Position numbers and translations under genes: made by a program. Under the pieces are notes generated by a model. That model was given only the letters and a program-made list of their open reading frames with translations, did no database searches and was not told the origin of the DNA. A stretch of DNA of 64,000 nucleotides from Calditrichia bacterium (GTDB taxonomy: Bacteria > Calditrichota > Calditrichia > RBG-13-44-9 > J075). Of this stretch, positions 1 through 64,000 are shown one piece after another; position 1 is the stretch's first letter; every line of letters begins with the position of its first letter. Location: positions 1-64,000 of the forward strand of contig JANQQU010000073.1 of the NCBI GenBank assembly GCA_028284905.1. Reading direction: 5' to 3'.

Positions 1-13
1 ATAAGCTTTCACT

Positions 14-79
14 ATACCTCCTTGACCATGACCTTAATTGATGAGTTCTTTTAATATGGCAAGGAGGTATCTTTTTTTC
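14..79 (+). terminator. Possible rho-independent terminator of a gene upstream of the window
   Basis: An 11-bp perfect inverted repeat (14-24 with 60-70) encloses a 35-nt loop and is followed by seven T residues at 72-78. The long loop makes it weaker than a standard terminator. It would end a plus-strand transcript entering from the left edge. The same arms contain AAGGAGGT on either strand, so a ribosome-binding site for a minus-strand gene beyond the left edge is the alternative reading. Confidence 0.4.
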
Positions 80-137
80 AAATATAGTTACTTTGGGGCG
101 AGGACAGTTAGCAGCTTTATACTTCTCCAACACTACC

Positions 138-173
138 AAAAAGAATGCCGCAACGGAGAAATCCGCTGCGGCA
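138..173 (-). terminator. Rho-independent terminator of the FAD oxidase gene
   Basis: On the minus strand a GC-rich stem (173-167 with 152-146, continued by CGGA/TCCG around a small loop) is followed by TTCTTTTT at 145-138. It lies 15 nt past the stop codon of the gene at 188-1576, so it should end that single-gene transcript. Confidence 0.75.
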
Positions 174-187
174 CCAGAGGCATCCAG

Positions 188-1576
188 TTATTTGCCGGAT
201 GGTTTTATATTTTGATTCACCCGGAAAAAGTTTTCGGGATCGTATTTGTCCTTCACTGCAACCAGGCGATTGTAGTTATTGCCATAAGTTGCCTTAATGC
301 GATCCTGGCCTTCTTCCATCATAAAGTTGACGTAAGCGCCACCCATGTTATGCGGATGTAATTCTTCCCAGTAGCCCCGTCCCCAGGTTTTCAGATCTTC
401 CGCTTTTGCGGGATCAGGATCGATACCGGCGATGACCATCGACCATTGGGCGTCCCGGCAATTCCAGGCGGTATCTTCCGCACCAACCCGGTTCACTGCG
501 CCGTCAATCGGATAGAGATGCATCAGGGATAAAGCACTGGGGAGATTGCTGCCATACTTGATATGAATATCAATCGCTTCATCAGAAAGTTCTTTTACAA
601 AATCTCCTTTCCAGTACCATTGCATCCCTTTCGGCAGCAGCGGATCGAACATTCCCTGCACTATCGGGAAGGGCATCGGCTGCATGCCATCCATTAATGG
701 CGTTACCGGCAGTTCTTCGCGAATTGGGCGGAGGGCTTCCTCGGCATTATCCAGAGCGCCACTATAGCAGGAGACCAATGCACAGACATTTTTGCCCCAA
801 ATTGCTTCCGGGAATGGCGGTGCACCCGGAACATTCTTAATGCCAAAGAAGGTGCAGAGTTCTTCCGGTGCATTCGGTAAAAATTCGCGATACCATTGCA
901 TCACTGTTTTTGCATCTTTGATGTCATAAAATACCGGGCCGGCATAAACCATCTTCACCGGATGGGCGCGATAGACAAAGCTGGTGACAATACCGAAATT
1001 TCCGCCGCCGCCGCGCAGGGCCCAGAAGAGATCCTCATGCTGGGATTCATTGGCAGTAACAAAAGAGCCATCAGCGAGAACAACATCAGCTTCGATTAGA
1101 TTATCGATTGTCAGTCCATGTTTACGGGAAAGATATCCATGTCCACCACCAAGGGTTAGCCCGGCAATTCCGGTCGAGGAAACGATGCCGGCGGGCACCG
1201 CCAATCCAAATGCATGGGTGGCATGATCCATTTCACCCTGGGTGCAGCCAGGCTCCGCCCGGACAATACGACGGGCCGGATCAACATGAACGCCCTTCAT
1301 CAGGGAAAGGTCAATCACTAAGCCATCGTCGCAACTGCCGAGGCCGGGGCCATTATGCCCGCCACCGCGAACGGCGAGCAATAAATTGTTTTCCCGGGCA
1401 AAACTTACCGCGCGCATTACATCAGCGGCGTCGGCACAGCGGGCAATCAATGCCGGCTTTTTGTCAATCATACCATTGTATAATTGACGCGCTTCATCAT
1501 ACTTTTCATCTCCGGCAAGAATCAATTCGCCGCGTAAATCATTTTGAAAGTTTTCGAGGTGTTGTTGATCCAACAT
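188..1576 (-). CDS. FAD-linked oxidase with berberine-bridge (BBE) C-terminus
   Basis: A 462-residue flavoprotein of the FAD_binding_4/BBE family, relatives of 6-hydroxynicotine oxidase and oligosaccharide oxidases. The family oxidises amines, alcohols or sugars and passes electrons to O2 or another acceptor. Visible are the PP-loop region RGGGHN with the His (about residue 74) that usually binds FAD covalently, the second FAD motif GLTLGGGHGYLSRK near 135-150, and the BBE tail with YNRL and KYDPENFFRVNQNI. The start at 1576 is chosen because AAGGAGAC lies 7 nt upstream; a longer frame to 1621 has no such site. No signal peptide is seen, so it is probably cytoplasmic. It is a single gene with its own terminator, divergent from the permease at 1933. 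The substrate cannot be told from sequence. Confidence 0.85.
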   Translation of the reverse strand: MLDQQHLENFQNDLRGELILAGDEKYDEARQLYNGMIDKKPALIARCADAADVMRAVSFARENNLLLAVRGGGHNGPGLGSCDDGLVIDLSLMKGVHVDPARRIVRAEPGCTQGEMDHATHAFGLAVPAGIVSSTGIAGLTLGGGHGYLSRKHGLTIDNLIEADVVLADGSFVTANESQHEDLFWALRGGGGNFGIVTSFVYRAHPVKMVYAGPVFYDIKDAKTVMQWYREFLPNAPEELCTFFGIKNVPGAPPFPEAIWGKNVCALVSCYSGALDNAEEALRPIREELPVTPLMDGMQPMPFPIVQGMFDPLLPKGMQWYWKGDFVKELSDEAIDIHIKYGSNLPSALSLMHLYPIDGAVNRVGAEDTAWNCRDAQWSMVIAGIDPDPAKAEDLKTWGRGYWEELHPHNMGGAYVNFMMEEGQDRIKATYGNNYNRLVAVKDKYDPENFFRVNQNIKPSGK

Positions 1577-1932
1577 AATAGTCTCCTTAAGATTGGTAAG
1601 TTGGTTGAATTTGGTTTTCAATTTTTAAAATTGTTTTTTCTTCTTTTTGCTATTTTCTCTCATTCGTTGTCATATCGAATTCGCTTTTAACCTAGCTAAA
1701 TTCACCTCAAAAATCTTTCATGTATGTAACCATTGTTCCCAAAATTGTATCGCTGTTCAATAGTTAACCGGCTTGTTTCCAAAGACATGCTTGAAAGCTG
1801 TAACTATTTTTAAACTATGTAACATCTTTTGTTAACCTGGTATCATTTGCCCTTTTTGTCTAAATCCCGGGAAACCGCTATATTGCCATCGTACATTTTT
1901 TCAGGAAAAATCATCTGCGAAAAGGACGACGT
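1577..1932. other. Divergent intergenic region, AT-rich, no gene
   Basis: About 350 bases between the divergent oxidase and permease genes. It should hold both promoters, but I could not pick convincing -35/-10 pairs. An AAAAGGA ribosome-binding site precedes the permease start. No hairpin or repeat was recognised. Confidence 0.5.
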
Positions 1933-3447
1933 ATGACGACAGAAACGAAATCAGTATCTACGCCTTCGACAGCGGGCACCGGCCTTGTCCGGGATATGAG
2001 TTTAATGGGATTGGTCGCCACCGGCATCTGCTCCATGCTCGGTGCGGCAATTAACATCATTCCCTTCATGATTCATCGTAATGTTGAGGGGATTGGCCCT
2101 TATGTATTGGAATCTTATCTCTTCGCAGCGGTGCCGGCGCTCCTTGCAGCATTTGCCTATGCGACTCTCGCTTCTGCCATGCCCCGCGCCGGCGGCAGCT
2201 ATGTTTTTGCCAGCCGGGCGTTGCATCCCTATTTAGGATTTGTGGCCAGCTTTTCCCAATGGTTTGGGCTATCTATTGCCATCGGTGTGATTTCCTATAT
2301 GATCGTTCCATTTCTGCGGGATATCTGTGTTGCGATGGATTGGCTGACGCTCGCTGCCTTGCTGGAAAATGGCACCGTTCGGGTGTTACTGGCCCTGGCA
2401 ATGCTTTGGACATTTGTTAGTATCAATATTCGTGGGGTAGAATTATACGAGAAGACGCTGGTGCCCATGATGTTCCTGATGTTTGCACTCGGGGCCATTG
2501 TCATTGTGGCCGGCTTTTCTTTCGATCAAACGGAATTCGCAGCAGCAGTTAGCGCCAAAGATGGCGTTGCCATGCCTTCACCCATCGATACACCATTTCA
2601 GTTCGGAACATTTCTTGCCGCCGCTGCCCTGTTGTTCTCCAGTTTTATCGGATTCGATTCCATCGCCCAGGCCGGCGGCGAAGCCCGCGATCCGGGGCGT
2701 TCCCTGCCACTGGCGATTGGCATCGCAGTAATTGGCGTAGGCTCTTTTTATTTTCTTTTCACCGCTGCAGTTTATCACGCGGTGCCCTGGGAATACATCG
2801 CTCAGGAAGCACAAACAAAAGACCTTACCGCGCCGGGTTTGCTCAGCTATCTCTTACCGGCCGGCGCTGCCGTGCTGATCGTCGCTGGTGCTGCTGTCGC
2901 ATTGATTAACGACCTACCTGCAATGCTTCTCGCGGTATCCCGCCTGATGTTCGCCTGGGCCGAGGATGGCATCTTTCCGAAAAAAGTAGCTACCGTACAT
3001 CCGCAGCGCCATACGCCGCATCTGGCGATTATACTTAGCGGCGCAATGGCCACCGTCGGCATTCTTGGCAGCCACTGGGCCGGCGATTTTTTTCTCGGTG
3101 TGGATATCCTCGTAACATCGATGCTGGTTAATTTCCTGTTGATGTGCGTATCCGTGCTCACCCTGCCCCGACGCAATCCGACATTAGCGAAAGCAGTAAC
3201 GGTATTTAAATCTCGCAGTGTTCAGGTCCCTCTGGCTGCATTGGGAACCCTTTTATTGACTGGTTTTCTGGTAGTCCATATCATCAAGGACCTCTCCGCG
3301 GATGTCTCCGCCTGGTATTTTCATTCTACCCCGGTATGGTTGATCGTAATGGCACTGGCCAGCGTCATATATTTTCGGGAACTGGGCAATCTCCGCCGCA
3401 GCGGTGTGGATACGGACGAACTATTCAGCAAATTACCGCCGGAGTAA
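1933..3447 (+). CDS. APC-family amino acid/polyamine permease
   Basis: A 504-residue inner-membrane protein with about 12-14 hydrophobic segments, of the amino acid-polyamine-organocation (APC) superfamily. Typical family features are the glycine-rich first helix (GLVATGICSMLGAAIN), the segment MPRAGGSYVFASRALHPYLG after helix 3, and GFDSIAQAGGEARDPGRSLP in the middle loop. Such proteins usually import an amino acid or amine by H+ or Na+ coupling or by exchange. It starts after AAAAGGA. It stands between the FAD oxidase (divergent) and the aldo/keto reductase fusion (same strand, 180 nt on). Uptake of an amine for the neighbouring oxidase is conceivable, but only context suggests it. Confidence 0.85.
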   Translation: MTTETKSVSTPSTAGTGLVRDMSLMGLVATGICSMLGAAINIIPFMIHRNVEGIGPYVLESYLFAAVPALLAAFAYATLASAMPRAGGSYVFASRALHPYLGFVASFSQWFGLSIAIGVISYMIVPFLRDICVAMDWLTLAALLENGTVRVLLALAMLWTFVSINIRGVELYEKTLVPMMFLMFALGAIVIVAGFSFDQTEFAAAVSAKDGVAMPSPIDTPFQFGTFLAAAALLFSSFIGFDSIAQAGGEARDPGRSLPLAIGIAVIGVGSFYFLFTAAVYHAVPWEYIAQEAQTKDLTAPGLLSYLLPAGAAVLIVAGAAVALINDLPAMLLAVSRLMFAWAEDGIFPKKVATVHPQRHTPHLAIILSGAMATVGILGSHWAGDFFLGVDILVTSMLVNFLLMCVSVLTLPRRNPTLAKAVTVFKSRSVQVPLAALGTLLLTGFLVVHIIKDLSADVSAWYFHSTPVWLIVMALASVIYFRELGNLRRSGVDTDELFSKLPPE

Positions 3448-3518
3448 GTAGTCATCATAGCTCCTAATTAAGCCACCACAAAGTTTCCTCGTTCCCAAAC
3501 TCCCGTTGAGGGGCAACC

Positions 3519-3568
3519 CTGAAACAGAGTTTCAGCAATAAGGTGTGCCCAAACTGGAGTTTGGGCAC
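3519..3568. repeat. Two adjacent perfect palindromes downstream of the permease
   Basis: CTGAAAC-AGA-GTTTCAG (3519-3535) and an 11-bp stem 3545-3555/3558-3568 with a GG loop sit 70-120 nt after the permease stop. Neither is followed by a T-run, so they are not standard terminators. Upstream, 3491-3505 (GTTCCCAAACTCCC) repeats half of the second palindrome. They look like a small dispersed palindromic repeat or a transcript-stabilising structure. Confidence 0.55.
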
Positions 3569-3630
3569 AAGTAAGTGACATTGATATAATATTTAAAATC
3601 GATCATTATCTCTCACCAAAGGATTTCTTC

Positions 3631-5091
3631 ATGGCTACAACAGTAGAACGTTGCGAACTGGCGCCGGGCTTTAGCATCTCCCGGGTGCTTACCGGCCTCT
3701 GGCAAATCGCTGATATGGAACGGGACGGGAATTCTCTCGATCCGGAAGCAGCGGCGGCACAGATGCAACCATATCTGGATCAGGGATTCAGCACATTTGA
3801 CATGGCGGATCATTATGGCTCGGCAGAAATTATTGCCGGTACTTTTCGCCGGGGACTGGAGAATCCCGAGGACGTCCAATTACTGACAAAATGGGTGCCA
3901 ACCCCGGGTGAAGTTACCCGGGCGGATGTCCATCAAGCTGTGGATCGCGCCCTGGAACGTCTGCAGGTTTCCACAATTGATCTCTTGCAATTCCATGCCT
4001 GGAACTATGCCGACCCCAATTGGCTCGATTGCCTCTATTGGTTGCAGGAGCTAAAATCCGACGGAAAGATTCGCCACCTTGGCCTCACTAATTTTGATAC
4101 CGCGCATTTGCGAATCGTCCTCAATAGCGGCATCGACGTCGTTTCCAACCAGGTTTGTTTTTCCCTGCTGGATCAACGGGCAAAAACGCAAATGCTCCCA
4201 CTGTGTGAGGAATTTGGCATCAAGGTGCTGGCATTTGGCACTGTGGCCGGGGGACTGCTTACCGAGCGTTGGCTGGGAAAAAGTGAAGTCGCTGCCGATG
4301 ACATGTTTACCTGGTCCCAGATGAAATACAAGCGCTTTATCGACAATGCCGGAGGCTGGGATGTTTATCAAAATTTGCTGGAAACAGTACATAAAATAGC
4401 GGACAGCCACAATGTGTCGATGGCGAATGTCGCTTGTCGTTATATCCTGGATCAACCGGGCGTTGGAGGTATTATTATCGGTGCGCGTTTGGGCGCCAGC
4501 GAGCACCTAGCGGATAATATGCGTCTGTTCGAATTTTCCCTCGACGGCGCCAGCCGCGCTTCCCTGGATGCAGCCTTAGCAGAAATGCAAACGATCCCCG
4601 GCGATTGCGGTGACGAATATCGTAAGCCTCCTTTTCTGACCGCTTCCGGTGACCTCAGCCATCATCTTTCCGAAATGCCTCTCCCCTATGAAGCGCAGGA
4701 AAGTGCTGACGGACGCATGCGTATTCTCAGCGGCACCAAATGGGAATCGCTCGCCGGATTTTGCCGGGCCGTTCGCCGCGGAAAGCGAATCTGGATATCC
4801 GGCACCACGGCCACACACGGCACCCGCGCCATTGGGGGGAAAGATCCGGCGGCGCAATTCCATTTTATCGTCGACAAAGTTGAAGGGGCTTTACAGTCGC
4901 TCGGTAGCTCCCTGAATGATGTCGTTCGCACCCGAATATTCGTGAAACAGATTGATGACTGGGAACCGATTGCCCGGGCCCACGGCGAGCGTTTTCGCGA
5001 TGTCATTCCGGCCAACACGCTGGTGCAGGCGGATTTGGTCGGGGATGAATATTTGGTGGAAATGGAAGTCGATGCGGTGATTGCCGAGTAA
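3631..5091 (+). CDS. Aldo/keto reductase fused to a RidA-like domain
   Basis: A 486-residue two-domain protein. Residues 1-345 are an aldo/keto reductase barrel with the family tetrad visible as D57, Y62 (DMADHYG), K87 (LLTKWVP) and H122 (LLQFHAW); it should use NAD(P)H to reduce a carbonyl. Residues about 363-486 (4717-5088) are a complete YjgF/YER057c/UK114 (RidA) domain (SGTTATHG, VVRTRIFVKQIDDW, VEMEVDAV). In canonical RidA the catalytic Arg lies in a PAR motif; here the equivalent is PAN (Asn462), so imine/enamine deaminase activity is doubtful and the domain resembles the Rid subgroups that lack this Arg. It is a single gene; the start follows the AAAGGA region upstream. It may be a cytosolic enzyme of small-molecule catabolism; the substrate is unknown. 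Confidence 0.85.
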   Translation: MATTVERCELAPGFSISRVLTGLWQIADMERDGNSLDPEAAAAQMQPYLDQGFSTFDMADHYGSAEIIAGTFRRGLENPEDVQLLTKWVPTPGEVTRADVHQAVDRALERLQVSTIDLLQFHAWNYADPNWLDCLYWLQELKSDGKIRHLGLTNFDTAHLRIVLNSGIDVVSNQVCFSLLDQRAKTQMLPLCEEFGIKVLAFGTVAGGLLTERWLGKSEVAADDMFTWSQMKYKRFIDNAGGWDVYQNLLETVHKIADSHNVSMANVACRYILDQPGVGGIIIGARLGASEHLADNMRLFEFSLDGASRASLDAALAEMQTIPGDCGDEYRKPPFLTASGDLSHHLSEMPLPYEAQESADGRMRILSGTKWESLAGFCRAVRRGKRIWISGTTATHGTRAIGGKDPAAQFHFIVDKVEGALQSLGSSLNDVVRTRIFVKQIDDWEPIARAHGERFRDVIPANTLVQADLVGDEYLVEMEVDAVIAE

Positions 5092-5093
5092 GG

Positions 5094-5412
5094 GAATGTC
5101 CAATGTCCAATATTTAATATCCAATGTTGAAGTTTCTATCGTTTTTTCTGCTTACTACTTCGAAATTGGACATTTTACATTGAACATTGATCGTGTGCAA
5201 AAGATTTTGCAGCTGCTAAAAATCCTCCGTTTCGAGAATTGGAAATTGGATTTTGTGAATTATTTGAGATTTATAATTTGTCATTTGGAATTTATTACAG
5301 AACAGTTGTAGAAAATGCCAAATAACAAGCAACAAATGACAAACAAATGACAATAATCAAATACGAAATCCCAAACTTTCGCACACCATTGATTGGACAT
5401 TGATTATTGATC
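5094..5412. repeat. Self-complementary element of TGTCCAAT-type short repeats
   Basis: Starting 3 nt after the stop at 5091, the left part (5094-5131) is built from AATGTCCAATGTCCAATA-like units. Inverse copies occur at 5164-5190 (ATTGGACATT, CATTGAACATTG) and at 5388-5411 (ATTGATTGGACATTG). The stop codon of the next, converging gene (5404) lies inside the right arm. The interior is AT-rich and has no plausible gene. It is one of several elements in this window with the same architecture but a different repeat unit. Confidence 0.6.
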
Positions 5413-6219
5413 TTTCAACAGTGTCATCCACAAGCCCACAGCCATATCGATCCCAGAGGTGCTTCCCATATGTGCCATCAGTCCGACGGCATGGTCAATC
5501 ATAGTAAAGCTTCCTCCCCCAAGCGCAGTGACAAGGTTTTTAACCGCGGCAACGCCTCTCCCTTCCCAGGCCAATGACAGATAGTGATTACTAAATAAAT
5601 TTTCCCCCTGTGCTGCGGTATAGACAAGTGCCATTCGCTTCTTCGCTTGGGAGCGACCCGCCTGGCTCAGCAAATGTAATCCTAATATCCAACCGGCGAT
5701 GAAATCGTCTCCTGCCGGGGTTAAACCACTGCCGCTGCCTTTCAGCAGCCGGACCGCCTCCTGCCAATCGTCCCGCTGAAAAGCATCAAAGCCTGCGAGT
5801 TGGCGTTCCTCAACCGCCCGCTGAAAAGTAGTTTTACACGGTTTAGATCGCTTCGGCGCAGTTATGAACGCCAGGCTTTCAATCGGGGCATGGTGTTGGA
5901 TGGATTGCCTGAAAAGATCCAGGTTCGTATAGAGCATTTTTAACTTTTCTGCGGAAAAGGTTATATTTGAATCAAATACAGGAACACCTTTCCGGGGAAT
6001 CTGGTCATTACCGAAAATTATCTGCTGCGGTTTAATTTCAATGGGAGAATCATCAACAGGGAGTTCTTTTAAAACCAGGTGGGAAGGACCACTGCCTAAT
6101 TCCGGCAGCAGGCAAGTCAGCAGCGCACCATCAGAAAGATAATTGATGGCGCGCTGAAAACGGGAATGACACTGATAAATACCCGGCGCAACTTTATCGC
6201 CGATGCTAAAGAGACGCAT
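5404..6219 (-). CDS. DUF2877 (AllH-like) family protein
   Basis: A 271-residue protein carrying the DUF2877 signature GSGSGLTPAGDDFIAGW in its second half, followed by NHYLSLAWEGRG. In E. coli the DUF2877 protein AllH (YlbF) works with AllF and AllG in oxamate carbamoyl transfer in allantoin breakdown; no AllF or AllG homologue is visible here, so that role should not be transferred. The gene begins 2 nt after the stop of the TPR gene and is last in a minus-strand series with amidase, CoA-transferase and cyclase genes, which fits a catabolic nitrogen-compound setting. Its stop lies within the short-repeat element that ends at 5412. Confidence 0.75.
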   Translation of the reverse strand: MRLFSIGDKVAPGIYQCHSRFQRAINYLSDGALLTCLLPELGSGPSHLVLKELPVDDSPIEIKPQQIIFGNDQIPRKGVPVFDSNITFSAEKLKMLYTNLDLFRQSIQHHAPIESLAFITAPKRSKPCKTTFQRAVEERQLAGFDAFQRDDWQEAVRLLKGSGSGLTPAGDDFIAGWILGLHLLSQAGRSQAKKRMALVYTAAQGENLFSNHYLSLAWEGRGVAAVKNLVTALGGGSFTMIDHAVGLMAHMGSTSGIDMAVGLWMTLLKDQ

Positions 6220-6221
6220 AT

Positions 6222-7436
6222 TTAGAGACGGCGCAAGCGTTGTTTGGCGTAACGGGTATATTCCGCATGCTGGGGCTGCGCTTTCGACAAAAAGGTTTGA
6301 TATGCTGATTTTGCAGACTTTTTCCGACGAGAATCGTCCAGCGCCACTGCTTTGTAGTAATAAGCCATGATGTAATTGCCATCCAGTTGAATGGCCATAT
6401 CGTAATCTTTCAGGGCAGACTTGTAATGATATCGCTTGTGCTGCACCCGGGCACGCTTGTAATAGGCCTTGGCATCCTGCGGGCGAAATTCCATTATCTT
6501 TGTGTAGTCTGCCAATGCCTCTTCGTAAAGCTTCAGCTCTTCATAAGCAAGACCACGATTGTAATAAGCATCAGTGTAGCTGGAATCGATTTCCACCACA
6601 TCAAAAAAATCGTCGACGGCTAAGTGATATTTTTTCTTGGTGTAATAAGCGACCCCGCGGTTGTAGAGCGCTTCGACGGAATCAATCTCACCAATTTCCA
6701 GCGCCGAGCTGAAATCTTTAATCGCTTCATTCAATTTGCCAAGCTGCTGGTAGGCATAGGCGCGATTCAGATAAGCTTGCGGGCTATTTGGGAATTTTGC
6801 CAGCACCCGGCCGTAGTCTTCGATACTGACATTATAATCACCGGACAGTGAGGCGGATGTCGCTCTTTTCATGTAAGCTATTTCCAGTTCCGGATCCACT
6901 TCCAGCGCGCGCGAGTATTGCATTACGGCGACATCATGCATTTCTTTTGCGGCATACATATTCCCCAACTGGTAAAATGCCAGGGCAAAATTGTTATCAG
7001 CATCGCCGGCCTTGCCGTAATAATCGATGGCAGCATCAAGATCCGCCTGATACTCGGAAACCACGCCCAGAAAATAATACGCCGGGGCATATTCCTTGTT
7101 CTTTTTGGCAACTTTTCCCAGCTCTTTCAGCGCTTTTTTATCCTTGCTTTCTTCGCTGTAGCGCAGTCCCTTAAACACCGAACGCACATACTTATCTTTG
7201 ATCTTCTTTGCGTCCATATCAGCAAGCATTTGAAGGGCAACTTTCGCAGTTAATGTGTATTTGGAATCCAGTGCAACAATTTTTTCCAGTTCGGTTTTCG
7301 CGGCATCATATTTTTTATCAGCACCGGCCTTTAAGCTGGCCTTGTAAACTTCTTTGCCGGGATCTACTTCGGTTTCCTGTGCGAAGACAGCCGTGCATAG
7401 GAATAAAAGTAAAATGCTAATCAGGTATTTCTTCAT
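6222..7436 (-). CDS. Secreted tetratricopeptide-repeat protein
   Basis: A 404-residue protein with a clear signal peptide (MKKYLISILLLFLCTAVFAQ) followed by about eight to nine tandem TPR units with the usual alanine/tyrosine pattern (for example AYYNRGLAYEELKLYEEALADY). It should be a periplasmic scaffold that binds other proteins. The start is placed at 7436 because AAAAGGA precedes it and the signal peptide begins there. It lies 66 nt after the amidase gene and 2 nt before the DUF2877 gene. No enzymatic domain is seen, so its tie to the neighbouring catabolic genes may be only co-transcription. Confidence 0.85.
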   Translation of the reverse strand: MKKYLISILLLFLCTAVFAQETEVDPGKEVYKASLKAGADKKYDAAKTELEKIVALDSKYTLTAKVALQMLADMDAKKIKDKYVRSVFKGLRYSEESKDKKALKELGKVAKKNKEYAPAYYFLGVVSEYQADLDAAIDYYGKAGDADNNFALAFYQLGNMYAAKEMHDVAVMQYSRALEVDPELEIAYMKRATSASLSGDYNVSIEDYGRVLAKFPNSPQAYLNRAYAYQQLGKLNEAIKDFSSALEIGEIDSVEALYNRGVAYYTKKKYHLAVDDFFDVVEIDSSYTDAYYNRGLAYEELKLYEEALADYTKIMEFRPQDAKAYYKRARVQHKRYHYKSALKDYDMAIQLDGNYIMAYYYKAVALDDSRRKKSAKSAYQTFLSKAQPQHAEYTRYAKQRLRRL

Positions 7437-7502
7437 TCGTTGTAATTCCTTTTCCAAATTCAATACTCAATTTTCTATTACTATTTTTATTAGAATCGAT
7501 TT

Positions 7503-8912
7503 TTAACGGGAAAGTTCCGGGAGACCAATCGGCTGCATGCTTTGCACCTGGCTGGCTAACCCGAGCACCGCTTCCTCACCGCGCGGTTTACCGACAATTT
7601 GAATACCGGCCGGTAAGCCTGCCGTATTTTTTCCCGCCGGCACGCAGCCAACGGGCAAGCTGCTTAAACTGAGGATAAATGTCGGCGCCACCCAATCGAT
7701 ATAAGTTTTCATCTCGTTACCAGCGATTGTTTCCGGATAGTTGTGATCCACCGGAAATGGCGGCACCGCCATACAGGGCGTTAACAAATAATCGTACTTC
7801 TGAAAAAACTCATAAAACCGCATCCAAAGCTTGCTGCGTAATTGTTCCGCAGCGCCCATTTTTTCCATCGCTAAACGAAGTCCCGCTTCGATGTTACCTT
7901 TCAGGTTACTGCCAAATTGCTCTTTCTTGTCAACATGATGATGATGACTGGCCACCATCCAATAACCGCGAATCGCGAGGAAGGGCGACCAGGCAAAAGA
8001 AAGATCCAGCTCAATATCTTCGACCAAAGCACCGGCATCCTTTAGGTCCCAGGCTGCTTTTCGGCAAATCGCCTCAATTTCCGGATCGATACCAATGCCG
8101 GCAATATCTCCGCAATACGCAATGCGCTTCCCGCGCGGATCAAAGTTGTTAACGCTTTCCGGGAAATTCCGCCCGGCAACGTCCTGCCCGATGGGCGACA
8201 ATGGGCTGATGCCGCTGACTGCCTGGAGCATCAGGGCAATATCTTCCGGCGTACGTGCCATCGGTCCGGTTACGGACATGGTGTCCCAGGCATAATCGCT
8301 GGGATAAGTGGGCACCAGGCCGGGCGAGGGGCGCAGTCCCACCACGCCGCAGAAAGATGCCGGAATGCGCAGTGATCCACCGAGGTCTGTGCCCTCTGCT
8401 AATGCAATCATTCCACTGGCCAACGCAGCAGCGCCACCACCAGTAGAACCACCGGCACTTTTGCTGGTATCCCAGGGATTACGGGTGCGGCCGAATACTT
8501 CGTTAAAGGTGTTTCCGCCGGTGGCGAATTCCGGGGTATTGGTTTTTCCGATAATCACTGCACCGGCAGCACGTAACCGCTGCACGACCAGCGCGTCTTC
8601 ATCCGGCACATTATCCTGATAAACCGGAGAGCCGTAGGTGGTGCGCATATTCTTTACCGGAGTAACGTCTTTGATACCGACCGGCAGCCCGCACAACACT
8701 CCCGGATCTTCCCCCTTCATCATCCGTTGCTCCAGCGCTTTCGCTTCATCCAATGCAGTATCGGAAAGTGTCACCACGGCATTGATCGATTTGTTATGGG
8801 CTTCGATCTGCGCTAATGCTGACGACACGACATCCACCGGAGAGATCTCTTTCTCGCGGATCATTTTTCTGATTTCGTGAGCTGGTTTTTGGCTTAGTTC
8901 GCTTTGGTTCAT
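7503..8912 (-). CDS. Amidase (amidase signature family)
   Basis: A 469-residue amidase-signature hydrolase. The Ser-cisSer-Lys triad is intact: K81 (GIKDVTP), S156 (GGSTGGGAA) and S180 (GTDLGGSLRIP). The spacings of 75 and 24 residues are those of well-studied family members. It hydrolyses a carboxamide to acid and ammonia; the substrate is not predictable. The start at 8912 follows GGGGAGGAGAG. It lies about 60 nt downstream of the CoA-transferase gene. GatA is unlikely because no gatB or gatC is near. Confidence 0.85.
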   Translation of the reverse strand: MNQSELSQKPAHEIRKMIREKEISPVDVVSSALAQIEAHNKSINAVVTLSDTALDEAKALEQRMMKGEDPGVLCGLPVGIKDVTPVKNMRTTYGSPVYQDNVPDEDALVVQRLRAAGAVIIGKTNTPEFATGGNTFNEVFGRTRNPWDTSKSAGGSTGGGAAALASGMIALAEGTDLGGSLRIPASFCGVVGLRPSPGLVPTYPSDYAWDTMSVTGPMARTPEDIALMLQAVSGISPLSPIGQDVAGRNFPESVNNFDPRGKRIAYCGDIAGIGIDPEIEAICRKAAWDLKDAGALVEDIELDLSFAWSPFLAIRGYWMVASHHHHVDKKEQFGSNLKGNIEAGLRLAMEKMGAAEQLRSKLWMRFYEFFQKYDYLLTPCMAVPPFPVDHNYPETIAGNEMKTYIDWVAPTFILSLSSLPVGCVPAGKNTAGLPAGIQIVGKPRGEEAVLGLASQVQSMQPIGLPELSR

Positions 8913-8970
8913 TTTTCTCTCCTCCCCGGGCAGAAGCTCGGGGTTAAGTACCGGTGAGTTTGGGGTCTCT

Positions 8971-10191
8971 TTAGATGACACCTTTTTCCTGGAGTGCTTT
9001 TTGTGCTTCGCGGGAATATCCCAATTCGGAGAGGACCTCTAAGGTATGTTCTCCTAAAAGCGGTGGGGGTTGGCGGTAATTGACCGGGGTATCGCTTAAG
9101 TTCATCGGGCTACCAATGGAGCGGATCATTCCCAGCACTGGATGCTCCAGATTGACGATCATTCCCCGGGCGAGGACGTGTTCATCTGCCAGGGCTTGCG
9201 CGGGAGAGTAAATCGGTCCGCAGGGAATGCCGGCAGCTTTAAGTTCTTCTATCCATTCCGAGCAACTGTTCTGGCGGAACCGTTCTGCCAGCATCGGTAC
9301 AAGAATTTCCCGGTTATTCAGGCGGTCAGCGTTTGTGCGAAAACGCTCGTCTGTCGTTAACTCCGGCCAATCCAGCACTGTTAGAAAACGTTCCCAGAGG
9401 CGCTCGCTGCCAACCCCGACAATGATCCAGCCATCGCTGGCGGGAAAAGGTTGATAAGGCACAATAGAAGGGTGGGCATTACCGATTTTTTTCGGCGTAT
9501 CGCCGGTGGCGAGGTAATTACTGGCAATATTCGCCAGCCAAACCACCTGAGAATCCAGCAGCGCCGTATCAATCGATTGTCCTTTTCCGCTGCGCTCCCG
9601 GGCGAACAAGGCGGTGACAATAGCCAGCGCGGTGTATATGCCGGCGGTAATGTCTGCAATCGGGGTTGGGAAACGGATTGGGGGATCATCTGCCTCACCG
9701 GTGATGAACATAGTGCCACTCATTCCCTGGGCAATCACATCATAGCCGGGCTGCTCCGCGTACGGGCCATTGTTCCCGAAGCCGGAGATACTTGCCCAGA
9801 TCAGGCGATCGTTTAATGCCTTACAATGCGCTTCATCCAGACCGATTTTCTCCCGGGAGGATTTACGGGGCACATTATGCACCAACACATCGGCCTTTTT
9901 CAGCAGGGCATCCATAATTTCCCGCCCCTCCGGAAAACGCAGGTTGAGGGTAATGCCACGCTTGTTGCGATTGGTCCCCAGAAAATAGGCACTGTCTTTA
10001 CCGATAAATGGCGGCCCCCAGCCCCGGGACTGGTCTCCGCCATCCGGTCTTTCAATTTTAATAACATCCGCGCCGAGGTCGCCCAGCAATTGCGTGCAAT
10101 AGGGGCCGGCCAGGGCAGAGGTATGATCCAGCACCAGGATGCCGTTTAAGGCGCCCGGTGCATTGGATATATTGTCAGTCGATTTTTTCAT
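8971..10191 (-). CDS. Class III (CaiB/BaiF) acyl-CoA transferase
   Basis: A 406-residue family III CoA-transferase. Seen are the N-terminal CoA-binding fold (VLDHTSALAGPYCTQLLGDLGADVIKIE, split here as VLDHTSALAGPY and GDLGADVIKIERP), NRNKRGITLNL, and the catalytic-Asp region PIADITAG (D180). Enzymes of this family move CoA between carboxylic acids, activating a substrate for breakdown. The start is 7 nt after the stop of the cyclase gene, arguing for co-transcription. Together with cyclase and amidase it suggests hydrolytic opening of a ring or amide followed by CoA activation; the compound is unknown. Confidence 0.85.
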   Translation of the reverse strand: MKKSTDNISNAPGALNGILVLDHTSALAGPYCTQLLGDLGADVIKIERPDGGDQSRGWGPPFIGKDSAYFLGTNRNKRGITLNLRFPEGREIMDALLKKADVLVHNVPRKSSREKIGLDEAHCKALNDRLIWASISGFGNNGPYAEQPGYDVIAQGMSGTMFITGEADDPPIRFPTPIADITAGIYTALAIVTALFARERSGKGQSIDTALLDSQVVWLANIASNYLATGDTPKKIGNAHPSIVPYQPFPASDGWIIVGVGSERLWERFLTVLDWPELTTDERFRTNADRLNNREILVPMLAERFRQNSCSEWIEELKAAGIPCGPIYSPAQALADEHVLARGMIVNLEHPVLGMIRSIGSPMNLSDTPVNYRQPPPLLGEHTLEVLSELGYSREAQKALQEKGVI

Positions 10192-10198
10192 TGGTTCG

Positions 10199-10987
10199 TT
10201 ATTCCAGTCCCATACAGACAACCCGACAGAAAGCAGCTTCGCCGCCTTTAAACAGCCAGGGGAAAACACCGAGTGTTAAACGTTTGTTTACGATATCTTT
10301 ATGACCAATATCGCCACCGAGATTTTCCACGTGCATACAGTCATGCGGAAATAGTTGATTGTGGGTCATCTGATAATCACTGTCCGGAAAAAGATCGTCC
10401 ATATTTTCCTTACCAAACTTCTCCTCGCAAAGTGCGCGCACCCGGTCGCAATGTCCGTGCATGCCTTTGCCAAGGAAACGGCCAATCGGCAAATCCATCG
10501 GATGATCGGTAGAAATACAATCGACACCCCAGATGTGAATTTTCATATCAAGCAGCCAGGTTACCATATCGCGATGGGCGCCGGGATGAAGATGGATGTA
10601 ACGTTCTTCATCAGGCGTATCACCAAACTGAGCAAAGCGGCCCCAGCCGGTATATAAAAGAAGGATATCTCCTTTTTTTACTTCCACCCGCTTCTCGATC
10701 ATTTCCGGCGTGTACAGGTCAAGGTCGGTCAGTTCATCACTTAAATCGACAATCACACCGGAGCCGTAAAGCCAATCCAGGGGGATTTGATCAATTGTTT
10801 TACCGCCGGTAACAAAATGGCGGGGCGCGTCCAGGTGGGTGCCCATGTGGTTGGAGGTCTGAATATACTGGGCGTTAACACCATGCTCAGCTTTACGTTT
10901 AATATACTTTACTTCAAAAGGCGGATAGTAGGGCCAAAAGGGAGCGTCCTGATTCAATGGCTGCGATAGATCATAAATTTTCTTCAT
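10199..10987 (-). CDS. Cyclase-family metal hydrolase (kynurenine formamidase-like)
   Basis: A 262-residue member of the cyclase family (PF04199), with the metal-binding signature SNHMGTHLDAPRHF near residues 44-57 and WGVDCISTDHP further on. Family members include kynurenine formamidase and isatin hydrolase, Zn/Mn enzymes that hydrolyse formamides or cyclic amides. The start follows AGGAGGAAAC. It is the first gene of the minus-strand catabolic series and divergent from the aromatic amino acid operon, about 170 nt from the leader peptide. An aromatic amide substrate is therefore possible but not shown. Confidence 0.8.
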   Translation of the reverse strand: MKKIYDLSQPLNQDAPFWPYYPPFEVKYIKRKAEHGVNAQYIQTSNHMGTHLDAPRHFVTGGKTIDQIPLDWLYGSGVIVDLSDELTDLDLYTPEMIEKRVEVKKGDILLLYTGWGRFAQFGDTPDEERYIHLHPGAHRDMVTWLLDMKIHIWGVDCISTDHPMDLPIGRFLGKGMHGHCDRVRALCEEKFGKENMDDLFPDSDYQMTHNQLFPHDCMHVENLGGDIGHKDIVNKRLTLGVFPWLFKGGEAAFCRVVCMGLE

Positions 10988-11093
10988 GTTTCCTCCTGGG
11001 TTTGATGTCGAATGGATTAGCCTCAACCATTGTAAGGAAAATGCGATTTGTTGTCAATCATTTGTGACTTTTTTATTTACGGGCACTTTTTGT

Positions 11094-11122
11094 TTGACAT
11101 TGAAAAATTAATTCTGTATGTT
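11094..11122 (+). promoter_or_regulatory. Promoter of the aromatic amino acid operon
   Basis: A consensus TTGACA (11094-11099) is followed after 17 nt by TATGTT (11117-11122), a fair sigma-70 -10 element. Transcription would start near 11129, giving about 27 nt before the leader-peptide ATG at 11156. Confidence 0.6.
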
Positions 11123-11155
11123 TTGCCCCAACAGAATAAAAAAGGAATCATCTGG

Positions 11156-11233
11156 ATGTTAAATATTTTCGCTGGCTTTTACTTTTACTTTTATTTTTGG
11201 TTCATAAAACCGGAGCCAGCGCGGGTGAACTAA
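11156..11233 (+). CDS. Aromatic-rich leader peptide of the operon attenuator
   Basis: A 25-codon open frame preceded by AAAAAAGGAA about 9 nt upstream. Its peptide contains ten aromatic residues, nine of them consecutive (FYFYFYFWF, codons 8-16): six Phe, three Tyr, one Trp in total. This composition, its place between promoter and terminator, and the structural genes downstream identify it as a regulatory leader peptide rather than a functional protein. Ribosome stalling at the run would sense charged tRNA for all three aromatic amino acids. The first stem-forming segment lies in codons 5-8 and the second in codons 18-22, so ribosome position decides which hairpin forms. Confidence 0.85.
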   Translation: MLNIFAGFYFYFYFWFIKPEPARVN

Positions 11234-11298
11234 ACCTGAAGATAGAATTACTACAGAATATAAACGCATAAGGCTCCGAGGACATCGGGGCCTTTTTT
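11170..11298 (+). promoter_or_regulatory. Ribosome-mediated transcription attenuator with alternative 1:2, 2:3 and 3:4 hairpins
   Basis: Segment 1 (11170-11177, CGCTGGCT) pairs perfectly with segment 2 (11214-11221, AGCCAGCG). The front of segment 2 (11211-11217, CGGAGCC) pairs perfectly with segment 3 (11272-11278, GGCTCCG). Segment 3 is also the 5' arm of the terminator whose 3' arm is 11285-11294. A ribosome stalled in the Phe/Tyr run masks segment 1 and frees segment 2 to form the antiterminator; a ribosome that reaches the stop masks segment 2 and lets the terminator form. This is the architecture of the enterobacterial trp and phe leaders. Confidence 0.85.
11270..11298 (+). terminator. 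Attenuator terminator before pheA
   Basis: A 10-bp stem (11270-11279 with 11285-11294, one G-U pair) with a five-base loop, directly followed by T residues to 11298. It lies 37 nt past the leader-peptide stop and 45 nt before the pheA start, so it must be regulated rather than a gene-end terminator. Confidence 0.85.
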
Positions 11299-11342
11299 GT
11301 TTTAAGGGGCAAGCGAATTTTTCGCAGATACAGGAGAAAACA

Positions 11343-12194
11343 ATGAAAATTGCCATTCAGGGCGGCCAGGCATCTTTCCACCACACGGCGACACTGCAAT
11401 ATTTTGGTGATGAAGAAGATATTACCCTGGTAGAATGCCAAACGTTTCGGGAGCTGTGTAAAACACTGACCAATAAAGGCGCCGACCTGGCCGTTATGGC
11501 GATTGAAAACACACTGGTTGGTAGTATTCTTCCCAATTACTCCCTGCTGAAAGAATATCCGATTCATATTATTGGAGAAACCTATTTACACATCGAGCAG
11601 AATCTCATCGCCCTGCCCGGGCAGCATATCAGCGATATCCGTTTTGTTCGTTCCCATCCGATGGCATTGCTCCAGTGCAGCGATTTTCTGGAGGATCATC
11701 CACATATGTTACCGGAAGAAACTGTCGATACCGCGATAAGTGCCCGGGAAATCGCCGAGCGGCAGTCCAGCGGCGTTGCAGCGATTGCCAGTCGACTGGC
11801 AGCGAAGCTCTACGATCTGGAGGTGCTCAAAGGGGGCATCGAAAATCTCCACCACAACTACACCCGCTTTTTGGTTTTATCCGCACAACCCAACATCAAT
11901 AGTTTAGATGCCAATAAGGCATCTCTTAATTTTCATGTCAGTCACGAAGTCGGTGCGCTTTCCCAGGCATTGAACATTTTCGTTGAGCACAAACTGAATC
12001 TCTCCCTAATCCAGTCCATCGCATTACCGATGCATCCACATAAATATGCGTTCCATGTCGACCTCGAGTGGCATCAACGGGAGCTTTTTGATACCGCTAT
12101 TAGTAAGATAAAAGAGCTGTCCCGAGAATTACATATTCTCGGTATCTACAAAAAAGGAGAAAGGCCTTATGATAACTACAGCCAATCGGCTTAA
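11343..12194 (+). CDS. pheA: Prephenate dehydratase
   Basis: A 283-residue monofunctional prephenate dehydratase: prephenate to phenylpyruvate, water and CO2 in phenylalanine synthesis. The catalytic domain (1-180) shows AIQGGQASFHHTA, AVMAIENTLVGS and the essential NYTRF near residue 175. An ACT domain follows (about 195-280), with the GAL region (VGALSQALNIF) present but the ESRP motif that binds feedback Phe replaced by QSIA, so feedback inhibition may be altered. It lacks a mutase domain; chorismate mutase is supplied by the fusion at 13883. It starts after CAGGAGAAAAC, is first in the operon behind the attenuator, and overlaps the next gene by 26 nt. Confidence 0.92.
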   Translation: MKIAIQGGQASFHHTATLQYFGDEEDITLVECQTFRELCKTLTNKGADLAVMAIENTLVGSILPNYSLLKEYPIHIIGETYLHIEQNLIALPGQHISDIRFVRSHPMALLQCSDFLEDHPHMLPEETVDTAISAREIAERQSSGVAAIASRLAAKLYDLEVLKGGIENLHHNYTRFLVLSAQPNINSLDANKASLNFHVSHEVGALSQALNIFVEHKLNLSLIQSIALPMHPHKYAFHVDLEWHQRELFDTAISKIKELSRELHILGIYKKGERPYDNYSQSA

Positions 12195-13353
12195 CCGAAT
12201 CGAAGAGTATTACTTTTCCCACAAGCTGCGGGAAGTACGGCGCTTGGCGGCCAGCGGCCGGGATATCATCAATCTGGGTATTGGTAATCCTGATCTTCCC
12301 CCTTCGAAAAATACCCTGGCACAGTTGGCCGATACGGCACAACAAGCGAGCAGCCATGGTTATCAGCCTTATCGCGGAGTAGCGGCATTGCGGGAAGCCA
12401 TGGCGGGTTGGTATCAGCGAACATATGGCGTCTCGCTCGATGAACAAGATGAACTGCTGCCGTTAATGGGATCAAAAGAAGGCATTTTTCATATTTCGAT
12501 GGCCTTTCTCGACGAAGGCGACCATGTGCTGGTGCCGGACCCTGGTTATCCCGGCTATGCCGGTGCAGCCCGTTTAGCCGGCGCGAAAATGATCAGTTAT
12601 AATTTGACTGAAGCTAACGACTGGTTGCCGGATCTTGAGGCGCTGGGACGGCAAGATCTCTCCCGGGTAAAAATTATGTGGCTGAACTATCCGCATATGC
12701 CCACCGGGGCACTGGCTAATCGCAGCTTCTTTGAGCAATTGGTTGATTTTGGCCGCAAACATCATATTCTTCTGTGCCATGATAATCCTTACAGCCAGAT
12801 TCTTAATCCGGACAAGCCGCTAAGCTTGTTATCAATTCCGGGTGCCAAGACTTGTTGTATTGAGTTAAATTCCCTGAGCAAATCTCACAATATGGCCGGA
12901 TGGCGCGTGGGAATGATGGCGGGGAACAAACAATTTATTGACGCAGCATTAACGGTGAAAAGTAATCTGGATTCCGGTATGTTTCTCGGCACTCAACACG
13001 CTGCTGTGGCCGCTTTGCAAAACTCTGCCGAATGGCACCAATCGCAAAACGAAATTTACCGTGAACGCCGGGAATTGGTCTATCGCCTCCTTGATAGCCT
13101 GGCATTTAATTATTCGAAAGAGAATACCGCCGGCATGTTTGTTTGGGCCCGCGTTCCGGAATCCATAGAAAATGTGGAAATATTTCTCGATGAGATTCTC
13201 TACGGGGCAGATGTTTTTATTACCCCGGGAAAAGTATTTGGGAAAAATGGCGAACGCTATGTCCGGATATCCGTCTGCCAGCCAAAAGAAATCATCCAAA
13301 AAGCAGCAGAGCGAATTGAAGCTTTTACCAATAAACGGAAAATAGCAGTATAA
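12169..13353 (+). CDS. Class I/II aminotransferase, probably aromatic or prephenate aminotransferase
   Basis: A 394-residue PLP-dependent fold-type I aminotransferase. Visible: NLGIGNPDLPPS near the N-terminus, the PLP contact region DPGYPGYAGAARLAG, the Schiff-base Lys in LNSLSKSHNMAGWRVGM, and the late Arg in RYVRIS. It resembles the LL-diaminopimelate/aspartate aminotransferase group, but its position between pheA and DAHP synthase in a translationally overlapping operon suggests transamination of phenylpyruvate, hydroxyphenylpyruvate or prephenate. AAAGGAGAAAGG precedes the ATG inside the pheA coding end. An inserted element begins immediately after its stop. Confidence 0.88.
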   Translation: MITTANRLNRIEEYYFSHKLREVRRLAASGRDIINLGIGNPDLPPSKNTLAQLADTAQQASSHGYQPYRGVAALREAMAGWYQRTYGVSLDEQDELLPLMGSKEGIFHISMAFLDEGDHVLVPDPGYPGYAGAARLAGAKMISYNLTEANDWLPDLEALGRQDLSRVKIMWLNYPHMPTGALANRSFFEQLVDFGRKHHILLCHDNPYSQILNPDKPLSLLSIPGAKTCCIELNSLSKSHNMAGWRVGMMAGNKQFIDAALTVKSNLDSGMFLGTQHAAVAALQNSAEWHQSQNEIYRERRELVYRLLDSLAFNYSKENTAGMFVWARVPESIENVEIFLDEILYGADVFITPGKVFGKNGERYVRISVCQPKEIIQKAAERIEAFTNKRKIAV

Positions 13354-13859
13354 AACTTAAGTTCAAAGTTTAGAGTTCAGAGTTTATTTGATCTCGATTG
13401 GGGGAACTCTTTAACAGTATAAAAATTGGGGGAAAAATGACGATTCGTAAATTTGAGGACATTCAAGCCTGGCAATTAGCCAGGGGAATGACAAAAAGAA
13501 TTTATGCTTTAACAAAGCAATCAAAATTTTCAAGAGATTTCGGTTTGAAAGACCAAATCAGAAGAGCAGCCGGTTCATCAATGCATAATATCGCCGAAGG
13601 CTTTGATGCTGGAAGCAACAAGGAGTTTATAAGATTCCTAAGATATGCAAAAAGATCATGCACAGAAGTACAAAGTGAACTATATATCGCACTAGATGAA
13701 ACTTACATAACAAATGAAGAATTTTTAGCTATATATAAAAACGCAGCAGAAACCAAAGCTGCAATACACGGCTTTATAAGCTACCTAAAATCATATGAAC
13801 AAAATAAAAAATAAACACCCTCAACTCTGAACTCTGAACTCTGAACTCTGAACTTATAA
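13354..13859 (+). mobile_element. Inserted element with inverted GTTCAGA tandem arms and a four-helix-bundle gene
   Basis: The left arm (13354-13386) holds degenerate GTTCAGA heptads; the right arm (13823-13855) holds four exact AACTCTG units plus AACTT in inverse orientation. They enclose a gene that is much more AT-rich than its operon neighbours. The unit sits directly between the aminotransferase stop and the DAHP synthase ribosome-binding site, so it looks inserted into the operon without breaking a gene. No transposase and no clear target duplication are visible. Confidence 0.6.
13437..13814 (+). CDS. Four-helix bundle protein (23S rRNA intervening-sequence family)
   Basis: A 125-residue all-helical protein of the TIGR02436/S23 family, the type encoded in 23S rRNA intervening sequences and related to the Avd accessory protein of diversity-generating retroelements. 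Family marks: FEDIQAWQLA at the N-terminus, IRRAAGSSMHNIAEGF near 40-56, and FLRYAKRSCTEVQSEL. The start at 13437 is preceded by GGGGGAAAAA. No enzymatic function is established for the family. The gene has low GC and many AAA/AAT/ATA codons, unlike the flanking aro genes, and is framed by inverted heptad repeats, which indicates recent acquisition. It is probably carried cargo or the maintenance factor of the element rather than part of aromatic synthesis. Confidence 0.85.
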   Translation: MTIRKFEDIQAWQLARGMTKRIYALTKQSKFSRDFGLKDQIRRAAGSSMHNIAEGFDAGSNKEFIRFLRYAKRSCTEVQSELYIALDETYITNEEFLAIYKNAAETKAAIHGFISYLKSYEQNKK

Positions 13860-13882
13860 CTATTAAACGAAAGGTCTAAATC

Positions 13883-15016
13883 ATGAGCAAGCATCCGCAA
13901 CTCGATATCGTGCCGATGGACGAGTGGCTTCCCCAATCCGAGCAACCGCTGGTAATCGCCGGCCCCTGTAGCGCGGAAAGTGAAGAGCAGGTCATGCAAA
14001 CCGCCAGAGAATTAAAGAAAGTCTCGCAAGTAAGTGTCTTCCGTGCAGGTATCTGGAAGCCCCGCACCCGGCCGGGCGGCTTTAGCGGTATGGGCGTCGA
14101 GGCCTTGAGCTGGATGAAGCGTGTTAAGGAAGAAACTGGGCTATTGACCACTATTGAAGTTGCAAATGCCAATCATGTATATGAGGCGCTTAAACATGGT
14201 ATAGATATTCTCTGGATTGGCGCCCGTACCTCGGCGAATCCCTTTTCCGTGCAGGAAATTGCCGATGCGCTAAAAGGTGCTGATATTCCGGTATTTGTTA
14301 AAAACCCGATCAGCCCGGATCTGCAGTTATGGGTTGGCGCAATTGAGCGGATTAATCAGGCTGGCATTCGCCGCGTTGGTGCTGTTCATCGTGGATTTTC
14401 CACCCACCAGAAAACGCCTTTCCGCAATGTTCCGAAGTGGGAACTGGTTATTGAGCTAAAACGCTTGCTTCCGGATATTCCCTTAATTTGCGATCCCAGT
14501 CATATTGCCGGATCCCGCTCGCTAATCCCTGAGCTTTGCCAGAAAGCGGTCGATATGGCGATGAACGGACTGATGGTCGAAAGCCATATTTCTCCGGATG
14601 CAGCGCTGAGCGACGCGGCGCAGCAAGTTCAGCCGACCGCGCTGGGAAAAATCCTTGAAAACATTGAATATCGTGTGCCCCAGGGCGATGGCGAACCAAA
14701 AGAGTTCCTGGAAATCCTTCGTGAAGAGATTGACATTACCGACAATCAAATCCTCGAAGCTTTTGCCCGACGCAGCGAAATTATCGAAAAAATCGCACTT
14801 TACAAGAAGAGTCACAAAATGACCATTCTCCAGGTGGGACGATGGCAACAGTTATTAGAGAACAGACTGGAAGAAGCGAGAAAAATCGGACTGGAAGACG
14901 ATTTTGTGAAAGCAATTTACCAGCTCGTTCACGATCGTTCCATTCGCCTGCAGTCTCAGGTAATGAATAAGGCTGAAAAGAAAGACAAAGACGGGAAAAT
15001 GAAGGATGTCAGTTAA
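13883..15016 (+). CDS. Bifunctional DAHP synthase / chorismate mutase
   Basis: A 377-residue fusion. Residues 1-265 are a class I-beta type 3-deoxy-7-phosphoheptulonate synthase (PEP plus erythrose-4-phosphate, the first shikimate step), with VIAGPCSAESEEQ, FRAGIWKPRTRPGGFSGMG, VKNPISPDL and CDPSHIAGSR. Residues about 275-362 are an AroQ chorismate mutase (REEIDITDNQILEAFARR, YKKSH, VHDRSIRLQSQ), making prephenate and possibly giving prephenate-sensitive feedback. This domain order is common in Bacteroidetes-type bacteria. It starts after an AAAGG site 30 nt past the inserted element and overlaps aroA by 11 nt. Confidence 0.92.
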   Translation: MSKHPQLDIVPMDEWLPQSEQPLVIAGPCSAESEEQVMQTARELKKVSQVSVFRAGIWKPRTRPGGFSGMGVEALSWMKRVKEETGLLTTIEVANANHVYEALKHGIDILWIGARTSANPFSVQEIADALKGADIPVFVKNPISPDLQLWVGAIERINQAGIRRVGAVHRGFSTHQKTPFRNVPKWELVIELKRLLPDIPLICDPSHIAGSRSLIPELCQKAVDMAMNGLMVESHISPDAALSDAAQQVQPTALGKILENIEYRVPQGDGEPKEFLEILREEIDITDNQILEAFARRSEIIEKIALYKKSHKMTILQVGRWQQLLENRLEEARKIGLEDDFVKAIYQLVHDRSIRLQSQVMNKAEKKDKDGKMKDVS

Positions 15017-16268
15017 AGTCTATCGAATTGATGCAGCGGACAACCGGGAACAGTCGGTGTCCCTGCCATCATCAAAAAGTGTCAGTCATCGTATATGCAT
15101 CCTTGGTGGATTGAACACCGGCGAAACGCATATCAATGAATTGCTGGATTCGGAAGATATTGATTTAACCCTGCAGGCCCTGGAAAATATGGGGATGGGC
15201 GCCCGGCGAAATAACGGCACCCTGATATGTCAATCTCCGATTGGTCATGCCCGCGCGGATAAATCCTATCTCGGCAATTCCGGTTCCTCTGCACGCTTTC
15301 TGATGCCCTTGCCGGCTTTCACCGATCGGACAATGTGTTACTATGGCGATGAGCGATTGCATCAACGCCCATTTTCCGAGCTTTTTGATGCACTGTCGGC
15401 AGTCGGCATTAAGATCGATAGTGACCAGGGAAGCTTGCCTGCTAACGTTCATCCCGGTCCGGTTAAAGGGGGGCAGATTCAACTGGAAAAGCTGCCTTCA
15501 TCACAGATAATCTCCGGTCTGATGATGGCAGCACTCTGGATGGAAAGGGATCTCACCATTCGTCTGGAAGAAAACACCCCTTCCCTCCCCTACATTGAAA
15601 TGACTTACAACTTGATGCGGCATCTGAATTTGCAGGTGGAGTATATTGGGAATGAGATGTGGGTAAAAGCGCAGCGCCCGAACTATGAGTGGCATTTTAC
15701 AGTCGAGAAAGACCTTTCCGCCTCTTCTTATTGGGTCGCATATGCATTAATCACCGGGCAGAAAGTCACCCTTAGCAATGTTACTTTACCGTCGTTACAG
15801 GGCGATGAGAAAATTTTCCGCATTGCCGAAGATGCTGGCGCCACCGTGACATTATTTCCCGATCGGGTCGAGATTGAAGGTGCTATTCGCAAAGGCTTTT
15901 CCGCCAATTGCCTGCATACGCCGGACCTGGTGCCCGCACTAGCCGTCATCGGCATGTTTGCACCGGAAGCAGTGCATCTGCACGGTGTCGAGAACCTCCG
16001 TTTCAAGGAATGCGATCGCATTGCCGCGATACAGGAAAACATTGCGACTTTGGGCGGCAAAACCGAATTTGATGGGGACACATTGACGATTCTGCCCCAG
16101 AAAAAATACCGCGGTGGATTAATGCAGTCCTATAATGACCATCGCATTGCCATGAGCTTTGCGATTGCCGGCAGTCGAATTCCCGATGTGCTCATCGAAA
16201 ATCCCGATTGCGTGAATAAATCCTATCCGGCTTTTTGGACAGATTTTTCCGCCTGGAAACAAAACTAG
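15006..16268 (+). CDS. aroA: 5-enolpyruvylshikimate-3-phosphate synthase
   Basis: A 420-residue EPSP synthase joining shikimate-3-phosphate and PEP. Family motifs are LPSSKSVSHRI near the N-terminus, LGNSGSSARFL (PEP site), YLGN..., and toward the end RFKECDRI and YNDHRIAMSFAI. The start overlaps the end of the DAHP synthase gene by 11 nt, arguing for translational coupling. The following 237-nt gap before aroC contains a dispersed palindromic repeat, the only large spacer in the operon apart from the four-helix-bundle insertion. Confidence 0.93.
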   Translation: MSVKVYRIDAADNREQSVSLPSSKSVSHRICILGGLNTGETHINELLDSEDIDLTLQALENMGMGARRNNGTLICQSPIGHARADKSYLGNSGSSARFLMPLPAFTDRTMCYYGDERLHQRPFSELFDALSAVGIKIDSDQGSLPANVHPGPVKGGQIQLEKLPSSQIISGLMMAALWMERDLTIRLEENTPSLPYIEMTYNLMRHLNLQVEYIGNEMWVKAQRPNYEWHFTVEKDLSASSYWVAYALITGQKVTLSNVTLPSLQGDEKIFRIAEDAGATVTLFPDRVEIEGAIRKGFSANCLHTPDLVPALAVIGMFAPEAVHLHGVENLRFKECDRIAAIQENIATLGGKTEFDGDTLTILPQKKYRGGLMQSYNDHRIAMSFAIAGSRIPDVLIENPDCVNKSYPAFWTDFSAWKQN

Positions 16269-16328
16269 CATATTTTCAGATTCACAGTTGAAAAAAAGGT
16301 GGAGATAAATGGTTAATACTGTCTGAAA

Positions 16329-16427
16329 TGTCATTGCGAGGAATCTTTTGCCGAAGCAATCTCTAGTATGAGTATTTACAGTGAGATCGCTTCGTCGCTT
16401 CACTCCTCGCGATGACAGCGAAAAGAA
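16329..16427. repeat. Dispersed ~99-bp palindromic repeat, copy 1
   Basis: The ends TGTCATTGCGAG and CTCGCGATGACA are near-perfect inverse copies, with inner inverted parts (GCCGAAGCAATCTC and GAGATCGCTTCGTC). The same element occurs at 46702, 52480, 55443 and 60570. It lies between aroA and aroC inside the operon and would fold into a long hairpin in the mRNA. Repeats with these ends are widespread in bacterial genomes. Confidence 0.85.
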
Positions 16428-16505
16428 TAGTCAGCATTAAAGATGTAGCACTATCGAAAAAAATCATTGAAGATACAAATTGTATTTTGACAAGGAGTTT
16501 TAGTT

Positions 16506-17798
16506 ATGGCAGGCAGTAAGATTGGCAATCTCTACTCGATAATGACTTTTGGAGAAAGCCATGGCCCGTTTATTGGCGTGGTTATTGATGGTGTAAAGCC
16601 GGGCATTGAAATTGACATTGATGAAATTCAGCATGAGATGAATCGCCGTCGTCCCGGTCAAAGCAAAGTAACAACCCCACGCAACGAGAAAGACCGCGCA
16701 CAGATTGTATCCGGCGTTTTCGAAGGTAAAACAACCGGCACACCGATTTGCGTCATCATTAAGAATGAAGACCAGCGCAGCAAAGATTATTCGAAAATAA
16801 AGGACATTTTTCGTCCCGGGCATGCCTCCTACACCTACCTGAAAAAATACGGCATCTTCGATTATCGTGGTGGCGGCCGCGCCTCCGGCCGGGAGACCGC
16901 TACGCGGGTAGCAGCCGGTGCCATCGCCAAACAGGTCTTGCGGCAACATGGGATTGAGTTTAGAGGATTTGTTCGTCAAATCGGCTCGCTGGTTGCCGAA
17001 ACTGTTGACTATGATAGTATTGAAGAAAATCCAGTCCGCTGCTGCGATCCACAGATGGCAAAGGAAATGGAAACTTATATCCGAAAAATTGCCGAAGAAG
17101 GCGACTCGGTCGGCGGTATTGTTGAACTCCATATTAAGGGCTTACCATCAGGACTTGGCGATCCGGTTTTTGAAAAAATCGATGCGGAATTATCCCACGG
17201 TTTAATGTCGATCGGAGCGGTAAAAGGGATTGAATTCGGCAGCGGTTTTGCCTCGGCCGAAATGCTTGCCAGTGAAAACAATGATGTTTTCCATCAAACG
17301 GAGAGTGGGGATATTTTACCGAAGACCAATCATGCCGGCGGCCTGCTTGGTGGCATAACGACCGGCCAGGACCTCGTTTTACGTATCGCGGTTAAACCGC
17401 CTTCTTCGATCAACAAAGAGCAATTGACTGTCGACGCTTTTGGGAATGATGTCTCTCTATCGATCGGTGGCAGACATGATCCTTGTATTTGCCCCCGGGT
17501 GGTACCGGTTGCGGAAGCAATGGCTGCTGTCGTAATCCTTGATTTACTCCTGGTTCAACAGGCGATTGCCGATAGCAGAGGAGAAAGCCCGACTGATATC
17601 GATAAGCGTGAATTAATTGATAACCAGCTTTTACTTCTACTAAATGAACGGTTGCGCCTCTCCGGCCCCTCTTCTGACGTGGACTTCCAAAAGTTGCAGG
17701 AGTTAGCAGCACAACTTGAACTTCCCAAGGACCTGGTTGTGGAGATATGGGAAGCGATTGTTAAAAAGAGTGCTGTTCAGGAAGCAGTGAATGAGTGA
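16506..17798 (+). CDS. aroC: Chorismate synthase with a chorismate-mutase-like C-terminal tail
   Basis: A 430-residue protein. Residues 1-357 are an ordinary chorismate synthase (FMNH2-dependent; EPSP to chorismate) with [34 protein letters not shown] and [18 protein letters not shown]. Residues 358-430 (17577-17795) are an extension whose sequence ([15 protein letters not shown], then [20 protein letters not shown], then KKSAVQEA) tracks the first and last helices of an AroQ chorismate mutase. Compared with the intact mutase at 13883 it lacks about 20 residues that carry the K39/D48 active-site region, so it is probably not catalytic. It starts after AAGGAG. tyrA begins 3 nt after its stop. 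Confidence 0.92.
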
Positions 17799-17801
17799 CC
17801 T

Positions 17802-18545
17802 ATGGAGAGTGAATTTACTTTTTCAATAATCGGCACCGGACGGTTTGGCAGCTTCTGGGGCACACAACTCAACCGTTTTTTTCCAGTGTTATGTTTTGAC
17901 GAAAATGCAGGCAGAAACCGGGAAGATATAAGCTGCGGGCAATGGGCAACGCTGGAAGAATGTCTGGCCTGTGATTATATCTTTTTGACGATTCCAATTC
18001 GTCGTATCGAAGATTTTTTAAAAATGAATGCCCAACAATTTCGCCCGGGCAGTGTGGTCATCGATTGTGCGTCGGTAAAAATGTGCGTGGTAGAATGGTT
18101 TCATCAATATCTGCCGCAATCGGTAAATTTTGCCGCCAGTCATCCGCTTTTTGGCCCGGATTCGGCGAGGTACAGTCTGAAGAATCATGTTATTACCTTG
18201 CAACCGGGCAGACTCCCCTACGTTCGCTATAAAGTATTGGTAGATCTTTTCAGCCGGGAAATGGGATTGCGCGTACTGAACATCTCCGCGGAAGAACATG
18301 ATCGTATGATGGCTTATAATCTAAGCCTGATCCATCATCTCGGGAGAACCTTCCACCATATGCAGATTTCCCGCTTACCGTTAATTATGGCCAACCTCGA
18401 GCGAATGAACCACATCTCGCGCATTGCCGCCAATGACACCGAAGAACTTTTCCAGGATTTCTATCGCTTTAATCCATTCGCTGAAAAAATCCGGGATGAT
18501 TTCCTGGAAAACTTTAGTGCGGTAACGGACCGCTTCCTGCGCTAA
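17802..18545 (+). CDS. tyrA: Prephenate dehydrogenase
   Basis: A 247-residue TyrA-type dehydrogenase converting prephenate (or arogenate) to the tyrosine precursor. It has the NAD(P)-binding start IGTGRFGSFWG, the catalytic-region ASHPLFGPDS, and EEHDRMMAYNLSLIHHLGR. It is shorter than most TyrA proteins (about 280 residues or more) but keeps both nucleotide-binding and helical domains and has no mutase or ACT domain. It starts 3 nt after the aroC stop and closes the operon. No terminator was recognised in the 168-nt spacer that follows. Confidence 0.88.
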   Translation: MESEFTFSIIGTGRFGSFWGTQLNRFFPVLCFDENAGRNREDISCGQWATLEECLACDYIFLTIPIRRIEDFLKMNAQQFRPGSVVIDCASVKMCVVEWFHQYLPQSVNFAASHPLFGPDSARYSLKNHVITLQPGRLPYVRYKVLVDLFSREMGLRVLNISAEEHDRMMAYNLSLIHHLGRTFHHMQISRLPLIMANLERMNHISRIAANDTEELFQDFYRFNPFAEKIRDDFLENFSAVTDRFLR

Positions 18546-18713
18546 GTTTCACCCGCTTCCCCAGTTTATTCAACAAATTATTTCCCTCCATCGACGACCT
18601 ATTTGTATTGTATGGTCAATCTCCCTATATTTTTATTCAGATATTATAGCAAAACCCTAAATTTTATCAACAATAGCGCATTTCATTTTAACGCCTGAAA
18701 AAGGAGATCGTTT

Positions 18714-19172
18714 ATGGCCAGTTTTACTATAACTGTCAACGGCACAGACCATACCGTTGATGTCCCGGCAGAAATGCCCTTGCTCTGGGTATTACGGGAT
18801 TTATTAGGTTTCACCGGCACTAAATTCGGTTGCGGAAAAGGGTTATGCGGCTCCTGCACAGTGCACGTCAATGGCAGCGCTACCCGTTCCTGCCTGTTAC
18901 CGATATCAGCGGCTGCGGGTGAAAAGATTGTCACCATTGAAGGACTTTCTCCTGATGGCAGCCATCCGCTACAAATAGCCTGGGACGAAATGAATGTGTC
19001 CCAATGCGGCTATTGTCAGGCCGGGCAGATCATGAACGCAGCAGCATTACTGCAGGAAAACCCGAATCCTACTGTGGAAGAAATAGATCAAATTCAATCC
19101 GGGAACTTATGCCGCTGCGGAACTTACCAGCGCATTCGTGCAGCCATTCAACGCGCTACAGAAATTGCTTAG
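18714..19172 (+). CDS. [2Fe-2S] subunit of a molybdenum hydroxylase (IorA/CoxS-like)
   Basis: A 152-residue small subunit of the xanthine oxidase family. All eight cluster cysteines are present: the plant-type ferredoxin set [10 protein letters not shown]...C (about 43-63) and the helical domain set CGYC...CRC (about 99-137). It carries electrons from the Mo site to an acceptor. It starts after AAAGGAGATCGTTT; the large subunit starts 10 nt downstream. No FAD (CoxM) subunit is present, as in isoquinoline 1-oxidoreductase-type enzymes. It has no signal peptide, so it should be exported with the Tat-tagged large subunit. Confidence 0.9.
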
Positions 19173-19182
19173 GGAGGTATGA

Positions 19183-21489
19183 ATGTTTCTATTTGAGAAA
19201 GAATTAAGCCAAGGTAAAATTGATACTTTCCCACCAACGCTGGTAAATCTTTCCCGCAGAGATTTTATAAAATTTGGGGTTCTGGCCGCGGGATCAACAT
19301 TTGTATTGGGTCTTTTTTCCGGCTGTGAATCTAAGGAAAAGGTGGTTTTATCTCAAAAAGTTGCTGCCCAGGGAAACATGGGAGATGCACAATTTCAACC
19401 CAATTTACTAATCGGGCTAAATGATAAAGGGGACGTCTTTATTGTCTGCACCCGCTCGGAAATGGGCCAGGGCATTCGCACAGGCATGCCCCAGGTAATC
19501 GCTGATGAAATGGCAGCAGATTGGCTAAGAGTGCATGTCGTTCAGGCCGATGGCGATCCGAAATACGGTAATCAAAACACTGATGGTTCACGCAGTGTAC
19601 GGAATCATTTCGAAGAGTGGCGGTTGGCCGGCGCAACCGCAAAAGCGATGTTATTAACCGCGGCGGCGCAAAACTGGGGAGTACCGACATCTGAATGTCA
19701 GGCAGAGAATCATCGAATTATTCATGCTGCCAGTCAGCGGGAAATAGGATTTGGAAAATTGGCAACCATCGCCGCGACGTTAGATGTGCCGGAAGATCCT
19801 CCCTTAAAATCCCGGGATCAATGGCAGTATATAGGAAAGCCGCTTCGTGGTGTAGACAATCGGGATATTACGACCGGCAAGGCCGTTTTTGGTATCGATG
19901 CCACTGTTCCGGGAATGAAATATGCTGCGATCCGCCGCTGCCCGGTTATTGGCGGCACAATTAAGAACTTCGATGACAGTGCGGCATTGCAAGTTCCTGG
20001 TGTTCTCCAGGTGGTGCAACTTACAGCGATGACGGCGCCACCGGCTTATAAAGCCTTAGGTGGATTGGCCGTCGTCGCAGAAAATACCTGGGCCGCTTTT
20101 AAAGGTTGTGAAGCATTGACTGTGGAATGGGATTGGGGAGAAAATGAAATTTACAACTCCGATAATTATCGAACAATAATGGGCGAAAGCGCGACATCTC
20201 CCGGTAGAGAAGTGCGCTCTGCTGGTGATACTGAATCTGCCCTGGCCGGCAGCGCAAAGACCGTTGAAGCGACATATTATTTACCGATGCTCGCTCATTC
20301 ACCAATGGAACCGCCCAATGCCCTCGCCTGGGTTAAGGATGATGGCAGCTGCGAAATTTGGGCGCCCACCCAAGCTCCCCAATCCGCCCGAGGATCTGTA
20401 GCAGGTGCATTGGGCATCGAGGTGGATAAAGTTACAGTGCATGTCACCCTTCTCGGCGGCGGCTTTGGCCGAAAATCGAAAGCGGATTTTGTTGTAGAAG
20501 CCGCACTGGTTTCCCGGGCTGTTGGTGCCCCGGTTAAATTAACCTGGTCCCGCGAAGATGAGATTCGCTTCGATTATTTTCACGCACCAAGTGTGCAGTA
20601 TTTAAAAGCCGGCTTAAATGATGATGGCAGCGCCAATAGCTGGTTGCATCGCACAGTGTTTCCCAGCATCGGTTCGACTTTCTCCAATGGCGTCACCCAT
20701 GCCAGCAGTGGTGAGCTGGGACTCGGTATTACAACCTTACCTTATGACATTCCTAATATTCGCCTGGAAAACGGCGCAGCAAAGGCCCATGTTCGTATCG
20801 GCTGGCTCCGTTCGGTTTGTAATATCTATCATGCGTTTGCTGTCAACGCATTTGCTGGAGAAATGGCCTACGCTGCCGGGCAGGACCAAAAAGATTATTT
20901 ACTGAAACTGATTGGAGAACCGCGGAATCTCAATCACTTGCTAGGCGGCGAACGTGGCGCTTATGGCGAAGATCTGAACAAACAACCTTACGAAAGCGGG
21001 CGATTAAGCAAGGTTATTGAAGTCGCTGCAGAAAAGGCCGGATGGGGCAAGCAACTTCCGGAAGGTCAGGCAATGGGCATCGCGGCACATTTTAGCTTTG
21101 TTGCTTACGTCGCAAACGTTATAGAAATCGCAATCGTGGACAATAAAGTTGAGATTAAAAAGGTCCATACGGTGATCGATTGCGGCACTTACGTCAACGA
21201 AGACCGGGTGAAGGCTCAAATGGAAGGTGCAGTCGTATTCGGGCTTAGTCTGGCATTGCACGGCAACATCACTGCAAAAGCGGGGGCCATTGAGCAAAGT
21301 AATTTCCATGATGCACCATTACTACGCTTAAGCGAAATGCCGCCGGTAGAAGTACATCTAATTGATAGTAATCTCCCCCCGGGTGGGGTTGGAGAGCCAG
21401 GTGTGCCACCAGTGGCGCCGGCACTGACGAACGCTATTTTGCTAGCAACCGGTAAGCCGATTCGAGAGCTCCCCATCCGGCTGGGATAG
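19183..21489 (+). CDS. Molybdopterin-binding large subunit (IorB-like), Tat-exported lipoprotein
   Basis: A 768-residue aldehyde/N-heterocycle oxidoreductase large subunit. Seen: a twin-arginine motif SRRDFIKFG at about residues 24-32 and, after the hydrophobic stretch, LFSGC, which fits a lipoprotein cleavage site; so the mature enzyme is probably periplasmic and membrane-anchored. Mo-cofactor motifs include TRSEMGQGIRTG, GGGFGRKSK, and the C-terminal GVGEPGVPPVAPALTNA with the catalytic Glu. It hydroxylates aldehydes or heterocycles using water; the substrate is unknown. It forms a two-gene unit with the small subunit, ended by the terminator at 21521. Confidence 0.9.
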   Translation: MFLFEKELSQGKIDTFPPTLVNLSRRDFIKFGVLAAGSTFVLGLFSGCESKEKVVLSQKVAAQGNMGDAQFQPNLLIGLNDKGDVFIVCTRSEMGQGIRTGMPQVIADEMAADWLRVHVVQADGDPKYGNQNTDGSRSVRNHFEEWRLAGATAKAMLLTAAAQNWGVPTSECQAENHRIIHAASQREIGFGKLATIAATLDVPEDPPLKSRDQWQYIGKPLRGVDNRDITTGKAVFGIDATVPGMKYAAIRRCPVIGGTIKNFDDSAALQVPGVLQVVQLTAMTAPPAYKALGGLAVVAENTWAAFKGCEALTVEWDWGENEIYNSDNYRTIMGESATSPGREVRSAGDTESALAGSAKTVEATYYLPMLAHSPMEPPNALAWVKDDGSCEIWAPTQAPQSARGSVAGALGIEVDKVTVHVTLLGGGFGRKSKADFVVEAALVSRAVGAPVKLTWSREDEIRFDYFHAPSVQYLKAGLNDDGSANSWLHRTVFPSIGSTFSNGVTHASSGELGLGITTLPYDIPNIRLENGAAKAHVRIGWLRSVCNIYHAFAVNAFAGEMAYAAGQDQKDYLLKLIGEPRNLNHLLGGERGAYGEDLNKQPYESGRLSKVIEVAAEKAGWGKQLPEGQAMGIAAHFSFVAYVANVIEIAIVDNKVEIKKVHTVIDCGTYVNEDRVKAQMEGAVVFGLSLALHGNITAKAGAIEQSNFHDAPLLRLSEMPPVEVHLIDSNLPPGGVGEPGVPPVAPALTNAILLATGKPIRELPIRLG

Positions 21490-21520
21490 TTTAGCACTCA
21501 GAATACGATTCAGAATATCA

Positions 21521-21551
21521 CAATCCCGGTAACCCTTACCGGGATTGTTTT
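21521..21551 (+). terminator. Rho-independent terminator of the molybdenum hydroxylase genes
   Basis: A 12-bp perfect stem (21521-21532 with 21536-21547, CCC loop) is followed by TTTT. It lies 32 nt after the large-subunit stop, between convergent genes; the minus-strand side has no T-run. Confidence 0.8.
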
Positions 21552-21586
21552 AGAAATACCGCTTACTCCCCCAATTATTACAAAAT

Positions 21587-23197
21587 CTAATTTTTTAGCT
21601 GAGCTGGCTTAAGCGCTTCCGGAGGGCAGCTTTTTTGCGTCAAACGGGAAACAAGTATAATTGTTATCAGCCCTGATGCCATGGCAAATGTGCGGAATGG
21701 GAACAGAATAACGCCTGCGTCATCGATCATCGGATAGGGAATCAGATTCGGAATACCCAGCACCGCCTCTCCCCCACCAAAACGGAGTAGAAAAGAAACT
21801 GCCAATCCGGCAATAGCGCCGTAGCGGTTTGCTTTTTTATCGAACAGGGCGGTTACCAGTTGCGGAAATAGGATGCAATAGACAAAATCGCTACAAAAGA
21901 ACCAGAGCGCATAAACACTCTTTACTTGCAGAGCCAACAGCAGCGCAGCGATACCAACGATCCAGATGCAACGGCGGATCATCTGGGAAATCTTTTCCGG
22001 GGAAATGTCCGGTTTTATTAACGGGCGGTAGACATTCCAGATTGTCAGAGAAGATGCGGAGAGGATCGATGAGTCTACCGAGGACATCACCGCCGCTGCA
22101 ATGGCGCCCAGGGCAATCGTTGCTACCCAGGGATCTGTGAGGTAGCGGACAACATGAGGGAGAATTAATGCTGCAGATTCCGGCTCGGGCAGATCAAAAT
22201 GCGTCCAGGGAAAGATATCCCCAACCATCCCGATAAACACTGCAGGAATTGCCGCCAGCAGACAAACAAAACCGGCGAGGATAGAAAGACGCATCGCGGT
22301 GTTTTCATCCTTGGAGGCGAGCACCCGCTGGAAGTAGACCTGCCAGGGAATACCGCCGAATATTAGCAACAGGGCATAGTCCCACCAGTTCCAATAATAA
22401 TCTCCCCAGGCAGGATCCTGCCAACCGTTCCAGGGTGGGAAAAGTGTCGCCATCGCACCTTTGCTGTCCTGATATGCCAGCCACACTTCTTCAATACTGC
22501 CGGCACTATCCGCGGCGAATGGCACCACGATCCACAGCCCCAGCAGCAACATAATCATCTGCAAAACGTCAGTCATTGCCACCGCCCAGAGGCCGCCAAT
22601 TGCCGTGTAGGCAATGGCAATAGCCGCAGACAATATTATCGACATGGTAAAGTCCAGCCCAAGCACGGTGCCGAAAGTCGTTCCCAATGCTGTCAATATC
22701 GCCGCTGTCCAGAAAATCTCTCCGGTAATCGCCGGGATAAAGAGGAGAGCCGTTACTTTTTTACCATACCTTTGTTCCAAAGGATCGAGCATGGTGGTAA
22801 ACCCGTGGCGGCGCATTTTGCGGGCAAAGAATAATCCGCCCACGACCAGGCTGAGCGCGTATCCCCATGGTGCTTGTACCCAGGCGAGTCCGGAAGAGGC
22901 GGTATATTCTGCACTGCCATTGATGTATCCGCCGCCAACCCAGGTCGCGCTCATAGTAAACACCGCAATCCCCAAAGGTAAAGACCGGCCGGCCAGCATC
23001 ATCTCGCTCGCGTTGTCAGCGGTTTTCCTGCGGGCAGCATACAATCCCAGGTAAAAGATCAGACAATAAAAGACCGTCATGGCGATGTAGCCCGGCCAAA
23101 AGACATCGCTACCATACCAATCGGCCAGCAAGCCAGCGATTAGTAACAGCAGTAAAAGTGCGAGGAGTGGGAAATATAATGCGGACGGTTTCTTCAT
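21587..23197 (-). CDS. Sodium:solute symporter strongly resembling high-affinity choline transporters
   Basis: A 536-residue membrane protein of the SSF (SLC5) family with about 13 membrane segments. Several stretches match my memory of the animal high-affinity choline transporter CHT1/SLC5A7: ATWVGGGYINGSAE, GLAWVQAPWGYALSLVVGG, TMLDPLEQRYGKK, LLFIPAITGEIFW, GGIPWQVYFQRVL and MSSVDSSILSASS. Na+-coupled import of choline or a similar quaternary amine is inferred from this. The start at 23197 gives the first hydrophobic helix a short charged lead (MKKPS). It lies 72 nt downstream of the MATE/ANKH-like gene, with a short tandem-repeat element in between. Confidence 0.85.
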   Translation of the reverse strand: MKKPSALYFPLLALLLLLLIAGLLADWYGSDVFWPGYIAMTVFYCLIFYLGLYAARRKTADNASEMMLAGRSLPLGIAVFTMSATWVGGGYINGSAEYTASSGLAWVQAPWGYALSLVVGGLFFARKMRRHGFTTMLDPLEQRYGKKVTALLFIPAITGEIFWTAAILTALGTTFGTVLGLDFTMSIILSAAIAIAYTAIGGLWAVAMTDVLQMIMLLLGLWIVVPFAADSAGSIEEVWLAYQDSKGAMATLFPPWNGWQDPAWGDYYWNWWDYALLLIFGGIPWQVYFQRVLASKDENTAMRLSILAGFVCLLAAIPAVFIGMVGDIFPWTHFDLPEPESAALILPHVVRYLTDPWVATIALGAIAAAVMSSVDSSILSASSLTIWNVYRPLIKPDISPEKISQMIRRCIWIVGIAALLLALQVKSVYALWFFCSDFVYCILFPQLVTALFDKKANRYGAIAGLAVSFLLRFGGGEAVLGIPNLIPYPMIDDAGVILFPFRTFAMASGLITIILVSRLTQKSCPPEALKPAQLKN

Positions 23198-23227
23198 TGG
23201 AGAGTATGCGGAAATAATTGTAAATAT

Positions 23228-23293
23228 GCAAATGGGCAAATGGGCAAATGGGCAAATGGGCAGTTTTGCTTACTTGCTCATTTGCTCAATTGC
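23228..23293. repeat. Short tandem-repeat element (GGGCAAAT unit) at the end of the MATE-like gene
   Basis: Four GCAAATGG-type units (23228-23262) face inverse degenerate units (23274-23293, TTGCTCATTTGCTCAATTGC). The right arm encodes the last residues and the stop (23270-23272) of the upstream minus-strand transporter. It is a relative of the element at 25192. Confidence 0.65.
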
Positions 23294-24613
23294 TGGTGTA
23301 TCTCTCATCGCGCGTAGGTATGGCGGTGCCAGGTAGATATTCGCCAGAGAGCGTCCGGCAATTAACGCGGTGGCTGCAGCGACTGCACCGATCCAGTTAA
23401 AGGAAAAGATCAGGACTGATAGCACGAAGAATATGCATCCAACTTCAACAATGATTGCCCAGGTTAGCGGCAGTGTCGAACGGGCATTGACCAGCACACC
23501 GCGCTGATAGGACATTAAAACAGACAATGCCGGTAAGAGCAGAAAAACCTGAGTTGGCAGCAGGGCAAAAGCGGTGAGTTCCGGGGAAAGGCCGGAAATA
23601 GTGTAGTACCAAAACTCCGCCGCTGGCGTGAAAGCAATTAATCCCAATCCAAGAGATGCACTCACTGCAAGTATGATCATGAAATTGCGCAGCGGTATGC
23701 GATTCTCCGCACCTCTTCCGGAAATTGCCACGACCACTTCCATAAAGGAAAGCCCAAGGCTGCGAAAGATAAAAGTTAGCGAATGGATCACCGGAAAAAC
23801 CGCCAACGATTCGATCGGGAAACGCCCCTGCCCCAGGAAAAAGGTCACCATTGGATGAGTGCCCATCGAGATCATCGGGGTAAGCGCGAGCGGGTAATAA
23901 AATTTAAAAATTTCTGCATAGCTCAAATCAAAAGTTTCCGATTGCGGTGAATGATAATCTGCCATTAGTTCCTGCACCAGGCGATGCGCCATAAAACGAC
24001 TGGCAATTGCTTCTCCGACGACTCCGGCCGATAGTGCCGAGGTGCCAATAATCGCGCCGGGCAACTTAGTAAAGTAATACAATAACAGCGCTGTAATCAC
24101 CATAGAGGAGAGGCGAATCACCGTGCCATAGGCAACCAGGCGAGTGCTATCGTTCCGAATGAGCACGCCATGATAAAAGCGGCGATACCCGATTGCCCCC
24201 GGCCAGGGAAGCAGCACAACAAACGCCCAGTAGGTTAGCGTGGCAACTTCCGTTGGCAGATGAATAACTTTATAAGCGACCCAATTGAAGAACGGTGGAT
24301 AGAGAGCGATCAGCATCCCCAGCGTAACGCCACCATTCATCACATTGGTAAAATTGCGGAGTTTCACATAAGCTTTGCCATTTTCCACCAGCTTGGTCGC
24401 AGCGCTCATGATCATAATGATTGGCGACTCAACCAAAAGGGCAAATGCGAAAGCAACCCCGTAAGCGGCGAGATTAAATTTGGCATCGGGCAGGCGGGCA
24501 ATAATCGCGGAAAGGAAAGGACCTTCTGTAGACATCATCAACCAGGTGGCGGCTAACGGCACCCAAAATACAAAAATTTTTCCTAAAGTCATTGGTGATG
24601 ATGTTCGTTCCAT
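23270..24613 (-). CDS. Polytopic transporter of the MATE/ANKH-like group
   Basis: A 447-residue protein with about 12 hydrophobic segments arranged as two similar halves, as in the MOP (MATE/flippase) superfamily. The N-terminus (FWVPLAATWLMMSTEGPF) and RRFYHGVLIRN in the first half recall bacterial relatives of the progressive ankylosis protein ANKH more than classical NorM MATE proteins; I hold this with modest confidence. The start is the ATG at 24613; a TTG three codons upstream is the alternative. Its last codons lie in a short-repeat element, so the C-terminus may have been altered by insertion. It probably shares a transcript with the choline-type symporter downstream. Confidence 0.7.
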   Translation of the reverse strand: MERTSSPMTLGKIFVFWVPLAATWLMMSTEGPFLSAIIARLPDAKFNLAAYGVAFAFALLVESPIIMIMSAATKLVENGKAYVKLRNFTNVMNGGVTLGMLIALYPPFFNWVAYKVIHLPTEVATLTYWAFVVLLPWPGAIGYRRFYHGVLIRNDSTRLVAYGTVIRLSSMVITALLLYYFTKLPGAIIGTSALSAGVVGEAIASRFMAHRLVQELMADYHSPQSETFDLSYAEIFKFYYPLALTPMISMGTHPMVTFFLGQGRFPIESLAVFPVIHSLTFIFRSLGLSFMEVVVAISGRGAENRIPLRNFMIILAVSASLGLGLIAFTPAAEFWYYTISGLSPELTAFALLPTQVFLLLPALSVLMSYQRGVLVNARSTLPLTWAIIVEVGCIFFVLSVLIFSFNWIGAVAAATALIAGRSLANIYLAPPYLRAMRDTPAIEQMSK

Positions 24614-24707
24614 AGCCGGCAAGTATAGAACATTTTCACAACGGATGCAAATGCTGAATTATTCCGGAGAGATAGCGGAAAACGGGGAATGAAAAAAGTT
24701 AAATCAC

Positions 24708-24744
24708 AAAAAAAATCCGGCAAATGCCAGACACCTGCCGGATT
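24708..24744 (-). terminator. Rho-independent terminator of the dodecin gene
   Basis: On the minus strand AATCCGGCA/TGCCGGATT (24744-24736 with 24722-24714) runs directly into eight T residues (24715-24708). It lies about 20 nt after the dodecin stop. Confidence 0.85.
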
Positions 24745-24763
24745 GAAAAAAGATCTGATTGGC

Positions 24764-24967
24764 TTAGTCATCCAATACGAAAGTAACCTTCAGGAGCACG
24801 CGGTATTCCACGACTTTATTCTTTTTGATGCTTACCTGCTGGTCTTTCACCCATGCGGAAGAGACGTTCTTGATCGTCTTGGTAGCGCGGGCAATGCCTT
24901 TGTTAATTGCATCGTCAAAGCTCTTTTTGGATGATGCACTAATCTCGGTAATTTTTGCAACTGACAT
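24764..24967 (-). CDS. Dodecin-family flavin-binding protein
   Basis: A 67-residue protein matching dodecin from end to end (MSVAKITEISASSKKSF at the start, IKNVSSAWVKDQ in the middle, EYRVLLKVTFVLDD at the end). Dodecins assemble as dodecamers that store flavins or coenzyme A. The Trp that stacks on flavin is present in AWVKDQ. The start at 24967 follows AAAAGGAG. It is a single-gene unit with its own terminator. Confidence 0.92.
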   Translation of the reverse strand: MSVAKITEISASSKKSFDDAINKGIARATKTIKNVSSAWVKDQQVSIKKNKVVEYRVLLKVTFVLDD

Positions 24968-25191
24968 ATCGAATCTCCTTTTCAATTAAATGATTGTTTA
25001 ATGATAAATAAGGGAATCAAAATTAGTGCCAGTTACCGGAGTCATTGTAAGATTCACTAAAAACGCTGCAAACGGCCGGAAAAAGAGGTAATATTGGCTT
25101 TTTTACTGATGCTTTATACTAAACCGCAAATTATTTCAAAACAACAGAATATTATTTCCCACAAAATAACAGGCGGTTTTGGGGATATCGC

Positions 25192-25278
25192 GCAAATGGG
25201 CAAATGGGCAATAGTGCATTTTTGCTCATTTGCCCATTTGCCCATTTGCCCATTTGTTCATTTGCCCATTTGTTCATT
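25192..25278. repeat. Self-complementary GGGCAAAT/ATTTGCCC tandem element
   Basis: The left arm 25192-25211 has GGGCAAAT units; the right arm 25220-25278 has about six inverse units (ATTTGCCC, some ATTTGTTC). An eight-base interval joins them, so the region can fold into a long hairpin. The rest of the 24968-25357 spacer holds only AT-rich sequence and the terminator at 25283. Confidence 0.75.
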
Positions 25279-25282
25279 CTAA

Positions 25283-25317
25283 TAAAAACCGGCAGCAACT
25301 TTCATCACTACCGGTTT
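25283..25317 (-). terminator. Terminator of the FG-GAP protein gene
   Basis: On the minus strand AAACCGGTAG/CTGCCGGTTT (25317-25308 with 25295-25286, one mismatch) runs into TTTTTATT. Nearly the same hairpin, with the same loop CAACTTTCATC, follows the related secreted-protein gene at 28277. Confidence 0.7.
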
Positions 25318-25357
25318 GCTCCTCTCCTCAAAGAGAAAATGATATTGGCAGGCATTC

Positions 25358-27790
25358 TTAGCGCATCAATACCATCTTGCGAGTTTGCTGGGCATTTTTG
25401 GTGATTAAAGAATAGTAGTAGATGCCGGAAGAGAGTTGGGAAGCATCAAATTTTACCGTGTAATTTCCGGCAGGCCGTTGGGCCTCCAATAATGTTGCGA
25501 CAGCTTCTCCAAGCGCGTTGTATATCCGTAGTGTGACAAAATCATTTTGCGGGAGTGTAAATTCGATCGTTGTTGATGGATTGAAGGGATTGGGGTAGTT
25601 TTGTTTTAGATTGAATTTTTCAGGTATATTCTGCCAATCTCCATCATCTATTGCCAGGGGCATCAGGTTTTCATACCAGGCGATTTTATGGTCTCCATAA
25701 GATGCGGATAATACATCCATATCATTGTCATTATCAAGATCAATAGCGAATACAGATCGTGCATCAGCAGCCGTTAATGAAATAATATTTTCGGAATAGT
25801 TTTCATCACCATCATTCTCATACCAGGCAATTTTATCATCTCTTCCTGATGCAGAGAGCACATCAATATCGTTGTCATTATCAAGATCAACAGCGAAAAC
25901 AGAATTGGCACCGTCCGCATTGGCACTAATAAGATGAGGTACGAAACTTTCATCGCCATCATTCTCATACCAGGCAATTTTGTCGTCATAATACGATGCG
26001 GAAAGTATGTCATTGTCATTATCATTGTCGAGATCTATCGCAAATACAGATTTGGCACCGTCTGCATTTGTTGTAACAACGTGAGTGATAAAATTTTCGT
26101 TTCCGTCATTTTCATACCAGGCAATTTTATCATCAATGTTTGATGCAGAGAGTACATCATAATCATCATCATTATCAAGATCCAGTACAAAGACAGCACT
26201 TGCCCCATCCGCATTTAAAGTAATTGTGTGCGATGAAAAATTTTCGTTGCCATCATTTTCATACCAGGCAATTTTATCATCATTGTACGATGCAACCAAC
26301 AGATCACTATCTCCATCCTGATCAAGATCTATTACAAAAATGGATTCCGGATAGTCTGGCATATCCGTAAGGGTGGAGGTTGAAAATGATCGGTCGCCAT
26401 TGTTTTTGAACCAAACAACTTTATCGAAGCTCGCAGAAGTAGCGAGAATATCCATATGCTGATCATTATTGAGGTCAGCAGCAAATATTGAATTAGCAGA
26501 ATAAACATCCGGTCCAACGGTATGAGTCTGAAAGTTTGTAAATCCATCATTTTCGTACCAATTTACTCTATTATCACTATAAGAAGCGGAAAGCACATCG
26601 ACATCCTGGTCATTATCCAAATCTGCAGCATAAACAGCACTGGCTCCCTGTGCACTGCGATTAACAATGGTTGTTGCAAAGTTATTGTTTTCATTCTTAT
26701 GCCAGGCGATGATATCTCCGGTCCATGCCGCAGAAACAATGTCAATATCATTATCACTATCAATATCTTCCGCATAAACAGCCCAGGCCTGGAAGATATC
26801 CGAAGCAATAATATGATCTGTAAAACTTTCATCGCCATTATTTTGGTGCAAGACGATTAAATCATCTCCGCGGGATGCAGAAATTATGTCAAGCAAACTA
26901 TCCCCATTAACATCTGCCACGTAAACCGAGCGGGCAACCGAAACATTGCTGCTAATTATTTGCGTAGAGAAATTTTCATCACCATCATTTTTTAACCAGA
27001 GTACTGAATTCATGCCTTGTGCAGCAGCAACGATATCGATGTCATTATCATAATCTAGATCAATTGCATGAATTGATTGGGCTTTCTCGACAGTCGTACT
27101 AATATTGTGCGTTACAAAATTTTCATTGCCGTCATTTTCATACCAGGCAATTTTATTATCTAATTCAGAGGCGGAGAGAACATCCATATCATTATCTCCA
27201 TCCAGATCGATGGCAAAGACCTGAACAGCGCCATCGGCAGCACTACTAATCGTACGGGCTGTAAAATTTTCATTACCATTATTCTCATACCAAACGATTT
27301 TATCATCGGCATAACTGGCAGAGAGGACATCAATATGGCCATCCCCATTAACATCGATCGCAAATACCGAATTTGCTTCAATCGCATTATCAGTAATAAC
27401 ATGTTGCCAAAAGCTTTCATTGCCACTATTCTCGTACCAGGCGATTTTACTATCAAAAATAGAAGCGGATAAAACATCTATATCTGAATCTCCATCCAGA
27501 TCGATGGCAAAGACCGCATTTGGCGCATTAACCGCTGTGGATATAACATGATGTTGAAAACTCTCATCACCATTATTTTCAAACCAGGCGATTTTATCAT
27601 CAAATAAAGAGGCGACAAGCAAATCCATATCTCCATCACTATCCACATCCCGGGCATAAACCGAGCGGGGACCGTCAACACTATATCCGCCGGTAATAGT
27701 GTGAGGAAGAAATGAAATTTGCCCGACAAGTTCTCCGCATCCAAACATTAGCAGAGTTAATAGTACCGAGGTAAGATCTTTACGATTCAT
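25358..27790 (-). CDS. Secreted FG-GAP/VCBS repeat protein with T9SS-type sorting domain
   Basis: An 810-residue exported protein. After a signal sequence (KDLTSVLLTLLMFGCGELVGQ region) come 14 tandem repeats of about 45 residues, each with a Ca-binding DxDxDxDxD-type loop (AIDLDNDNDMDVLSAS) and a KIAWYENDGNENF strand, giving probably two beta-propellers. The last ~85 residues are a Por-secretion/FlgD-like sorting domain (KQNYPNPFNPSTTIEF, then GEAVATLLEAQRPAGNY and RKMVLMR) for export through the type IX system or related anchoring. The start follows GGGAG. The repeats are close at DNA level, which favours copy-number change. Its 3' end is almost identical to that of the gene at 28277. Confidence 0.88.
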   Translation of the reverse strand: MNRKDLTSVLLTLLMFGCGELVGQISFLPHTITGGYSVDGPRSVYARDVDSDGDMDLLVASLFDDKIAWFENNGDESFQHHVISTAVNAPNAVFAIDLDGDSDIDVLSASIFDSKIAWYENSGNESFWQHVITDNAIEANSVFAIDVNGDGHIDVLSASYADDKIVWYENNGNENFTARTISSAADGAVQVFAIDLDGDNDMDVLSASELDNKIAWYENDGNENFVTHNISTTVEKAQSIHAIDLDYDNDIDIVAAAQGMNSVLWLKNDGDENFSTQIISSNVSVARSVYVADVNGDSLLDIISASRGDDLIVLHQNNGDESFTDHIIASDIFQAWAVYAEDIDSDNDIDIVSAAWTGDIIAWHKNENNNFATTIVNRSAQGASAVYAADLDNDQDVDVLSASYSDNRVNWYENDGFTNFQTHTVGPDVYSANSIFAADLNNDQHMDILATSASFDKVVWFKNNGDRSFSTSTLTDMPDYPESIFVIDLDQDGDSDLLVASYNDDKIAWYENDGNENFSSHTITLNADGASAVFVLDLDNDDDYDVLSASNIDDKIAWYENDGNENFITHVVTTNADGAKSVFAIDLDNDNDNDILSASYYDDKIAWYENDGDESFVPHLISANADGANSVFAVDLDNDNDIDVLSASGRDDKIAWYENDGDENYSENIISLTAADARSVFAIDLDNDNDMDVLSASYGDHKIAWYENLMPLAIDDGDWQNIPEKFNLKQNYPNPFNPSTTIEFTLPQNDFVTLRIYNALGEAVATLLEAQRPAGNYTVKFDASQLSSGIYYYSLITKNAQQTRKMVLMR

Positions 27791-28140
27791 AAATTCTCCC
27801 AATAGTAGTCTATCACTTCAACAATAGAATTCCATCAACCTGGAAAAATTTTTAAAATCCAGTAAAATTCTTCTCTCGAAATAATCACCGGCATCACTGC
27901 AATCTTCATGATCATCATCCAGAAATACCAACTGAAGCAATTCGTTAATTGTAAATGCAATGACAAATATAGCTGCATAGACAGCAACTTTGTCCACTGG
28001 AGAGTAATACAATTTATCCCTAGAGATTGATAGATTCTGGTTGTTCTGATATGAAAAGGAGATAATTCCTCCTGGCAAAAACTTACAACACAGTCAGGGA
28101 GAATCCAAAAAGTGAATATTACCACCACTCAATATCTAAC
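27791..28140. other. Intergenic region between two secreted-protein genes; no supported gene
   Basis: About 350 bases. A minus-strand open stretch at 27818-28078 could encode a short peptide with one hydrophobic segment, but its only start is a TTG with no site upstream and I recognise no family. It may be a decayed gene. The promoter of the FG-GAP gene should be here. Confidence 0.4.
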
Positions 28141-28143
28141 AAT

Positions 28144-28175
28144 AAACCGGTAGCAACTTTCATCGCTACCGGTTT
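28144..28175 (-). terminator. Hairpin terminator-like structure after the GH43-like gene
   Basis: An 11-bp perfect stem (28144-28154 with 28165-28175) with a ten-base loop, about 100 nt past the stop at 28277. The T-run is poor (TTTATTG on the minus strand). It is a near copy of the structure at 25283-25317. Confidence 0.5.
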
Positions 28176-28276
28176 AATCCCCCTCCTCAAGGATCAATGC
28201 AATGGTAGTAACAATATAGGATGAACTGCGACTGCCAAGTGCTGACAGTACAGCTCTTCCGGGCCACTTTTTAAAA

Positions 28277-29881
28277 TCAGCGCATCAATACCATCTTGCG
28301 AGTTTGCTGCGCATTTTTGGTGATCAAAGAATAGTAGTAGATGCCGGAAGAGAGTTGGGATGCATCAAATTTTATAGTGTAATTTCCGGCAGGTCGTTGG
28401 GCCTCTAATAATGTTGCGACAGCTTCTCCAAGCGCGTTGTATATTCGCAATGTTACAAAATCATTTTGTGGGAGCTTAAATTCGATGGTTGTCGATGGAT
28501 TAAAGGGATTTGGATAGTTTTGTTTTAGTTCCGGTCGGTTAGGAATATTCTGGTACAGATCATCTGAAATTCCAACCATGACAGGACCAAATTCATCGAA
28601 CACACCCCAGTTTAAACTATTATGAGTATAACCTGCTGTAATATTTTCCAGAATTACACCTACTTTATAATTGTTCATTTCAGATGGAAGTTGCCATTCC
28701 CCCTCCCAAACACCACCGCCAATGTCAACCAGGTCAACAGTATCTCTCATACTACCATCTTCACTAAGAATTTGTGCCTTTGCGAAGAGAGTTTCATTAT
28801 GGGGATTGGCAATAGTGGCAGTAATATGAACCAAGGAATCTTCCATAAAAACAACCGTATCCGGTGTTGCGAAAACGCTATCGGTATGCGCCGCCTGGCT
28901 AAAATCTTCCGCATACCCAAAGCGGTCGACACTGTTTGTCGGCGTCCGGCGGCCGGTATACCACATGCGATAGCGGTGACCCTCCTTGATTACCCGGGGA
29001 AACCAAACATTCGTAGCATCCCAACTGCCGGGCGTGCGACTTAATACCGGATTACCAGTGTATTTGGTCCAGTTAATGCCATCCGGTGAGGTGGCATAGC
29101 CGATCTTTGTCTCGGTATTATCATTCCGGTTTGTGCCATGGTACCACATATGGTATTCACCATTCTCATAAATGACGGTACCAGCGGCCGCAGCTCGCGA
29201 ATCCCAGGCCCCGGATGGACCGGCGCTCAATACAGGATTTCCTCCAAATTTACTCCAGTTAACGCCATCCGTGGATGTGGCATAACCCGTTTGCCAAGTA
29301 CCTCCGGCATTGCGCCCGGTATACCACATGTGGTAAGTATTATCCTGATATAAAATACAGGGGAGAAACGCATAGTTAACATCAAAGGTGCCGGCGGCTC
29401 CCGGTGCAAGCACTGGTAAAGACTGTGCCCTACTCCAGTTGATCGGGTCGCTGGAGGTTGCCAGGCCAATGCCGGATTCCCCAAGATTACCGGAATACCA
29501 CATTTTGAAACCGGCGCTGTCAACAAAAACATTGGGCAGCCATAAACCTTGATCATCAAAACTGCCGGGCGTTCCAACCCCTAATACCGGATCCGGATGC
29601 TTGTTCCAGTTTATGCCGTCTGCAGAAGAGGCATATCCAATCCGGTAAATATTTTCAGTCGGTGCACCGGTATACCATAAATGATACTCACCGCCATAGA
29701 AAATTACATCTGCATAAGCCGCTTCCGTATCGTCCCATATGCCAGGGCTTCCCAGTGGCAAAATGGGGTTTTCCGAATACTTTACAAAATTGGTTTGTGA
29801 CATCGCAGTATTAAAAATCAGCTGACTGCAAATCAAAGCTGCGAATAGGGACATAAATATAGTTGTTATTGATCGCTTCAT
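28277..29881 (-). CDS. Secreted five-bladed beta-propeller glycosidase-like protein with T9SS-type sorting domain
   Basis: A 534-residue exported protein: signal peptide (MKRSITTIFMSLFAALICS), then five propeller blades each marked by a MWYTG-type strand (YHLWYTG, FKMWYSG, YHMWYTG, YHMWYHG, YRMWYTG) and a GYATSxDGxNW strand, as in GH43/GH130-like glycosidases. A short Ig-like part follows, then a C-terminal sorting domain (KQNYPNPFNPSTTIEF...RKMVLMR). It may bind or cleave polysaccharide; catalytic acids were not assigned. The start at 29881 follows GGAGG. The final ~85 codons are nearly identical in DNA to those of the gene at 25358. Confidence 0.82.
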   Translation of the reverse strand: MKRSITTIFMSLFAALICSQLIFNTAMSQTNFVKYSENPILPLGSPGIWDDTEAAYADVIFYGGEYHLWYTGAPTENIYRIGYASSADGINWNKHPDPVLGVGTPGSFDDQGLWLPNVFVDSAGFKMWYSGNLGESGIGLATSSDPINWSRAQSLPVLAPGAAGTFDVNYAFLPCILYQDNTYHMWYTGRNAGGTWQTGYATSTDGVNWSKFGGNPVLSAGPSGAWDSRAAAAGTVIYENGEYHMWYHGTNRNDNTETKIGYATSPDGINWTKYTGNPVLSRTPGSWDATNVWFPRVIKEGHRYRMWYTGRRTPTNSVDRFGYAEDFSQAAHTDSVFATPDTVVFMEDSLVHITATIANPHNETLFAKAQILSEDGSMRDTVDLVDIGGGVWEGEWQLPSEMNNYKVGVILENITAGYTHNSLNWGVFDEFGPVMVGISDDLYQNIPNRPELKQNYPNPFNPSTTIEFKLPQNDFVTLRIYNALGEAVATLLEAQRPAGNYTIKFDASQLSSGIYYYSLITKNAQQTRKMVLMR

Positions 29882-30035
29882 AACAAACCTCCAAACTTGG
29901 TTTACGATATTGCTACCATCGCTCATTGCTATTGGCAGCGCGGTTTTTGTTTGTTATAAAGGAGCGGAAAATGGTGAGATTTATCGACCAGATTTGAGTC
30001 AAATCTTATCAAGATCGGGTCAATCTAGCGGGAAT

Positions 30036-33000
30036 TTAGCTCTCGACATATTCGGAAGGGGATTTGCCAAACTGTGCCCGGAAGCATTCGGCAAAATAGG
30101 AAGGATTATTGAAACCAACCTCATAGGCAATTTCGACCACAGTTGCGGATTTGTTGGCCAACAACTGACTGGCGCGCTTCAATCGTACAGTGCGGATGAA
30201 CTGATTGCTAGAAAGACCGGTCAATGCGCGCAGTTTACGATTTAAGGTCGAGCGGCTCATACCCATTTCACTGCAAAAATCGTCGATCTGGAAATCTGTA
30301 TTGGCAATATTCATTTCGACAATCGCCAGCGCTTGTTGCAACAATTTTTCATCGAGAGATGTGATGGTAATTTCTTTCGGCTGCACGGAAAGGTCATGGC
30401 GAAATCGATCCCATAACCGCTGGCGCTGGGTGAGGAGATTTTTCACCCGAACGGAGAGCTCTTCCGCATCAAATGGCTTGGTCAGATAATCATCGGCACC
30501 GGTTTCCAGGCCTTCCAGCTTACTTTCCCGGGAAGCACGGGCGGTGAGGAGTATCACCGGCATATGGCTGGTTTTTTGATCAGTTTTGATCTTATCACAG
30601 AACTGAAATCCATCGATCCCCGGCATCATGACATCACTGATGATAATATCCGGATGGAGTTTCCCCGCCTTGGCAATGCCATCTCGACCATCAATAGCCT
30701 CGATAACGCTATAAGATGTTTTCAACAATTCGCGAATATGCGTGCGCATATCAGCATTATCATCAACGACTAATAGTAGCGGCATTTTTTTAGCGGCCAA
30801 CGACCGTCGCTGTTTTCTTTTTTTGCCAGGGGTTTGCCTATCAAGGATTTGGAAAGAGTCCTGAAATTCACTGATATCGGTAATATCTTTTGAGTCCGCG
30901 TCGCCTGTCACGATTTCTGCCGGTGCTAGATGAGCCTTTCCCAATGGGAGGAAAACCGTAAATGTCGCTCCTTGCCCGGTTTCGCTGATAACATCGATAG
31001 TGCCATGATGCAACTCCACCAGCTCTTTGCTCAGTGCAAGACCCAGGCCACTGCCGGAAGAATATTTCTCACTTTTCTCGGCCTGATAAAAGCGATCGAA
31101 GACAAAAGGTAAATCCGCCGCAGCGATGCCGATACCGGAATCCTTTACTACAACGGCGACATTCTCATCTTTCACACTGAGTGAGACATTGATCTTGCCA
31201 TTATCCGGAGTAAATTTCAAAGCGTTAAAAATCAGGTTGATGATGATTTTTTCATAGTGCTGCCGTTCCAGGTATACAGATACCGGCGTGTCCGGACCGG
31301 TAAATTTCAGGGAAATATCCCGGATACCGGCCAGCGATTCAAATGCCATAGTTAATTGCCGGGTCAATGCAACGATATCTTGCGCCGTGGCTTGTAATTG
31401 AATTTTGCCCGATTCCAGGCGGGAAATATCGAGCAGCTGATTGACCATGCGTAATAATCGATTGCAATTCCGGATAATCATTTGATATTGTGCAGTCTTG
31501 TCTCCCTTGTATTCCCCTTCAAGCAGCTGATTGACCGGTCCTTTTATCAGGGTCAAAGGGGTGCGAAACTCGTGGGAAATGTTGGCAAAGAAGCGTGATT
31601 TCAAACGATCGACTTCTCGCAACTTGCTGGCTTCGACATCCTTTATCTGTAGATCATGCCGTAATGCCTGGCGATTCAGCTCATAATTCCGCAAACCATA
31701 AAGCATCCCGAATGCGAGCAGGAAATAGGCGATATACGCCCACCAGGTTTGCCACCAGGGCGGGGCAATATTGATTTCCAGGGTTACTCCTTCTTCATTC
31801 CATACGCCATCATTATTCGATCCTTTAACGCGCAGGCGATATCTGCCGGGATCGAGATTGGTGAAGGTAACATCCTGCTTATGGCCGATATAGACCCAAT
31901 CGTCATTAAATCCTTCCAGCATGTAGGCATACTGATTTTTTTCCGGGTTGCGGTAATTCAAGGCGGCAAATTCGAAACTAAGCGTGTGATCCTGATAGGT
32001 AAGATTTACCGCTTCTTTTACCGACATTCCTCTTTCCACAATGGCCTGCTTTTCGGCAAGTCCACTATTGTAACGGGTAAATTTGGTTATCACCATTGGT
32101 GGCACATGGGGATTGGGCTGAATACTATCGGGATGAAAATATACAACGCCATTCTCCCCGCCGAAAAAAAGCTCGCCCTTTTTATTCTTAAATTCAGCAT
32201 TGCTAAAATACCATTTATTGATAACGCCATCTTTTTCATCAAAAATTTCGAAGGTTTCTTTCAGAGGATCAAAACGGGCCAGCTTACTTTCGGTTGTTAC
32301 CCAAATATTACCGTTGCCATCTGAGAGAATATTGTCAATGTGACTACCGATCAGTCCATTTCTTTCGTCATAAACCGTTACTTCCCCATTTGCCGGATCG
32401 AGCTTGTTTAAGCCGCCGTACCAGGGCGCTGCCCACACCAACCCATTTAGATCTACATGGACGACACCAACCCAATCGTGGCTTAAACTGTTCAGATTAT
32501 CCGGGTCATGTTTGTAACTGGTAAAGGTATCAGTATTGGTGTCGAACACTGCTATCCCCCCACCCTGGGTAGAAACCCATAATCGCCCGCTTGAATCTTC
32601 CGAAATCGCCGTTACACCATTACTTCTCGGCCCATCCCCTTTCGGTCGGAGTTCTTTTGGAAAAAGATCGAAGCGGGTGAATTGTTCTTTCTCGCGATCA
32701 AATTTATTCAAACCTCCCGGGCCTTCCTGGCTGGTCCCGACCCACAGCGTCCCATTTTGATCTTCATGAACAACTTTCACATAATTACCACTAAGGCTTT
32801 TCGGGTTATCGGAATCACGAGTGAAATATTTGCTCTTTTGGCGGATCGGATCGTAACTAAATAATCCTTGCCTCATCGCAAACCAGAGTATCCCGAATTG
32901 ATCCTGAAAAATATGATTAACGCCCATCCCTTTCTGGAGATCTGATTGGGACAGACCGGGCATCCGGAAATTAAAAATGCCGCTTTTTCGCTCGTATTTG

Positions 33001-34187
33001 GTAATTTCCAGCGGTTCATTAAACGTATGTCCATCTGTAGCACCCAACCAGATATCCCCGTTCTGATCTTCATAAACAGCAGTAATACGTTTATAATAAA
33101 GATCATTATCAATCTCCGACCTACGGGCGATATGGTCGAAACGAAATTGCCTTTTATCAAGACGATGAACCCCTTTCCCACCACCAAGCCAAAGGATATT
33201 ATTCTGATCCAGGTAGAATGCATTGGTACTATTGCCGATTAAACTATACGCTTCGTTTTTATCCCGATTGATTTTTTCCAGCTGATTGGTTTTATAATCA
33301 AAGCGAAAGATGCCCTTATCCGAGCCAAACCAGAGATCACCGGCCGGGTCGATAATCATCGCTGAAACGACGCCCTCATTCACATAGCGAATAAAATGTC
33401 CCTGCGCGAAGTCAAAACGGCTGATGCCGCCCCACCCGCCAAACCAAATATTGCCTGTTTGATCATTAACAATCGCGCTCATATGATTGCCGGTAAGCGT
33501 ATTTGGATTATCGGGATCATAATAATAATGGTTGAAGTACTCACGATTTGGATCCAGGCGGCTGGTCCCCCATTCTGTGCCAATCCATAACCAGCCGCTG
33601 CTGTCCTCGCAAAGGCTCCGCACCCAACTCCGATTCATACTTGCCGAGTCGTTCGGGTCATGGAGGTAACGGGTAATCGTTGTTCGATCGCGATCCAGTC
33701 TGTTCAATCCTTCCCAGGTGCCGGCCCATATTGCTCCGTTTTCGTCTTCATAGAGCGCGGAAATGACATCTGCGCTCAAGCTATTGGGATTATCAGGATC
33801 GTGACGTAAGCGCTGGAATTTTTCTGTCTGTCGGTCAAAGCGATTTAGGCCACCGCCGGCAGTGCCAAGCCAGAGGACATTCTCATGGTCTTCCAGAATA
33901 ACAAAAATGCTATTATTGCCCAGGGAAGTCGAATCATATCGATCATGCTTGAAAGCGGTTATTATAATACCATCATAACGGAAGAGGCCGTCCCGGGTGC
34001 CGAACCACATAAACCCCTGGTAATCCTGCAGAATCGTCTGAACGCTGCCGGAGGTCAATCCCTGTTCTTTTCCGAGGCGGTCAAATTTTAACGCGGATTG
34101 CGTAAAAGCGGGATGCCATATAATGCTTGCCATAAAGATCGTTAAAATCCCCCCGGCAAGCATTGCTTTCATGATTGCTTTAATCAT
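30036..34187 (-). CDS. Hybrid two-component system regulator (HTCS)
   Basis: A 1,383-residue one-protein signalling system. Order: signal sequence (to about 29); two reg_prop beta-propellers (about 30-750, repeats such as WFGTRDGLFRYD and WLGTAGGGLNRFD); a Y_Y_Y domain; one membrane helix near 825-845; HisKA with NISHEFRTPLTLIKG; HATPase with SGSGLGLALSKELVELHHG; a receiver domain (VVDDNADMR, phospho-Asp in ISDVMMPG, about 1131-1250); and an AraC-type DNA-binding domain at the C-terminus. Such proteins sense periplasmic oligosaccharides and switch on polysaccharide-use genes. It starts 14 nt after the stop of the PQQ-propeller fusion, so the two are probably co-transcribed. Secreted glycan-related proteins lie beside it. 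Confidence 0.93.
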   Translation of the reverse strand: MIKAIMKAMLAGGILTIFMASIIWHPAFTQSALKFDRLGKEQGLTSGSVQTILQDYQGFMWFGTRDGLFRYDGIIITAFKHDRYDSTSLGNNSIFVILEDHENVLWLGTAGGGLNRFDRQTEKFQRLRHDPDNPNSLSADVISALYEDENGAIWAGTWEGLNRLDRDRTTITRYLHDPNDSASMNRSWVRSLCEDSSGWLWIGTEWGTSRLDPNREYFNHYYYDPDNPNTLTGNHMSAIVNDQTGNIWFGGWGGISRFDFAQGHFIRYVNEGVVSAMIIDPAGDLWFGSDKGIFRFDYKTNQLEKINRDKNEAYSLIGNSTNAFYLDQNNILWLGGGKGVHRLDKRQFRFDHIARRSEIDNDLYYKRITAVYEDQNGDIWLGATDGHTFNEPLEITKYERKSGIFNFRMPGLSQSDLQKGMGVNHIFQDQFGILWFAMRQGLFSYDPIRQKSKYFTRDSDNPKSLSGNYVKVVHEDQNGTLWVGTSQEGPGGLNKFDREKEQFTRFDLFPKELRPKGDGPRSNGVTAISEDSSGRLWVSTQGGGIAVFDTNTDTFTSYKHDPDNLNSLSHDWVGVVHVDLNGLVWAAPWYGGLNKLDPANGEVTVYDERNGLIGSHIDNILSDGNGNIWVTTESKLARFDPLKETFEIFDEKDGVINKWYFSNAEFKNKKGELFFGGENGVVYFHPDSIQPNPHVPPMVITKFTRYNSGLAEKQAIVERGMSVKEAVNLTYQDHTLSFEFAALNYRNPEKNQYAYMLEGFNDDWVYIGHKQDVTFTNLDPGRYRLRVKGSNNDGVWNEEGVTLEINIAPPWWQTWWAYIAYFLLAFGMLYGLRNYELNRQALRHDLQIKDVEASKLREVDRLKSRFFANISHEFRTPLTLIKGPVNQLLEGEYKGDKTAQYQMIIRNCNRLLRMVNQLLDISRLESGKIQLQATAQDIVALTRQLTMAFESLAGIRDISLKFTGPDTPVSVYLERQHYEKIIINLIFNALKFTPDNGKINVSLSVKDENVAVVVKDSGIGIAAADLPFVFDRFYQAEKSEKYSSGSGLGLALSKELVELHHGTIDVISETGQGATFTVFLPLGKAHLAPAEIVTGDADSKDITDISEFQDSFQILDRQTPGKKRKQRRSLAAKKMPLLLVVDDNADMRTHIRELLKTSYSVIEAIDGRDGIAKAGKLHPDIIISDVMMPGIDGFQFCDKIKTDQKTSHMPVILLTARASRESKLEGLETGADDYLTKPFDAEELSVRVKNLLTQRQRLWDRFRHDLSVQPKEITITSLDEKLLQQALAIVEMNIANTDFQIDDFCSEMGMSRSTLNRKLRALTGLSSNQFIRTVRLKRASQLLANKSATVVEIAYEVGFNNPSYFAECFRAQFGKSPSEYVES

Positions 34188-34201
34188 ATTGTTGGATAGT
34201 A

Positions 34202-36622
34202 TTAATTGTTTTTTCCCGGAACCATCATCTCAAACATCCGGTTGGTTCGATTTTGCCAGCTCGCCCAGCCGGCCCCTTCGTTCACTTCTCCACCCTGGCA
34301 CTGAAAGCCGGCGGATGTCAATTGCTCGACCAAAGTGCGGGTATATTCGCCGAAATCCCAGCCTTCTGTTGGCGCTTTCGTAGCATATTTTCCCCAGTCA
34401 ATATATATGTTGATATCATTTCTGGCGGCATCGATTATTGCCTGATGTTTTCGGGCTTCGTCTGGATCCCAATAAGGGGACTGCGCTGCAAAGGTCCCGA
34501 ACAGTTCGGGATGACTAACTGTGAGATAGAAAGCCATAAACCCGCTATAAAAAACACCGAGGTTTGCCCGATTTTCCCGCCCGGATTGCAGGCGATATTT
34601 TGCTTCTACCGCCGGGAGAATATCTTCAATAAAAACCTGCCGGTAATTATCACGGTCCCGACCGATGTAGGTGCCGTAACCGCTTCGCCAGAGCCTCGGT
34701 ATAAAAACCACTACTATTGGCGGCAAATCATCATCCATGAGCTGATTCAGCGCGTTAACCAAATTCCCCGGTTGCTGCTCTCCATGATAGTAAACCACCG
34801 GATATTCCCGGTCATCAGCATCATAATTATGGGGCAGATAAACATCCAGGGTAATTTCTTCTTCTCGTAATTCACTCTTAACAAGTAGTTGCTCAACCCG
34901 GCCGGCCTTGTTTCCCTGGTATTCTGACAAATGCGCAGGTGCTTCCCAGCCTGGCATTGTCAGCAGCGACATTTCTCCCATAAATGCCACCCGGGTGGTC
35001 GCTTTATTGAAAGGATCTTTAATCGCATCCTGAAAGTTTATCATAAATCCATAACCAAAGCTGGCATTCGGGGGAACAATCATCGAATAGTAGAATAAAT
35101 TTGTGCCGGGGACATGGGTCATCGCCGTTTCACCTTCATATCCGAAAGGTTCTCCGGTAATGGCCATTTCATCTGCCTCGCCATGATAGATGAAGTAGAC
35201 GATGCTGTCGTTTTCCACTATGGGCAAGGTGGGCTGGGCTGTCAGGAAACTATTTATCTTTTCAGTTTTATCTGTTTCGTTTGCCAGCGATTGCAGAAAG
35301 GATTCAAATGCAGTACCTTCAATTCTCTCTTTGTCTGTGGTAGTATTATTTTCGGCCACTTCAGTCTCACCAAAGCCAAGCGCAGCAACCTCTCCATGGC
35401 TGCGGGTATAAATTCGGCCATTGGCGACTGAGGGTGCGTTCCAGGCCAAATCGCTGAAGACTTCCGCCCCGCTCATTTCTTCAAATCCATCCGGAGATGC
35501 CTTCCCCACCGAGAGTCGTCCTTTTTTGGTTTGTATGACCAGATGCCCATCGGCAATAATTGGAAAGCCATCGCCAGGTGTCCGGGATTTCCACTGCACT
35601 TTCCCGTCACTTGCATCGATACAGGTCAGGAAAGCGCCGCTGTAACTGTAAATAAATCCATCCCAATATACCGGAACGCTGTAAGTGTTTTTGATGCCGC
35701 GGGATGTCCAGAGAATTTCCGGATTTGTTCCTGCGCTACCGTTTGCCATTTGTAGCAGCACTGATTCGCTGTGTTTATACTTAAGATAGATTCGATTATC
35801 CGGCAATAAAATCGGATTCATGCTACCTCCCCCGGTATCGCCGGTATTGCCAAGATGTTCGTAGGCCCAACTCATTTTCCCATCAGCGGGCTGCACCGCA
35901 TAGAGGAATTCCCGGGAAGGCCCCAGCAGCAGTTGCTCTCCATTAACTTCTGTTATCACCGGCGTTTGATAGCGAATCTGGCTATCTCCAACTGCCCAGA
36001 CTTTTTCCCCGCTCATTTTATCAAGAGCGAGCAGCGCATTTCCATCTGTTCCTCCCGCAGCAATAATCAGGAGATTACCATAGACGATCGGGGCAGTAGC
36101 AAAGCCATAAAATGGCTGACGGGCCGCTACACTTTTCACCAGATCAATTTGCCAGTGCTGCTCTCCGCTGGTAAGATCCAATGCAAAGAGAAGACCGCGT
36201 GGACTCAATCCATAGACACGATCTCCGTCGATTAACGGGGTTGAGAGTGGGCCATCCTGAGAGCCAAATCGCCCGACAAAGACACTATCGATCGCATAAC
36301 GCCAGTGCTCCTCACCGCTATGGGCATTTAGTGCGATAAGATAATTATGAGTCTTATCAGCAAACATGGTAATGGCATAATTTCCTACGATGGAAATCGC
36401 TGAGTATCCCGGCCCCAGCGGTTTCTTCCAAACCACCTCCAGTTCCCGTCCATTGTCTTTCGCAAAAAGCTCACTGCCGGTAACCGTGCTGTTTGCATCA
36501 CTACCGCGCCAGCCCGGCCAATCCTGTGAGAACAAGTTGCCGGAAATAAACATACAAATCATAAAAGTGAAGACACAGAATTTCACTGAATTACTTACTA
36601 CATTCTTCGCGTAAATATTCAC
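34202..36622 (-). CDS. PQQ-type beta-propeller fused to a degenerate esterase domain
   Basis: An 806-residue exported protein. After the signal peptide (FCVFTFMICMFISGNLFSQ) residues about 33-420 form a PQQ-like/BamB-like propeller (WPGWRG, LIALNAHSGEEHWRY, ALDLTSGEQHWQI). Residues about 480-560 look like an E-set domain, and about 590-800 like an esterase D/enterochelin esterase fold (YPVVYYHG, PPIVVVFIPR, HPELFGTFAAQSP). In that family the nucleophile lies in GxSxGG and the His in GGHxWxxW. Here the aligned segments are GVFYSGFMAF and EGAGWASW, so both residues seem to be lost. A GTG start is used. It precedes the HTCS by 14 nt and may act as its ligand-binding partner; that is inference. 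Confidence 0.8.
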   Translation of the reverse strand: MNIYAKNVVSNSVKFCVFTFMICMFISGNLFSQDWPGWRGSDANSTVTGSELFAKDNGRELEVVWKKPLGPGYSAISIVGNYAITMFADKTHNYLIALNAHSGEEHWRYAIDSVFVGRFGSQDGPLSTPLIDGDRVYGLSPRGLLFALDLTSGEQHWQIDLVKSVAARQPFYGFATAPIVYGNLLIIAAGGTDGNALLALDKMSGEKVWAVGDSQIRYQTPVITEVNGEQLLLGPSREFLYAVQPADGKMSWAYEHLGNTGDTGGGSMNPILLPDNRIYLKYKHSESVLLQMANGSAGTNPEILWTSRGIKNTYSVPVYWDGFIYSYSGAFLTCIDASDGKVQWKSRTPGDGFPIIADGHLVIQTKKGRLSVGKASPDGFEEMSGAEVFSDLAWNAPSVANGRIYTRSHGEVAALGFGETEVAENNTTTDKERIEGTAFESFLQSLANETDKTEKINSFLTAQPTLPIVENDSIVYFIYHGEADEMAITGEPFGYEGETAMTHVPGTNLFYYSMIVPPNASFGYGFMINFQDAIKDPFNKATTRVAFMGEMSLLTMPGWEAPAHLSEYQGNKAGRVEQLLVKSELREEEITLDVYLPHNYDADDREYPVVYYHGEQQPGNLVNALNQLMDDDLPPIVVVFIPRLWRSGYGTYIGRDRDNYRQVFIEDILPAVEAKYRLQSGRENRANLGVFYSGFMAFYLTVSHPELFGTFAAQSPYWDPDEARKHQAIIDAARNDINIYIDWGKYATKAPTEGWDFGEYTRTLVEQLTSAGFQCQGGEVNEGAGWASWQNRTNRMFEMMVPGKNN

Positions 36623-36728
36623 TGAAGCACCTCATTATTAGTCATCCGATATCGGAGGACTCCTGTTCACGATTGTGTTTGTTAATTCAATATCTGATTG
36701 CTCTGTTAATAGTATAATATTGCAGGCA

Positions 36729-36754
36729 TTAAAGCGCAAAAAATTGCGCTTTAA
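36729..36754 (-). terminator. Hairpin after the TolB-like gene
   Basis: An 11-bp perfect stem (36729-36739 with 36744-36754) with a four-base AAAA loop, about 25 nt past the stop at 36780. No strong T-run follows on the minus strand. Confidence 0.45.
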
Positions 36755-36779
36755 TTATAGCAGTAGCGATTTAGGCTGT

Positions 36780-37724
36780 TTATTTCCGGAAAGGACGCCA
36801 ACTGGGCGTAATATCCATTGCAGGATGATTGGTGATTCGCTGAAGATTTTTACCAGCCTTATCACTCAAATAAATTTCCCAGTTACCATCGCGGTCGGAA
36901 GCAAACACCAAATGGTCGCCATCAGGAGACCAGGCCGGCCATTTGTCATCAGCGCGGTTGTCCGTTAATTGTTGAATTTGTTGATTGGCTATTGTATAGA
37001 GATAAATTTCGTTATCGCCATCCCGGTCGGAGACAAATGCGATGCTACTGCCATCGGGCGACCAGGCAGGAAAAGCGCCAGCGGTTTTTTCCGGGGAAAG
37101 CGGGCGAGCATTGCTGCCACCTCTGCTCATCAGAAATAGTTCGCTTTTTCCGCCCCGGTCGGAAACAAAAAGGACTTCTTCTCCATCGGGGGACCAGACT
37201 GGTAAATTATCATTCGCTGAGTGGTTGCTAATATTGCGTTGATTGCTGCCATCAGCATTCATGATATAGATTTCTGTCTGCCCGTCCCGCCCACTGCCGA
37301 AAAGAATCTCATTACCATCCGGCGACCATTGCGGGTAGGAGTCCCAGGATGAACTGTTAGTTAGCTGTTTGGTATTTTTACCATCGGCATCCATTGTCCA
37401 CACTTTCCACCAGCCCACCCGCTCGGAAGTAAATACGATTTTTTCGCCATCTGGCGACCAGGCTGGATAAGCATCGTGGGATGCATGATTAGTGATCCGC
37501 TGCAGTTGTTTATCCTTAAGTGAATAAAGGTAAATTTCACGAGCGCCGTCCCTGCGCGATTGAAATGTTATTTGATAATTTTTTGTTGATAATACGAGCG
37601 TGGCGGAATTTTTACTTTGCGCCAAAACCGGCGTAAGGGAAATAAAACAAGCAAGAAGCGTCAAATAGATCAGAATAACCGAAGCGCTTTTATTCAAAGA
37701 AATTACTCCCGTATATACTATCAT
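36780..37724 (-). CDS. TolB-like WD40 (PD40) beta-propeller protein
   Basis: A 314-residue periplasmic protein: signal peptide (ASVILIYLTLLACFISL, cleavage after VLAQ), then six PD40 repeats with the AWSPDGEKIVFTSERVG pattern, the same fold as the TolB propeller. It lacks the TolB N-terminal domain and no tol-pal genes are near, so it is not TolB itself. Such proteins bind peptides or proteins; the role is unknown. It is followed downstream by the PQQ-propeller/HTCS pair on the same strand. Confidence 0.82.
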   Translation of the reverse strand: MIVYTGVISLNKSASVILIYLTLLACFISLTPVLAQSKNSATLVLSTKNYQITFQSRRDGAREIYLYSLKDKQLQRITNHASHDAYPAWSPDGEKIVFTSERVGWWKVWTMDADGKNTKQLTNSSSWDSYPQWSPDGNEILFGSGRDGQTEIYIMNADGSNQRNISNHSANDNLPVWSPDGEEVLFVSDRGGKSELFLMSRGGSNARPLSPEKTAGAFPAWSPDGSSIAFVSDRDGDNEIYLYTIANQQIQQLTDNRADDKWPAWSPDGDHLVFASDRDGNWEIYLSDKAGKNLQRITNHPAMDITPSWRPFRK

Positions 37725-37973
37725 TTCCGGTTTTTGATTTTCGAATCTTACGGAAAAAACCAGTTAATGTTATTTTTGATTCCAAAACTTGTATTGATTA
37801 GCAATCAATTTGGACAAAAAACTTGCGATAAATCAACGCCGGGAACATCTTTTCCCGTAATTTAGTGTCTATAAGTGTCAAGAATACAAGTAAACGATAT
37901 TTATAAAGTGAAGTTATAAATCTGCCGGATATGCGGTTGATTGCCGGATAAATGGCACTTATATTAATTCATC

Positions 37974-38765
37974 ATGAGAAAACCAATGCACTTTTTGAAT
38001 AGATTCTGCCGTTGCAGATTGGGCAAAGTATTGTTCTTATTTCTATTTACCGTTTTGCTCAGTGCCTGTGGCGCCCACAAGCCCTCTATTGAACCTGGCG
38101 ACCCCGGAGAAGTTTATATTGGCCCGGATAATCCTCCCCAGCTAAAAAACGCCAATTACCGGCATAGCGAAACCTCGGATGCATTAAAGTATTTTCTGGA
38201 AATTGCCCTTGGCTCGGAGTATGGACTGGGTGATTTTACCCTGAAAAAATGGGTGACTGACATCCGGTTGGAAATTATTGGCACTCCCACCCTGGCAGAT
38301 CAACAGACGATGCGCATGGTTATCGATGAGTTAAATGAAATTATCGCCGGTGAGGTGAAAATATCTATCGTTCCGCAAAATGGGAATGTCCAGCTGTATT
38401 TTATCCCTCATGATGAGTTCTATCTTTACGAACCGGCCGGGATTGTTTTTTCCGGAGGATTTTTTTGGAACTGGTGGAATTTTACCGGCGAAATTGATCG
38501 CTCCCGCGTCGTTATCGGTACCGATCGGGTTTCCCAGGAAGAACGGTCTCATTTAATCCGTGAAGAACTGACGCAGATGCTTGGTTTGATGAATGATTCC
38601 ATGAAATACGAGGATAGCATTTTTTACCAGCGACGCACCCTCACTGAAGATTTTTCCGAGCTGGATCGCCAGGTAATTAAAATGCTCTATAGTGATGAAT
38701 TAACGGCAGGCATGAATATTTTTGATATCAAAGCTTCTTTAGCTACCAATAGTAAAGGACAGTAG
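37974..38765 (+). CDS. DUF2927 lipoprotein
   Basis: A 263-residue protein with a long N-terminal hydrophobic segment and lipobox LLSAC near residue 32, so a likely lipoprotein. The C-terminal part shows the DUF2927 pattern (IREELTQMLGLMNDS, DSIFYQ, LDRQVIKMLYSDELTAGM). The conserved EELTQ.LGL.ND stretch resembles a metalloprotease helix without a full HExxH. Function is not known. It is a single gene, divergent from the TolB-like gene. Confidence 0.78.
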   Translation: MRKPMHFLNRFCRCRLGKVLFLFLFTVLLSACGAHKPSIEPGDPGEVYIGPDNPPQLKNANYRHSETSDALKYFLEIALGSEYGLGDFTLKKWVTDIRLEIIGTPTLADQQTMRMVIDELNEIIAGEVKISIVPQNGNVQLYFIPHDEFYLYEPAGIVFSGGFFWNWWNFTGEIDRSRVVIGTDRVSQEERSHLIREELTQMLGLMNDSMKYEDSIFYQRRTLTEDFSELDRQVIKMLYSDELTAGMNIFDIKASLATNSKGQ

Positions 38766-38821
38766 CAGTAAGCTAAATTAATTCACTGCCTGGTGCCACT
38801 GCAACTGTCCACTTATCCTAC

Positions 38822-39532
38822 CTAGTCGTCCTTCGTAACATTTCCGTCGACATTGCGAATACTCAACCCTCCGCTACCGGATTCGCGAATATATACATCC
38901 GCGGAAACGTAATTGATGTTAATGCTGCCGGAACCGTCGGAAACTTCGACATTGCCCTTCACCCGGCGGATACTGAGACTTCCCGAACCATCGTCCAGGC
39001 GAACATCACCTTCTATATTAGCGACTTCTACACTGCCAGAGCCATCATCGATATCCACATTACCAACAACATCCGAAACATCCAGACTGCCGGAGCCATC
39101 TATGATACTAACATCATTTCTAATATCGCTAACTTCCATGGAGCCAGAGCCGTCTTCGATATCCAGTGGTAAATCGTCCGGCACTTCTACATAGAGATCA
39201 ATAACAGCCTGACGGGAAGAAGAGAACCAGGAACCGTCTACTTCACTTTTCAGAAATGCCCGATTGCCGCGCTTTTCCAAACGGAGAATGATGTTGCGCT
39301 CCATGAAACGTTCCATATCGCGCTCACGAACGTTTTTCATTTTAATTTTGGCGAACACACGAACTTCAGATAAATCACTTTTACCTACAACTTGTAGCTT
39401 ACCAGATCCACAGTCCATTTCAATTTTGCTGATACCAGATGTTGAAAGGGTCAATTTTTCTTCTTTTTCTTCCCAGCCTGCCATTAATGAGCAAGACCAG
39501 AAAAGAATAATAGTCGCTAAAAATAACTTCAT
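38822..39532 (-). CDS. Exported DUF4097-type beta-helical repeat protein
   Basis: A 236-residue protein: signal peptide (MKLFLATIILFWSCSLMAG), a beta-rich head, then about six ~21-residue repeats with DGSGSxxVSxVxGNVxxD, typical of DUF4097/adhesin-like beta-strand repeats that build a small right-handed helix. It is probably periplasmic or outer-membrane associated; function unknown. The start at 39532 follows GGAGGATATA. It lies 127 nt after a small unknown gene on the same strand. Confidence 0.8.
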   Translation of the reverse strand: MKLFLATIILFWSCSLMAGWEEKEEKLTLSTSGISKIEMDCGSGKLQVVGKSDLSEVRVFAKIKMKNVRERDMERFMERNIILRLEKRGNRAFLKSEVDGSWFSSSRQAVIDLYVEVPDDLPLDIEDGSGSMEVSDIRNDVSIIDGSGSLDVSDVVGNVDIDDGSGSVEVANIEGDVRLDDGSGSLSIRRVKGNVEVSDGSGSININYVSADVYIRESGSGGLSIRNVDGNVTKDD

Positions 39533-39659
39533 TATATCCTCCGTTTTTTCTAAACATACCGGATTATTGCTGCCGGTGTTGCAGTTTAATTTTTTAGAGA
39601 GTGCTAATCGCAAAAAGGTTTGCAGAAAATATAAAAAATCGGCGGGATTATTAAACTTG

Positions 39660-39917
39660 TTATTGAACGGCTGACAATCCACTGGAAATACGGACAACCT
39701 TCCAGGCAGCATCACCGAATTCGGAGAGCAACTTATCCATTAAAATATCCACGGAGGGGGCAATGGCAAAAGAAAGCTGATGTGATTTTCCGCTAGAGCC
39801 ACGCTTCAATTGCACCTTCCAGGAGGCTGGATGCACTAATACCTTAACACGCACATCTCCCCCATTGCTTAACGTAAATTGCTGCCCAACGGCAAAGCGG
39901 TATTTTTCTAAAATCAT
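39660..39917 (-). CDS. Small conserved-looking protein of unknown function
   Basis: An 85-residue cytoplasmic protein (MILEKYRFAVGQQFTL...). The start is set by GGAGG six nt upstream of the ATG at 39917; the longer frame reaching 40103 would run through the purM terminator. Basic middle (WKVQLKRGSSGKSHQLSF) and a C-terminal helix. I do not recognise a family. Confidence 0.6.
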   Translation of the reverse strand: MILEKYRFAVGQQFTLSNGGDVRVKVLVHPASWKVQLKRGSSGKSHQLSFAIAPSVDILMDKLLSEFGDAAWKVVRISSGLSAVQ

Positions 39918-40050
39918 GTTCAACCTCCGCTGATATATTTCCACCTGGTCTTCAGGAAAGATTGAACAAATTTTATACCAGCAATATTTCAGGATTGTTA
40001 ACCCATTAATAAAAAGCCATTTAAATACAAAAACTTGAAGATATGACTCA

Positions 40051-40096
40051 AAAAAAGAATGCCCGGATTTGTAAAATTTGTACAAATCCGGGCATT
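40051..40096 (-). terminator. Strong rho-independent terminator of the DUF4416-purM unit
   Basis: A 16-bp perfect stem (40058-40073 with 40081-40096) with a seven-base loop; on the minus strand it is followed by CTTTTTT (40057-40051). It lies about 30 nt past the purM stop. Confidence 0.9.
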
Positions 40097-40126
40097 TTAA
40101 CATTCATATAATAAGTAGTTAAATAC

Positions 40127-41131
40127 TTAGGCCACTTTTCCGATTTCATAAAAATTATAGGGAAATAAACCGGATGTCTTGATCAGTTCATCGACAACAT
40201 CCGGAGAGACAATAAAGATGAGGCCAATCCCCATATTAAAAGTTTGCCGCATATCGGCTTCCGGTACATCGCCGGTTTTCTGAATAAGATCGAAGACCGC
40301 CGGCACCGGCCAGGCATCCCAGTTAATTTCCAGGGAAAGATCCGCCTGAAGTAAGCGCTCGGTATTTTTCACAATCCCCCCGCCGGTAACATGGGAAATA
40401 CCTTTTACCGGAAATTGTCCACGCACTTCGGAAATCAATTGATAGTAATTCGGATGAATTTTTAAAAGTTCGTCAGCGACAGTGCATTCCAGCTCTTCAA
40501 CGTAATCATTCAGCTGATATTCATTTAGCAACACATGGCGGGCCAGGGTATAGCCGTTAGTATGTAAACCATTCCCGGATACACCGACAAGCACATCCCC
40601 GGCGGAAATGCTGCTACCATCAATAATTTCATTTTTCTCGACAATCCCGACAACAGTGCCACTCATGTCGTATTCCTGCGCTTGATAAAAGTCCGGCATC
40701 TCGGCGGTTTCGCCACCAATCAGGGCAACCCCGGATTTTTTACAGGCAACGGTGATACCGGTAATTACTTCGTCATAGACATGCGGCTCCAGGCTGCCAC
40801 AAGCAAAGTAGTCGAGAAAATAGAGCGGCTTGGCGCCGCAAACGGCGATGTCGTTACAACAGTGATTGACCAGATCCTGCCCCACCGAATGATGACGATT
40901 CGCCTGAATCGCAACCTTTAGCTTGGTACCAACACCATCAACCGAAGAAACCAGCACCGGCTGGCGATAGTTTAGTTCCGATAAATCGAAAAAGCCGCCA
41001 AAAAGGCCAACGCCGGTAAGCACTTCCGGTGTATGAGTGCTATGAATACGTTTTTTTAAGCTCCCCAGTGCCTTTTCAGCTTTTTCAATATCTACACCGG
41101 TATCTTTATATGTTGTCTTCTTTTCGCCCAC
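40127..41131 (-). CDS. purM: Phosphoribosylformylglycinamidine cyclo-ligase (AIR synthase)
   Basis: A 334-residue PurM: ATP-dependent ring closure of FGAM to aminoimidazole ribonucleotide in purine synthesis. Motifs: TYKDTGVDIEKAEKAL at the start, SSVDGVGTKLKVA, HCCNDIAVCGAKPLYFLDYFA (shown here in parts), GGETAEMP and SHVTGGGIVKNTERLL. The start is GTG at 41131 with GGAG upstream. It lies 14 nt after the DUF4416 gene, forming a two-gene unit closed by the terminator at 40051. No other pur genes are in the window. Confidence 0.95.
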   Translation of the reverse strand: MGEKKTTYKDTGVDIEKAEKALGSLKKRIHSTHTPEVLTGVGLFGGFFDLSELNYRQPVLVSSVDGVGTKLKVAIQANRHHSVGQDLVNHCCNDIAVCGAKPLYFLDYFACGSLEPHVYDEVITGITVACKKSGVALIGGETAEMPDFYQAQEYDMSGTVVGIVEKNEIIDGSSISAGDVLVGVSGNGLHTNGYTLARHVLLNEYQLNDYVEELECTVADELLKIHPNYYQLISEVRGQFPVKGISHVTGGGIVKNTERLLQADLSLEINWDAWPVPAVFDLIQKTGDVPEADMRQTFNMGIGLIFIVSPDVVDELIKTSGLFPYNFYEIGKVA

Positions 41132-41145
41132 TATTAGCTCCTGAA

Positions 41146-41688
41146 TTATTGTTGTTCCTGATAAAGAAATCCCAGCTGCATCATGTAAACTTCCCGCACC
41201 CGAGTGAAGAATGCCAAAACTGCATCTTCCTTATAATCTGGATATGTCCAGTATTGTGGTTGAAATTGCCCCTTCAAATATTGCAAATGGATGTCGCCAA
41301 AAATCCCTTTTCCCAGAAAAAGGCGATGACTGTAGTCTTTGGTCGTCGCTAACACCAGGCGGGGAGCGGTGATATAACCGGGATCGATATTGACAACGCG
41401 TTTATCATTCTCAGCGTAGTCATCTTCCAGATCGTTAGTAGCAATTTTAATATCGGGGAGTGTTTCCGCAGGGATCAAATTTTCGAATGAGATCATCCGT
41501 TTGAACAGCCCCTCCCCCATTTCCGCTTGATAATAATCAGTGTGGGTAAAATCATACCAATCCAGGGCCATATCGATGGGGCCGTATTGCTTTTCCAGCT
41601 TTGCAGCGATTTCCTCCCACAATGCTTTATTCTTAATCGCCACCGCTGCAATTAACTTGACCGGTTGATAAGATTTTATTTTTCCCAT
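41146..41688 (-). CDS. DUF4416 family protein
   Basis: A 180-residue cytoplasmic protein with the DUF4416 pattern: VKLIAAVAIKN near the start, YDFTHTDYYQAEMG, NIDPGYIT and FTRVREVYMMQL. These features are shared by a family found in Thermodesulfovibrio- and Calditrichota-type genomes; the biochemical role is unknown. The start at 41688 is the first ATG after which family similarity begins. It is just upstream of purM. Confidence 0.8.
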   Translation of the reverse strand: MGKIKSYQPVKLIAAVAIKNKALWEEIAAKLEKQYGPIDMALDWYDFTHTDYYQAEMGEGLFKRMISFENLIPAETLPDIKIATNDLEDDYAENDKRVVNIDPGYITAPRLVLATTKDYSHRLFLGKGIFGDIHLQYLKGQFQPQYWTYPDYKEDAVLAFFTRVREVYMMQLGFLYQEQQ

Positions 41689-42006
41689 AGTGACAAACTT
41701 TCTTCCACTTTCAAACAGACAGCCTAAAATAATACATCCCCCGCCAAAAACCACAGGGGATTCTTTTTTATAATTCCTTCCTGCCGGAATATGCACAGCA
41801 CTGCGCATATTCCGGCCAAACTCCTCAGATTCTCAACACTGGTCAAACTCACAACACCATAATTTTCAAATACTTATTAAAAGTCTAAAATTTTTACTCT
41901 TTCACAAATTAAGTGGCACGGCGATTGTCATCTTCAGGTTGTTATGCTTTCTCTTCAAATGAGAAAACTTACTGGAAAAGTATTTGAAAAATTCAAAGGA
42001 GGAGTT

Positions 42007-44169
42007 ATGAAGCGCTTATTACAAATTTTATTTCCGGCAATTCTCATTTTTTCAATGCAAACCGCCTGGAGTAATGAAAAGCTAATCGTCCAGGATCCGC
42101 AAAGGACCTGGCGCTACGGAGATGCTACCATCGAAGAAGCAGTAATCAGCATCCGCCCCAAAGGGGTCTATATGGAATATGGTTTATATTTAACAATTTC
42201 CGCCGAGGGTTTGAACTTTACACAAAATGATATTCTCGAAGTCATTTACGAATTCGAACTCCCGGAAAATGCCATCGTGCATGATTTATGGCTTTGGGTA
42301 GGGGAAGATATTATGCGGGCCCGAATGTACGACCGCTGGACGGCAGCCAATATTTATAATGGTATTGTCAATCGGAGGCGGGATCCGGCAATCATCTTCA
42401 AAGAATCGCCCACGCAATACAGATTGCTTATCTATCCCATGCGGGGAAATGAATCCCGGAGAATTAAGCTGACCTACCTCGTTCCTACAGACTGGACTGC
42501 GCTATCTGTGCAGGCTAAACTCCCTACGCATTTGTTGAATCTCTCTCATCAACCATTATCAGTTTTCAATGTTATTTTTTGGCCGGATGAGCAATGGCAT
42601 TCTCCACAAATACAGGAGTTTCCGGAAATTCCTTTTATTTTGAATGAGCATCCGTCTCTCGGCAATTATTTCCAGGCAGACCTTCCCCCGGAGGCAATTG
42701 AGATTCCGCTACACTTCAGCCTGAGTTCTCCAATGGAAAACGGTGTTTACCTTAATCATTTGCCGATAGATGATGGCGGTATCTATCAACTTGCCTTTTT
42801 GCCATCGCAGGCGATGGAAGTCTCCCTGGACAAAAAGGTGTTGTTCCTCATCGATCATGTTGCCGAAAAAACAACTTACAATGTAGCACTGATCATCGAT
42901 ATGTTGAGAATTCAGCTGTTAAATCATTTCACCGGCACAGATTCCTTCAATGTTATGTTAATCGAGGGGCTGAACATTCACACACTCTCTCCGGAATGGA
43001 TTCCCGCTAATGCCGCCAGTATCGAAATGTGGATGGATCAGTTGCAAAACAAGCAGCTGAATGATTACTCTTCGATTTTGCAGATGATCGAAAACAGCGT
43101 GAGTTATATCCAATCCCGGAATGACAACGCCTGCATTTTTATTCTCTCCAGCGCGGATCATCTGGGCGAATTTCAGGTCGCCAATCCATTGCTTGACCAT
43201 ATCTTCAATATCAGCGATCGGGAAATTCCCTTTCAGATTTTCGATTATGCTAACCTGGATGTGGAAAGCCATTGGTTTGGAGGTCGTTCCTATCGGGGGA
43301 ATGAGTATTTATACGGCGCGCTCTCCCGGCAAACCAATGGAGAATTTCGGCGTTTAAACAGTCTATCACAATCAATAAGCGCAGTCGTCACAGAGCTGTT
43401 TTCTCTGCTGGGTGGGTTTATCAATGCTTTTGATTTGCAAACATCATTGGAAAACGGTTTTTGCTATGCGAGATATGACATTACCAATACCGACCAGGAT
43501 TATTACATTGGCAAGCCATTCCTCCAGATAGGCAAATATTATGGTGATTTTCCTTTTAATATCAATGCATCCGGGCTGTACTATAATTCTCCGGTTTTCA
43601 CCAACCTTTCCGTACCTGCTGAAAATATTAACAGCGCAGACTCCCTCTCGGAAGAAATATGGGCGGGTAACAATATCCAGGGCCTTGAAAGCCGCCCGCA
43701 GACCAATTCGTTAATTACTGAAATTGTGGATATTAGCCTGGCTGAAAGGGTACTATCCCGGTATACCGCTTTCCTTGCCCTGGAGCCCAGCGACACCGTT
43801 CAACCCTGTACCGATTGCTACGATGAAACCGGTCTGGTTACCGGCATCGAAGAATTGAGTGATACCACCCGTACAGATACACTAAAGCTAACAGCATTTC
43901 CGAATCCCTTTAACGCCAGCACAACAATTGAAATGCGTCTTCCGCAAAATTTCTATCAAACTCCGGAAGAACTGTCATTCCGCATATTTAATGTGCTTGG
44001 CCAGCAGGTAAAGCAATTCGCGTTAAATCCACGCGGCAACCGGCATAATTTTCATTTTGAATGGGACGGTAGAAACGACCGGGGCACGGCTGTCGCCAGT
44101 GGGGTCTATCTCTTTGTCGCCAATAGCCAGAGCCAACGGAAAGTGCTGAAATTAATTTTGATGAAGTAA
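42007..44169 (+). CDS. Secreted VIT-domain protein with VWA-like core and T9SS-type tail
   Basis: A 720-residue exported protein. The signal peptide (MKRLLQILFPAILIFSMQTAWS) is followed by a VIT domain (about 30-165; VEVIYEF-like strand, WVGEDIMRARMYDRWTA, RIKLTYLVP). The middle (about 260-480) has the layout of a von Willebrand A domain (VLFLIDH, TDSFNVMLIEG, CIFILSS), but the metal site DxSxS is replaced by DHVAE. The end is a FlgD-like/T9SS sorting domain (TAFPNPFNASTTIEMRL, GTAVASGVYLF, KVLKLILMK). The start follows AAAGGAGGAG. It may mediate surface adhesion; function is not established. Confidence 0.85.
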   Translation: MKRLLQILFPAILIFSMQTAWSNEKLIVQDPQRTWRYGDATIEEAVISIRPKGVYMEYGLYLTISAEGLNFTQNDILEVIYEFELPENAIVHDLWLWVGEDIMRARMYDRWTAANIYNGIVNRRRDPAIIFKESPTQYRLLIYPMRGNESRRIKLTYLVPTDWTALSVQAKLPTHLLNLSHQPLSVFNVIFWPDEQWHSPQIQEFPEIPFILNEHPSLGNYFQADLPPEAIEIPLHFSLSSPMENGVYLNHLPIDDGGIYQLAFLPSQAMEVSLDKKVLFLIDHVAEKTTYNVALIIDMLRIQLLNHFTGTDSFNVMLIEGLNIHTLSPEWIPANAASIEMWMDQLQNKQLNDYSSILQMIENSVSYIQSRNDNACIFILSSADHLGEFQVANPLLDHIFNISDREIPFQIFDYANLDVESHWFGGRSYRGNEYLYGALSRQTNGEFRRLNSLSQSISAVVTELFSLLGGFINAFDLQTSLENGFCYARYDITNTDQDYYIGKPFLQIGKYYGDFPFNINASGLYYNSPVFTNLSVPAENINSADSLSEEIWAGNNIQGLESRPQTNSLITEIVDISLAERVLSRYTAFLALEPSDTVQPCTDCYDETGLVTGIEELSDTTRTDTLKLTAFPNPFNASTTIEMRLPQNFYQTPEELSFRIFNVLGQQVKQFALNPRGNRHNFHFEWDGRNDRGTAVASGVYLFVANSQSQRKVLKLILMK

Positions 44170-44352
44170 GGAAGTTTTAACAGTAGTCTGAAGTCGATAT
44201 TTATTTGAGGATATCTATAAAAAACAATTTGCCAAGTGGTATTTTTTTTGTAAAATTTATATGATGTATGACAAAAATCTAGTAATACAACACGAGATTG
44301 ATCAGATTGCTACTAAATTCAACATTATATAAACCTATCCTAAAGGCATGTT

Positions 44353-46662
44353 ATGTACAAAAAGATGATCTTGTTGAGCACGTTGTTTTTCTTTGTGATA
44401 TCCTCACAATTATTCAGCCAAACGACGCAAAAGGTTAATTCCGCCCAGGAATTGGAAGATGCAATAAAAGCGGCAAAAGCCGGTGACGAAATTGTTCTTT
44501 CGAATGGGGTTTGGGAAAATGTCCAAATTCGCTTTACCGGGACAGGCACGAAAGAGAAGCCGATCAATTTACGGGCGGAAACACCGGGAAAAGTTACCCT
44601 GGAAGGACAATCCTCTTTAAAAATTGGCGGCGAATATCTGGTTGTCGATGGGTTGTATTTCAAAAATGGCTACACCGCTACCGGATGGGTGATCGAATTC
44701 CGGGTTAACAAGAAGTTGTTAGCCAATCACTGTAAGGTCATTAATTGTGTCATCGAAGATTATACCCAGCCAAACCGTTATACGCATGACCTCTGGGTGG
44801 AATTCTTTGGTAAACATAATCAATTGGATCGTTGTTACCTGGCAGGAAAATTTAATCAAGGCCCAACCTTGCGGGTTAATTTACGCGGCAATGAGCATAT
44901 CAAGAATTACCATCAGATAACCAATAATTATTTTGGTCCGCGTCCCCGGAAGGGAGGTCCCCGGGCGGAAACGATTCAAATCGGTGCCAGCTATACTTCG
45001 ATTATGCCCTCGTATGTCAACGTTTCGAATAATTTATTCGAAAAGTGTAACGGAGAAGTTGAGGTCATATCCAGCAAGTCTAATTTTAATGAGTTCAGAA
45101 ATAATGTCTTTTATAAATGCGAAGGTTCCATGGTAACGCGCCATGGCAACTTTTGCATAATCGATGGCAACTTTTTTATCGGTGAAGAAAAGTCGGCTTT
45201 TACCGGCGGTATGCGGATTATCAATACCGGGCATTGGATTTCGAACAACTATTTTTACCGGATAAACGGCGATGAGTTTCGAGCGCCCCTGGCAATAATG
45301 AACGGTATTCCGAAATCGTCCCGTAATCGTTATCACCAGGTTACGGATGCGGTTGTTGCCCACAATACCTGGGTCGATTGTAAATCTCCCTGGCAAATCA
45401 GTGTTGGCGCAAATTCGGATAAGAGCGATGTGCTTCCCCCGTCGGAAATCCGCTCCGAACGCCCGATCAGAACCATCATTGCCAACAACATCATCTACAA
45501 CGATCAGGTAGAAAGTAAGCCGATTAAAGCATATGATAAAATTGACGGCATTACCTTTAAAAACAACCTGATTAACCATCAATCCGAAGCGATTGAATAC
45601 GACGCTTTAGCAGTTAGCGATCTTAAAATGAAGCAAGTTTCCGATTGGCTATATCTCCCCACCGAATTTACTGAAGAGATGCGCGACGTATATCCCGGCT
45701 ACGAATTTGACCAAATTGAAACAGACATATTGGGGAATGCCCGGGCCGGTGAAAATGCGGTTGGCGCCATCAGTAAAACAACGGATGAAATGGATATCGA
45801 TCGCAGTAAATATGGCCCAGCCTGGTATTCTCCGAAAAAAGAGCAATCCACCCCGAAAGTTATCACTGTTTCCGCGGATGCCAGTATCTCCGAAGCCATT
45901 GCGAAGGCAAACAGCGGCGATATTCTCGCTTTAGACGGAGCGACCTATAAGATCGAGCGTCCGCTGGACATCAAGAAGCAGATCACCATCAAAGCAAGAA
46001 ATAAAGATCGCAAACCGAAAATTGTTTATGCTGGTGATAGCGATACGCCGGTTTTTCAAATGAATCCCCGCGGTCATCTGACTGTCAGCAATATCGTTCT
46101 TAAAGGCGACAAAGAACAGTATGCCTTTGCGCCGCTGGCAGAGAATATGTCCTTTGGCTATAACCTTTTTGTCAACGACTGTCAAATCGAAAACTTCAAG
46201 AATGTTCACATCGCCTATAAGGGATCTTTTGCGGATACCGTATCTTTCGTAAATACGACAATGAAGGACTGTATGAATGGCCTGGAACTAGCGGCTGAGA
46301 CCGATGACAAGGGAGATTATAACGCTGAATTCTTTGACATCATCAATTGCGAATTTGAGAACATTGAAAAGAATGTCGTTCATTTTTACCGCGGTGGTTA
46401 CGATGAGTCAACCATTGGCGGCGTGCTGAAAGTTCATGGCAGTAAGTTCAGTAATTGTGGCGGGGCAGAGGAAAGCAATGTGTTGGTAAAAACCCGCGGC
46501 ATCATTAATGTCGATATTTCCAAAAACACTTTTCAGAACAATTCGGTGAAATACGTTGCGGTGTTGTGGGGAGAAAAGAACAATCAACATTCCGGAAATA
46601 AGATCAGCGATTCCGGCGAAATTCTGGTTGAGCGTTTTCTGAAGCAGAAGTTGATGTATTAA
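44353..46662 (+). CDS. Alginate lyase / chondroitinase-B-like lyase, polysaccharide lyase family 6
   Basis: A 769-residue exported beta-helix lyase. Signal peptide MYKKMILLSTLFFFVISSQL; residues about 25-420 form the catalytic parallel beta-helix of PL6, with the catalytic Lys242 (VISSKSN) and Arg263 (VTRHGN) 21 residues apart as in characterised PL6 enzymes. Residues about 500-765 form a second beta-helix. It cleaves alginate (or possibly dermatan-type uronans) by beta-elimination, probably in the periplasm or outside. No sorting domain is present. It stands alone: no other alginate-use genes are seen, though a hybrid sensor lies 10 kb away. Confidence 0.88.
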   Translation: MYKKMILLSTLFFFVISSQLFSQTTQKVNSAQELEDAIKAAKAGDEIVLSNGVWENVQIRFTGTGTKEKPINLRAETPGKVTLEGQSSLKIGGEYLVVDGLYFKNGYTATGWVIEFRVNKKLLANHCKVINCVIEDYTQPNRYTHDLWVEFFGKHNQLDRCYLAGKFNQGPTLRVNLRGNEHIKNYHQITNNYFGPRPRKGGPRAETIQIGASYTSIMPSYVNVSNNLFEKCNGEVEVISSKSNFNEFRNNVFYKCEGSMVTRHGNFCIIDGNFFIGEEKSAFTGGMRIINTGHWISNNYFYRINGDEFRAPLAIMNGIPKSSRNRYHQVTDAVVAHNTWVDCKSPWQISVGANSDKSDVLPPSEIRSERPIRTIIANNIIYNDQVESKPIKAYDKIDGITFKNNLINHQSEAIEYDALAVSDLKMKQVSDWLYLPTEFTEEMRDVYPGYEFDQIETDILGNARAGENAVGAISKTTDEMDIDRSKYGPAWYSPKKEQSTPKVITVSADASISEAIAKANSGDILALDGATYKIERPLDIKKQITIKARNKDRKPKIVYAGDSDTPVFQMNPRGHLTVSNIVLKGDKEQYAFAPLAENMSFGYNLFVNDCQIENFKNVHIAYKGSFADTVSFVNTTMKDCMNGLELAAETDDKGDYNAEFFDIINCEFENIEKNVVHFYRGGYDESTIGGVLKVHGSKFSNCGGAEESNVLVKTRGIINVDISKNTFQNNSVKYVAVLWGEKNNQHSGNKISDSGEILVERFLKQKLMY

Positions 46663-46701
46663 ACCGTAAATTTTTGTCAACTATATAACTTCATTTTATC
46701 C

Positions 46702-46786
46702 GTCATCGCGAGGCGCTTTTGCCAAAGCGATCTCATCGTTGCATGCATCATAGGAGATCGCTTCGGTAAAAGCGCCTCGCGATGAC
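46702..46786. repeat. Dispersed palindromic repeat, copy 2
   Basis: An 85-bp copy with ends GTCATCGCGAGGCGCTTTTG and inverse CAAAAGCGCCTCGCGATGAC-like arms, longer perfect arms than copy 1. It lies between the convergent lyase and acetyltransferase genes and may act as a bidirectional hairpin. Confidence 0.85.
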
Positions 46787-46814
46787 ACCAAAATCTACTT
46801 CTATATTTACTTTC

Positions 46815-47312
46815 TCATGCTTCCAGCCATTTGTACATTACATGCGCATCCACAAAACCTAATTTCTGATGAGCAAAGGCTTTTGGCAGAGTACCGGCGA
46901 TCCCAAATCCCAGTTTTTGCCACAGCCGAACCGCCCCTTCGTTGGTAGCCACCACCAGATTGAATTGCATCGCTTTAAATCCGAATTTGTGCGCTGCTTC
47001 CTGAGAATGTTCGCACATCAAGGTGGCGACGCCTTTCCCTCGTGCTTCTTCCGAAACCATGTAGCCGCAATTACATACGTGGCCTCCCAGTCCCGGTTGG
47101 TTTTGCTTGATAAAATAAGTGCCGATAATCTTATCATTTTCTATTGCCACGTAGGTTGCCAATGGTTTTTCCAGCCATTCTTTTAATGCATCATCCTTGC
47201 TGATATTCGGATCATAGGCATAAGTATCGCCGGAACTAACAATCCGGGAAAAGATTTCCCAGATGGCATCGCGATCTTCTTGTCGGCACTTCCGGATGTT
47301 AAAATTTTCCAC
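46815..47312 (-). CDS. GNAT-family N-acetyltransferase
   Basis: A 165-residue GCN5-related acetyltransferase using acetyl-CoA. The acetyl-CoA site reads VSEEARGKGVATLMCEHS; other marks are NFNIRKCRQED at the start and NEGAVRLWQKLGF near the end. The acceptor is unknown. The start codon is GTG with GGAGA upstream. It is a single gene between repeats. Confidence 0.85.
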   Translation of the reverse strand: MENFNIRKCRQEDRDAIWEIFSRIVSSGDTYAYDPNISKDDALKEWLEKPLATYVAIENDKIIGTYFIKQNQPGLGGHVCNCGYMVSEEARGKGVATLMCEHSQEAAHKFGFKAMQFNLVVATNEGAVRLWQKLGFGIAGTLPKAFAHQKLGFVDAHVMYKWLEA

Positions 47313-47434
47313 TAAAGTCTCTCCGCAAAAAAATGTTTCTTTCCAGTTGTTTTCTCATTTTTAAAAACGTATACTGTCGGCCAATTTTCAGAAAGGTAGT
47401 ATCTGAAAAGCGAGCATTAGCCTAAATGCTCCTC

Positions 47435-47497
47435 CGGGTATCATCGTCCCCAATGACGGTGAAATACGGGTATCATCGTCCCCCCTAATGATGATGA
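47435..47497 (+). promoter_or_regulatory. Two tandem near-identical hairpins upstream of the MarC gene
   Basis: A 17-base direct repeat (47435-47451 and 47467-47483) forms, with the sequence after each copy, a hairpin: TCATCGTC/GACGGTGA (47441-47462) and TCATCGTC/GATGATGA (47473-47497). The second arm differs between copies but pairing is kept through G-U changes. They end 66 nt before the marC-type start. Confidence 0.45.
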
Positions 47498-47562
47498 AAT
47501 AACTAATATTTTACATCAATTTTTTCGTTTTACTTCACCATTAAGCGTACAGGAGGTGTACT

Positions 47563-48150
47563 ATGACCATCTTTTCAGCTGCTTTGCTCTTATTTTTAGT
47601 AATGGATCCAGTCGGCAATATTCCCTTTTTCTTAACGACACTCAAGAATCTTGATAATAAACGAAAGAAGATTGTCATTTTAAGGGAGCTCTTTCTGGCA
47701 TTGGCGGTATTGGTGATTTTCTTATTTTTCGGAAGATATATTCTCAATATTCTCCAAATTTCCGAACCATCGCTAACAATGTCCGGCGGAATTATTTTGT
47801 TCCTCATTGCATTACGGATGATTTTCCCGCACGGTAAAAAGAATGGCGATCAGGAACTTGAAGGAGAGCCATTTCTGGTGCCTTTGGCAATTCCACTTAT
47901 TGCCGGCCCTTCTTCTTTGGCCTCGGTAATGCTCCTGATGAGTCAGGATCCCACCCGCTGGCTGGATTGGTTAGCTGCCCTGGGAATCGCCTGGCTTGCC
48001 TCAGGTATCATCTTATTCCTGGCGAACAGCCTAAGCCGTTTTCTCGGCTCCCGCGGACTTATTGCTATTGAGCGCCTGATGGGAATGATTCTTACAACCA
48101 TCGCGATTCAGATGATTATGGAAGGCGTGCGGAAGTTTTTAACCCTATAG
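47563..48150 (+). CDS. MarC/SnatA-family inner-membrane protein
   Basis: A 195-residue protein with six hydrophobic helices. MarC family marks: FLVMDPVGNIPFF near the start, SEPSLTMSGGIILFLIALRM and PLAIPLIAGPSSLASVMLL. Family members were linked to small neutral amino acid transport, but function is unsettled and a multidrug role is not supported. A strong AGGAGGT site precedes the ATG. Two tandem hairpins lie upstream; a short-repeat element starts 16 nt after its stop. Confidence 0.88.
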   Translation: MTIFSAALLLFLVMDPVGNIPFFLTTLKNLDNKRKKIVILRELFLALAVLVIFLFFGRYILNILQISEPSLTMSGGIILFLIALRMIFPHGKKNGDQELEGEPFLVPLAIPLIAGPSSLASVMLLMSQDPTRWLDWLAALGIAWLASGIILFLANSLSRFLGSRGLIAIERLMGMILTTIAIQMIMEGVRKFLTL

Positions 48151-48165
48151 AAAGGTAAAACTTTT

Positions 48166-48264
48166 AATGCGGAATGGCGAATTTGGAATTCGGAATGGCG
48201 AATGCGGAATGCGGAATCTAATACTTTACTTTAATTCCAAATTCCGCATTCCAAATTCCGCATT
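48166..48264. repeat. Self-complementary GGAATGC tandem element
   Basis: The left arm (48166-48218) is built from GGAAT plus GCGAAT/GCGGAAT units, the right arm (48233-48264) from inverse ATTCCGC/ATTCCAA units. It lies exactly between two convergent genes and ends at the stop of the VOC gene. The same unit makes up the larger element at 63047. Confidence 0.75.
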
Positions 48265-48660
48265 TCACTCTTGCCCTTCTTCCCCACTTGGCTCCCAGAA
48301 TTCCAGCTTTCGTCCTTCCGGATCGATTGCCCAGCCGAGGCGCCCGGAATCAAATGTGAATATTTCATCGAGCACTTCGATACCGGCAGCTTTCAGTTCA
48401 GTGAGAAATTCATCCAGATTATCGACCCGAAAGTTGACCATAAACGGTGCTTTTCCCGGCTTAAAATTATCCGCATCTTCTCCAAAGACTTCCAATACGG
48501 TGCGCCCGATATGTTCCGGAGTCGCTTTCTCCCGCCAGTAAAAAGATGCAACACCATGCTCGTCAGTATCGATGCCGAGATGCTTGCGATACCATTCCTG
48601 CAATGCTTTTGGATCCTGGGATTTAAAAATTATACCCCCAATACCGGTTATTTTTGCCAT
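48265..48660 (-). CDS. VOC (glyoxalase/bleomycin resistance) family protein
   Basis: A 131-residue vicinal-oxygen-chelate protein with the beta-alpha-beta-beta-beta repeats (TGIGGIIFKSQDP, FMVNFRVDNLDEFL, GWAIDPEGRKLEFWEP). VOC proteins bind a metal for varied chemistry; His and Glu ligands are partly recognisable (KLEFWEP). The start at 48660 has GGAGGTGATC before it. It is paralogous to the membrane-anchored protein at 61476 (both have TGIGGIxFK and EWYxxHLGxDTD). Substrate unknown. Confidence 0.85.
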   Translation of the reverse strand: MAKITGIGGIIFKSQDPKALQEWYRKHLGIDTDEHGVASFYWREKATPEHIGRTVLEVFGEDADNFKPGKAPFMVNFRVDNLDEFLTELKAAGIEVLDEIFTFDSGRLGWAIDPEGRKLEFWEPSGEEGQE

Positions 48661-48925
48661 GATCACCTCCATCGGAATTGTTTGCAGAGTTTATTCGCTG
48701 TAAGAATCAAAATAAATTAACGGCTTTATAGTAAAGAATGCTATAACCAAATCAGGGCATTTTTACTAATTCATTCAATTTTCGCGTTTCTCCGTCAAAC
48801 AATTTTCACTGAATCATTTCTCAGATGCCAACAATTTTGAGTTATGCGAACTTTCAGTGCAACATTCCTGGTTATTCGCAGTCTGAAACGAAAAATACCA
48901 TAGGCGAAAAAAACAGGGCCGGACC

Positions 48926-51340
48926 ATGATCAAATCATATTTCATCACTGCATTACGAAATGCCATTCGGCACAAAGGCTACTCTTTTATTAACATTGCC
49001 GGGCTCTCGCTGGGCATAATCGGTTGTATGCTTATCCTCGTATATGTGTTAACGGAACTTAGTTTCGATCGTTATCACACTCATGCGAAAAACATTTACC
49101 GCGTCGGCATCGATGCGAATATTGGTGGACAAGCTGCTAAAATGCCAATTAGTAATGCCCCCTTGATGTCGGTGCTACTAAAAGATTACCCGGAAGTCAT
49201 TAATGCTGTCCGCATTCGGAAAACCTCACGGATGCCGGTTAAGATTGGCGAAAAGAATTTTTACGAGGAAAATATCGCTTATGCTGATGCGTCCATGTTT
49301 GAAGTATTTTCCCATCCAATGATTTATGGCGATCCGGAAACCGCTCTAAAAGAAGCCCATTCTGTTGTTTTAACGGAAACGATGGCCCGAAAATATTTTC
49401 CAAATCCACTCCATGAGAAAGGCTATGCCAATCCGGTGGGGCAGGCGATTAAGTTCAACAATGGGGATGATTTTCAGGTAACCGGCGTTATCGAAGATGT
49501 GCCGGACAATTCTCACTTTACCTTCGACTTTCTGCTCTCATTCCAAACACTTTATGCCAGAAATCCGCAACATCTGGAAAACTGGATGTCTTTTAATTAC
49601 TACACATACCTCCATCTTTCCGAGGATACTGATTATCTTATTTTTCAGGAAAAAATGGCGCAGGTGGTTCAAACTTATCTAAGTCCGACGCTCAATGCGA
49701 TTGGCGGACGTATCGATTATTTTTTACAACCGCTCACCGATATCCATCTTCATTCCAACCTGGAAAACGAAGTGGCAGCTAACAGCGATATCGCCTATAT
49801 TTACATTTTTTCCGCTGTTGCCTTTTTCATTCTATTGCTGGCCTGTATAAATTTTATGAACCTCGCTACCGCCCGGTCTGCGCAAAGAGCGCGGGAAGTT
49901 GGTATGCGTAAGGTGCTGGGTGCCAGACGGCGCCGTCTCATCTTCCAATTTCTCGGTGAATCTATTATCTATAGCCTTACCGCATTGGCGATTGCCCTGG
50001 TTGTTGTTCCGCTGGTTTTACCATTTTTCAGTGATATCGCCGGTCGACAACTACAGCTGGACTTTGCTACCCGTCCCTGGTTACTACCGGCATTTTTTGC
50101 ACTCGCACTGCTGGTCGGTATCCTTGGCGGCAGCTACCCTGCCCTGTTTTTATCAGCGTTTCGTCCCATTAAAGTTTTAAAAGGCCACTTGAAAACCGGC
50201 AACAGTGGCTTGCGTTTTCGGAGAATTCTGGTGGTTTCTCAATTCGTCATCTCCGTAACGATGATGATTGGCGCATTGATTATCTATAGTCAATTGGACT
50301 ATCTAAAAAACAAACGCCTCGGTTTTCACAAGGAACAGGTAGTGACCATTCCGCTGATGGATGATAGTCTCGTCGGCGATTTAACCACGATTAAAACCGA
50401 GTTAGCGCGGGTGCCAGGGGTTATTAGCAGCGCGGCAGCATCAAAAGCGCCGGGTGAGAATATGGATGTCAATATTTACCTGCCGGAAGGATTTAGTGAG
50501 TCCGAGTCCCAGATTATGCAGCGAATGAATTTTGATGCGGATTTTGTCCCAACACTTAACATTGAGATTGTGGAAGGCCGGAACTTTTCCCGTGAATTTG
50601 CGACCGATCCGGAATCGGCAATACTAATCAATGAAACTGCGGCAAAGCGATTTGGTTGGGATAATCCTGTCGGGAAATATATTCGGGAATCAGACGACAG
50701 CGATGCCCGGCAGTGGACGGTCGTCGGGGTATTACAAGACTTTCACACCGAATCGCTGCACAGTGTTATTCAGCCTTTAATCGTTACCAACAGTGGCGGC
50801 TATATTAATGACTTACTGGTAAGGATCCGCCCGGAGAATATTGAGAGCACTATCACCGGTTTAAAGCAAAGCTGGCAAACGATCGATCCGAACCGTCCTT
50901 TCGAGTTTACTTTTCTGGATCAATCTTTTGACAGCCAATATCGCGCTGAAGAACAGTTTACCACGGTTTTCAACTATTTTACCCTCTTCGCCATATTTGT
51001 CGCCTGCCTCGGCCTCTTCGGAATGGCATCCTATGCTGCAGAGCAACGGACAAAAGAAATCGGTATCCGAAAAGTGCTTGGTGCCGGCGCTCCCGGCATT
51101 GTCTTCTTGCTCAGCAAAGAGATGATTTATCTGTTACTGGTTGCCAACGCTATCGCCTGGCCGCTCGCCTATTTTCTCATGGAAACCTGGTTGCAGGATT
51201 TTGCCTACCGGGTGGACATTGGCTGGCTGCCATTTCTTGCAGCGACAATACTTATGTTTGCCGTCGGATTCTTTACCGTTTCTTTCCAGTCTATTCGGGC
51301 AGCTTTGATGAATCCGATCAATGCATTGAAATATGAATAA
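48926..51340 (+). CDS. ABC transporter permease (MacB/FtsX type, duplicated)
   Basis: An 804-residue membrane protein: N-terminal helix (GYSFINIAGLSLGIIGCML), periplasmic MacB_PCD domain, three FtsX helices (about 290-410) with AREVGMRKVLGA, a second helix and PCD domain, and another FtsX domain at the end with TKEIGIRKVLGA. This double layout is the type used in mechanotransmission exporters of Bacteroidetes and Acidobacteria. No ATPase gene is adjacent, so it must share one encoded elsewhere. The substrate is unknown. Confidence 0.88.
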   Translation: MIKSYFITALRNAIRHKGYSFINIAGLSLGIIGCMLILVYVLTELSFDRYHTHAKNIYRVGIDANIGGQAAKMPISNAPLMSVLLKDYPEVINAVRIRKTSRMPVKIGEKNFYEENIAYADASMFEVFSHPMIYGDPETALKEAHSVVLTETMARKYFPNPLHEKGYANPVGQAIKFNNGDDFQVTGVIEDVPDNSHFTFDFLLSFQTLYARNPQHLENWMSFNYYTYLHLSEDTDYLIFQEKMAQVVQTYLSPTLNAIGGRIDYFLQPLTDIHLHSNLENEVAANSDIAYIYIFSAVAFFILLLACINFMNLATARSAQRAREVGMRKVLGARRRRLIFQFLGESIIYSLTALAIALVVVPLVLPFFSDIAGRQLQLDFATRPWLLPAFFALALLVGILGGSYPALFLSAFRPIKVLKGHLKTGNSGLRFRRILVVSQFVISVTMMIGALIIYSQLDYLKNKRLGFHKEQVVTIPLMDDSLVGDLTTIKTELARVPGVISSAAASKAPGENMDVNIYLPEGFSESESQIMQRMNFDADFVPTLNIEIVEGRNFSREFATDPESAILINETAAKRFGWDNPVGKYIRESDDSDARQWTVVGVLQDFHTESLHSVIQPLIVTNSGGYINDLLVRIRPENIESTITGLKQSWQTIDPNRPFEFTFLDQSFDSQYRAEEQFTTVFNYFTLFAIFVACLGLFGMASYAAEQRTKEIGIRKVLGAGAPGIVFLLSKEMIYLLLVANAIAWPLAYFLMETWLQDFAYRVDIGWLPFLAATILMFAVGFFTVSFQSIRAALMNPINALKYE

Positions 51341-51487
51341 TGAGAGAGTTTACTGGCTGGCAGATTTTAACTCGCCAGTCAAAGATTGCAGGTAGGCCGC
51401 TGCTTCCGATGGCTTTTGAAATTCAACAAAAGTTAAGCGGCGGTATTCTGTTGATGTTTGTAATTTTCGATTCGGAATGGAGGCTTT

Positions 51488-51659
51488 AAACCTGAATACT
51501 TAGTACCGGACACTTTTAAAAATTAGCCACTGATCAGCACAGATTTACACGGAATTAGAAAGATGCGTGATTATTTTTTAGTGAAACCTTTTATAAATCT
51601 GTGTTCATCTGTGTAAATCTGTGGCTTCAACAAAAGTGTCCGCTACTGAAACCTGAATA
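51488..51659. mobile_element. MITE-like inverted-repeat element flanked by 11-bp direct repeats
   Basis: Inverted ends (51502-51517 and 51632-51647, 15 of 16 bases matching) enclose inner inverse units of the type CACAGATTTACAC (51537-51552) and GTGTAAATCTGTGG (51611-51624). A perfect 11-bp direct repeat AAACCTGAATA stands on both sides (51488-51498 and 51649-51659), as a target duplication would. No coding sequence is inside. It lies in the 360-nt spacer between the ABC permease and the DUF3592 gene; the rest of that spacer shows nothing else. Confidence 0.65.
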
Positions 51660-51700
51660 TTCAAAACGCCGACGGGACATAATCATCAATACTTGTTCTA

Positions 51701-52426
51701 TTAATAGGCGCTTTGGCTCCCCCCTACGAACTGATACAGAATTTGCCGGATATCTAGAAAGGATGGTAAGGGTATAATACCCAGCCAATCCAGCAAATAT
51801 GCGCTCCCAAACACAACAGTAACCACTGGAACAATCAGCCGAAAAAATATGCTAAAGTAGCTACCAATACCACTCAACTGAAAGGTGCCATCTTCGCCAA
51901 TAGCGGGAGCAGCCGCCATTCCTTTTACCAGGGCGGAGACGTTCCCATAACCGGGAAAGTGAATCACTGCTTCCGGTTCACCGCTGGGAAACCGATCAGT
52001 GCGATGGGTTTTCAGGGTTGTCTGATATTTTTTCCCATCATCAGCGGTATATTCATAGATGAGTTTATAAACCCGGCGATTATTGATTTTGGTAGCAGTC
52101 GATTGTTTATCGATCAATCTTCCGGTCGTCAGAACGCCATTCGCTAACAAGTAATTATGCAGCCGTCCCTCTTTCAAGCTGAGGTAAATTAATACGATTG
52201 CCGCGACAAAAAATATCAGGATAGCGGAAACGCCAAAAAGAGACCATTCTCCGATACTCACATTTATGCCCAAAACCATTAAACCAACGGCGAGGAGCAT
52301 CCAGCCGATCTGGCTTTTCATACCGGTAAAATAATTGCCAATCTGAACACCCAGTGGTACCGGTCTTGGGGGTGACATAATTTTTTCCTGCATTGCTTTT
52401 ACTTTCAGGTCGTAATTATTTCCCAT
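51701..52426 (-). CDS. DUF3592 membrane protein
   Basis: A 241-residue inner-membrane protein with two helices near residues 38-85, a soluble DUF3592-like domain (LTTGRLIDKQSTATKINNRR, YEYTADDGKKYQT) and a C-terminal helix near 190-215. Function unknown. The ATG at 52426 is preferred since the soluble lead MGNNYDLKVKAMQEKI follows; a start at 52468 is possible. Confidence 0.65.
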   Translation of the reverse strand: MGNNYDLKVKAMQEKIMSPPRPVPLGVQIGNYFTGMKSQIGWMLLAVGLMVLGINVSIGEWSLFGVSAILIFFVAAIVLIYLSLKEGRLHNYLLANGVLTTGRLIDKQSTATKINNRRVYKLIYEYTADDGKKYQTTLKTHRTDRFPSGEPEAVIHFPGYGNVSALVKGMAAAPAIGEDGTFQLSGIGSYFSIFFRLIVPVVTVVFGSAYLLDWLGIIPLPSFLDIRQILYQFVGGSQSAY

Positions 52427-52479
52427 AATCAGGCAATCTCTCTTTTCTCTGCTTATAGTGTTAAACATGTATTACTTGC

Positions 52480-52570
52480 TGTCATTGCAATCCCGGCTGC
52501 CGGGAGAAGCAATCTCAAAAGTTGCATCTAGAAAAAGATCGCTTCGTCGTTGCACTCCTCGCGATGACAG
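52480..52570. repeat. Dispersed palindromic repeat, copy 3
   Basis: Ends GTCATTGCAATCCCGG and CTCCTCGCGATGACAG; the left part carries a small inner hairpin (CCCGGCTGCCGGG) that copies 1, 2 and 4 lack and copy 5 shares. It lies between the GH13 gene and the DUF3592 gene. Confidence 0.8.
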
Positions 52571-52625
52571 ATAAAACGGCATAAAGCAGCACTTCTTCAA
52601 CACTAGCTCTCAGCTTTACCATTTA

Positions 52626-54026
52626 TTATGGCTGCCGAACATAAACCAGATATTCCCAGGGGTTTAAGCTAACTACCAGATTACTCTCCAGAACAGCAGC
52701 ATCGCTATTGCTAAACACTTCCCGGTAATTTCCGGATATAGCACTGTTTTCCAGGGTTACCGCCTGCTCTGCATTACTTAAGTTCAAAACGACTAATACC
52801 TGATCACCAGCGCTTTCTCGCAGGAATGCAAATACTGCTTCATCTTTATCACTACTGAGGCGCTGTAGCTTGCCGCCTTTATTGCCATTCCAGAGGGCCT
52901 TGTTTTCAGTTTTCAGGGTTAGCAGCGTTTTGTAAAAATCTGCCAGGGGCAGGTTTTCCCAACTGATTGTATCTTTTTCGAAAAAAGCGAGGCGTTTATT
53001 TAAGCCGGCTTCCTGACCGCTGTAAATTAAGGGCATTCCCGGGACGGTCGCTGTGAAAACCGCAAAAGTTTTCACGCCGCCGGCCAACCGTTCATAAACC
53101 GTTCCCTGCCAGGAATTCTCATCATGGTTACTGGTAAACTGCATCAGGTAAGCATTCTCCGGATAACTTTCCTGCTTAGCGAGGACAAGCCCGGCAATAT
53201 CATTGGCGTTTTTTTCACCATTGGCAATTGCCCGCATGGTATGATGAATCTCCCAGGTATAGCTCATATCAAAAGCATCATGATACTGCGGCCCCTCTCC
53301 TTCTGCGAGCATAAAAACCGGTTTGATCTTGTCCAGTGCAGCACGAACAGCCGGCCAGAAGTCCGCCGGTACCATGCCAGCCATATCGCAGCGGAAACCA
53401 TCCATATTGGTTTCAGTGATCCAGAATTCCATCGCGCTGATCATTGCTGCGCGCATGTCATGATTATCGTAGTTTAAATCTGCTACGTCACTCCAGTCCG
53501 GCACCGGGGGCATCATGCTACCGCTGGAATCGAGGGTATACCAGCCTTCATTCTCGACCCAGGGATGATCCCAGGCGGAATGGTTAGCGACCCAATCGAG
53601 AATCACATACATTCCCAAATCATGGGCTTTTTTCACCAGACGTTTCACATCGTCCAGGTTGCCAAACTCTGGATTTACAGCCGTATAATCGCTGATCGAA
53701 TAATAGCTTCCCAGGCTTCCCTTGCGGTTCTTCTCTCCGATCGGTTGAATCGGCATCAGCCAGAGGATCTTCACACCCATTTCCTGCAGACGAGGCAAAT
53801 GTGTTTCGAACGCTTTTATCGTGCCTTCCTCGGTATATTGGCGGATGTTCACTTCATAAATATTGGCATTCTCAGCCCAGGCTGGCAGATTCTTTTCCAC
53901 AGCCTCCAGGGAAGTCGGATCCGGTTTTTCAACAGGTTCGGAAGTGCAGGCGAAAAGCAAACAAAAAATGCTAACTGCAAGCAGGATGTAACAGGTTTTT
54001 TCCAAACAAGAAAATCTTGACAACAT
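52626..54026 (-). CDS. GH13 alpha-amylase family lipoprotein
   Basis: A 466-residue glycoside hydrolase with lipoprotein signal (LLAVSIFCLLFACTS). The (beta/alpha)8 barrel shows the four GH13 regions: LDWVANHS, DGFRCDMAG (nucleophile Asp), MLAEGEG (acid Glu) and TSNHDEN (third Asp), followed by a C-terminal beta domain. It should act on alpha-glucans at the periplasmic face or cell surface. The start follows GGAGATTAT. It is a single gene; a transport system is not adjacent. Confidence 0.88.
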   Translation of the reverse strand: MLSRFSCLEKTCYILLAVSIFCLLFACTSEPVEKPDPTSLEAVEKNLPAWAENANIYEVNIRQYTEEGTIKAFETHLPRLQEMGVKILWLMPIQPIGEKNRKGSLGSYYSISDYTAVNPEFGNLDDVKRLVKKAHDLGMYVILDWVANHSAWDHPWVENEGWYTLDSSGSMMPPVPDWSDVADLNYDNHDMRAAMISAMEFWITETNMDGFRCDMAGMVPADFWPAVRAALDKIKPVFMLAEGEGPQYHDAFDMSYTWEIHHTMRAIANGEKNANDIAGLVLAKQESYPENAYLMQFTSNHDENSWQGTVYERLAGGVKTFAVFTATVPGMPLIYSGQEAGLNKRLAFFEKDTISWENLPLADFYKTLLTLKTENKALWNGNKGGKLQRLSSDKDEAVFAFLRESAGDQVLVVLNLSNAEQAVTLENSAISGNYREVFSNSDAAVLESNLVVSLNPWEYLVYVRQP

Positions 54027-54147
54027 ATAATCTCCAGAAAAATAAATAGCGGTATAAATTTTTTAGATGAACAAATATCCACAAGAAAACTTAGATAACC
54101 AAGATGAAGAGAATTCAAATTTAAAATTGGAGAAATTTCTTAATTCA

Positions 54148-55377
54148 TCAGGAATAAATGATACACCCTCGCCGCTTTAGCTCATCTAAAGCGGCCGGAT
54201 AAGATTTCAGCTTATTCCAGCGTAAATCCAGCTTTTCCAGCTTTGCTAAATCAGCGATTACTGCGGGGACTACATCGATGCGATTGGCGCGCAGATCCAA
54301 AAAGATCAGGCTTTTCAACTGTCCGAATGTTTTTGGCAAACTGGCAATCGCGTTATTCCGTAAATCCAGGTGGATCAAATTATCCAGCGCACTGAACGAT
54401 TCCGGCAGATTACGGACCTGATTGTTCATCAAATAAAGCTCCCGAAGTGATTGCAGGTTGCCAATACTTTCCGGCAGCGTGCGCAATTGATTGTTGTAGA
54501 GCCTTAATTCCTGCAAAGCATTCAAATTTCCCAGTATCGGCGGTAATTGCTGAAACTGGTTATCGGTAAGGTTAAGATAGATCAAACGAGTTAGATTTGC
54601 GAAACTATCCGGGAGATTATGAAGACGATTATCGCCAATATAGAGGTAATCCTGCAGCTTCGATAGCGCACCGAAATTTTCCGGTAAACGCTCCAGCTGA
54701 TTATGAGCGGCATCGAGTGTTTTAAGTTCTTTCAACTTGCAAATATTATCCGGTAGCGCCGTCAAATTCATTCCATGGATAAACAACGACTCCAACGCAG
54801 CAAGATTGCCAATTTCCGGCGACAGTATATTCAGCGGATTATCGCCGATAGAGAGATGTCGCAACTTTCTCAGCGTCCATAAAGATTCAGGAAGCAGGGA
54901 CAAACGATTATGATGCACATGCAGCGCATGAAGATTTTGCATACCACCTGTCTCTGCCGGCAGCGCAGCTAAGTGATTAAAATCTAGATAAAGCGCGCTT
55001 AATAACGGTAACCGGTATATTTCAGACGGCAGGTTTGTAAATCGATTGCTATCCAAATTCAGCGCTTTGAGTTGCCGAAGCTTCGAAAAACTTTTCGGCA
55101 ATGCGGCCAAACTGTTACCGGCAAGGTCCAATTCCTTTAGCGAGCTTAATTCGCCAAAGTTATCCGGAAGATCAAGCAAATTGCAATGACGCATTTTTAG
55201 TGCAGAAATCTGCCGGTCTTTTATAGAAAAACCGATCTCGCCTATTGATTCTTGAAATGACGGCAAAAATGGCAGAGGTGCGTTTTCGGGAAGCCGTTTG
55301 CTTGCCTGGAGCAGTTTTTCCAGCCCTAATAGTACCGCAACTTCTTTTTCGGGGAGATGATGATCGTTGTATGCCAT
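54148..55377 (-). CDS. Leucine-rich repeat protein
   Basis: A 409-residue cytoplasmic protein made almost wholly of about 15 LRRs of 23 residues (LxxLxxLxLxxNxLxxLPxxF type), after a short N-terminal helical part. No signal peptide, kinase or F-box domain. Bacterial proteins of this type bind other proteins; the role here is unknown. It lies downstream of nothing obvious and is followed by the GH13 gene on the same strand 120 nt away. Confidence 0.85.
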   Translation of the reverse strand: MAYNDHHLPEKEVAVLLGLEKLLQASKRLPENAPLPFLPSFQESIGEIGFSIKDRQISALKMRHCNLLDLPDNFGELSSLKELDLAGNSLAALPKSFSKLRQLKALNLDSNRFTNLPSEIYRLPLLSALYLDFNHLAALPAETGGMQNLHALHVHHNRLSLLPESLWTLRKLRHLSIGDNPLNILSPEIGNLAALESLFIHGMNLTALPDNICKLKELKTLDAAHNQLERLPENFGALSKLQDYLYIGDNRLHNLPDSFANLTRLIYLNLTDNQFQQLPPILGNLNALQELRLYNNQLRTLPESIGNLQSLRELYLMNNQVRNLPESFSALDNLIHLDLRNNAIASLPKTFGQLKSLIFLDLRANRIDVVPAVIADLAKLEKLDLRWNKLKSYPAALDELKRRGCIIYS

Positions 55378-55442
55378 CGAATTATCCGGTATTTTTGAGG
55401 AAAAGGTGAAAGTCTTAAAATGTAATGATAGAAAACAGCCTC

Positions 55443-55537
55443 AGCTGTCATTGCGAGGAGTGCAACGACGAAGCAATCTCATTAGGTGCGTTAACACAGG
55501 AGATCGCGTCGTCGTTACACTCCTCGCGATGACAGCT
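55443..55537. repeat. Dispersed palindromic repeat, copy 4
   Basis: A 95-bp copy with the best-preserved ends: AGCTGTCATTGCGAGGAGTG and its inverse with one change, plus inner arms AACGACGAAGCAATCTC/GAGATCGCGTCGTCGTT. It lies upstream of the LRR gene and next to the YceI terminator region; the remaining 55378-55635 has no gene. Confidence 0.85.
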
Positions 55538-55635
55538 AGGACTATATTTAATATTACTAATTTAACATTGTCAAATAAGCCTATTGATAAAACTATCTTA
55601 CAGCTTGCAATCCGTTTCTAAAATACCGGAAAAAG

Positions 55636-55670
55636 AAAAAGCCCGCCAGGAAAAATCCTGCGGGCTTTTT
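55636..55670 (-). terminator. Terminator of the MarR-YceI unit (bidirectional form)
   Basis: A long stem (AAAAAGCCCGC...GCGGGCTTTTT with inner AGGA/TCCT and one bulged C) with A/T tracts on both sides, 20 nt past the yceI-type stop. Confidence 0.88.
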
Positions 55671-55688
55671 CGATCTATGTAATGGTAA

Positions 55689-56270
55689 TTATGATTTTTT
55701 TGCCTGGATAGCGATGTTGATTTTTACTTCTTCACCAACTGCAATTTCGCCAAGACCAAAATTGATATTATAGTCACCACGATTGATAGCAAAACCGCCT
55801 TCCAGACCCATGCGGGTACCGAAACGTTCGCCAAGATCAACCGGGCCATTGACATCGAAAGGAATTCTAACTTCGTGGGTTTTGTCGCGGATTGTCAGAT
55901 CGCCGACTAAAACATGACCATCGTCTGTTTTCTCTACAGACTTACTTTTCAGTGTGATGGTCGGATAATTAGCAGCGTCAAAAAAATCCGGGCTTCTCAG
56001 GTGGCCGTCGCGTTTTTCGTTGGCAGTATTTACGCTCTCGACATTGATGGTTACATCAAAAGTAGATTTGGTCGGATCTTCAGCGTCAAACATGATTGTG
56101 CCGGAGAAATCGGTGAAGTTACCTTTTACATTGGTAATACCAAGATGCTTTACAGAAAACTCGACAGCAGAGTGGGTCAGGTCGATTTTATACTCGTCAC
56201 CAGCAAATGCCTGGCTGGCGAAAACCATTAATGCTACGAAAACTGCGGAAATAATACGATTTACTTTCAT
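55689..56270 (-). CDS. YceI-family periplasmic lipocalin-like protein
   Basis: A 193-residue exported protein: signal peptide (IISAVFVALMVFASQAFA), then the YceI barrel with YKIDLTHSAVEFSVKHLGI, NVKGNFTDFSG, HLRSPDFFDAANYPTI and RGDYNINFG. The fold binds polyprenoids such as isoprenoid quinones. The start follows GGAGGTTCAAAA. The MarR regulator lies just upstream on the same strand (50 nt), so the pair is probably co-regulated. Confidence 0.9.
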   Translation of the reverse strand: MKVNRIISAVFVALMVFASQAFAGDEYKIDLTHSAVEFSVKHLGITNVKGNFTDFSGTIMFDAEDPTKSTFDVTINVESVNTANEKRDGHLRSPDFFDAANYPTITLKSKSVEKTDDGHVLVGDLTIRDKTHEVRIPFDVNGPVDLGERFGTRMGLEGGFAINRGDYNINFGLGEIAVGEEVKINIAIQAKKS

Positions 56271-56320
56271 TTTTGAACCTCCGATTGGATTATGTTATGA
56301 GTTTCTTATTGCTTATGTCT

Positions 56321-56794
56321 CTATATTTGTTGATTTAAATTATTATCTTTAAGATGATCAAGAATTTTTATCATCATTTCATTACCTGCTTCAATCTCGG
56401 CTTCGCTAAGACAACCGAACTGCCGGAGGTGTAACTCGTTGACCGGCGAATCCATTTTGTTAACCAAATCTATTCCTGCTTCAGTTAATCTTACCAGGAC
56501 AACCCGGCGGTCTTTAGTGGAATGAGTGCGATCTACCAGTCCCAGCTTCACCATACGATCAAGCAGTCGGGTAACATCGGGAATACGGCTAATCAGGCGC
56601 TGACCAATATTCTGGCAGGAAAGCCCCTCTTCCCCGGCGCCCCGTAAAATTCGCAGCACGTTATATTGGGTAAAAGAGGTAAGACCGTTCTCCTTAAATA
56701 GCAGCATGAACCGGTTGGAAAGCGCTTCGTACGCTTTGTGGATGTTCAGGTAGAACTGTTCTTCTGATAATTTTGATTTTGTTGTTGCTGCCAT
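56321..56794 (-). CDS. MarR-family transcriptional regulator
   Basis: A 157-residue winged-helix repressor. The DNA-binding part is near residues 45-95 (NVLRILRGAGEEGLSCQNIGQ in part, RIPDVTRLLDRMVKLGLV, STKDRRVVLVRLTEAG). It probably controls yceI and itself. A perfect palindrome TTGTTGCAACAA lies 50 nt upstream of its start and is a candidate operator. Confidence 0.9.
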   Translation of the reverse strand: MAATTKSKLSEEQFYLNIHKAYEALSNRFMLLFKENGLTSFTQYNVLRILRGAGEEGLSCQNIGQRLISRIPDVTRLLDRMVKLGLVDRTHSTKDRRVVLVRLTEAGIDLVNKMDSPVNELHLRQFGCLSEAEIEAGNEMMIKILDHLKDNNLNQQI

Positions 56795-56844
56795 TATTTG
56801 CGCTCATCAATTAAGTTCGACACCAATAAACGTTAAAACATTAT

Positions 56845-56856
56845 TTGTTGCAACAA
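56845..56856. promoter_or_regulatory. Candidate MarR operator palindrome
   Basis: TTGTTGCAACAA, a perfect 12-bp palindrome in the promoter region of the marR-yceI unit, in the position expected for autoregulation. No other regulator gene is close. Confidence 0.45.
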
Positions 56857-57079
56857 CTATTTTATTTTTTTCCAGCATACATATCTTTCAAGTTTATCTA
56901 AGTTCATTTTTTACAGCAATTAAAGGAATAAAAATGTTTAGAATATTTTTTTTAGGAGTGTCGGAAAAAAATTAAAAACGGCATTGATCTGAACAATTAG
57001 TTCAAACCAATACCGCCAAATTAAGCACGCATTTCTGTGCAGTGATCGTCAAACAAAAAGTTTTGAAGACAGCTTTACA

Positions 57080-57430
57080 CTAGCGTTTTTTTCGAAAATT
57101 ATAGGAAACCAATAGTAATACCAATGCGACTACGGCACCGGCGGATTCCCCGTCCCCAATCTGCTGATGGGCAAAAAATGCCAGCACAAAATCATAGAAA
57201 AATCCCGCATAAGCCCATTCCCGCAATACGACAGATTTATTTGTCAATATCGCAATGACGCCCAAAATTTTTGCCAGCGCCAGTGGGTAGATAATGTAAG
57301 TGGGATATCCAAGCTTGGTAAATATTGAGGCAATCTCTGCATTATTAAACAGATACATACTGGCGGAAAGCAGCATCATTGCACTTAACAGGCCAGTTGC
57401 GACCCAATAGATAATTTTATCGCGTTTCAT
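57080..57430 (-). CDS. DoxX-family membrane protein
   Basis: A 116-residue protein with four hydrophobic helices and the DoxX-like pattern (FTKLGYPTYIIYPLALAKILGVIAIL in part, REWAYAGFFYDFVLAFFAH). Small DoxX proteins are often found beside YceI and MarR genes, as here. The function is not settled; links to thiol or quinone redox balance have been proposed. The start has GGAGG 7 nt upstream. It is followed, after a gap, by the marR-yceI unit on the same strand. Confidence 0.85.
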   Translation of the reverse strand: MKRDKIIYWVATGLLSAMMLLSASMYLFNNAEIASIFTKLGYPTYIIYPLALAKILGVIAILTNKSVVLREWAYAGFFYDFVLAFFAHQQIGDGESAGAVVALVLLLVSYNFRKKR

Positions 57431-57491
57431 TAGAAGACCTCCGGAATAACATTTGACTTACTTGTGGATAAAATCGATCCTATCCATAATT

Positions 57492-58601
57492 TTATTTAAG
57501 GTTTATTGCTTTACCACTCTTTGCGCTGCGAATGGCCGCATCGAGAATTTCCATTACAATCATGTTATTTTCCAACGAAGAGAGATCGTATGGGTCCGGC
57601 TGAATCTCTCCCCGAATCACTGCATCGAAAAATGCAAAAGGATCATCCAGTGGAGATGGGCGACCTTCCAGCCGTAGTTTTTTCTCTTTGCTCCGCTCAT
57701 TTAAGCGGTAACGAATGTTGCTGCCATCATCCGCGAAAACATAACCGGTTTTTCCGTATACTTCCATATCTTTCCGGTTCACCGGCCAATTCCAGGAAGC
57801 CTGTATAATACCCTGCGCCTGTGGGTAGACCAGAATAATTGTTGCCTCATCGTCGACTTTCGGATAGACCTCCGGTTTGATCGTCTGAGTCACTGCTACT
57901 ACCGAAAGGGGGCGCTCTCCCTGCATTAACCAGGTAATCAGGTTTGCGCCATAACAACCAAAATCCGTGATTGCCCCTCCCCCATTTAGTACAGGATCAG
58001 TCAGCCATTCCAGAAACTCTTCATTAACGCCAATCTCCTTTGGCCCGGAATGACCATCATGCACAACGATTTTTCGCACATCCCCCAGCGCCTTATCCTG
58101 ATGGAGCATCTCGTGACTTTTATGATTGCTGGCATACCAGGTCGTTTCGTAATTGGTCAGCAGCTGAATATTGTGTTTCTTCGCCAATTTTTCCATTTCC
58201 CGGGCATGGGCCAGGTTAACCGCCAGCGGCTTTTCTACCATCACATGAATGCCGCGCGGGGCACAGGCCTGCACGACAGCGAGATGTTCGTAGATAGGAT
58301 TAAAGGCGGTGACGGCCTGCGGTTTGGTGTTATCAAGCATTTCCTCCATCGAATCGAACACCAACTCCATAGAAAACCCATGTTGATCGGCATAGCGCTC
58401 GGCCAGTTCCCGATTGGATTCCGCAATGCCAACAATTTCAATATCGCCGCGATCCGGCCTTCCCAATATCCAGTGCACATGCGTATGGGTTAGCCCCACA
58501 ACACCAACGCGCAACGGCGGTTCAGTTCGCGGTTCGCTGCCCCCATTCAGCAATGTTGATAAACTTAATAAGAGGGTTGAGAGAAACAGTTTTTTCTTCA
58601 A
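57492..58601 (-). CDS. Exported Gfo/Idh/MocA-family oxidoreductase
   Basis: A 369-residue protein: hydrophobic N-terminus (KKKLFLSTLLLSLSTLL), Rossmann domain (RVGVVGLTHTHVHWILGR), MVEKPLAVNLAHAREMEKLA with the conserved EKP, and the C-terminal alpha/beta domain. Family members are NAD(P)-dependent sugar or cyclitol dehydrogenases; exported forms exist. The start is TTG at 58601 with AAGGA 7 nt upstream; it overlaps the preceding stop as TTGA, indicating coupled translation with the membrane protein gene. Confidence 0.85.
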   Translation of the reverse strand: MKKKLFLSTLLLSLSTLLNGGSEPRTEPPLRVGVVGLTHTHVHWILGRPDRGDIEIVGIAESNRELAERYADQHGFSMELVFDSMEEMLDNTKPQAVTAFNPIYEHLAVVQACAPRGIHVMVEKPLAVNLAHAREMEKLAKKHNIQLLTNYETTWYASNHKSHEMLHQDKALGDVRKIVVHDGHSGPKEIGVNEEFLEWLTDPVLNGGGAITDFGCYGANLITWLMQGERPLSVVAVTQTIKPEVYPKVDDEATIILVYPQAQGIIQASWNWPVNRKDMEVYGKTGYVFADDGSNIRYRLNERSKEKKLRLEGRPSPLDDPFAFFDAVIRGEIQPDPYDLSSLENNMIVMEILDAAIRSAKSGKAINLK

Positions 58602-59266
58602 TCCTGATTCCTTCTTAATCTTGCCAATACTTTTTCCAGATGTGGTTTTTGTTTGAGTAATTCTTCACCGGTGATTACCGCCTTTTTTGCTTCACTGAGT
58701 TTGGGCATCCGCCATCTTCCCCAGGCAAAGCTATACATCCAGAACAGATCGATGAAGTTAAAATACAAATTGAGGCGATAGAACAACTCCGGTTTTTCCA
58801 GGTTGAGCCCCAACCGTTTTGCGGTATTTTCACTGAAGAAATAGGAAGTACCGCTGACGACCAGCGATTTAGGCCGCTTGCCATTTTCTATCTCTTCTGC
58901 AATAGTCAGTAAGCCTTCGAGGAAATATCCCCAGATTTTTTCCCGGGCAACTTTTCCGCGGTCTTCCCATTTTAACCAGCAGAGATAATCGAAACTGGTG
59001 CCGCTATGAATATCATAATTCTTATCATTTGCGCCAAATACCAGCAGCATTGGAGAAAGATATTTGTAAACCCCGAGCAGTCGAAACATTGGCGTCATCG
59101 CAAACTGCAGGAATGGCACGAAAAGGAAAATTATCAGGTATGCGGTCGGAAAAGGGAAATCCATGAATATAAGCCAAAAGAGGAGCGCCATACTACCGAT
59201 GCCGAGGGCAAAGGAAAGGGGCCAGAGAATGTAAGCGGGTAACTGATAGAACTTCGGGATTTTCAG
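58598..59266 (-). CDS. Membrane protein of unknown function with a CTG start
   Basis: A 222-residue protein, two to three hydrophobic segments in the first 75 residues (ILWPLSFALGIGSMALLFW, then YLIIFLFVPFLQFA), followed by a soluble helical part. I recognise no family. No ATG, GTG or TTG exists between the in-frame stop upstream and the ATG at 59191. The frame from CTG at 59266 reads KIPKFYQLPAYILWPLSF with GGAGG exactly 7 nt before the CTG, so CTG is taken as the start. The gene follows the P1 peptidase by 61 nt and overlaps the Gfo/Idh gene by 4 nt. Confidence 0.65.
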   Translation of the reverse strand: MKIPKFYQLPAYILWPLSFALGIGSMALLFWLIFMDFPFPTAYLIIFLFVPFLQFAMTPMFRLLGVYKYLSPMLLVFGANDKNYDIHSGTSFDYLCWLKWEDRGKVAREKIWGYFLEGLLTIAEEIENGKRPKSLVVSGTSYFFSENTAKRLGLNLEKPELFYRLNLYFNFIDLFWMYSFAWGRWRMPKLSEAKKAVITGEELLKQKPHLEKVLARLRRNQD

Positions 59267-59278
59267 AACTGCGCCTCC
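59264..59278 (-). promoter_or_regulatory. Ribosome-binding site that selects a CTG start
   Basis: GGAGG at 59278-59274, seven nt from CTG at 59266-59264. An in-frame TAA 24 nt upstream of the CTG bounds the frame. Confidence 0.55.
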
Positions 59279-59327
59279 GGTTGGGATTTATCTGTGAGAA
59301 CGATTCGGTGCAATGAACATACCGATT

Positions 59328-60473
59328 CTAGGGCGAATTTTCAACAGCGTTGTTTTTTCGCATAATTTCCAGCACTTTCACCACGGGCAGCGCTTCGATT
59401 ACATGTCCATTATGGCCGACCATCGTTTTTGCCTGGAACATCGAATTTAGAATCGCTTCTTCAGTCGCTTCAATAACCGCTAAAAATAACGGGGATATTT
59501 TTGAATTTCGCAGCACTGTCTGTTCCTGAAACTGGGACTCGCTACGATAAGGAATACGCAAATTTTCGGCAGTAGATGCAGCGATGACGTAATCCCCGCT
59601 GCCATTGCTGGCAATCCCACCGGTTTTCGCCAGACCGAGCATGGCGCGCTTTGCCAGGCGTTTCAGATTGCGGGCATCCAACGGCGCATCTGTCAGGACA
59701 ACGATCATACAAGAACCATCCGGCGATCCTTCCAGGACGGAACGGAAGGCATATTGTTCCAGCTCGACTCCCACCGGGACACCTTTTATTTGCAGCACCC
59801 CACCAAAATTACTTTGCACCAGCACACCGACCGTCCAGCCACCCAACTTCTCCGGCAGCACCCGGGAAGCAGTGCCGATGCCTCCTTTAAAGCCGAAGCA
59901 GGTGGTTCCGGTACCAGCGCCAACCGATCCTTCCGCAACCGGTCCCGAGTGGGCATTTTTAATCGCATTCAGCACATGCTGCTTTTTCACATGCCGGCCG
60001 CGAATATCATTCAGGTAGCCATCGTTGGTTTCTCCGACGACCGGATTCACCGAGCGAACATCATCGTTTGCCGGATAGGAAAATGCATGATCGATCAAGG
60101 CATTTGCTGCGGTAGGGACACTGAGAGTATTGGTTAAAACAATCGGTGTTTCGATATTACCCAGCTCTTCTACCTGACTGAAGCCAGCCAGTTTTCCGAA
60201 GCCATTGGCAATATAAATTGCCGCCGGCACTTTCTCCTGAAAGATATTTCCCCCGTGAGGTAAAATTGCCGTAACACCGGTGCGAATACTATCGCCGGCG
60301 ACGATTGTCTCCTGCCCGACTTTAACACCCGGCACATCTGTGATCGCGTTATTCTCCCCTACCGATAGCACACCAATTTTAATACCGAGATCCCGCACGC
60401 GTCCACTTTGCGAAAATGCTTCATTTACAGAGAAAGCAACTAACAGGATGGATAAGAAAATAATATTTCGAAT
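59328..60473 (-). CDS. P1/DmpA-family (S58) peptidase, exported, with an ATT start
   Basis: A 381-residue protein of the DmpA L-aminopeptidase/D-esterase family. Marks: NAITDVPGVKVGQ, GAGTGTTCFGFKGGIG and the self-cleavage/nucleophile region ASNGSGDYVIA, where cleavage before the Ser would give two subunits. The frame has no ATG before the GTG at 60398, but the 25 codons upstream encode a classic signal peptide (RNIIFLSILLVAFSVNEAFS, then QSG). An in-frame TGA lies just before, and GGAGG stands 7 nt before an ATT at 60473. ATT is therefore taken as the start. It is the first gene of a three-gene series with the membrane protein and Gfo/Idh protein. Confidence 0.82.
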   Translation of the reverse strand: MRNIIFLSILLVAFSVNEAFSQSGRVRDLGIKIGVLSVGENNAITDVPGVKVGQETIVAGDSIRTGVTAILPHGGNIFQEKVPAAIYIANGFGKLAGFSQVEELGNIETPIVLTNTLSVPTAANALIDHAFSYPANDDVRSVNPVVGETNDGYLNDIRGRHVKKQHVLNAIKNAHSGPVAEGSVGAGTGTTCFGFKGGIGTASRVLPEKLGGWTVGVLVQSNFGGVLQIKGVPVGVELEQYAFRSVLEGSPDGSCMIVVLTDAPLDARNLKRLAKRAMLGLAKTGGIASNGSGDYVIAASTAENLRIPYRSESQFQEQTVLRNSKISPLFLAVIEATEEAILNSMFQAKTMVGHNGHVIEALPVVKVLEIMRKNNAVENSP

Positions 60474-60485
60474 GATATGTCCTCC
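60471..60485 (-). promoter_or_regulatory. Ribosome-binding site that selects an ATT start
   Basis: GGAGG at 60485-60481 and ATT at 60473-60471, spaced by seven nt, the same spacing as for the CTG start at 59266 and the ATG of the DoxX gene. Confidence 0.55.
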
Positions 60486-60569
60486 TCATCAAATGTTGAG
60501 GCTATGAAAACTGAGCCAAACTATCTTAATGAGTAGTATTTAAGAGATAATGTCAAAATTTGTTCTTGA

Positions 60570-60661
60570 TGTCATCGCGATCCCGGTTTGCCGGGAGAAG
60601 CGATCTAGGCGCTGCATGCAATCCAGGAGATTGCTTCGGCAGAAAGCGCCTCGCAATGACA
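60570..60661. repeat. Dispersed palindromic repeat, copy 5
   Basis: A 92-bp copy with ends TGTCATCGCGAT and inverse CTCGCAATGACA, including the inner CCCGG..CCGGG hairpin shared with copy 3. The rest of 60486-60782 holds no gene. Confidence 0.8.
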
Positions 60662-60782
60662 GATCTAATGATATTACCTTTTTTTAGTACTACCTCTGTG
60701 TGATTTCAATAGATAGAAGGATCGTTATTAAATGCCAGCAATGTGCGGTTTTCATCAGCGCCCTACTGTATAAACGATACTT

Positions 60783-61253
60783 TCAGCTATCCCGTTTACA
60801 GAAAAATTGCCAATTATCAACAGCCTGGTTTAGCATTTTTAAAAACTGGATGAGCATCTCCCGATGTTCCGGCGGAAAATTTTCCAGGATTATTTTTTCC
60901 GATTGAAATACATTTTTCCAGGATGCCTGAAAAGCAGCTTCGCCTTCCCCGGTCAATTTCAAGACCCGAACCCGGCGGTCCTTGGCACTTTCCTCCCGGA
61001 TGACATAATCTTTTTTTACCAATTGATCAACAATCCGGGTAATAGTGCTGATGGAAAGATACATCTTTTGCGCAACCTCATTTACGGTTAACGGGCCATG
61101 GGTATGCAGCGCTTCCAGCAGGTAACATTGGCTGACGGATATACCACAGCACAAAATTTGATTGCGATCGCGGAATTGATATTTCTTAACCAATTCCACC
61201 ATTTGTTGATGAAAAGTTTCTACTTGTGTGGAAGCTATTTTCTCATTGCCCAT
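60783..61253 (-). CDS. MarR-family transcriptional regulator
   Basis: A 156-residue winged-helix regulator: GPLTVNEVAQKMYLSISTI as the recognition part, VDQLVKKDYVIREESAKDRRV as the wing. It is divergent from the membrane-anchored VOC gene, with 222 nt between, where an inverted repeat overlaps a promoter-like sequence. It probably represses one or both genes; the ligand is unknown. Distinct from the MarR protein at 56321. Confidence 0.88.
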   Translation of the reverse strand: MGNEKIASTQVETFHQQMVELVKKYQFRDRNQILCCGISVSQCYLLEALHTHGPLTVNEVAQKMYLSISTITRIVDQLVKKDYVIREESAKDRRVRVLKLTGEGEAAFQASWKNVFQSEKIILENFPPEHREMLIQFLKMLNQAVDNWQFFCKRDS

Positions 61254-61298
61254 TTTATCCGCCGATTGTTAATAGTTGCACCTTGCAAGCAATTTATA

Positions 61299-61353
61299 TT
61301 GACAAAAATGTAAATCAAGAGAAAATACTACAAACGATAGTATTCGTTATAAT
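61299..61353 (+). promoter_or_regulatory. Promoter-like elements overlapped by an inverted repeat
   Basis: TTGACA at 61299-61304 and an inverted repeat AATACTA-7-TAGTATT (61324-61344) followed by TATAAT (61348-61353). The repeat sits where a MarR repressor of the divergent regulator/VOC pair would bind. Exact -35/-10 pairing is uncertain. Confidence 0.4.
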
Positions 61354-61475
61354 AAGTCAGTGAAAATTCAGCATGCAAAAATTACTTGCTAGATACAACT
61401 ATTTTTTGTATGCTTTCTTAAATACTTGGGGGACCCTCAAAACAAAACGCATTTATTCATATTAAAGGAACTGCT

Positions 61476-62045
61476 ATGAAACGTCATCATGGGAATACAC
61501 TTATGAATAGTATTTTAAAACTACGAATGTATCAAATGATTGCGATTATCAGTTTATCAATTGTTATATCATTCGGTTTTGGCTTCACCTTTAAGTCCAT
61601 TGTTTCTAATCAAACTGAGGAAAAAACGACGATGAAAAAGGTTACCGGCATCGGGGGGATTTTTTTTAAATGTGAGGATCCGGGTAAAATGAGAGAGTGG
61701 TATAAAACTCATTTAGGGCTCGATACAGATCAATACGGCACCAACTTTCAGTGGTATCAGGGTAGTGATTCTACCCAAATGGGATTTACTCAATGGAGTC
61801 CCTTTAGCAGTAAAACAAAGTATTTTGAACCTTCCCAAAAAGATTTCATGATTAATTACAGAGTTGAAAACCTCGAAGCGCTCCTTGAAGAACTAAAGAA
61901 GCAAGGCGTGACAATTCTCGATGAAGTCCAGGCTGTTGAATATGGAAAGTTTGTCCACATCATGGATATCGAAGGTAACAAGATTGAATTATGGGAGCCG
62001 GTTGATGAAGAGTATGACAAAATTGTCGGGGGCCGGACAAAATAA
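61476..62045 (+). CDS. Membrane-anchored VOC family protein
   Basis: A 189-residue protein: N-terminal helix (YQMIAIISLSIVISFGFGFTF) and then a VOC domain (KKVTGIGGIFFKCEDPGK, FMINYRVENLEALL, VHIMDIEGNKIELWEP). It is a paralogue of the cytoplasmic protein at 48265, so the anchor was added or lost in one copy. An internal Met at 61632 (MKKVTGIGG) would give the domain alone, but AAAGGA precedes the long start. It is ended by the terminator at 62044 and probably controlled by the divergent MarR. Confidence 0.82.
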   Translation: MKRHHGNTLMNSILKLRMYQMIAIISLSIVISFGFGFTFKSIVSNQTEEKTTMKKVTGIGGIFFKCEDPGKMREWYKTHLGLDTDQYGTNFQWYQGSDSTQMGFTQWSPFSSKTKYFEPSQKDFMINYRVENLEALLEELKKQGVTILDEVQAVEYGKFVHIMDIEGNKIELWEPVDEEYDKIVGGRTK

Positions 62046-62074
62046 GGGAGGCAAGTTGCTCTACCTCCCTTTTT
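62044..62074 (+). terminator. Rho-independent terminator of the VOC gene
   Basis: AAGGGAGG/CCTCCCTT (62044-62051 with 62064-62071) and T residues to 62074, overlapping the VOC stop codon. Confidence 0.75.
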
Positions 62075-62127
62075 AGAATTCATATAGTCGCTTGATCCAA
62101 CGAGTGTTGTTTCGAATCAGAATACCT

Positions 62128-62886
62128 TTATTTTCGGGCAGTTATGACCGGCTGGTAAAAGACGTCATCGTTGCGTTGGACGTCCCGGAAGCCAACCGAT
62201 TCCATCAGGGAAACAACCCGATCGACACTAACCGAATAATATTGCGTGCGGAAAATGCGGGTTTCGCCTCGGGTGCTACCATCATCGCTGATGAAATACA
62301 TGGCCAGATCGTAAACCATCCCTTTGAACTCCCACACCTGAAAAATGATGTGCTTGACGCCATCGATAATCTTCATGCCATAGGGTTCTACCCGGGTGCC
62401 GCTGCGCTCGAAGCGATCATAGTCGCGCAGGGTGATAATGCAACCGCCGTCCGGTCGCAGGCATTGATAGAATTGTTCGCAGGCTCTTAAAATTTCCGCA
62501 TCACTCAGCAGATGCGGAATAGCATTGTCGCAAGCCAGGAGAATGTCGAAGGTTGAGCGATGGTGACTGAATGCTTCCCGCATATCGGCCACGGAAAAAT
62601 CAATAGATAACTTTCTTTCGCGGGCTTCTCTTTTCGCCCGATGAATGGCAGATGCGGAAAGGTCTGATCCAGTAACGCGATATCCTTTACCTGCCAGGCC
62701 TAATGATTGCGTGCCAATCCCACAGGCGACATCCAGAATTGTAGTGACATCTCCCCATTCGTTGCGAATTAGTTCGTCAAACACTTTGCCCTGCCACTCG
62801 ATACTTTCTTCCCAATCCTGAAAAATCAGATGATAAAAAGGTGAAAGCCTGTCATAAAAATCTGTTACCAATTTGCGTCCTTTCAA
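62128..62886 (-). CDS. Class I SAM-dependent methyltransferase
   Basis: A 252-residue methyltransferase: LDVACGIGTQSLGLAGKGY as SAM motif I, GSDLSASAIHRAKREA as motif II, and DILLACDNAIPHLL. The DRLSPFYHLIFQDWE start is typical of small-molecule methyltransferases. The start codon appears to be TTG at 62886 with no clear ribosome-binding site, so the exact N-terminus is unsure. The substrate is unknown. Confidence 0.83.
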   Translation of the reverse strand: MKGRKLVTDFYDRLSPFYHLIFQDWEESIEWQGKVFDELIRNEWGDVTTILDVACGIGTQSLGLAGKGYRVTGSDLSASAIHRAKREARERKLSIDFSVADMREAFSHHRSTFDILLACDNAIPHLLSDAEILRACEQFYQCLRPDGGCIITLRDYDRFERSGTRVEPYGMKIIDGVKHIIFQVWEFKGMVYDLAMYFISDDGSTRGETRIFRTQYYSVSVDRVVSLMESVGFRDVQRNDDVFYQPVITARK

Positions 62887-63046
62887 GACTGATAAACTTT
62901 AAGATAAGCGGCTTTCGCAGGCGGCGCAATAATATTTCTTTGGTTGCGCTCCTGGCGTCGCTGATGGTTCCACTCCCTTCGGTCATTGATGGTTCCGTTC
63001 CCTGCCTTATTAAGCTGAAGCAATGGAATTGCCGCGGATGTAAGGG

Positions 63047-63236
63047 AAAATGCGGAACGGTACAAATGCGGAATTTGGAATGGCGAATGTGGAATGACTA
63101 AAATGTGGAATTGGGAATGGCGAATGTGGAGTGACTAAAATTTCGAATAGCGAATGTGGAATAAATTATTTAGACTCCGCATTCCGCATTCCGCATTCCG
63201 CATTCTGCATTCCGCATTTGTACCGTTCCGCATTTT
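63047..63236. mobile_element. 190-bp element with perfect 28-bp terminal inverted repeats and GGAATGC tandem arms
   Basis: Positions 63047-63074 and 63209-63236 are exact inverse copies over 28 bases. Inside, the left arm has degenerate GGAATGGCGAATGTGGAAT units (two ~50-bp near-copies from 63075) and the right arm about five ATTCCGC units. No coding sequence. The flanks (62887-63046 and 63237-63311) show nothing else. The unit is that of the element at 48166. Confidence 0.7.
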
Positions 63237-63311
63237 AAAAACCCTTGAGGATCACTTGAAGTGTAGATTATGTTGCTGTTAAACTACCATGTCCCGGAAA
63301 CTGGAGGCCTT

Positions 63312-63857
63312 ATGGGGAAGCAGCCGGCATCAATTTCATTCGAACAGAACATTACGGCCATCAGCTTTATAATGGGGATGATTGTTTTCAACTACTGGAT
63401 GATGGGCATTGCTATTACGATTCTCAATCTTGGTTTAATTGCATCTTATCTAATTTGGAAGAAGCACTCCTGGCATCTGCGGACGGAGAAGATACTTCCT
63501 CTTTACCTTGCTGGTATTGCTTTGCAGATGCTTCATTTGGGAGAAGAATATTTAACTGGTTTTCAAACGGCATTACCAGCCTTGGTCGGGGAAGAATGGA
63601 GTGACAGTCAATTTCTCATCTTCAATTTCATCTGGTTATTCATTTTCACTTCTGCAGCGATTGGCGTCTTTCAAAAGTTTACGACAGCTTACCTGATTGT
63701 CTTCTTTTATGCAATAATGGGTGGTATTGTGAATGGTATTGCCCATCCGCTGTTGAGTATCTTTCAGGGCAATTACTTTCCCGGTACTTTTACCGCTTTG
63801 CCAGCGTTGGTAGTCGGTTACCTGTTGCTCAGGTTGTTGCTCAAGGAAAGGCTTTAA
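63312..63857 (+). CDS. HXXEE domain membrane protein
   Basis: A 181-residue protein with about five to six membrane helices. The HXXEE signature is HLGEE (within LQMLHLGEEYLTGF), and the second conserved part reads NGIAHPLLSIFQGNYFPGTF. The His and Glu residues suggest a membrane metal site; function unknown. The start at 63312 follows GGAGGCCTT; a longer frame from 63270 lacks a site. It is the last gene in the window. Confidence 0.8.
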   Translation: MGKQPASISFEQNITAISFIMGMIVFNYWMMGIAITILNLGLIASYLIWKKHSWHLRTEKILPLYLAGIALQMLHLGEEYLTGFQTALPALVGEEWSDSQFLIFNFIWLFIFTSAAIGVFQKFTTAYLIVFFYAIMGGIVNGIAHPLLSIFQGNYFPGTFTALPALVVGYLLLRLLLKERL

Positions 63858-64000
63858 CAATTTTCATCTAAATTTAGATGCCTCATCTGCCGTTCAGCTC
63901 TTTTACTGAAAGGGAAGACGCTTTATTAACAAACACCCCCAACTCCCCTAGAGGCGCAGCTACCGTCAGCCATTTCCCCTCTTCCCCAACCTGCCAGCTT
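63858..64000. other. Right edge, no gene recognised
   Basis: About 140 bases with C-rich sequence (CACCCCCAACTCCCCTAGAG). No open frame with similarity and no hairpin seen; it may be the start of another repeat. Confidence 0.4.

Follow-up and report, generated by a model that had tools for sequence, protein, structure and literature searches.

How an operon for both phenylalanine and tyrosine synthesis could be controlled by one short leader is the question raised by the region upstream of pheA in the DNA analyzed here, a stretch of 64,000 nucleotides from a Calditrichia bacterium that we refer to as the window. A first-pass annotation had proposed a ribosome-mediated attenuator at this position, and the promoter, the 25-codon leader, the run of nine aromatic codons, and the three alternative pairings which it described were all recovered where it had placed them (Table 1). 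Judged from its sequence, the element is very probably a leader-peptide transcription attenuator of the classical type, which senses tRNA-Phe and tRNA-Tyr in their charged form. This reading is strongly supported by the combination of a leader ORF with a Shine-Dalgarno (SD) sequence, a run of codons for the end products, a terminator, a mutually exclusive and covarying antiterminator, and an arrangement of the pairing arms that is compatible with control by ribosome stalling.

Table 1. Features of the pheA leader and of the genes downstream of it in the window.
Feature	Position	Strand	Remarks
Sigma-70-like promoter, TTGACA-N17-TATGTT	11094..11122	+	10/12 matches; same spacing and place in 6/9 loci
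SD-like sequence of leader ORF, AAAAGGA	11140..11146	+	9 nt 5′ of ATG at 11156
Leader peptide ORF, MLNIFAGFYFYFYFWFIKPEPARVN*	11156..11233	+	25 codons plus stop (11231-11233)
Segment 1, CGCTGGCT	11170..11177	+	Exact reverse complement of 11214-11221; putative anti-antiterminator
Control codons, FYFYFYFWF	11177..11203	+	Longest F/Y/W run of the window
Segment 2 (putative antiterminator), CGGAGCC	11211..11217	+	Exact reverse complement of 11272-11278
Partner of segment 1	11214..11221	+	Overlaps segment 2
Segment 3, terminator 5′ arm	11270..11279	+	Antiterminator partner is 11272-11278
Segment 4, terminator 3′ arm	11285..11294	+	Followed by T run to about 11303
pheA, prephenate dehydratase	11343..12194	+	PF00800, 188.9 bits
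Class I/II aminotransferase, probable aromatic aminotransferase	12169..13353	+	PF00155; 3′ of pheA in most near relatives
Four-helix-bundle gene, 23S rRNA IVP-like	13398-13814		PF05635
DAHP synthase-chorismate mutase fusion (DAHPS-CM)	13883..15016	+	PF00793 and PF01817
aroA, EPSP synthase	15006..16268	+	TIGR01356, 344 bits
aroC, chorismate synthase	16506..17798	+	TIGR00033; single copy in genome
tyrA, prephenate dehydrogenase	17802..18545	+	PF02153

No other run of nine consecutive F/Y/W codons occurs in the six frames of the 64-kb window, and when the window was shuffled 150 times with its dinucleotide composition kept, the longest run obtained was 6. The leader RNA folded better than 200 of 200 shuffled sequences (z = −3.2), and the antiterminator region (11204-11284) folded better than 199 of 200 (z = −3.3). 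The terminator stem (11270-11279/11285-11294) comprises 10 pairs, one of them G-T, and is followed by a T run. The gene 5′ of the element (10199-10990) lies on the opposite strand and is divergent, so that this terminator does not mark the end of a transcript from upstream. The promoter of the window is marginal when taken alone, its score being reached by 5% of base shuffles; a TTGACA-N17-TATNNT sequence was present directly 5′ of the leader in six of nine loci (the window and eight near relatives). A Bacteroidota-type promoter (TTTG-N20-TANNTTTG) was also considered for the window and was dropped, as TTGACA-N17 fits and recurs in the relatives.

If the short ORF were incidental, the terminator might be governed by a riboswitch, a T-box, or a protein. 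An Rfam scan of the entire window, in which riboswitch, T-box, and leader families were included, gave no match at or above the gathering score. Moreover, the parts conserved in relatives are the aromatic codons, the short distance from these to segment 2, and the terminator, whereas the remaining RNA is variable. We consider such a control very improbable in view of these results.

The genes downstream of the element agree in part with the earlier description of an entire aromatic operon: those from pheA to tyrA are present, but aroB, aroD/aroQ, aroE, and aroK are absent from the operon genes, and with a 238-bp gap 5′ of aroC, co-transcription as far as tyrA is only putative. A convincing plus-strand terminator between pheA and tyrA was not found. 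In the host genome (8.55 Mb in 93 contigs), the DAHP synthase of the operon is the only one found, the other PF00793 match being a KDO8P synthase, and a search for a type II DAHP synthase was negative. Two intervening sequences were observed within the gene cluster. The PF05635 gene (13398-13814) sits between the aminotransferase and DAHPS-CM genes, has AGTTCAGAGTT-like repeats in inverted orientation on either side, and was not detected in related operons. The gap between aroA and aroC contains at 16330-16420 a palindromic repeat-like sequence (GTCATTGCGAGG...CCTCGCGATGACA) that resembles a dispersed repeat.

The anatomy of the element and its comparative conservation lead us to infer the following course of events, from use of the promoter and translation of the leader to ribosome stalling, termination, and the effect of each amino acid. 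Transcription would start just 3′ of the promoter at 11094-11122, and a ribosome following RNA polymerase would translate the 25-codon leader. If either Phe or Tyr is scarce, this ribosome would stall within 11177-11203, mainly at the first codons, and cover segment 1, upon which segment 2 (11211-11217) would pair with 11272-11278 and block the terminator, and the pheA-aminotransferase-DAHPS/CM-aroA-(aroC-tyrA) genes would be transcribed. When both Phe and Tyr are ample, the ribosome would proceed to the stop codon (11231-11233) and cover segment 2, the terminator (11270-11294) would form, and transcription would stop 5′ of pheA. In the case of an untranslated leader, segment 1 would pair with 11214-11221, leading to termination by default. 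The leading edge of a ribosome lies about 10 nt beyond the A-site codon. From this geometry, a ribosome stalled early in the run is predicted to cover segment 1 while leaving segment 2 free, and one that has reached the stop codon is predicted to cover segment 2.

To place the element in a wider context, we compared 81 pheA loci, namely the window and 80 loci from GTDB contigs belonging to Calditrichota, KSB1, Bacteroidota, an Ignavibacteriaceae genome, a Thermochlorobacteriaceae genome, and some genomes labeled Zixiibacteriota; PheA relatives were also fetched from the phylum. A leader with an aromatic (Phe/Tyr) run followed by an intrinsic terminator was present at 70 of the 81 loci, with 82 such units altogether. 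Leader peptides of near relatives are, for example, MTHFAPCYFYFFIYFFNALRSLKQGVL (L040), MICQITTIRFSYFYFYFFAPNYRGIRRCVAA (L049), MLSNTHFRFFFFYFFGSEPGS (L041), and MQIIKPQSSFYFSFFFFGPRSGARRL (L050), and a Phe/Tyr-run leader was also present at the Flavobacteriaceae loci L092, L108, and L116. In a PheA tree, the window sequence grouped with Calditrichota, KSB1, and Zixiibacteriota-labeled sequences in a clade with support values of 100/98, which under midpoint rooting, the only rooting used, lay amid Bacteroidota. Other Calditrichota families (C. abyssi type, outgroup) have a distant PheA.

The pairing between segment 2 and the terminator 5′ arm was evaluated in 66 non-redundant units by taking the best pairing of the segment following the run with the arm of its own terminator and permuting the terminator arms among units. 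The mean energy was −14.2 kcal/mol for the own pairing and −10.8 kcal/mol (SD 0.31) for permuted arms, and none of 5,000 permutations was as good. Across the family, segment 2 starts a median of 11 nt (interquartile range 9 to 13) past the final aromatic codon in the run and is mostly located no more than about 20 nt from the stop codon; in the window it begins 7 nt beyond the run (11203 to 11211). The two arms change jointly in near relatives, being CGGAGCC/GGCTCCG in the window and CGGGGC/GCCCCG in L046, L049, and L050. In the window, a U of segment 3 pairs with an A of segment 2 and can still form a G-U pair with segment 4. Together with the distribution of leader and terminator, these comparisons strongly support the proposal of a ribosome-mediated attenuator preceding a pheA-led aromatic operon outside the Proteobacteria.

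The third of the proposed pairings fared differently. Pairing of segment 1 with segment 2 (11170-11177/11214-11221) is strong in the window (−16.7 kcal/mol versus −7.1 kcal/mol in shuffles) but was not above chance in the close relatives L040, L041, L043, L046, L049, and L050. It was therefore rejected as a general feature of the family and seems, from the sequences compared, to be a lineage-specific addition. Since these relatives do not share the segment 1 pairing, termination without translation may not apply to them.

Eleven of the 81 loci lacked the unit upstream of pheA (L042, L044, L045, L047, L048, L051, L052, L054, L058, L097, and L102). In L042 and L044, which belong to the same family, the terminator is kept and the leader is degenerate, most control codons having been lost; the operons of these two loci have the order pheA-AT-aroA-aroC, with no DAHPS-CM gene nearby. 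The upstream region of L048 and L097 is cut by the contig end, and L051 has a terminator and an aromatic-containing reading frame without an ATG. No unit was found upstream of pheA in L045, L054, L058, and L102. In the case of L047 and L052, which belong to the same order, the genes are arranged as DAHPS-aroA-aroC-tyrA-pheA, and the leaders MKSLKNTFYYYGYYYYFGGWCSDSQ and MKTNVNKIYYFSYYFYQRGYSINLP, together with a terminator for each, are located 5′ of the DAHPS gene and not of pheA. The leader is thus at the head of the operon in these two loci, which links the element to the control of the operon and not to pheA as such.

Tandem copies were found in 12 Bacteroidota loci (L055, L056, L062, L063, L070, L074, L076, L077, L078, L107, L112, and L118), where two aromatic leaders, both followed by a terminator of their own, are arranged one after the other. 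Between the first terminator and the start codon of the second leader there are 6 to 59 nt, which leaves little space for a second promoter.

The first-pass annotation had assumed that Phe, Tyr, and Trp are all sensed. The part concerning Phe and Tyr was supported, as codons for both amino acids occur in all 82 leaders (376 Phe and 265 Tyr). The same is not true for Trp, which is present in 20 of the 82 leaders and accounts for 21 of 1,741 residues, an ordinary protein frequency without enrichment. In favor of an additional sensing of Trp, the run of the window leader has a single Trp codon, its eighth, several Bacteroidota leaders have a W close to the end of the run, and Trp synthesis depends on this operon, since its DAHP synthase and chorismate synthase are the only ones found. 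However, no Trp was found in the run of the near Calditrichota and KSB1 pheA leaders, the single Trp of the L047 DAHPS leader lies outside the run, and a ribosome stalled at the W codon would, judging from the geometry, expose most of segment 1. Furthermore, trpE of the host is preceded by a leader of its own, MLTYNLLTNFWRFWWWHSAIGEGGISASVYS (FWRFWWW), with a terminator. Given a Trp codon that near relatives lack and a separate Trp-rich leader at trpE, sensing of Phe plus Tyr is the reading supported by these sequences and sensing of Trp is not; we regard the three-amino-acid version as quite unlikely.

Tyr codons need not mean that Tyr is sensed, because the aroR leader of C. glutamicum, with the sequence Phe-Tyr-Phe, responds to Phe and not to Tyr according to the account of aroR in PMC11802643. 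By analogy, the present attenuator might in practice sense Phe alone, with the Tyr codons being tolerated and seldom limiting, and the excess of Phe over Tyr codons in the 82 leaders would fit such a behavior. We nevertheless consider this unlikely, as Tyr codons are found in every leader at a level far above that in proteins, F-Y exchanges are common while the aromatic run is retained, a leader of the same order is dominated by Tyr (FYYYGYYYYF in L047), and both Phe and Tyr are products of the operon.

Among 21 close leader pairs, the changes at aromatic positions comprised 11 F-Y exchanges and two Y-N exchanges, and 24 F/Y changes were synonymous. The F-Y exchanges and synonymous changes are as expected if charged tRNA and not the peptide is read. 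This bears on a further explanation, according to which the nascent aromatic peptide acts like TnaC or SecM and halts the ribosome, independently of a shortage of charged tRNA. The leader peptides are indeed short and hydrophobic, but their sequence, length, and F/Y order differ widely in relatives and the aromatic content alone is conserved, so that we give peptide arrest very little credence.

Other leaders of this type were observed in the host and its relatives. W-run leaders with terminators precede trpE across the order (L120 [G000:C26:4409], L132, L134, L135, and L136), and those of the relatives contain WWW or WWWW. H-run leaders were found before hisG in the host genome and in the same order. 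At the locus L123 (G000:C25), two His leaders in tandem, MIQMNAHIHHYHAHSNQTERWAE and MRTLHRHHHIHHHFPPG, both of which have a terminator, are located within about 400 bp 5′ of hisG, and a tRNA-His(GTG) gene lies between them and hisG. A search of the genome with this tRNA revealed no second copy of tRNA-His(GTG). If the gene is co-transcribed, the sensed tRNA-His would be made under the control of its own switch. In relatives, a single His leader or none was found at hisG, and no tRNA is present there.

Returning to attenuation by charged tRNA-Phe and tRNA-Tyr, we lean, with some reserve, toward a widespread attenuator family without an Rfam model in Calditrichota, KSB1, Bacteroidota, Ignavibacteriota, and Chlorobi-like bacteria, which would act as a Phe/Tyr OR gate by means of one mixed run and in some lineages would be duplicated in series, giving two leader-peptide checkpoints per transcript. 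One mixed run would then watch two end products simultaneously. The sequences compared suggest that leader-peptide attenuation is a main control of aromatic amino acid synthesis in several further phyla. The family would be testable in culturable Chitinophaga, Flavobacteriaceae, and Bacteroidales and would lead to a new RNA family model and to the annotation of small ORFs in numerous genomes.

With respect to known systems, the element resembles in its organization the E. coli pheL attenuator, which likewise has a leader with Phe codons and mutually exclusive antiterminator and terminator structures before a prephenate dehydratase gene. Unlike in E. coli, Phe and Tyr codons alternate here, the operon additionally includes DAHPS/CM, aroA, aroC, and tyrA, and PheA is not fused to chorismate mutase. 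The trp and his attenuators follow the same segment logic, and W- and H-run versions precede trpE and hisG in the host genome itself, but these attenuators have runs for a single amino acid and serve one branch each. In the enterobacterial ilvGMEDA and thrABC leaders, one leader senses several end products of a branched pathway, although the amino acids and genes are different. In light of such leaders, the statement that known leaders respond to a single amino acid and serve a single branch overstated the contrast.

The aroR-aroF system of C. glutamicum also speaks against that statement, since a Phe-Tyr-Phe leader precedes a gene for the common-pathway DAHP synthase outside the Proteobacteria, as described for aroR in PMC11802643, citing Neshat et al. 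2014; it differs by having three aromatic codons instead of nine and by belonging to another phylum and operon. Most descriptions of leader-peptide attenuation concern Proteobacteria and Actinobacteria; in a survey of 2010, leader peptides were known only from Proteobacteria and Actinobacteria before Firmicutes were added (PMC2965389). Our literature search found no report on ribosome-mediated attenuation in Bacteroidetes, and in a paper about Bacteroidota his genes, attenuation is brought up in the general introduction alone (PMC8305728). A transcriptome study of Flavobacterium psychrophilum from 2021 described conserved 5′ elements without an Rfam match before pheA and hisG in Flavobacteriaceae, along with indications of leader-peptide attenuation upstream of operons for amino acids (PMC9723704). 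The main text of that study gives neither a leader sequence nor a mechanism for the pheA element, which is probably the same as the one described here. Mixed leaders and leaders of the common pathway thus have precedents; less expected are how widely the element is distributed, that its run is mixed, and that it occurs in tandem.
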